Source: Verrucomicrobiales bacterium
GTDB lineage: Bacteria > Verrucomicrobiota > Verrucomicrobiia > Verrucomicrobiales > Akkermansiaceae
Length of the DNA stretch: 25,899 nucleotides
Assembly: GCA_003527555.1 (NCBI GenBank)
Contig: DPWT01000135.1
Location: 1-25,899, forward strand
Reading direction: 5' to 3'
Each line of letters opens with the position of its first letter. The stretch's first letter is position 1. This document shows positions 1 through 25,899 of the stretch, one piece after another. The notes beneath the pieces are model-generated. The model searched no databases. It saw only the letters and a program-made list of their open reading frames with translations, and was not told the origin of the DNA. The position numbers and the translations under genes are program-made.

Positions 1-1
1 A

Positions 2-682
2 GAGTTAATCCGACAGTGGGTTGCAGCCGAGCGCCTTGTTTCTGAGGAAAAAGCTGCATGGCAAGTGGAACAGAAGCGCATGCAGGAATTGCTCGGTCTT
101 TATCAGAAAGAACTACAGTTACTCGATGAAGAGCTGGGGAAATCCGGTGGTGCCGCCGATCTTATCGACAACGATAAGGATAAACTTGAAGTAAGAGTTA
201 AAAAATACCGTGCGGCTCAGGGTTTACTGGCTAAAACGATGGTGCGTCTTCTTCCTCGCGCTCAACAGCTGATTGCTTTCTTTCCTCAGCCGCTGCAGGA
301 TGAGCTATCGGCTGATATCGATGCCTTGAATACATCTGATGCCTTGAGTAAGTCACGTGACGTGCTTCGATCAATGATTTCTATTCTGACAACCGCAGAG
401 AGGTTTAACCGCAGTGTGACTCTAGTTGAGGAAACAAGAGTATTGGCCGGCGGTAAAAAAATCTCCGTTGATGTCATCTATCTGGGGCTTGCTCGTGCTT
501 TTTATACGGCTCGTTCAGGTGATGTTGCTGGTGTGGGTATACCACAAAAAGACGCATGGTCTTGGCAAGCTCGACCGGATATTGCCGATAATATTCGCCA
601 AGTCATTGCAGTCTATCGTAAGGACCAGCAACCCCAACTCCTCAGGCTGCCCATCGCCATCGATAAAGAGGGATCCAAGTAA
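2..682 (+). CDS. DUF3450 family protein, 5'-truncated by window edge
   Basis: The reading frame is open from base 2, so the start lies outside the window and the GTG at 65 need not be the start. The visible part (about 226 residues) begins with a charged, Gln/Glu-rich stretch likely to be coiled coil. A helical middle region (LLPRAQQLIAFFPQPL) and a C-terminal part with YLGLARAFYTARSG and DAWSW follow, which I recognise as the pattern of DUF3450. In Vibrio, Alteromonas and relatives, DUF3450 proteins are periplasmic and encoded just upstream of the TtpC-ExbB-ExbD-TonB cluster, as here. The exact role is not established; an accessory part in the periplasmic portion of the TonB complex is a plausible inference. 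The next gene starts 15 nt after the TAA stop, so co-transcription is likely. Confidence 0.75.
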   Translation, partial: ELIRQWVAAERLVSEEKAAWQVEQKRMQELLGLYQKELQLLDEELGKSGGAADLIDNDKDKLEVRVKKYRAAQGLLAKTMVRLLPRAQQLIAFFPQPLQDELSADIDALNTSDALSKSRDVLRSMISILTTAERFNRSVTLVEETRVLAGGKKISVDVIYLGLARAFYTARSGDVAGVGIPQKDAWSWQARPDIADNIRQVIAVYRKDQQPQLLRLPIAIDKEGSK

Positions 683-697
683 ACACATTAATTTAGT

Positions 698-2062
698 ATG
701 AAATCATTCATTCCAATAGGTTTAGTCCTGTTATCTGGTGTTGCGGTTGTTCAAGCGAATCCTGCAGAGAGTGCTCGCGAAGATCTGCGTGCCGCGCAGC
801 AGCGACTTGTGCAAATTCGCGAGACGATTGCGGCCGAAAAACCATTGTTGGCAAAGCGCTTCAACGACGTGCGATTTAAATTGTTAGAAAGTCGTCGCAA
901 GGTGCGCATTGCGCGTATGGCGGAGGTCGATCGTAAGGAGCTACTCAAAGCACTGGAAAAAAAGCATCATCTGTTTCAGCAAGATCATCTTTTCGTGACA
1001 GGGAAATTAAGTGACTATGGCCTTTCATTCGAAACCTTTCTTTTTCCCAGTGAGGAAGAGGTATATGAACATGCATTACGTGGCATTCGAGCAAACAGTG
1101 ACGACCCTCAAACACTTCTGGAGAAACGACTCGCAATGCTAGAAGCAGGGATGGATCGCCTTGAAAAGGTGATTGGCGGAACTTCTTTTATCGGAGAAGC
1201 CGTGGCGCCTGACGGCGAGGTAAAGCGTGGAACCTTTGCCCTTGCGGGCCCGTCAGCATGGTTTATTGCGGAGGATAATTCTTTGGCTGGTTATATTCTA
1301 CAGGATAAGGGTAGTCGTACGCGCAGGGTTCAGCCCGGTGAGCGGGGAGAAATCAAAACTGTTACTAGTGGAGGAGAGGCAAATCTCAGTATTGATGTCA
1401 CTGGCGGTAAGGCACTTGCGCTCGCTAGTATTGAATCGGATCCTTGGGAGATTTTTCGCAAGGGAGGATTCTGGATCTGGCCTATCCTCGGTATTGCACT
1501 GTTCTCTGCCGTATGTGGACTTATTAAGTTTGCCCAGATCGTAAGAATTAAAACGCCAGAGAGCGACTGGGTGACACGAATTCTCGCGGCATTAAGATCA
1601 GGTGACAAGTCAGAGGCAGAGCTCGTTGCTGGACGAGCTATTCATCCTGTATCAGGAGTCGTTGAGCAATGCCTTAGCTACGTTCATGCTGGCCCAGACG
1701 TGGTAGAGGAAGTGTTATATGAGCAGCTTATTGGTGTGCAAAACAAGCTGCAGAGCTGGTTACCATTCATCGCTGTGACTGCAGCCACAGCACCGCTGTT
1801 AGGTCTGCTAGGCACGGTTGCGGGTATGATCCGTACGTTCAATATCATTACGGTCTCGGGAACAGGCGATGCCAAACCTCTCGCAGGCGGTATCTCAGAG
1901 GCGTTAGTCACTACGCTGTTCGGTCTAGTTGTTGCCATACCGGCACTTATCATTCACGCGCTGCTTTCTCGCCGGTGTCAGGGGATTATCCAAAATACTG
2001 AAAAGTTGGGTCTTACCCTTGTCAATGGGTTGCGTGGTAAAGTTATAACGCCTAATTCCTGA
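698..2062 (+). CDS. TtpC-like MotA/TolQ/ExbB proton channel family protein
   Basis: This 454-residue protein has a signal peptide at 1-20 (cleavage probably after VQA). A long periplasmic helical/coiled-coil region covers about 25-110, followed by a beta-rich segment to about 250. A membrane helix spans about 256-275. The C-terminal MotA/TolQ/ExbB domain has two more helices, near 354-378 (APLLGLLGTVAGMI) and 398-423 (ISEALVTTLFGLVVAIP). ExbB itself is about half this length and lacks the periplasmic extension. The architecture matches TtpC, the extra component of Vibrio TonB2 systems that is needed for TonB2-dependent siderophore uptake. It probably works with the ExbB/ExbD motor encoded immediately downstream. 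The ATG at 698 gives an intact signal peptide; no clear Shine-Dalgarno is seen. It should sit in the inner membrane with a large periplasmic arm. Confidence 0.85.
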   Translation: MKSFIPIGLVLLSGVAVVQANPAESAREDLRAAQQRLVQIRETIAAEKPLLAKRFNDVRFKLLESRRKVRIARMAEVDRKELLKALEKKHHLFQQDHLFVTGKLSDYGLSFETFLFPSEEEVYEHALRGIRANSDDPQTLLEKRLAMLEAGMDRLEKVIGGTSFIGEAVAPDGEVKRGTFALAGPSAWFIAEDNSLAGYILQDKGSRTRRVQPGERGEIKTVTSGGEANLSIDVTGGKALALASIESDPWEIFRKGGFWIWPILGIALFSAVCGLIKFAQIVRIKTPESDWVTRILAALRSGDKSEAELVAGRAIHPVSGVVEQCLSYVHAGPDVVEEVLYEQLIGVQNKLQSWLPFIAVTAATAPLLGLLGTVAGMIRTFNIITVSGTGDAKPLAGGISEALVTTLFGLVVAIPALIIHALLSRRCQGIIQNTEKLGLTLVNGLRGKVITPNS

Positions 2063-2081
2063 TCTGCGATCATTTGCCTCT

Positions 2082-2597
2082 ATGTTTATCGAACTCCAGC
2101 AAGTCCTTCACCAAGGTGGCCCGATCTTTATTGGGTTGCTCATACTATGCGTTGGGCTCTACACGATGCTGGCGACTACATGGTTTGGTCTTGCCAGAGT
2201 GAAACGCGAGGTATCTGCTGCTGACTTTGGTGTATCGGAGTATCAGTCGCGCCGTGAAATCACCCGAGATTTTGTGGTGTTTGAACTGGATCGGTTGGCG
2301 TGGGTCGAGCGCCGCCTTCCCTTCATTGGTATCCTAGCGGCGGCAGCTCCATTGACTGGCTTGCTGGGGACAGTATCCGGTATGCTTGTTACTTTTTCTG
2401 GTCTCGCAAGCTCAACAGTTGCACAACCGATTGACAAAATTTCTGTTGGTATTTCTGAGGCTCTTATCACTACTCAGGCAGGCTTGCTCGTTGCCATCCC
2501 TGCTGCTTTTCTCCTTGCCATGCTGCGTAAGCAGACGCAATCCACACATGCCAACTTGCAACGCCACCTGCACCGGTCACTGGTTAGTGCAAAATGA
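2082..2597 (+). CDS. exbB: ExbB-type proton channel subunit
   Basis: This 171-residue inner-membrane protein has three predicted helices, at about 13-33, 79-104 and 122-146. The last two carry the MotA/TolQ/ExbB signature: PLTGLLGTVSGMLVTF, then VGISEALITTQAGLLVAIPA. ExbB forms the pentameric ring around an ExbD dimer and uses the proton-motive force to drive TonB. The gene lies 19 nt after the ttpC-like gene and 12 nt before exbD, the usual operon order. At 171 residues it is shorter than E. coli ExbB (244) and similar to the compact ExbB2 proteins of TtpC systems. TolQ is an alternative family name, but the TonB gene two positions downstream argues for ExbB. Confidence 0.9.
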   Translation: MFIELQQVLHQGGPIFIGLLILCVGLYTMLATTWFGLARVKREVSAADFGVSEYQSRREITRDFVVFELDRLAWVERRLPFIGILAAAAPLTGLLGTVSGMLVTFSGLASSTVAQPIDKISVGISEALITTQAGLLVAIPAAFLLAMLRKQTQSTHANLQRHLHRSLVSAK

Positions 2598-2609
2598 TCA
2601 TTTATCCAT

Positions 2610-3017
2610 ATGCGCCGATTTAGACATTTTAACGGTCAAGATGCAAACGCATCTGAGATTAACATTTCTCCTCTGATTGACGTAGTATTCATCCTGCTGA
2701 TCTTCTTTATTGTGACTACAGTATTCGTTGAAGAAACAGGTGTAGATGTGGATAAACCACGCGCGGCATCTGCCCAAGATCTCGAAAAAAACTCTATTTT
2801 GATCGCGGTGACATCAAATGGCCAAGTTTACCAAGGTGGGCGCAGCATCGGTGTCTCGGGCGTGCGTAGTGTTGTTGCCGCAATGCTTGAAGTCGATGAC
2901 CAGATGCCAGTCATCATTCAGGGTGATGCTTCGGCGAACCATGGAATCATTGTTAGTGTCATCGATGCGGCAAAACTTGCAGGTGCCAGAACAGTAAATC
3001 TAGCTACAACTAAATAA
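2610..3017 (+). CDS. exbD: ExbD/TolR-family energy transducer
   Basis: This 135-residue protein has a short cytoplasmic N terminus, then INISPLIDVVFILLIFFIVTT. It contains a single membrane helix and the conserved protonatable aspartate, Asp24 in PLID. A periplasmic domain of about 90 residues follows (MPVIIQGDASANHGIIVSVIDAAK), typical of ExbD/TolR. The Asp is the residue through which protons pass in the ExbB5-ExbD2 motor. The gene sits between exbB and tonB with gaps of 12 and 14 nt. The start ATG at 2610 gives the normal ExbD length. Nothing is missing compared with the family. Confidence 0.92.
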   Translation: MRRFRHFNGQDANASEINISPLIDVVFILLIFFIVTTVFVEETGVDVDKPRAASAQDLEKNSILIAVTSNGQVYQGGRSIGVSGVRSVVAAMLEVDDQMPVIIQGDASANHGIIVSVIDAAKLAGARTVNLATTK

Positions 3018-3031
3018 CAGGTGGTATTATT

Positions 3032-3736
3032 ATGAAACTCAAATCGATTATTCTTGGTGTTGCCACCACCGCCGTTTTGTTGGTGGTGTTGATAGTCCCT
3101 CGAATGATGGTGCTGGACAACACAGCCAAGGAGTTCGATATTCGGGAAATTGAGACAGTTAGCCTGCCAGAACCACCACCGCCGCCATTGGATGAGGTTC
3201 CTGAAGAGGATGTCCCGCCACCGCCACCACCAGCGTTAATTGATTTACGAACTACTCTAGATATAAGTCAGCCGACACTTCCAGTTTCCATCTCTAAAAT
3301 TGACCCGCGATTGGTCGTAGATACTTTTTTCCCTGATCAACCACCGTCACCGCTGCCTGTTATTGTTAAACCGCGCCCCAAGCCGGTAGTAAAACCCCAT
3401 ACGCCCAAGTCATCTCGCCCGACACTGAAGCCATCGCCGCCGATGCCTAAATCTGAGTATTCTCTGGGTGAACTCGATCGCAAACCGCAACTCATTAGTA
3501 ACCCGTCGGTCACCTTTCCACGCAGTATTCGCGGAGCAAGCAGTGGTCGCGTGGTTGTGCGCGTTGCCATCTTGCCGTCAGGCCGGAGTAAATATGTCTC
3601 CACGGTCTCCAGTACGCATCCCGCACTCATTCCGCTTGCAAGAAAAATTGCCAACGGTTCGCGTTTCACGCCACCGACGCGGCAGGGGAGTCCAGTAAAA
3701 GCTGTTATGACCTGGCCCATCACTATCAAAAAATAA
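3032..3736 (+). CDS. tonB: TonB energy-transducing protein
   Basis: This 234-residue protein has an N-terminal membrane anchor at about 5-25. A long Pro/Lys-rich periplasmic spacer follows, including runs of five (48-52) and six (62-67) consecutive prolines and a KPRPKP-like stretch near 120. The C-terminal TonB domain covers about 150-234 (GRVVVRVAILPSGRSKYVSTV, then RFTPPTRQGSPVKAVMTWP). TonB spans the periplasm and transmits ExbB/ExbD motor force to the TonB box of outer-membrane receptors. An AGGTGG placed 8 nt before the ATG is one of the few recognisable Shine-Dalgarno sequences in the window. The TPR gene starts one base after the stop codon. The polyproline runs would be expected to stall ribosomes without EF-P. 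Confidence 0.92.
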   Translation: MKLKSIILGVATTAVLLVVLIVPRMMVLDNTAKEFDIREIETVSLPEPPPPPLDEVPEEDVPPPPPPALIDLRTTLDISQPTLPVSISKIDPRLVVDTFFPDQPPSPLPVIVKPRPKPVVKPHTPKSSRPTLKPSPPMPKSEYSLGELDRKPQLISNPSVTFPRSIRGASSGRVVVRVAILPSGRSKYVSTVSSTHPALIPLARKIANGSRFTPPTRQGSPVKAVMTWPITIKK

Positions 3737-3737
3737 T

Positions 3738-5105
3738 ATGAAGTTTATTAATTTTAAATTCTCAGTTTTCTATTTTCTGCTCGTTGCTGTGGCAAGCGCT
3801 GCGGAGCCATTACCTTTGTCGAAGGACTACTGGAAGGATGAGACGTTCCTGAAATCGTTCAACGGATCTTATCGGATCAATGCGCGTATTGAACCCAACG
3901 TGACCACCGAAGAAATGAATCTGTTAGTTTCTATCAAAGAACTGATGGCGGACGGCAAACGCAAGGAGGCATTGGGAAAACTCGAAGCTAGCGCACTAGT
4001 GAAATCATCTGCGGCGGTTGCGTTCAATGCAGGAAACATTCAGTTCGAACTTGGCGGGCTCAAACAGGCCGCGGACTACTACCAATCGGCATTAAAAATC
4101 TTCCCCAGCTTCAGGCGTGCCCACCGAGGTCTTGGATTTGTCTATGTGCGTGAGAACGACTGGGACAAAGCGCTTGCCTCGTTGTCTGAAGCGATTCGAT
4201 TAGGTGATCAGGATGGTTCAACATATGGACAGCTTGCCTATGGTCGTATGCATAAAGATCAATATGCATCAGCTCTGCAAGCATTCCGCCTTGCGCAGAT
4301 TACGCAACCAGAAAACATCGATTGGAAAGCGGGTGTAGCCCAGTGCCTGCAACACTTGAAACGTAACGAGGAAGCTCTCGCTCTGCTTGATGAAGTGATT
4401 GCAGTCCGCCCGCAAGAGGTTTCTTACTATCTGCTTCAGTCGTCTATACACCTCGCAATGGAGCGCCAAGACGAGGCGATTACAAACCTCGATCTTGTCC
4501 GCCGTATGGGGCAACTTAATGCTGAAAATCACCTTCTGTTGGCGAATCTTCATCTGCGTGCTGGCAATAACCATCTGGCTCGACCGCTACTGATGGAGGC
4601 GCTCGGGATGGAGGCGAAGCCGCCACTGGTTTCGACCTTGAATACGCTCGAATTTATTACCCAGACAGGTGACTGGAAACTTGCTCGTGACTTTGCCCTC
4701 ACCACAGATAAAGAATACGAGCGTAACAAAGGCAAGCTTGAGCAAAAACAACGCCGTCTCACTGCGCTTATTCAGATTGAATCAGGTGATGATCCTGAGG
4801 TGGGCGCTGCCACACTGGAGCGACTCGTCAAGACCGACCCGCTCGATGCCGACTCATTGTTTCTATTGGGCCGCTATCGTGCTTCTGAAAAGCGCTACGA
4901 GTTTGCTGAAATGTTATTTCAACAAGCACAACGTATCGACGGTCATAAATACAATGTATCACTCGAGCTAGCCAAACTTTACGTTGCAACTTCACGCTAT
5001 TCTGATGCTTTGAAGCAGCTTGATAGTGCGCTCAGTATCCGCCAATCCGATGTAATCCAACGCTACCGCCAAGCGGTGGCAAATCTTGCGGAGGCTGCAC
5101 GATAA
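3738..5105 (+). CDS. Secreted TPR-repeat protein of the TonB operon
   Basis: This 455-residue protein has an N-terminal signal peptide at about 1-22 (FYFLLVAVASAA, cleavage near AEPLP). The rest is mostly tandem tetratricopeptide repeats, for example AFNAGNIQFELGGLKQAADY, then AHRGLGFVYVRENDWDKAL, then STYGQLAYGRMHKDQYASAL. Repeats continue to the C terminus. TPR solenoids bind other proteins, so a periplasmic scaffold for the TonB complex is a reasonable inference. TPR genes end many DUF3450-TtpC-ExbB-ExbD-TonB clusters. It is the last gene of this operon; the minus-strand ABC gene converges on it, with stop codons only about 30 nt apart. No specific partner can be named from sequence. Confidence 0.85.
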   Translation: MKFINFKFSVFYFLLVAVASAAEPLPLSKDYWKDETFLKSFNGSYRINARIEPNVTTEEMNLLVSIKELMADGKRKEALGKLEASALVKSSAAVAFNAGNIQFELGGLKQAADYYQSALKIFPSFRRAHRGLGFVYVRENDWDKALASLSEAIRLGDQDGSTYGQLAYGRMHKDQYASALQAFRLAQITQPENIDWKAGVAQCLQHLKRNEEALALLDEVIAVRPQEVSYYLLQSSIHLAMERQDEAITNLDLVRRMGQLNAENHLLLANLHLRAGNNHLARPLLMEALGMEAKPPLVSTLNTLEFITQTGDWKLARDFALTTDKEYERNKGKLEQKQRRLTALIQIESGDDPEVGAATLERLVKTDPLDADSLFLLGRYRASEKRYEFAEMLFQQAQRIDGHKYNVSLELAKLYVATSRYSDALKQLDSALSIRQSDVIQRYRQAVANLAEAAR

Positions 5106-5134
5106 ATAGGCGATACTTTATGCTGGGCATTGCC

Positions 5135-8100
5135 TTACTTTACACGGTGTTTCCTGATAAGTAATATGGTGGTGGTGATGCTAAGACAAAGAGCAATACA
5201 ACCACAAAGAACCCAGAGGCATGCAGCGGCTGTTTTGGTCTCTACGCCAAGCCAGTATTTCCACTCGGCGAGGAAGATGTTACGCTTATTTTCCTGTCGC
5301 CAGTCTATTCTGTCCAACTCAGCTTTACCTACTAACAAATCGGTGCGTGAGTTGACAAAAAATTCACTTAGAGGTTGAGTCTCGATGCCTTCGTCATCGG
5401 GATACGGTGAGATTGCTAATAGCTCATCCATGCTCTTTTTTCTTCCTGTCTGGGTGATTTTTTCTGCAAGGTCACGGGCTTTTTTGTAGTCCTCTGCTTC
5501 CGCTGCCATAAGTCGGCGCAGTGCCTCTTTGAGGATGTCGAGACGCGCGTTCTCCTTGGGATTGAGTTTTTTGGATTTGTCCCCCGCAAGTTGGGTTTCA
5601 ACTTTCTTTTTGAGTGGGTCGATTCTAGCTTGAATCTTCCTGCGATTCTTTTCAAATGGATTCTCTGCCGCTTGATTGACCATCATTCCCTCATAGGCGT
5701 AGCGTAGCGGCATCAGACGAGCGGGGATCGGTTCTATCCCAGCGGCGCGTCCGTCATCGGCGCCCTCAAACATACCTCGATTCATTTCTTCAAACGACAC
5801 CAATGCACCTGCCAAAAGGATTTGTGGTATTAGCAATAAAGGCACGGAGCTAAGAGCGGCTCGCTCGGTAGTTACTACTGCGGAAACCACCATTGCCATC
5901 GCGGTGCCACAAAGAGTGATTACCGTCATCCATCCCCAATGGAGCAAAAACATACCATGTACTTCGAGCATGCTGTGACCCACCCAAGTATATACACAGC
6001 ACTGCAAGACGGCGAGCACAGCAAGTGCTGAAAACTTTGAAATCACATAGAATAGCGTGCCAGATCGGCAGTTGCGTTCGCGTCTGAGAATGGGTGAATC
6101 GCGGAGGATTTCGGTTGCGCTATTAGTAAGCCCGAGGAACATGCCTATCGTTGCTGTTAGGAAAATATAAACTGGCATGTGCAGACCGCTATGGAATGCA
6201 TATGAGCCCTCGGGTGATGCGCGCAGGGTGGTGCCGATGAGTGCTGCTAGCAGTGGGGCTTCCAGAAGAATGCTGTAGATAGTGCCACGATTTCTGAACT
6301 TGGATCTAAGAGAGCGGCGAAAGTGGGTGCGCAACAGTCGATTCCATTCAGAGAGCCGCTGGCGGCGACCGGGTGAGGGAACTGCGGTATTGTCACTGGC
6401 TTTGCCTGTGTCTCCGAGTCTGCTATGATCAGGTTGGTCCCCACGCGCTACCTCGTTAACAAGTAGGCTTCCCTCAAATCGCTCTTGCCAGAATGTGGGA
6501 GGGAAACGGCGAATGCTTTCAGTTTCTCTACCTGCAGGCCCGTAGAGAGGGGTTTCTATGACGTCAAAAACAAAGTCTGCACTTACCTGTTGATCCTTAA
6601 TTTTTTGTGGCGAGAGAATTTGGAGTTCATTACATGCCTCGCGAAAATACTTACCCATTTCCATCGGGGTGCCAAAAAATGTAACTCTACCTCCTTGATC
6701 CAGCATCAGCACTTTATCAAAAAGCCGTAATACTTTTGCGCCCGGGCGGTGTAGTGATGCAATGACGATATTGTCTCGCGAGAGCGTATGCAGACTCTCG
6801 GTGACGTGTTCTGAATCCTTTGAAGAGAGCCCTGATATGGGTTCATCAAAAAGAAAAATCTCAGCTGGGCTACTTAAGTCTAGCCCCAAGTTCAAGCGCC
6901 CGCGTTCGCCCCCACTTAGTGTTTTTTCACCGGGTGAGCCGACCTTTCTATGTGCCAGAGGCTGGAGAGCAAGCTCGGCAATTATAGCGTCAACTCGCTT
7001 TGAGTGATCAGCAGATGATAAGTGTGGTTTACGGATCGTCGAGGCATTGATCAGATGTTCTCTCACTGTGAGTTGCGGGTTGAGTGCCTCCTCTTGGGGC
7101 ATACTCGCAATGAACTGAGCAAGGCGATTACGGTTCTCGTAAAGTGAGACGTTATTTAGCCGGACGTGACCTCGTCTTGGGCGTAAATGGCTTGCAAGGT
7201 GTGCTAACAGCGTGCTTTTGCCACAACCACTAGGGCCCATAATACAGAGCATTTCCCCTCGTTTGACCGTGAAAGAAACGTTATCCAGCACCACTTTATC
7301 GGCACTGAATTTATGGCTTAGGTTATCAACTGATAATTCACGAATAACTGCTCGCTCCTCGTTGAGTAGCCCTTCGCTAAATCGGCACCTAACAGCTTGG
7401 TTGGGGCTCAGACGAATAAGCGCACCGTCTGTCAGTTTGCAGTTTTCTCGTATCGGGTGACCATTCACCATGACAGCACGTTCCGCTTCTAAAACGCTGA
7501 GGTAGCCCTCGGCTGTTTGCGGGTTGTAATTGATACGAAGTATGACCCGTCGTGCCAGCCCCGGAGTGAGTAACACGTCTCCACGTTTGAGTGCGGATGA
7601 GTCATTGGACACAATACAGTCATGCCCAGAGGCATTCATTTTGAAGCGGTTTCCTGAGGCCATTGCTTGTTTACGCAAATCTTCCAAGTGGGTGGGCGCA
7701 CCGTTTTCTAACAATAGCTTAGCCTGTACGGGTAGTTCATGTATTTCACCCGGCACCATGGGTTTTCCGTCCGGTAAACGCAGGCTGGATTCCATGAGAG
7801 CCTTGACTTGCACATTGAACCCAAAGTCTAGCTGCACGGCACTTTGGCGCGAGCGTACGCGGTTAACTGTGAGTGAATTATTATCTTCATTCAGGTAGAG
7901 CGACTGCCGATGTCCAGTGCGAGCACAGTTGAGGAAGAAAGAAATATCTTCTGCAGTGATTACCCAGTCAGGCAGGGCGATACTTTGGTGCTTGCGCAGA
8001 CGTATTAGTTGACCGCTTTGCAGCGAGCTGCCACTGATCCAGATTGGATCGCTTCCAGTATTGCGGATCACGATCAGCTGTTTTGTACGGTAGGCTGAAA

Positions 8101-8665
8101 AAGCAAACTTCTGATTTTGACCAAGAATTTTTACGTCGGCGCTGTCTGCATGACCAAATGTCACTTTATCAAACGGAAGTTTCACCGTGTGTGGCTCGCC
8201 TTTCATCTCGCTCATGATGGCGGCACCGGCATCCTCTGCGTTAAGGTTTTGCATCACTTTATTGAATGCTTGGCTGCCGCGAAAAAACGATCCAGAGGCC
8301 CCGACGAGTAGGAAAAGTTGCAGTCCGAGGGAGGTTTTTTCGTCATCGTCCAAGGCATTCCGCAGGTTCTCTGCTACCTTTTCTGGAGCTCTCGGGATGG
8401 CTAGTGCACGGTGCAAGCGACGGGCCAGCCAAGAGTGATCTGCTTCGGGAAATGTATGGCGTAACAGGTCGAGTGCAATTTCAGCTTCTGCGAGATCTAC
8501 ACGGCTATCTAGGGCTACGAAGGAAGCAAAAATATCTACTAGTTCGCCAGCTCGCTCGATACCCTTGGGAGCAGGGGGCATCATCCTCCGAATCAGTGGA
8601 ATATTTTCCAACCACCCGAATAGAGGGCGTTTGTCATTGTTCTGTTCATCGATTACCTCTTCCAC
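5135..8665 (-). CDS. Multidomain ABC transporter: TerB-like region, FHA-like region, ABC ATPase, ABCG-type permease
   Basis: This 1176-residue fusion protein begins with a helical region at about 30-160 that resembles TerB-like domains (VDIFASFVALDSRVDLAEAE). A beta-rich middle at about 170-440 includes a stretch like an FHA domain (VILRINYNP, then VMVNGHPIRENCKLTDGALI). The ABC ATPase has Walker A GPSGCGKST at 477-485, signature LSGGE at 583-587, Walker B FLFDEP at 604-609 and an H-loop in IASLHRP. From about 790 there is an ABC-2/ABCG-type permease with several membrane helices. A Lys/Glu-rich coiled-coil insert lies at about 1000-1100, before the last helix near the C terminus. Nucleotide-binding followed by membrane domain is the ABCG order, and FHA-ABC-permease fusions are known in bacteria. 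Substrate unknown. The start is GTG at 8665; ATGs at 8584 and 8581 are alternatives. Confidence 0.8.
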   Translation of the reverse strand: MEEVIDEQNNDKRPLFGWLENIPLIRRMMPPAPKGIERAGELVDIFASFVALDSRVDLAEAEIALDLLRHTFPEADHSWLARRLHRALAIPRAPEKVAENLRNALDDDEKTSLGLQLFLLVGASGSFFRGSQAFNKVMQNLNAEDAGAAIMSEMKGEPHTVKLPFDKVTFGHADSADVKILGQNQKFAFSAYRTKQLIVIRNTGSDPIWISGSSLQSGQLIRLRKHQSIALPDWVITAEDISFFLNCARTGHRQSLYLNEDNNSLTVNRVRSRQSAVQLDFGFNVQVKALMESSLRLPDGKPMVPGEIHELPVQAKLLLENGAPTHLEDLRKQAMASGNRFKMNASGHDCIVSNDSSALKRGDVLLTPGLARRVILRINYNPQTAEGYLSVLEAERAVMVNGHPIRENCKLTDGALIRLSPNQAVRCRFSEGLLNEERAVIRELSVDNLSHKFSADKVVLDNVSFTVKRGEMLCIMGPSGCGKSTLLAHLASHLRPRRGHVRLNNVSLYENRNRLAQFIASMPQEEALNPQLTVREHLINASTIRKPHLSSADHSKRVDAIIAELALQPLAHRKVGSPGEKTLSGGERGRLNLGLDLSSPAEIFLFDEPISGLSSKDSEHVTESLHTLSRDNIVIASLHRPGAKVLRLFDKVLMLDQGGRVTFFGTPMEMGKYFREACNELQILSPQKIKDQQVSADFVFDVIETPLYGPAGRETESIRRFPPTFWQERFEGSLLVNEVARGDQPDHSRLGDTGKASDNTAVPSPGRRQRLSEWNRLLRTHFRRSLRSKFRNRGTIYSILLEAPLLAALIGTTLRASPEGSYAFHSGLHMPVYIFLTATIGMFLGLTNSATEILRDSPILRRERNCRSGTLFYVISKFSALAVLAVLQCCVYTWVGHSMLEVHGMFLLHWGWMTVITLCGTAMAMVVSAVVTTERAALSSVPLLLIPQILLAGALVSFEEMNRGMFEGADDGRAAGIEPIPARLMPLRYAYEGMMVNQAAENPFEKNRRKIQARIDPLKKKVETQLAGDKSKKLNPKENARLDILKEALRRLMAAEAEDYKKARDLAEKITQTGRKKSMDELLAISPYPDDEGIETQPLSEFFVNSRTDLLVGKAELDRIDWRQENKRNIFLAEWKYWLGVETKTAAACLWVLCGCIALCLSITTTILLIRKHRVK

Positions 8666-8724
8666 GCGTTTATATTATCGGGAAATACAATGAGCGCAAG
8701 CATCCTGCGATATGGTATTTTTTG

Positions 8725-8746
8725 GAGAAAAATGCCACATTTTCTC
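8725..8746. promoter_or_regulatory. Inverted repeat in the divergent ABC-transporter/ftsH promoter region
   Basis: The 163-nt gap between the two divergent genes holds a perfect 7-bp inverted repeat, GAGAAAA at 8725-8731 and TTTTCTC at 8740-8746, separated by eight bases. A shorter repeat, GCTAG-CTT-CTAGC, lies near 8780. Both promoters must fall within this gap. The larger repeat could be an operator for a dimeric regulator or the stem of a leader hairpin. AT-rich sequence produces such repeats by chance, so the call is tentative. Confidence 0.3.
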
Positions 8747-8828
8747 TAAAAATAAGCGTTTTCTTTTTTCAAAGAGGGGCTAGCTTCTAGCGCGCCTTGT
8801 TTTTTGGCGTTATTAGACACATATTATT

Positions 8829-11219
8829 ATGGCCAATCAGCAACCACCAGAACCTCCATCATCACCTAGGAGCCGCAAAGATCAAGGAAACGCACCGAAG
8901 AGCGGTGGCCTCAACTGGCGTGTTATCATCTTGATGACAATAGCTATTGGTATTCTCTTCATTGCCTGGAATGCTGGTGGTTATGGTAAGGCCAAGAGGC
9001 TTACATATAACGAGTTTCGGGATTGGGTTGATTCCGGGAAAATCATCTCTGATCAAGATCTTCCTGAAAAAGGCGAAGTGATACCCAACAAGGAGCACAA
9101 GCTGACAAAAAGTGGTGAATCCAATGCTGTGCCCAAAATTACAGGTTTCTACTACAAGAATGATCCATGGGATAACGACACGAACAAGGCGGTGCAAAAG
9201 GAATTTCGTATTCCCATCAATGCTCAGTTGAATCTGGACGAATTGCAGGCAATTCAATCTCGTCATGCGATTCCACTGCGGATTGTAGAGGAAATGCCTG
9301 CAGTAGACGATCGTGAGTTGCTATCACTCCTTGATCTGCGACGTATTTTAGCACGCCGCTCGGTGATCAAGAATGACCCGAATAGTGCGTTTGAGATCGT
9401 TTCATTAAACGGCTCAGATGATAAATACATACTGGGCAAACGCTATGTATTTCCTGCCAGAATGGGAGCCAAAGATCTCAGTGAATTAGCCAAGTTTGAA
9501 ATTGATCTCAATCTGTTTGAGATTCCCGAATCTGATCGTCAGTTCGTCAATGCAATTGCGCCCTACAAGCAAGAAAGTGGTACGATGAGTTTTCTACTGG
9601 TGCAGCTGTTGCCAATCATGCTGATCATTCTTGTGATATTTTTCTTGTTTCGCCATCAGATGAAGTCTGCGGGTAAAGGTGCTATGAGTTTTGGTAAATC
9701 CAAGGCACGCCTCTTGACCATGGATGGTAACAAAGTGACGTTCAACGATGTGGCAGGCATTGAGGAGGCAAAAGATGAGCTAGTGGAGGTTGTCGAGTAT
9801 CTTCGCGACCCCAAGAAATTTCAAAAACTGGGAGGTAACTTACCCAAAGGTTTGCTGATGGTTGGTCCTCCCGGAACTGGTAAGACGCTACTTGCTCGTG
9901 CCATTGCAGGCGAGGCGGATGTCCCATTTTTCTCTATTTCAGGATCTGACTTCGTCGAAATGTTCGTTGGAGTTGGTGCCAGCCGTGTGCGTGATATGTT
10001 CGAACAAGGACAGAAAAATTCTCCTTGTTTGATATTTATCGACGAGATTGATGCCGTGGGTCGTCACCGTGGGCATGGTATGGGAGGAGGCCACGATGAA
10101 CGTGAGCAGACGCTGAATGCGCTTCTTGTCGAGATGGATGGGTTTGATACTCGTACTGGTGTGATTATTATTGCGGCAACAAATAGACCTGATGTTCTTG
10201 ACCCTGCGTTGTTGCGCCCTGGACGATTTGACCGTCAGGTAACTGTCGGGCTACCTGACGTCAATGGGCGTGAGCAAATCCTTGGCGTTCATGTTAAAAA
10301 AATCAAAATGGATCCTGATACTGATCTTAATGTCATTGCTCGTGGCACTCCTGGATTTTCTGGTGCGGAACTTGCCAATTTAATTAATGAGGCAGCACTG
10401 CTTGCGGCTCGTAAAAATCTCAAAGCGGTGACTCTCGCCGAGATGGAGGAGGCGCGGGATAAGGTTCGCTGGGGACGAGAGCGGCGCAGTATGGCGCTCA
10501 GCGAGAAAGAGAAAGAAAACACGGCTTACCATGAGGCGGGCCATGCAATACTCAATGTCCTGTTGGATCACACTGATCCGCTTCACAAGGTTACTATTAT
10601 CCCGCGTGGGCCATCACTGGGATCGACAATGTTTTTGCCTGAGGAGGATAAGTTTACCTATCGGCAAAAGGAGTTGGTGGATCAGCTCGTTGTGGCTATG
10701 GGTGGTCGCGTGGCCGAGGAAATCACTTTTGGGAATGTGACTAACGGAGCTGTTGGTGACATTCGGATGGCTACAAATATCGCACGCAAGATGGTTTGTG
10801 AATGGGGAATGAGTGAAAAACTTGGTATGGTAGAATATGGGGAGAATCGTGGTGAGGTATTTGTTGCCCGTGATATGGGGTCAAACAAGACTTACTCTGA
10901 GGAGACCTCACGCCAGATCGATGCCGAGATCAAGAGCCTTATTGATGGTGCATACGGCCTAGCTAAGGAGATGCTCATCAAGCATAACGACAAGCTTAAG
11001 CTTCTTGCTGATGCTTTGTTAGAGTTCGAAACTCTCGATGCATCTCAGGTAGAAGATTTGCTCGAGCATGGTGAGATGAAAAATCCACCGACTCCGCCCT
11101 CGGACAAGGTGATTCCGGGTAACCAAGCTGGCGAGGGTGTTAGCAAGTCATCAGTAGCTGCCGTTGATGGTGAAGATGATGAGCCACTTGCTGGTGATGC
11201 AGTGGGTGCACCAGCGTAA
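8829..11219 (+). CDS. ftsH: ATP-dependent zinc metalloprotease FtsH
   Basis: This 796-residue inner-membrane AAA+ protease degrades misassembled membrane proteins and selected cytosolic regulators. Membrane helices lie at about 35-50 and 253-276. The AAA domain follows, with Walker A GPPGTGKT at 346-353, Walker [13 protein letters not shown], the pore motif [12 protein letters not shown] and second region of homology RPGRFDRQV. The zinc protease has HEAGH at 568-572 and a downstream third-ligand region ([14 protein letters not shown]). The periplasmic segment between the helices is about 200 residues, against roughly 70 in E. coli FtsH. The C-terminal tail (about 750-796) is Pro/Gly/Asp-rich and probably disordered. 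It is divergent from the ABC gene and appears monocistronic. The start ATG follows an AT-rich leader without a Shine-Dalgarno. Confidence 0.97.
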
Positions 11220-11245
11220 GGTGTATAATCTCATAAATGCGTTGG

Positions 11246-11280
11246 AAAAAAAGAACGCCGACAGCACGGGGCTGCGGCGT
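11246..11280 (-). terminator. Intrinsic terminator of the minus-strand HMA/flavoprotein operon
   Basis: Read on the minus strand, a 10-bp GC-rich stem (ACGCCG/CGGCGT plus CAGC/GCTG, one bulged base) with a five-base loop occupies 11255-11280. A run of seven Ts (11252-11246) follows, with two further bases between stem and run. This is a textbook Rho-independent terminator for minus-strand transcription and lies 24 nt after the stop of the HMA gene. On the plus strand the stem is not followed by a T-run, so it would terminate ftsH only weakly. Confidence 0.85.
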
Positions 11281-11303
11281 ATGTAGATTTGCTAGTTATG
11301 TGT

Positions 11304-11627
11304 TCAGCTGGCTGAAGCCCCAAAACCTGCTTTTTTAACTGCTTTAATTAGGTCTTCGATTTTAACTTCGTCGGCCGCCGTGACGACAGCCTTATCAGGC
11401 ATACTTACCATTGCATTGTGAACGCCTTTGACTTGTTTGAGTGCGAACCGCACTTTATTACCACATGATGCGTCTCAGGTCATACCTGTGATTTTCAAGC
11501 TGATTGTCTTGGTTTGGGCTTTTTGAGATTTTACTTCTATGTTTGCTGGAGCGTGGTCAGCGATTACGGCACCTGGAGACAAGCATGCGATGGCGCACAG
11601 GCTGATTAGTTGAATGGTTTTGTTCAT
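11304..11627 (-). CDS. Putative selenoprotein: secreted heavy-metal-associated (HMA) domain protein with in-frame UGA
   Basis: From the ATG at 11627 the frame encodes 107 residues if the TGA at 11477-11475 is read as selenocysteine (residue 51). Residues 1-23 look like a signal peptide (cleavage near AVIA/DH). The rest is an HMA/CopZ/MerP-type ferredoxin fold: ISLKITGMT-U-DASCGNKV, then FALKQVKGVHNAMVSMPDK, VVTAADEV and IEDLIKAVKKAGFG. The UGA replaces the first Cys of the GMTC metal motif, giving UxxxC; CxxxC versions of this motif occur in some Bacteroidetes HMA proteins (from memory). A SECIS-like hairpin follows the UGA by 25 nt. The gene starts 33 nt after the flavoprotein stop and ends just before a strong terminator. 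A single-base change or sequencing error (TGC/TGT to TGA) in an ordinary CxxxC protein is the main alternative. The final TGA at 11306-11304 is a real stop. Confidence 0.7.
11440..11454 (-). promoter_or_regulatory. Candidate bacterial SECIS hairpin downstream of the in-frame UGA
   Basis: On the minus strand AGTGC-GGTTC-GCACT forms a perfect 5-bp stem with a five-base loop that begins GG. Exactly 25 nt separate the UGA (11477-11475) from the loop. Bacterial SECIS elements lie inside the coding region just after the UGA, with the apical loop roughly 16-37 nt away and a G among its first two bases. The E. coli fdhF loop is GGUCU, so GGUUC is close. No extended lower stem is obvious. SelB recognition is inferred, not shown. 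Confidence 0.6.
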
Positions 11628-11660
11628 GATTTTGTTTCTGGTTGAGTTGTCGTGTGTGAT

Positions 11661-12893
11661 TTACAAATTATCTGCAATGGCAATGCCTGCAAGTCGTCCA
11701 CAAGTCCAAGCATTCTGAAAGTTAAACCCGCCTGTGATGCCATCAATATCTAGTATTTCCCCTGCAAAATAAAGTCCGGACACCAGTTTGCTTTCCATGG
11801 TTTTAAGGTTTATTTCCTTCAGGTTAACGCCGCCGCAGGTGACAAATTCATCTTTATTTGTGCTTTTTCCAGAGACTTGAAACCTACCACATGTGAGCTC
11901 CTTGGTCAGGTATTGAGTGGTTTCCTTGTTAAGTTGTGACCAAGTGCAATCATTGGCAACCAGAGCTGCGTTGCATAGCCGTTGCCAAAGTCGTTTGGGT
12001 AAATTGTCGAATGGTGCTTGGCTGCGCACTTGTCGTTTGCCCCAACGCTCGCGTGTGTTGGTTATTGTGGCGGCTGCGTCTTGACCCGGAATCCAGTTTA
12101 CTGTGATTATGAAATGATAGTTTTTTTCGTTCAATTCACGTGCTCCCCATGCGGATAGCTTAAGAATGCCTGGGCCGCTGAAGCCATGATGAGTGATGAG
12201 TAGCGGTCCTTTGGCGGATAACTGCATGCCCTCGACGGTGACTTCAGAATCTGGAACAGCAATGCCTTGAAGCCCCTCGGAGCGTGGGTCAGTGATATTG
12301 AAGGCGAACAAAGATGGGACGTCAGCGGTCAAATTGTGCCCGAGTGATTTTGCGAGTTTAGCGCTTGTGGCGAGACGAGTGCCGCCTGTGGCTAGTAGAA
12401 CAGAGGAGGTTTGTAATTCTTTCCCTGAGACTGTGGTAATGGTAAATAAATTTTCTGCTGCATGATGCGTGATTGAGTTTACGGCACTTGAAGTATGGAT
12501 TTGCACACCTGCATCTGCAGCGGCCGTCAGTAGGCAGTTTATAATTGTCTGTGAATCGTCTGTGATGGGAAACATTCTGCCATCCCTCTCTGTTTTCAGC
12601 TCAACACCATGTTGCTGAAACCATTCTACGGTATCAGTTGCCCCCCATCGATGGAGTGGTCCGATCAGAGATTTGCTACCTCGTGGGTAGTTATTGGAAA
12701 GCTCTCTGGCATCGGAACAGTCGTGAGTGACGTTACAACGCCCACCACCGGAAATTCTTACTTTACTCAAGACGTGAGCTGTTTTTTCTAAAATGAGTAC
12801 ACGGATCCCGGGCTGTGACTCAGCAGCAGTGATGGCAGTGAAAAATCCTGCTGCCCCACCGCCAATGACGACCAAATCCCAGTCCGCGTTCAT
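11661..12893 (-). CDS. BaiN/HI0933 (YhiN)-family FAD-dependent oxidoreductase
   Basis: This 410-residue flavoprotein has an N-terminal FAD-binding Rossmann motif (DLVVIGGGAAGFF, about 6-18) and the family motif ISGGGRCNVTH near 48-58. It also has a GFSGPGIL segment in the inserted domain, and the C-terminal GLYFAGEILDIDGITGGFNF plus AWTCGRLAG that closes the FAD site. Length agrees with the family (about 390-420). Members are aminoacetone/BaiN-like reductases of mostly unknown substrate; BaiN itself acts in gut bile-acid dehydroxylation, which need not apply here. The start ATG overlaps the stop of the preceding gene by one base (TAATG), implying translational coupling. The HMA selenoprotein candidate follows after 33 nt. 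A functional link between the two is possible but unproven. Confidence 0.88.
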   Translation of the reverse strand: MNADWDLVVIGGGAAGFFTAITAAESQPGIRVLILEKTAHVLSKVRISGGGRCNVTHDCSDARELSNNYPRGSKSLIGPLHRWGATDTVEWFQQHGVELKTERDGRMFPITDDSQTIINCLLTAAADAGVQIHTSSAVNSITHHAAENLFTITTVSGKELQTSSVLLATGGTRLATSAKLAKSLGHNLTADVPSLFAFNITDPRSEGLQGIAVPDSEVTVEGMQLSAKGPLLITHHGFSGPGILKLSAWGARELNEKNYHFIITVNWIPGQDAAATITNTRERWGKRQVRSQAPFDNLPKRLWQRLCNAALVANDCTWSQLNKETTQYLTKELTCGRFQVSGKSTNKDEFVTCGGVNLKEINLKTMESKLVSGLYFAGEILDIDGITGGFNFQNAWTCGRLAGIAIADNL

Positions 12894-13288
12894 TAGGCGT
12901 CTTCTTCAAGCTCGAACTCTGCCCAAGTGATAGATTCATTGAGTTCTTTCACTGCATTATCGATTAGCAGTTCAAGGTTGGGCTCTTTACCCTCACTGTT
13001 AAAGGCTAACAATGGGCCTCCATGCTCAACTGTTGGTGGGTCTTTTTCTGCGTTGGATTCACGCACTTGAAACCAGTCAAGAATACCTTCCCCGGAATCA
13101 GGAAGCCATTGCACAATCAGCTCGATTGTTACCACTGGGTCTTCATCGCCCAGCTCTCGCTGGTTTGCCATGTCCTCCTGATCACAATCGATACCGGCTA
13201 GTGCCTCGAGCTGAGTGTCTTCTTTGCGAGCGTCGAGCGAAGCCTCGATTTTCTGGAAAACAGCGTCTTTGATGGAAATGATTCTCAT
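12893..13288 (-). CDS. Acidic conserved-looking hypothetical protein
   Basis: From the ATG at 13288 this gives 131 residues (MRIISIKDAVFQKIEASLDA...). An ATG at 13306 would add six residues. Longer starts would overlap the upstream gene and look unlikely. The protein is rich in Asp/Glu with no signal peptide or membrane helix. It contains EDPVVTIELIVQWLPDSGEG and ends with an acidic helix, ELNESITWAEFELEEDA. I do not recognise a family. It is coupled to the flavoprotein through a TAATG overlap and follows another small acidic gene by about 28 nt, so it is probably part of the same transcript. A small cytoplasmic partner protein is the most that can be said. Confidence 0.65.
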   Translation of the reverse strand: MRIISIKDAVFQKIEASLDARKEDTQLEALAGIDCDQEDMANQRELGDEDPVVTIELIVQWLPDSGEGILDWFQVRESNAEKDPPTVEHGGPLLAFNSEGKEPNLELLIDNAVKELNESITWAEFELEEDA

Positions 13289-13316
13289 TGGGGAAGAGAG
13301 TCCCATGCGGGCTTGT

Positions 13317-13616
13317 TTAGTCCAGCCTGAATTCACCATCTTCATCCGATCCCATCCACCCAAGTTGGCCGAATGCAGCGAGAATGTTCATGTTGATCTC
13401 ATCGCCGTCTTCTTCCGCATGCTCAATGGTGGCGGAGCTCGCGAGACCGCGCATGGATTCAATACTGATGACGGTGTTTTTACTAGAGAAGGTAATCCAG
13501 TCTCCCCAGTCTTTTTTCTCGTGTTTGGGTTCGAGTTTCATATCGCGAAGGGCGATCATGACCTCGGAGATGCTAGATGGTGGATCCATATCAGGGACGT
13601 GTAAGCGTGTTTCCAT
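13317..13616 (-). CDS. Small acidic hypothetical protein
   Basis: This 99-residue protein has no signal peptide or membrane helix. It shows a predicted alpha/beta pattern (ISEVMIALRDMKLEP, then WGDWITFSSKNTVISIESM, then NILAAFGQLGWMG) and many acidic residues near the C terminus. It starts 37 nt after the ABC-F stop and is followed by another acidic hypothetical gene. I do not recognise the family. The composition, continuous spacing and shared strand support a real gene. The antisense frames over this locus look like shadows. Confidence 0.65.
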   Translation of the reverse strand: METRLHVPDMDPPSSISEVMIALRDMKLEPKHEKKDWGDWITFSSKNTVISIESMRGLASSATIEHAEEDGDEINMNILAAFGQLGWMGSDEDGEFRLD

Positions 13617-13653
13617 GGCATGATGATATTGTATTGCTCTGATCGTGCGAGTT

Positions 13654-15534
13654 TTATTCCGCCTCAGCGGCTAGGCGTATGGCTTCGAGTTCTTCCCATC
13701 GGCTGTAGAGTTGCGGCACTTTCTCCTTGGCCGTTTTGAGTTCAGTTTCGAGTTCCTGCCAGTTATCGCCATGTTTGTCGTAGAAATCTGGAGCGTTGAA
13801 GATGATCTCGAGGCGGGTGACGTTTTCCTCAGCCTGGAGAATGTCTTCTTCGATGGTTTCTAACTCTTTGGCTTCTGCCCACTTTAATTTTCGTGGGCGT
13901 TCCTTACGCGTGGCCTTCTTTTTGGAAGGTGCGGTTTTGTAAACGCTTTGGGTTGCGGCTCGAGCGGCTTTCTTTTCGAGGTAGTAATCGTAGTTACCTA
14001 CTTGGTAATGGACGACGCCAGATCCTTCGAACGCGAGGATATCAGTACAAACACGGTTGAGGAAATAGCGGTCGTGGCTGACCGTGATAACGATGCCTTT
14101 AAATGCTGCTAGAGCCTCTTCAAGTAGTCTCAGGGTGTTAAGATCAAGGTCATTGGTGGGTTCATCAAGGATGATGACATTACCTCCTTTTTTGAGAATC
14201 TTCGCGAGCATCACCCTGCTGCGTTCGCCACCGCTTAGGAGTTCAATCTTGGTATTAATTCTTTCCTCTGTGAAGAGGAAGCGGCGCAGGTAAGCGCGTA
14301 GCCCGATGGTTTCATTACCTAAGCGAACGTTCTCCTGCCCTTCACCGACTTCCTCGAAGACCGACTTGTTATCGTCTAATAATAGTCGGTTCTGATCGAT
14401 GAAATTGATGTCGGTCTTGATGCCGATTTCTACGCTACCTTCCAGAGGTTTGAGTTGGCCGAGAATCACCTTGAGTAAAGTTGACTTACCCATGCCATTA
14501 CGACCTACAATACCAAGGCGTTGACCACCTTCGAGGCTGAGGTCTAACCCCGAGAATAGCCAGTTACCATCGTAGGCCATGCTGGCTCCGCGGACGTCGA
14601 TGATTTTGTTTCCCAGTTTAGGTGCATCGGGAATAATGAGATCGACATCAAGTTCTTGCTCTGGCGCCTCTTGGTCAGCGATTTCAAAGTAGCGATCCAT
14701 ACGGTCTTTTGCCTTGGTTGTCCTGGCTTTCGGGCCTCGGCGCACCCACTCCAGCTCACGGCTGAGGAATCGCTGACGTTTGTGTTCATTGCGCGATTCA
14801 GCTAGGTCGCGCTCGGCGCGGGCAAGCAGGTAATCTGTGTAGTTGCCTTGGTAGCTGTCGCATTTGCCACGGCGTATTTCCACAATTCGAGTTGCTATAC
14901 GGTCGAGAAAATATCGGTCGTGAGTGACAAACAGACAGGTGCCGGTGTAGCGAGCGAGGAAATTCTCTAACCACTCAATGGACTCGGTGTCGAGGTGGTT
15001 GGTGGGCTCATCTAGGATGAGGAAATCTGGTTTAGCGAGCAGGGCGCGGCAGAGCGATACTCGGCGTTTTTCACCTCCTGATAGTGTTCCTGTAATACGC
15101 TCAGGCTCTGGCGCATGCAGGTTAGATAGCAGGCTAGTGGCACGGTATTCGAGATCCCATCCTTCGAGGTGAGTGATTTCATCAAGTACTTCCGCGCTGC
15201 GGTGACTATCGGCGGGGATAGTTTCGTATTCGTTGATAAGGTCGAGTGTGTATTGGGCGCCAGCCAGCACGTTGCCGTGTACGGTTGCTTTGTCATCTAG
15301 CTCGAAATTTTGCGGTAGGTAGCCGGTGACGAGTCCTCGTTTATTGGTGACTTCTCCTGAGTCGCCGACTGCTTCACCGGCGATGATCTTCATAAATGTT
15401 GATTTGCCGCAGCCGTTTCGTCCCACGAGGCCAATGCGATCACCTTGTTGGATGGCAAGTGTAGCACCATCTAAAACTGTGTGATGGCTGTAGCGAACGA
15501 CGAGTTCGCTGGCACTGGAAATGGCGTCGGACAT
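13654..15534 (-). CDS. uup: ABC-F family ATPase, Uup-like
   Basis: This 626-residue protein is a soluble tandem ABC ATPase without membrane helices. Domain 1 has Walker A GRNGCGKST at 38-46, LSGGEKRRVSL, LILDEPTNHLD and FVTHDRYFLD. An inter-domain linker with a RGPKARTTKAKDR stretch follows. Domain 2 has Walker A GRNGMGKST at about 344-352, LSGGERSRVML, VIILDEPTNDLD and VSHDRYFLNR. The C terminus (about 540-626) is a charged coiled coil typical of Uup. ABC-F proteins act on the ribosome or, for Uup, also bind nucleic acid and affect precise transposon excision and 50S maturation. I chose ATG 15534 because the 25 extra residues from 15609 do not look like family sequence. It heads the minus-strand group and is divergent from rapA. 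Confidence 0.92.
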   Translation of the reverse strand: MSDAISSASELVVRYSHHTVLDGATLAIQQGDRIGLVGRNGCGKSTFMKIIAGEAVGDSGEVTNKRGLVTGYLPQNFELDDKATVHGNVLAGAQYTLDLINEYETIPADSHRSAEVLDEITHLEGWDLEYRATSLLSNLHAPEPERITGTLSGGEKRRVSLCRALLAKPDFLILDEPTNHLDTESIEWLENFLARYTGTCLFVTHDRYFLDRIATRIVEIRRGKCDSYQGNYTDYLLARAERDLAESRNEHKRQRFLSRELEWVRRGPKARTTKAKDRMDRYFEIADQEAPEQELDVDLIIPDAPKLGNKIIDVRGASMAYDGNWLFSGLDLSLEGGQRLGIVGRNGMGKSTLLKVILGQLKPLEGSVEIGIKTDINFIDQNRLLLDDNKSVFEEVGEGQENVRLGNETIGLRAYLRRFLFTEERINTKIELLSGGERSRVMLAKILKKGGNVIILDEPTNDLDLNTLRLLEEALAAFKGIVITVSHDRYFLNRVCTDILAFEGSGVVHYQVGNYDYYLEKKAARAATQSVYKTAPSKKKATRKERPRKLKWAEAKELETIEEDILQAEENVTRLEIIFNAPDFYDKHGDNWQELETELKTAKEKVPQLYSRWEELEAIRLAAEAE

Positions 15535-15635
15535 GGGCGGGACTATACGTACGTCGTCGAGCTTGTCATGCTTTTTAGGGTAACGGTATGTCTTGCTGAG
15601 AAGATACAATCGTGTACGGTAGATTTCTTTATCAA

Positions 15636-18371
15636 ATGTCCTTAATTTCTCAGATTACACCCGGTCAAAGATGGATTAGTGAAACCGAACCTGAACTCGG
15701 AGTCGGTATTATGCTCAAAGTCGAATTCAAACGTGTGGAGGTGATGTTCCCTGCCGCTAACGAGCAACGTCAATACGCGCTCGATAGCGCGCCACTGCGC
15801 CGTGTGGCGCTCAAGGTAGGGGAGAGTCTTGAGACGCACAGTGGCGAGGTGGTGAAAGTGGATGAGGTGGTTGAGTCGGGAAATCTGTTAGTTTATATCA
15901 GTGGAGGGCGCGAAATTGAAGAATCGCAGATCTCCGACACTATGAGCTTCAGTAAACCTGAGGACAGGCTCCTAGGAGGGAATATCGATGACTTACATAC
16001 CTATGATTTACGCGTGGAGGCACTGGGGCGCCATGCGGAGGTCAGTAAATCACCTGCACGAGGTTTTGTTGGTGGTCGGGTAGATTTGATACCGCATCAG
16101 ATTTACATAGCGGGGGAAGTGGCGTCACGGCTGATGCCTCGTGTTCTGCTAGCTGATGAAGTGGGGCTGGGGAAAACAATCGAGGCATGCCTGATTATGC
16201 ACCGGTTACATCTGACGGGACGTGCTGACCGAGTGTTAATTGTTGTGCCTGAGCCGCTCATACACCAGTGGTTCGTTGAGTTGCTGAGGCGTTTTAATAT
16301 GCTGTTTAGCCTTTTTGATGAGGCGCGTTGTCAGTCGATTGAAAAAGATGGCGAGAACCCATTTCTCGACAGTCAGCTCGTGCTTTGCAGCGTGGATTTT
16401 CTTGCTGATTGTTTGGAGCGATCCCGTCAAGCGGTCGATGCTGGCTGGGATATGCTAATCGTCGATGAAGCGCACCATTTGGAATGGAGTGAACAGGCGC
16501 CGAGTGCTGCCTATCAGACTGTGGAGAATTTGGCCCGCAAGACGCCGGGCTTGTTGTTGCTTACGGCTACGCCACGTCAGCTCGGTGCCGATGGGCACTT
16601 CGCGCGGCTTCGGTTATTAGATCCTGAGAGATATACCGATATCGAGCAATTCCAACAGGAGGCGGGGCAATACGAGCAGGTTGCGGAAGCCGTAAGCCGG
16701 CTGATCGATGGCGAGGTGCTTAGTCGCGAAGACCGTGAGCTATTCACATCACACTCTAAACGTGTGCATGATCATTGCTTGGAGTTAGATAGTGGTGACG
16801 AGTCAGCACGCGAGCCGCTGGTGCGCGAGTTGCTGGATACCTTTGGCACTGGCCGTGTGATGTTCCGTAACACGCGCGAGGCTTTGACAGGTTTTCCCGA
16901 ACGTAAGGCATTGCTAACACCGCTTGATGGCGATGAGTTGGACTGCCATATTGAGGTGCGCCTGCAATGGTTAGTGAAGCTACTCAAGGATCTGAACGAG
17001 CAAAAAATCCTTCTCATTTGTCACTCGCAATCACTAGCTGAGGAAATCTCTGAACGCCTCCAACATCTTATTAATATCAACTGTGGGTGCTTCCATGAAG
17101 GGATGACTCTGATGCAGCGCGACCGCACTGCGGCCTATTTTTCTGAGCCTGAGGGTGCAAGGATTCTTATTTGTTCAGAAATTGGGAGTGAGGGGAGGAA
17201 TTTTCAGTTTGCCCACCACTTGGTCCTGTTTGATCTGCCGGATGATCCAGAATTACTTGAGCAGCGAATTGGACGACTAGATCGCATCGGTCAGACGGAA
17301 ACGATTCATATTCACGTGCCATATCACAGGGGTTCCCATACGGAGTTACTGGCGCTCTGGTACCACGAGGGTCTTAATGCTTTTGAGCATAGTTTGCATG
17401 GTGCTGCTGAGATCCTTCGGGAGCTGGGAGGCATCCCTGCAGGAGGGATGGCATCTGATGACCTTGAGGTTTTTATTAGTAAATCAAAAATCTGTTATGA
17501 TAAAATTGCGGGTCAGTTGGGGAGAGGGTATGACCGGCTTCTTGAGCTGAATTCGAGTCGGCCTGAACGCGCACTTGCTCAAATTGAGGCGATTTCGACG
17601 ATGGATACTGACCGCGTATCGGAATCGTTTTTATTACGTCTGTGGGATCATTTGGGGCTCCATGTCGAAGAGCTTAATGATCGGACCTATTTACTGAGGC
17701 CAGGGCATTTGATTACGGATGCATTTCCAGCCCTGCCAGACGATGGTCTCAATACTACCTTTGATCGTACAAAAGCTCTTTCACGTGAAGATGCAGCATT
17801 TATGAGTTGGGATCACCCAATGGCGCGCACGGCTCTTGAGTTGCTGTTGACCTCAGAGGCAGGAAATTCTTCTTTCGGTGTATGGGAGGGTGCCCCAATA
17901 AAGGGGGTTTTATTGGAATGTTATTTTGTGATTGAATGTGTTGCTCCTTCGAAGCTGCATAGTGATCGCTTCATGCCAGCCACGCCGATCAGAGTGCAGG
18001 TCAACCATCAGGGTGAAGATTATAGCGAACAATTTCATCTTGATGCCGATGATTTGCGTTCCGGAAACTTGCACAAGCTGATGAGTCAGGAAAAATTTCG
18101 TCGTGAAATGCTGCCAATGATGCTCGATAAATGCCGCGAGATCTCTGTTGTCAATATGGAGCCCGTTGTGCGGGTTGCGTTAGAGGCATCTGATGCTGCG
18201 TTGCAGAGGGAAATCGATCGGCTCGTCGCTCTTGGAGAAATTAATGATCATGTTAGCGACGAGGAAATCGATGCTCTGCGCAGCCAGCGTGACGATTTGC
18301 ATCATGCTATTTCGAAGTCTCGCCTTCGCCTTGATTCGGTGCGCATTATCTTTTGTCAGGCGGCCTTATGA
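15636..18371 (+). CDS. rapA: RNA polymerase-associated ATPase RapA (SNF2 family)
   Basis: This 911-residue Swi2/Snf2 ATPase recycles RNA polymerase stalled after transcription, at high salt or in backtracked complexes. The N-terminal beta-rich region starts ITPGQRWISETEPELGVG, as in E. coli RapA. The ATPase core has DEVGLGKT at 174-181 (Walker A), DEAHHLEWSEQAPS from 277, LLLTATP, SEIGSEGRNFQFA and motif VI QRIGRLDR at 543-550. The C-terminal spacer and RapA-specific region follow, ending in LRLDSVRII. The length matches E. coli RapA (968). I chose ATG 15636 because MSLISQITPG matches the family's N terminus; a GTG 24 nt upstream is possible. It is divergent from the uup-like gene, with about 100 nt for both promoters. 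Confidence 0.93.
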   Translation: MSLISQITPGQRWISETEPELGVGIMLKVEFKRVEVMFPAANEQRQYALDSAPLRRVALKVGESLETHSGEVVKVDEVVESGNLLVYISGGREIEESQISDTMSFSKPEDRLLGGNIDDLHTYDLRVEALGRHAEVSKSPARGFVGGRVDLIPHQIYIAGEVASRLMPRVLLADEVGLGKTIEACLIMHRLHLTGRADRVLIVVPEPLIHQWFVELLRRFNMLFSLFDEARCQSIEKDGENPFLDSQLVLCSVDFLADCLERSRQAVDAGWDMLIVDEAHHLEWSEQAPSAAYQTVENLARKTPGLLLLTATPRQLGADGHFARLRLLDPERYTDIEQFQQEAGQYEQVAEAVSRLIDGEVLSREDRELFTSHSKRVHDHCLELDSGDESAREPLVRELLDTFGTGRVMFRNTREALTGFPERKALLTPLDGDELDCHIEVRLQWLVKLLKDLNEQKILLICHSQSLAEEISERLQHLININCGCFHEGMTLMQRDRTAAYFSEPEGARILICSEIGSEGRNFQFAHHLVLFDLPDDPELLEQRIGRLDRIGQTETIHIHVPYHRGSHTELLALWYHEGLNAFEHSLHGAAEILRELGGIPAGGMASDDLEVFISKSKICYDKIAGQLGRGYDRLLELNSSRPERALAQIEAISTMDTDRVSESFLLRLWDHLGLHVEELNDRTYLLRPGHLITDAFPALPDDGLNTTFDRTKALSREDAAFMSWDHPMARTALELLLTSEAGNSSFGVWEGAPIKGVLLECYFVIECVAPSKLHSDRFMPATPIRVQVNHQGEDYSEQFHLDADDLRSGNLHKLMSQEKFRREMLPMMLDKCREISVVNMEPVVRVALEASDAALQREIDRLVALGEINDHVSDEEIDALRSQRDDLHHAISKSRLRLDSVRIIFCQAAL

Positions 18372-18457
18372 ATTAGGATATGAGCTTGAATGGGTGAGAG
18401 ATTGGCCTAACCTGTGTGCACCGAAATACTGTGTTATGAGTCTAGATATATAAAGTT

Positions 18458-19168
18458 ATGGGAAGAGCATTTGAAGCACGTCGTGCAGGAAAAGAAAAAC
18501 GATGGGGTGAGATGTCGCGCCTTTATCCTAAATTAGGAAAGGTTATCACGATGGCAGCAAAGGCAGGCGGCTCTGATCCTGAGTCGAATACTGCGCTCAA
18601 GACAGCCGTAAATAATGCCAAGGCACAGAACATGCCAAAAGACAATATTGCGAAGGCTATTAAGCGTGCAACAGCGGCCGATGCTGCGAACTACGATGAA
18701 ATTAGTTATGAGGGTAAAGGCCCACACGGATCACTTCTCTGGGTGGAATGTGCCACCGATAACTCTACGCGCACCGTGGCAAACGTAAAAACCATCTTTA
18801 ATAAAAATGGGGGTCAGGTAGTTAACAGCGGTCAACTTGATTTCATGTTTACTCGCAAAGCAGTGCTAGAGTTTGAAAAATCTGACAGTCTTGACCTCGA
18901 GGAAATCGAACTGAACCTGATTGACTATGGACTTGAGGAAATGGATGTGCAAGACGACCGCGTGGTCGTGTATGGCGAGTTCACTAGCTTTGGTGATCTC
19001 ACTAAAGCTTGTGAGGATATGGGTATTCAAGGTGTCAAAGCCACCCTACAACGCATCGCCAACAGCCCAGCTGAACTCACCGAGGCTCAAATCGAGGAGG
19101 TAGAAGTCCTTATTGATAAGCTTGAGGAAGATGATGACGTGCAGTCGGTGTTTACAAATCTGGCGTAG
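18458..19168 (+). CDS. yebC: YebC/TACO1-family regulatory protein
   Basis: This 236-residue cytoplasmic protein is recognisable from KRWGEMSRLYPKLGKVITMAAKAGG at the N terminus, the segment NAKAQNMPKDNIAKAIKRA and YEGKGPHGSLLWVECATDN. GGQVVNSGQLDFMF marks the centre. The length is normal (about 240). The family was long described as a transcriptional regulator (PmpR). Its mitochondrial member TACO1 is a translation activator, and recent work ties YebC to relieving ribosomes stalled on proline runs. It begins 86 nt after rapA, so it may have its own promoter. It is convergent with the acylphosphatase gene. Confidence 0.92.
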   Translation: MGRAFEARRAGKEKRWGEMSRLYPKLGKVITMAAKAGGSDPESNTALKTAVNNAKAQNMPKDNIAKAIKRATAADAANYDEISYEGKGPHGSLLWVECATDNSTRTVANVKTIFNKNGGQVVNSGQLDFMFTRKAVLEFEKSDSLDLEEIELNLIDYGLEEMDVQDDRVVVYGEFTSFGDLTKACEDMGIQGVKATLQRIANSPAELTEAQIEEVEVLIDKLEEDDDVQSVFTNLA

Positions 19169-19255
19169 CCCCAATTAGACTTATTACGGACTATTTCATA
19201 TGCTGGCAGGTATCTACTTTTACTAACGGGTATTGTGATTGTTGATGGAGCTACA

Positions 19256-19531
19256 CTATCCCAAAATGACAAACCCATTCACATTCTGAAGCAGCTCCGT
19301 TTCACTATCGTACATATTTTTGATATTGTGTGCCATAGCGCTTTCCTCTGCGATTTCTTTGAGGAATTCTTCTACCTCTTCTCTTTCGCCGTTGATGTGG
19401 ACTTCGACGGTTCCATCGGTGAGGTTTTTGGCCCAGCCTACTACATCAAATCCCTTAGCGATGTCTTTTACGGCGTAGCGGAATCCGACACCATGCACGC
19501 GCCCCTCGAAGATAGCTCGTTTAGAAATCAT
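19256..19531 (-). CDS. acyP: Acylphosphatase
   Basis: This 91-residue protein has the acylphosphatase signature GRVHGVGFRYAV at 10-21, with catalytic Arg18. GWAKNLTDGTVEVHING at 32-48 carries catalytic Asn36. It hydrolyses the carboxyl-phosphate bond of acylphosphates such as acetyl phosphate or carbamoyl phosphate. Length and both key residues fit the family. It is divergent from menA with 65 nt between starts and convergent with yebC, so it is likely monocistronic. Confidence 0.93.
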   Translation of the reverse strand: MISKRAIFEGRVHGVGFRYAVKDIAKGFDVVGWAKNLTDGTVEVHINGEREEVEEFLKEIAEESAMAHNIKNMYDSETELLQNVNGFVILG

Positions 19532-19596
19532 GATGTATTCTTGTCTGATTTTTTACTCGGAGAAAAGACCGATATTAGGTTTTATTCCTTTGCCAC

Positions 19597-20460
19597 ATGA
19601 ATTCGTTTATTCTTGCTGCTCGTCCCAAGACCCTACCGGCCGCTATCGTGCCTGTCTGGATGGGGTGTGTGCTCACATATGACATCACCGGAGTATGGGA
19701 CATGGGACTTGCAATTTTCACCCTAATGGGAGCGGTGTTCATCCAAATCGGGACAAATTTTTTTAACGACGCTATCGACGCTGACAAGGGCGCGGATACT
19801 GATGCAAGGCTTGGCCCAATTCGGGCGACGGCATCGGGAAGGTTATCGCGGCGGACTGTTTATCTCAGCGCAATTATTTCGCTGCTTTTGGCATCGGTGT
19901 GTGGATATTTTCTTATTGAGGCACGAGGCTGGCCTATCTTGGTAATGGGTGTGGCATCGCTCTACTTTGCATACGGATATACTGGAGGGCCTCTGCCGCT
20001 TGCTTACAAGGGTCTCGGGGAGGTGTTTGTGATTTTATTTTTTGGTCTCGTTGCAGTGAATGGCACTGTTTATGTGCAGACGGGTGAATGGTATCGTGAG
20101 GCGTTGTATATGGGGGTGGCTATCGGATGTTTATCGGCGGTGTTGATCTCCGTAAACAATTTACGAGATGTCGATGAGGATCGGGGCAATGGCAAAAACA
20201 CTCTCGCGGTGAAATGTGGTAGGGGTAATGCGATCAATCTTGTTCGTATCATGACGGCAACGCCCTACGTCATTGCCATATTCATGGATGATTTTGGCTG
20301 GAAGATGCTCGCGTTTTTTCCGCCATTTGCCCTCGGGCTTTTTATCATCAATCGCATATGTAGCGAGCTACCAGGTCCGCGATACAACAAATACCTCGCG
20401 TTCGCCGCACTTCAGTTGATCTTATTCGCAACGGCAGTAACATTGGTAGTAATCCTGTGA
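19597..20460 (+). CDS. menA: 1,4-dihydroxy-2-naphthoate polyprenyltransferase MenA
   Basis: This 287-residue UbiA-superfamily membrane protein attaches a polyprenyl chain to 1,4-dihydroxy-2-naphthoate, giving demethylmenaquinone. The N terminus (FILAARPKTLPAAIVPV) is the typical MenA start. The first Asp-rich motif is NDAIDADKGADTD at 57-69 and the second is NNLRDVDEDRGNGK at 187-200; both bind Mg2+-diphosphate. About eight to nine membrane helices are apparent. It leads a menA-menC-menE operon, with the menC start overlapping its stop (GTGA). UbiA and other prenyltransferases are alternatives, but the neighbouring menC and menE genes settle the assignment. No Shine-Dalgarno is seen. Confidence 0.93.
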   Translation: MNSFILAARPKTLPAAIVPVWMGCVLTYDITGVWDMGLAIFTLMGAVFIQIGTNFFNDAIDADKGADTDARLGPIRATASGRLSRRTVYLSAIISLLLASVCGYFLIEARGWPILVMGVASLYFAYGYTGGPLPLAYKGLGEVFVILFFGLVAVNGTVYVQTGEWYREALYMGVAIGCLSAVLISVNNLRDVDEDRGNGKNTLAVKCGRGNAINLVRIMTATPYVIAIFMDDFGWKMLAFFPPFALGLFIINRICSELPGPRYNKYLAFAALQLILFATAVTLVVIL

Positions 20461-21413
20461 ATAATCCTCTTTCCATTCACCGATATAGCCTAGTTAGTCG
20501 TTCAGCACTGAATAGTCGGTCCGATCGTGTAGAACATCATGGTGCTCTGATTAGAGTGGGGGATGATGTATTGGGTTACGGTTGTATTCACCCGTGGCCT
20601 GAGCTGGGTGATTTGAGTTTGGATGAAACCTTGGCCTGTTTAAAAAACGGAAAAATCACTCCGCTCATTCGGCAGGCACTTCATTGTGCGCAGCACGACG
20701 CCGATGCGCGGCGTGCTGGGGTGAGTCTGTTTGATGGAATCACTGTGCCGTTGAGCCACGCGACGGTGACGCTGGATACAGAATCATTTGCGAAAGCCGA
20801 AGCCGCGGGGTTTACGGCAGTCAAAGTCAAGCTGGGGAGGGTTCTTCCTACCGAATCGGAACGCGTACGCTCACTTGCTGAAAAATTCCCCACGTTTCGC
20901 TGGAGGTTTGATTTTAACCACACTCGTTCTCTTGCAGAGGTGGAGAGATTTCTCCATTCTCTTGGTGAAGAACTGTGCAAAAAAATTGATTTTATGGAAG
21001 ACGCATGGAGTGAGAGTGAGCAGCCCAATGGTCTATTGTTAGGAGTGCCTCTCGCTGTGGATCGTAAAGTGTATACGGATGATAGTAAATTTCCTGTGCT
21101 GGTTGTGAAGCCGGCCGTGAATGATGCCGATTCCATTGTTGAAAGTGCGGCTGCTAACGGGCAAAAAGTGGTATTTACCAGCTACATGGATCACCCGCTG
21201 GGTCAGAGTTATGCAGCTTGGAAGGCAGGCTTGGCTGCGTCTTTGAGCCCCTCAGTTACTGGATTGTGTGGCCTGATCACACATGGATTGTTTCAGCCTA
21301 ACGAGTTCACCGAGTGTTTAGGTGATCCGTCACCTCAGTTTATGCCAGCGGCTGGGACAGGCCTTGGCTTTGATGTCTTATTGAAAAATTTAGAATGGAA
21401 ACCGCTTACCTAA
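20457..21413 (+). CDS. menC: o-Succinylbenzoate synthase MenC
   Basis: This 318-residue enolase-superfamily enzyme dehydrates SHCHC to o-succinylbenzoate in menaquinone synthesis. The KxK catalytic motif is KVK at 123-125, within AVKVKLGR. Metal ligands are likely Asp152 (RFDFN), Glu181 (DFMEDAW) and an Asp near 202-209 (VDRKVYTDD). The second catalytic Lys is Lys218 in VVKPAV. The length fits the shorter E. coli-type MenC (320). The start is GTG at 20457, overlapping the menA stop by four bases (GTGA), which suggests translational coupling. Its end overlaps menE by 19 nt. Confidence 0.9.
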   Translation: MNNPLSIHRYSLVSRSALNSRSDRVEHHGALIRVGDDVLGYGCIHPWPELGDLSLDETLACLKNGKITPLIRQALHCAQHDADARRAGVSLFDGITVPLSHATVTLDTESFAKAEAAGFTAVKVKLGRVLPTESERVRSLAEKFPTFRWRFDFNHTRSLAEVERFLHSLGEELCKKIDFMEDAWSESEQPNGLLLGVPLAVDRKVYTDDSKFPVLVVKPAVNDADSIVESAAANGQKVVFTSYMDHPLGQSYAAWKAGLAASLSPSVTGLCGLITHGLFQPNEFTECLGDPSPQFMPAAGTGLGFDVLLKNLEWKPLT

Positions 21414-22531
21414 AATCACCTGAGTTCTGGCAATCAGATGAATGTCATGTTATGGTCAACGATCGTGATTCAGGAGCAGTGGTGCAGTCGGAAATGCTCA
21501 GTCGTTGGTGTGTTGATAGAGCTCAATTACGTGGGCACCTATTATTTTCTACATCAGGAAGTACGGGTGATAGTAAATGGGTCGCGTTATCGCGCCGAGC
21601 AATTATGACATCTGCTGAAGCAGTTAATGAGCATCTGCAGGTGACCCCACGCGATCATTGGTTGCTTGCGCTTCCTACATTTCACGTCGGCGGCATGGGG
21701 GTTGTTGCTCGCGCGCATCTCGCATCTTGCGGCTTGTCTCTTTATCAGAAACCATGGAACGCCCAGCAATTTTATAAAGCACTAGATAATGGAACTACCC
21801 TCACATCACTGGTGCCAACCCAACTTTCAGATCTGATTACTGCAGGCCTGAAAGCGCCCAGACCCCTGCGTGCAATGCTCATTGGTGGTGGTCCTCTTTC
21901 TAACGATCTTTATCAAAAAGCTATTCAGCTTGGCTGGCCGATCATCGAAACTTATGGGATGACCGAATCATCATCACAGGTCGCCACAGCGTCCGTCTCG
22001 GACAGAAGGCTGAAAGTTCTGTCGTGTTGGCATACGCGAATAGAGAGTGGTGGGCTTCTATCGATCAAGGGTGGCCCTCTCCTGAGTGCGTATTTGCACA
22101 TAAACAACGGGAATATAATCCATACACCCGCGCTAAATAAGGGATGGTTTAGAACTAGTGACCGAGTTGATATTACGAATGGTTATCTCACAGTCAATGG
22201 GCGGTCGGATCGATGTGCCAAAGTGTTGGGGGAATTAGTTGATTTGGCAGGAATAGAATCAAGTTTAGTTATGTTGTTAGGTTCTGTAGAGGTCGTGGTG
22301 ATCGCCATTCCTGACCAACGCCGAGGTAGTCGCCTAGTTGCAGTGTTGGAGGGCAATGCAAGGGTGTTAGCTGCTAAAATTGCTCTTGATGAGTATAACC
22401 AAACCTGCAGTCCAGTGGCTCGAATCGTGTCAACGTCGTCAGTCGATAAGTTTCCACGAACAGCTCTTGGGAAAGTGAGTTATACTAAACTGATAGATTT
22501 TTTTATTCAGGATGAAAAATTGGTAGAATAA
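21395..22531 (+). CDS. menE: o-Succinylbenzoate-CoA ligase MenE
   Basis: This 378-residue member of the ANL adenylating family activates o-succinylbenzoate with ATP and CoA. The P-loop motif is STSGSTGDSK at 52-61. ETYGMTESSSQVA is the A5 region. WFRTSDRVDITNGYLTVNG contains the adenylate-binding Asp, and the C-terminal catalytic Lys is probably Lys360 in PRTALGKVSYTKL. It is shorter than E. coli MenE (451) but all core motifs are present. It overlaps the 3' end of menC by 19 nt, so its initiation lies inside menC. The remaining menaquinone genes (menF, menD, menH, menB, menG) are not in the window. Confidence 0.88.
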   Translation: METAYLKSPEFWQSDECHVMVNDRDSGAVVQSEMLSRWCVDRAQLRGHLLFSTSGSTGDSKWVALSRRAIMTSAEAVNEHLQVTPRDHWLLALPTFHVGGMGVVARAHLASCGLSLYQKPWNAQQFYKALDNGTTLTSLVPTQLSDLITAGLKAPRPLRAMLIGGGPLSNDLYQKAIQLGWPIIETYGMTESSSQVATASVSDRRLKVLSCWHTRIESGGLLSIKGGPLLSAYLHINNGNIIHTPALNKGWFRTSDRVDITNGYLTVNGRSDRCAKVLGELVDLAGIESSLVMLLGSVEVVVIAIPDQRRGSRLVAVLEGNARVLAAKIALDEYNQTCSPVARIVSTSSVDKFPRTALGKVSYTKLIDFFIQDEKLVE

Positions 22532-22761
22532 TGTTGCCATCCATTTAGTTTCATCAGATAATTTAGTTATCTTGATAAATAAATTACAAGGTCATCCAAA
22601 TTTTAATGGATGTTTAACCCAAACCCGCAGGCGAACGCTTGAAGATTCATTCTGCGGTATTTCTATCTCACAATTTGGTGGGAGTTTGCATCGTCAGGGT
22701 AAGTGGGCTGATGGTGCGTATTTAATATTCACACGCCACTTCGTTGACAACCAAATCTAAT
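22532..22761. other. Intergenic region between menE and phoH-like gene
   Basis: This 230-nt gap shows no tRNA or known riboswitch that I can recognise. It contains a 6-bp inverted repeat, CATCCA and TGGATG with an eight-base loop (about 22594-22613), and a CGCAG/CTGCG pair about 30 nt apart. A frame from a TTG at 22572 to a TAA at 22758-22760 could encode 62 residues. It has no good start context and no recognisable family, so I do not call it a gene. The phoH promoter and leader probably lie here. Confidence 0.4.
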
Positions 22762-24315
22762 ATGATTCAACCAACTCAAACCAATTCATCATCACCTGCA
22801 ACCGAAGCACTTTCACAAGCCCCTCCAAATAATACATCTAATCCAGAAACAAGTAATAGCAGCGCTCAGGGTGCGAGGAAATCGCGCATCCAAGAATTTG
22901 GTATTCAGGCACCGTCGTTAAAAGGTAAAAATTTCGTTCTTGATACTAATGTGTTACTGCACGATCCCGGCTGCCTCAACCGCTTCAAGGATAACCATTT
23001 GTGTATTCCCGTTGATGTTCTAGCTGAGTTGGATCAGTTTAAGGGCGAACAAAGCGAGCGCGGCGCTAATGCACGTCAGGTTCATCGTCGGTTATCCGAG
23101 ATGTTTGCATCAGGTGATGCTGTGACGCGGGGAGTGCCTACTGATGGGGGCGGGACAATACGGCTGGTTATATACGATCCTGATTTTTGCGAACAAAACT
23201 CGGCTGAGCTTGTGCAATTCCTGCGGGTTTTCCCCGACAGAGAGCTCGTGGATCACCGTATTTTAGCGGCCACTGTGCTTCTTATGGAGCACAACGAGGG
23301 GCAGGTTATTCTCGTGACGAAAGATCTTAATATGCAGCTGAAAGCCCGAGCCGTTGGCTTGGAGTGCGAAGATTATTTGAATGACAAAGTCGATCCTGTG
23401 GAAATCAGCAGTTATGATGTTCTCGGCGTAGAAGTTGATCCATCAGAACTGCAACGCTTCTCCAGTTCCGGTGAGCTTGTGCTTGAACATCAACGCAGGA
23501 AAGACGTTGTGTTAAATCAATATGTTTTATTATCTGCAGGTGAAAAGCAAACTATGCCCGCACGACTTGACGCTAATGGCACATTTGTGAGGCTTCAAAT
23601 CCCTGAGGTGTTGCGTATCCCAGATGGTCATCATCTGAAGCCGTTGAACCTTGGCCAGAAATGCCTTATTGATGCATTGCTGAATCCAGATATTTCTCTA
23701 GTTACGTGCTACGGTCAGGCTGGAACGGGCAAAACTCTTGTTGCTGTTGCTGCTGGTCTGCATGAAATGTTTAACCGTCGCTATAATGGACTGACTATTT
23801 CTCGGCCAGTTGTTTCTATGGGAGATCAATTGGGCTTTCTGCCTGGCAGCCTTGACGATAAAATGAAGCCATGGCTTCAGCCTATTTATGATGCACTGGA
23901 CTTGCTGATGCAGCCATCCAGTAATCAAGGGCCTCGCCGTAAAAAGAACAAAAAAGAGAGCATGGGGGATGCTGTTAGTAAACCCTATGATGATCTTATT
24001 GAGAGGGGTGTTATTGAAATTGAAGCGCTGTGTTATATTCGAGGAAGATCTATTCCTAATCGTTTTTTCATTCTCGATGAGGCACAGCAACTTACACCAC
24101 AGGAGGCAAAAACCGTGGTCACCCGCATGTCACGTGGGTCAAAGTTAGTGCTGGTGGGAGATCCTGCTCAGATTGACAACCCCTACGTTGATAGTCGTAG
24201 TAATGGACTTGTGTTCACGCGTAATCGCCTAAAAGGGCAGTCGTTCGCTGCCCATGTTACACTATCTCGTGGTGAGCGTAGTCCACTTGCGGAGGCTGGG
24301 GCACAGCTGATGTGA
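22762..24315 (+). CDS. PhoH2-type protein: PIN ribonuclease domain plus PhoH ATPase
   Basis: This 517-residue protein has a Ser/Thr/Pro/Asn-rich N terminus (about 1-45), then a PIN domain at about 55-195. The PIN domain starts at FVLDTNVLLHD, with Asp61, and has DRELVDHRILAA and LVTKDLNMQLKA as further acidic sites. The PhoH ATPase has Walker A GQAGTGKT at 318-325, TISRPVVSMGDQLGFLPG, Walker B FILDEAQQ (Asp439, Glu440) and VLVGDPAQIDNP. PIN-PhoH fusions (PhoH2) are ATP-dependent RNA helicase/ribonucleases in mycobacteria. The toxin-antitoxin-like pairing with PhoAT is not evident here. I chose ATG 22762 over an upstream TTG at 22744. Confidence 0.9.
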   Translation: MIQPTQTNSSSPATEALSQAPPNNTSNPETSNSSAQGARKSRIQEFGIQAPSLKGKNFVLDTNVLLHDPGCLNRFKDNHLCIPVDVLAELDQFKGEQSERGANARQVHRRLSEMFASGDAVTRGVPTDGGGTIRLVIYDPDFCEQNSAELVQFLRVFPDRELVDHRILAATVLLMEHNEGQVILVTKDLNMQLKARAVGLECEDYLNDKVDPVEISSYDVLGVEVDPSELQRFSSSGELVLEHQRRKDVVLNQYVLLSAGEKQTMPARLDANGTFVRLQIPEVLRIPDGHHLKPLNLGQKCLIDALLNPDISLVTCYGQAGTGKTLVAVAAGLHEMFNRRYNGLTISRPVVSMGDQLGFLPGSLDDKMKPWLQPIYDALDLLMQPSSNQGPRRKKNKKESMGDAVSKPYDDLIERGVIEIEALCYIRGRSIPNRFFILDEAQQLTPQEAKTVVTRMSRGSKLVLVGDPAQIDNPYVDSRSNGLVFTRNRLKGQSFAAHVTLSRGERSPLAEAGAQLM

Positions 24316-24388
24316 TTTTTAACATAACGCTATTCGCATTGCAGATTTTAGTTGTGCAGGTTATCGTTGGCCATCTTTAGTTCGTTGT

Positions 24389-24949
24389 ATGATGATGACT
24401 GCCAAACGCCTGTTCAGTTTTTTGCTCCCACTGCTCTTGTCAGGTTGCTTTGGCAATAGTGATATCTCCCGACCGTGGAAGAAAACTATTCGTAGTGAAC
24501 TGACCTATCTTGGCGCGCGTAACTGGGTGGTTGTCGCTGAGGCTGCTTTTCCTGTGCAAAGTCGTCGTGGTATACGGGTGATATACATTGATGCTGAAAT
24601 TCCAGACCTCGTTGATGGAATTGAACAAGTTATTGAGGAGAAACATCACGTCAAGCCTCGGATATACGTGACCGCAGAAATTTCCAAGGTTGAATACGAC
24701 TATGCACCGGGAGTGAAGTATTATCGCAAGGAGCTTGAGTCAGCGCTGCATGGCCGTGAAGCACTGGCCCTGAATAACAACATGCTAATGCGAATGTTGC
24801 GTGATACGTCCAAGACCTATCGTTTGCTGATTATCAAGTCACGCACGGCCTTGCCATACTCGAGTGTCTTTATGGAGCTGGGTAGTGGCTATTGGGATGA
24901 GGAATCGGAGTCTCATCTTCGAGATATGATGGAGAAAAAAGAGATGTAA
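24389..24949 (+). CDS. Lipoprotein with possible RbsD/FucU-like fold
   Basis: This 186-residue protein has a lipoprotein signal with lipobox LLSGC, the acylated Cys being residue 20. The mature part (about 35-175) reminds me of the D-ribose pyranase/FucU family. Residues LGARNWVVVAEAAFP at 41-55 align by eye with RbsD LGHTD-CDAGLP, and LPYSSVFME at 155-163 with RbsD PYANIIL. The catalytic His and Asp of RbsD are replaced here by Ala and Glu, so sugar mutarotase activity is unlikely. A ligand-binding or structural role in the envelope is an inference. It starts 73 nt after the PhoH-like gene. The fold assignment is tentative; a family of unknown function is the alternative. Earlier ATG codons at 24389, 24392 and 24395 are equivalent starts. 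Confidence 0.6.
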   Translation: MMMTAKRLFSFLLPLLLSGCFGNSDISRPWKKTIRSELTYLGARNWVVVAEAAFPVQSRRGIRVIYIDAEIPDLVDGIEQVIEEKHHVKPRIYVTAEISKVEYDYAPGVKYYRKELESALHGREALALNNNMLMRMLRDTSKTYRLLIIKSRTALPYSSVFMELGSGYWDEESESHLRDMMEKKEM

Positions 24950-25047
24950 TTACCAGTGGTTTTTGACTCGTTATCAGACAATTTTTGAATGTTACAACGG
25001 TCTTGATTATGGGTAATTAGAGTTTTGAAAGTATAAATTACAAGCTT

Positions 25048-25389
25048 ATGGCTGCCCCAAAAAAAATGAATACAGACCTGATGCAGGAACGGGAGGAAGC
25101 ATGGGTAGGCGATGCTGTGCTCGCACTTTACATGCGCCGTTTGATTCTCAGAGAGCAAGGGAAAATGGATGGTGAGATGTTTGTTCGCTGCACATCAAAT
25201 GATTTCCTGCGTAACATTGGTAATGCTACATCTGTGGAAGCTCTTATAGGCCGAATTTATGAGGAGCAAGGCCTTCAAGCTGCTTTTGATTGGATGGAGT
25301 TCGAGTTGTTGCCTGTGTTTCGTCAGCAAGAAAAAAACTATCGTAACCGTGAGACTCAAAAAAAGACGAAGCGCAGAAAAAAGAAGTAA
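25048..25389 (+). CDS. Mini-RNase III-like (RNase III catalytic domain) protein
   Basis: This 113-residue protein has an RNase III-type core without a double-stranded RNA-binding domain. EEAWVGDAVLALYMRR at 17-31 corresponds to the RNase III signature helix with Asp22. CTSNDFLRNIGNATSVEALIGRIYEEQG (about 48-75) carries the second acidic site, Glu64. The first-helix Glu positions of full RNase III are not conserved, as in Mini-III. Mini-III (MrnC) of Firmicutes matures 23S rRNA ends. The C terminus (about 98-113) is a basic Lys/Arg tail that could bind RNA. The start ATG at 25048 gives the usual length. It is convergent with the M20 peptidase gene. Confidence 0.75.
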   Translation: MAAPKKMNTDLMQEREEAWVGDAVLALYMRRLILREQGKMDGEMFVRCTSNDFLRNIGNATSVEALIGRIYEEQGLQAAFDWMEFELLPVFRQQEKNYRNRETQKKTKRRKKK

Positions 25390-25453
25390 AGCGGGTTTCA
25401 GGGAGCGTTAGTCACTCGGTAGTGTAGGCGCAAACTGATTGTTTTCCAGTTGA

Positions 25454-25899
25454 TTAGCATGAGCCTGACTCAAGGCTCTTGATCAGATTCTCAAAGTAAA
25501 CTACGCCTGCTTTGAGACGATCAATTTTGATAAATTCATCTTTTGTATGTGCTTGATTGATAGATCCAGGTCCGATGCAGACTGACGGGATACCGGCGGC
25601 GTTGAGATGGGCGGCATCAGAGAACCACGGCGCTCCCACGGTTTTACTTTTGGGGTTCGCGGCGATGAGTTTTTTTATCCAGATATTGTCGTCTGGAACC
25701 TCCATCGGCGGATTTTCGTGCGGGTTGACCACCTTAAGGGAAAGCTTTTGATGGCTGATGGTTTTTTCGACTACGGCAAGTGCTCCATCATTGTCATGCA
25801 GTGAGGGAGTCGTGCGAATATCAATCTGTGACGAGGCAAAATCGGGAACAATATTAGGCTGTTTACCACCTATGATTGTGCCGACATTAAGAGTTGAGC
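25454..25899 (-). CDS. M20 family peptidase (ArgE/DapE/CPG2-type), C-terminal part
   Basis: The gene enters from beyond the right edge and ends with TAA at 25456-25454. About 147 residues are visible. They begin with STLNVGTIIGGKQPNIVPDF and SQIDIRTTPS, which is the dimerisation-domain core of M20 peptidases. The C-terminal catalytic part has WFSDAAHLNAAGIPSVCIGPGSINQAHTKDEFI, with the metal/catalytic His and the DEF motif. Acetylornithine deacetylase, succinyl-diaminopimelate desuccinylase or a general M20 carboxypeptidase are all possible. The N-terminal metal ligands are outside the window, so substrate cannot be assigned. It converges with the Mini-III-like gene. Confidence 0.85.
   Translation of the reverse strand, partial: STLNVGTIIGGKQPNIVPDFASSQIDIRTTPSLHDNDGALAVVEKTISHQKLSLKVVNPHENPPMEVPDDNIWIKKLIAANPKSKTVGAPWFSDAAHLNAAGIPSVCIGPGSINQAHTKDEFIKIDRLKAGVVYFENLIKSLESGSC

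What the first reader, a model, noticed from the sequence alone, without database searches (positions are those of the whole stretch)
11304..11627. Hidden gene: HMA-domain protein with in-frame UGA at the metal-binding cysteine (candidate selenoprotein)
Translation from the ATG at 11627 gives a signal peptide and an HMA fold interrupted once, by TGA at 11477-11475. The TGA falls exactly on the first Cys of the GMTC motif (GMT-U-DASC). The frame stays HMA-like for 56 codons after it and ends at a stop followed by a terminator. Sec replacing a metal-binding or redox Cys is the expected pattern for a selenoprotein. UxxxC in a secreted HMA protein would change metal selectivity (for example Hg, Cu, Ag) or redox behaviour. 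I recall Sec variants of mercury-transport HMA proteins from metagenomes, so the idea has precedent. The CxxxC-type spacing and flavoprotein context seem new to me. A standard gene caller leaves a gap of more than 400 nt here.
Basis: partly seen in the sequence, partly recalled or inferred. Interest (0 to 1): 0.9.

Follow-up and report, generated by a model that had tools for sequence, protein, structure and literature searches.

The report
Secreted selenocysteine-containing heavy-metal-binding-domain protein
A small exported metal-binding-type protein in a verrucomicrobial genome is very probably built with selenocysteine, read from an internal "stop" codon, and belongs to a family that public gene predictions cut at that codon.

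The parts
11304..11627 (-). Selenoprotein gene: signal-peptide-like N-terminus plus one HMA domain, 107 residues, Sec at residue 51; ends with a TGA stop
11475..11477 (-). In-frame TGA read as selenocysteine, at the first metal-binding Cys position of HMA (GMT-U-DAS-C)
   Evidence: conserved in 50 distinct UxxxC domains in 40 genomes; Cys in homologues P0003-P0006 and P0011
11440..11454 (-). Bacterial SECIS-type hairpin AGUGCG-GUU-CGCACU, apical loop starting 26 nt after the UGA
   Evidence: a 51-nt stretch folded alone prefers another structure
11463..11465 (-). Cys55 codon (TGT), partner of Sec51 (U-xxx-C)
   Evidence: invariant in alignments A1 and A4
11310..11516 (-). HMA domain (beta-alpha-beta-beta-alpha-beta)
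11559..11627 (-). Signal-peptide-like segment MNKTIQLISLCAIACLSPGAVIA, cleavage guessed near residue 23 (by eye, no predictor run)
   Evidence: sequence; homologues have similar or lipoprotein-like signals, also by eye
11246..11280 (-). Rho-independent terminator-like hairpin with U tract downstream of the gene
   Evidence: -16 kcal/mol, z -4.6; not listed by the scan
11661..12893 (-). Upstream same-strand neighbour, TIGR00275 (aminoacetone oxidase family) flavoprotein, 33 nt from the HMA gene; synteny in part of the genus only, functional link not shown

Best explanation
The locus is a single gene for an exported HMA-domain selenoprotein. SelB with GTP and Sec-tRNA binds the hairpin just after the UGA and puts selenocysteine at residue 51; if this fails, translation stops and leaves a 50-residue stub (mechanism from established bacterial Sec decoding; the parts are shown, the insertion itself is inferred). 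The product is exported, and the HMA fold presents a selenolate (Sec51) and a thiolate (Cys55), one residue further apart than the usual CxxC. My most likely function is periplasmic or surface capture of soft metal ions such as Cu(I), Hg(II) or Ag(I), in the manner of MerP or CopZ but as a stand-alone scavenger (inferred). Probabilities: Sec is inserted 0.97; exported 0.9; soft-metal capture rather than another role 0.6.
Against: No protein or 75Se data. The own hairpin's simple stem is -6.3 kcal/mol, weaker than the -7.5 limit of the published bSECIS model, which 16 of 50 reach by my scoring; 3 of the own gene's 40 synonymous recodings fold as well, and up to 0.28 of them in other members, so the case rests on the family. 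A 51-nt stretch folded alone prefers another structure, z -0.48. SelA gave no match in 2 of 12 carriers (G005, G010), SelB none above cut-off in 1 of 17 (G259); these are draft genomes. For the metal role: no constant neighbour (largest cluster 8 of 41 loci) and no metal gene among the four neighbours scanned; no heavy-metal P-type ATPase match in 9 of 24 carriers; MerT in 0 of 24, though the control also rang nowhere, so that search proves nothing.
Confidence: 0.82

Rival explanations
1. Same selenoprotein, but the U-xxx-C pair is a redox centre: Sec51 and Cys55 cycle through a selenenylsulfide to reduce periplasmic disulfides, peroxides or metal ions.
For: The review expects redox roles for most uncharacterised selenoproteins. 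A Sec/Cys pair with an invariant Cys. Carriers without a heavy-metal ATPase match, 9 of 24.
Against: HMA is not a thioredoxin-like fold; the top fold matches are metal carriers. No conserved reductase among the four recurrent neighbours scanned, apart from the TIGR00275 flavoprotein in part of one genus. Tandem domains and a four-Sec form.
Confidence: 0.3
2. Selenium or selenium-metal storage or carrier protein: Sec residues in exported proteins serve to hold selenium, or selenium with metal, like an exported sponge.
For: G053 has a protein with four in-frame UGAs, two of them in a Lys/Ser-rich linker, all four with hairpins at 23-26 nt; other two-domain forms (L153, P0002).
Against: This member and most of those read have a single Sec in a conserved ligand position.
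Confidence: 0.06
3. Sequencing error, decaying gene, or two separate short genes.
For: Public predictions hold the two halves as separate proteins, P0105 (50 aa, 6 contigs) and P0016 (49 aa, 7 contigs).
Against: UGA conserved in 40 genomes; purifying pattern after it; hairpin with covariation.
Confidence: 0.01
4. UGA read through as Trp or by near-cognate decoding, without selenium.
For: Two metagenomic predictions print W there (P0002, P0008), which I take to be gene callers using a UGA=Trp code.
Against: The same gene ends with UGA; Sec machinery and SECIS hairpins are present; the homologues read under the standard code have Cys there.
Confidence: 0.01

Closest known systems
NF041115 UxxU_metal_bind, metal-binding (seleno)protein; 'Metal-binding protein (putative mercuric reductase)' of the 2026 review
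   Same: Selenoprotein model that matches the HMA part of this protein
   Different: Two Sec in UxxU (review table); P0001 scores 49.3 against a cut-off of 95; here one Sec, UxxxC, signal peptide
NF045683 MerT_CopZ_Se, MerT/CopZ fusion-like heavy metal transport selenoprotein
   Same: HMA-like part in a selenoprotein
   Different: By its name fused to a MerT-like part; 37.2 against 375
Mercuric transport protein MerP, GOS selenoproteome (PMC2398784, Table 2; 2 sequences)
   Same: A MerP-named selenoprotein from the GOS samples; could even be this family
   Different: Table gives no motif or domain, and 0 Cys homologues; could not be compared here
MerP (TIGR02052; PDB 1osd, 1afi)
   Different: Cys-x-x-Cys and mer operon (recalled); 43.3 against 92.55
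CopZ family metallochaperones (NF047957 and others; PF00403)
   Same: HMA domain with G-M-x-C motif
   Different: Cytosolic, CxxC, no Sec (recalled); 53.5 against 85
Cys homologues P0003-P0006 and P0011 (no name given)
   Same: Same CxxxC spacing; signal- or lipobox-like N-terminus by eye
   Different: Cys in place of Sec; no SECIS-like motif in the two whose DNA is held, L116 = P0003 and L191 = P0006

Membership tests
Bacterial selenoprotein | In-frame UGA at a position that is Cys in homologues | tested here: met
[quoted passage not shown]
   My search allowed only such hairpins, so finding one is partly by construction; the test is that all 50 have it at 25-26 nt, with energies far below the synonymous null, and that the columns are frozen or covary
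Bacterial selenoprotein | SECIS energy at most -7.5 kcal/mol | tested here: inconclusive
   16 of 50 by a simple-stem score; own -6.3
Bacterial selenoprotein | SelA, SelB, SelD and tRNA-Sec in the genome | tested here: met
   over the cut-off in 2 of 14 control genomes for SelA, SelB and SelD, 5 of 14 for RF01852, so ARAGORN's tRNA-SeC call adds weight
Bacterial selenoprotein | Selenium present in the protein | not testable with these tools
   needs 75Se or mass spectrometry
HMA domain (PF00403) | Score above the gathering cut-off; beta-alpha-beta-beta-alpha-beta fold | tested here: met
   43.1 against 24.8 bits
HMA domain (PF00403) | CxxC ligand spacing | tested here: not met
   UxxxC in 50 of 51 family domains, UxxC in 1; an HMA fold with a changed motif
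NF041115 UxxU metal-binding (seleno)protein | Curated cut-off 95 bits; UxxU | tested here: not met
   49.3 bits
NF045683 MerT/CopZ selenoprotein | Curated cut-off 375 bits; MerT-like part | tested here: not met
   37.2 bits, 107 residues
MerP (TIGR02052) | Curated cut-off 92.55 bits | tested here: not met
   43.3 bits
MerP (TIGR02052) | mer operon partner MerT in the genome | tested here: inconclusive
   0 of 24 carriers, but 0 of 14 controls too
MerP-like function | Binds Hg(II) or other soft metal with the two chalcogen ligands | not testable with these tools
   no binding data

The most novel reading that the evidence does not exclude
Verrucomicrobiales, mainly Akkermansiaceae, hold a large uncatalogued family of exported HMA selenoproteins (signal-peptide, lipoprotein-like, tandem and four-Sec forms) that use a selenolate-thiolate pair with UxxxC spacing to capture soft metals outside the cytoplasm. 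It would be a selenium-based metal defence or metal-trapping system that annotation misses because the genes are cut at the UGA.
Probability: 0.55. Interest if true: 0.75.

Novelty: new variant of a known kind. Interest (0 to 1): 0.62.

Why it matters
It adds a selenoprotein family in which Sec sits at a metal-ligand position of a classic metallochaperone fold, with natural Sec/Cys pairs for comparison. That makes a direct test possible of what selenium buys at a metal site (affinity, selectivity, redox) in one small, soluble domain. It also points to a set of genes that public predictions cut at the UGA. The one-codon shift of both motif and SECIS in one member is a natural test of how the SECIS position is tied to the reading frame rather than to the UGA.

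Tried and rejected
Single-sequence protein search with P0001 found nothing at E <= 1e-3 (4 candidates); the profile A5 was needed. The DNA search in genome contigs kept the best 80 of 196 relatives; by the motif scan none of the 80 shows an HMA motif with UxxxC or CxxxC spacing (the only CxxxC strings, in 11 of 80, are one recurring string elsewhere in those loci). No Rfam family reached E 5 over 11200-11700. Phylum sample (387 genomes drawn evenly, E <= 1e-8): 73 genomes match, and of the listed matches only the own one has a TGA inside; of the 29 loci opened (L190-L218), 27 show CxxC, L191 shows CxxxC and L214 gave no motif. No other known carrier genome is among its matches, so it hardly sampled the carrier genera, and spread beyond the order is not excluded. 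Neighbourhood clustering of 41 loci (window and L149-L188) gave no constant partner. The MerT search was uninformative.

Considered and dropped: assembly error, Trp reading, two separate genes (see rivals). Rows dropped before counts: 2 of 52 motif hits (chance hits, L101 minus strand and L150 minus strand at 10049); L161 left out of the tree because its frame breaks after about 35 codons, but kept among the 50 for the hairpin counts; L162 (UxxC) fails the UxxxC pattern and is counted apart. Genomes with identical cores (G004, G251, G277, G361) count among the 40 genomes but not as distinct domains. The match list was cut, so 40 is a lower bound. The tree has few columns (73) and many open forks; P0003 and P0006 sit on long branches.

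Papers: PMC13188914 - outline, passages, section 5 and parts 1-2 of 3 of section 7 (with Table 1); PMC2398784 - passages and parts 1-2 of 3 of section 6; PMC9312934 - term passages; PMC1088965 - term search, no passage; all others only as search listings. That this family is not in print rests on searches of an open-licence library; subscription papers may hold it. The review's table is itself not complete: NF045683 is not in it.

Full report
On the minus strand 11627-11304 there is an ATG, a signal-peptide-like segment, and an HMA domain interrupted once by TGA at 11477-11475, followed by 56 sense codons and a TGA stop. Read through, Pfam HMA scores 43.1 bits over residues 44-102. A six-frame search of the draft genome (2.2 Mb, 287 contigs, 76.6% complete) finds this as the only PF00403 match at E <= 0.001. 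A stable bulged hairpin with a U tract follows the gene; the simpler scan did not list it.

The genome decodes Sec. tRNA-Sec: RF01852 at 53.2 bits against 47, and ARAGORN tRNA-SeC. SelB: 322.6 bits against 242.25. SelD: 363.8 against 125, itself with one in-frame TGA. SelA: 414.1 against 22.8. In the 14 control genomes the protein families are over their cut-offs in 2 each, RF01852 in 5.

The UGA is conserved. Among 58 genomes (own included) 16 have a match to the product; in 12 of these the best match carries a single TGA, at the same place: the own genome, 9 of 13 others of the genus, G014 of another genus, and G053 of another family. With a profile, 136 of 386 genomes of the order have a match; many are ordinary HMA domains without a stop, and many carry the UGA (list cut). 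Motif scanning of the loci opened gave 52 hits, 2 of them chance, leaving 50 distinct domains, in 40 genomes: 10 of genus g1, 1 of g2, 18 of g9, 6 of g10, 1 of g16 (family f1), 3 of g17 and 1 of g51 (family f2). All 50 read G(M/L)x-U-xxx-C. A 51st, in G343, reads GMT-U-AA-C. Identity to the window's domain falls to 30% in the 34 aligned. In a phylum sample of 387 genomes only the own genome had a UGA member among the listed matches. Names in the protein database point to Akkermansiaceae and Verrucomicrobiales (P0010, P0015, P0101); this placement is an inference from labels.

The SECIS. I searched only for hairpins that fit the published bSECIS geometry. In all 50 domains the best one has its loop starting 26 nt (46) or 25 nt (4; the same hairpin with its closing G-U open) after the UGA; the stem GUGCR/YGCRC and the loop G(U/G)Y hold in nearly all. 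The mean energy is -7.2 kcal/mol against -1.9 for synonymous recodings (40 per gene) drawn from the family's own codons; 16 of 50 are at or below -7.5, against 3.75% of the null. Single genes are less decisive: 0.07 of the own gene's recodings fold as well, and 0.00 to 0.28 across the family. The Val codon in the stem is GTG in 48 of 48, against 63 of 364 Val codons elsewhere in the same genes; in those 48 the paired Ala is GCA in 48, against 84 of 309 elsewhere (Fisher p 5e-32 and 3e-24, which ignore shared descent). In the other two domains Val is Ala (GCG) and the opposite base changes too (T-A to C-G). Over 7 pairs 96.4% of cells pair, against 91.8% when shuffled; 16 cells have both sides changed, against 3.7; 0 of 500 shuffles are as high on these. 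Two of the five measures are weaker: 39 of 500 shuffles for pairs with a change on both sides, 9 of 500 for further pair types. In the UxxC member the loop starts at 23 nt, exactly one codon nearer. Against this: the own stem alone is -6.3 kcal/mol, and folding 51 nt from the UGA in isolation gives another structure at z -0.48, although 71 nt around it do show the hairpin, z -1.69. The two Cys homologues whose DNA is held have no such motif, though other hairpins exist there, one of -7.4 kcal/mol in L116 at 24 nt with another sequence.

Cys counterparts. A profile search of 5.8 billion proteins gave 119 hits. Of the 28 I read, six have C-xxx-C with Cys at the Sec position: P0003, P0004, P0005 and its shorter form P0014, P0006, P0011. 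P0004 and P0005 sit beside the Sec protein L154 of G286 with support 100/98, inside the Sec clade, a recent Sec/Cys exchange. The two halves of the own gene are in public data as P0105 (50 aa, ending at the UGA) and P0016 (49 aa, from an internal start). P0002 and P0008 print W at the position, which I read as a UGA=Trp gene call.

Machinery against gene. SelA: 10 of 12 carriers, 21 of 46 others. SelB above cut-off: 16 of 17 carriers tested, including the two without a SelA match; the exception is G259, a draft at 93% completeness. Of five genomes in that call without a known UGA member, 4 have SelB.

Function. In g1 a gene that clusters with the window's TIGR00275 flavoprotein lies upstream on the same strand in 7 of 10 loci, 33 nt away here; other clades have other neighbours (LeuB, adenylosuccinate lyase and an unassigned protein are the ones I scanned). 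Heavy-metal P-type ATPases above cut-off occur in 11 of 24 carriers; 9 of 24 have no match. So a fixed partnership with an ATPase is not supported, and the MerT search was uninformative. Signal or lipobox-like N-termini (by eye), tandem domains, and a protein of G053 with four UGAs, each with a hairpin at 23-26 nt, lead me to stand-alone extracytoplasmic soft-metal capture as the best guess (0.6), with redox chemistry as the main rival (0.3). Sec insertion itself I put at 0.97.

Noticed in passing
L166 (G053:C31), protein starting MKYLAILLS; also L112/L115: Tandem two-HMA protein with four in-frame UGAs, two of them in a Lys/Ser-rich linker; all four have SECIS-like hairpins with a GUC loop at 23-26 nt.
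   Followed up: partly
L162:5380 (-) (G343:C23): Single family member with U-xx-C instead of U-xxx-C; its hairpin loop is at 23 nt, one codon nearer, a natural shift of motif and SECIS together.
   Followed up: yes
L117 around 1531 (G000:C64): SelD of this genome is itself a selenoprotein candidate (SCAGU) with a hairpin whose loop starts 33 nt after the UGA.
   Followed up: partly
L152, L153, L155 (G348, G286, G326): Adjacent duplicated (L152, L155) or fused (L153) copies of the UGA HMA gene in genus g10.
   Followed up: no
P0002, P0008 (metagenomic proteins): Predicted proteins with Trp at the Sec position, probably from gene calling with UGA=Trp.
   Followed up: no
L191:1768-2520 (+): Gene next to a Cys (CxxxC) homologue encodes a protein with a degenerate HMA-like start (HGCNCKDLAKIY) and, by eye, a second such stretch.
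   Followed up: no
G000:C226:703-2388 (-): The genome's one heavy-metal P-type ATPase match, while the genome search found no HMA domain other than the selenoprotein.
   Followed up: no
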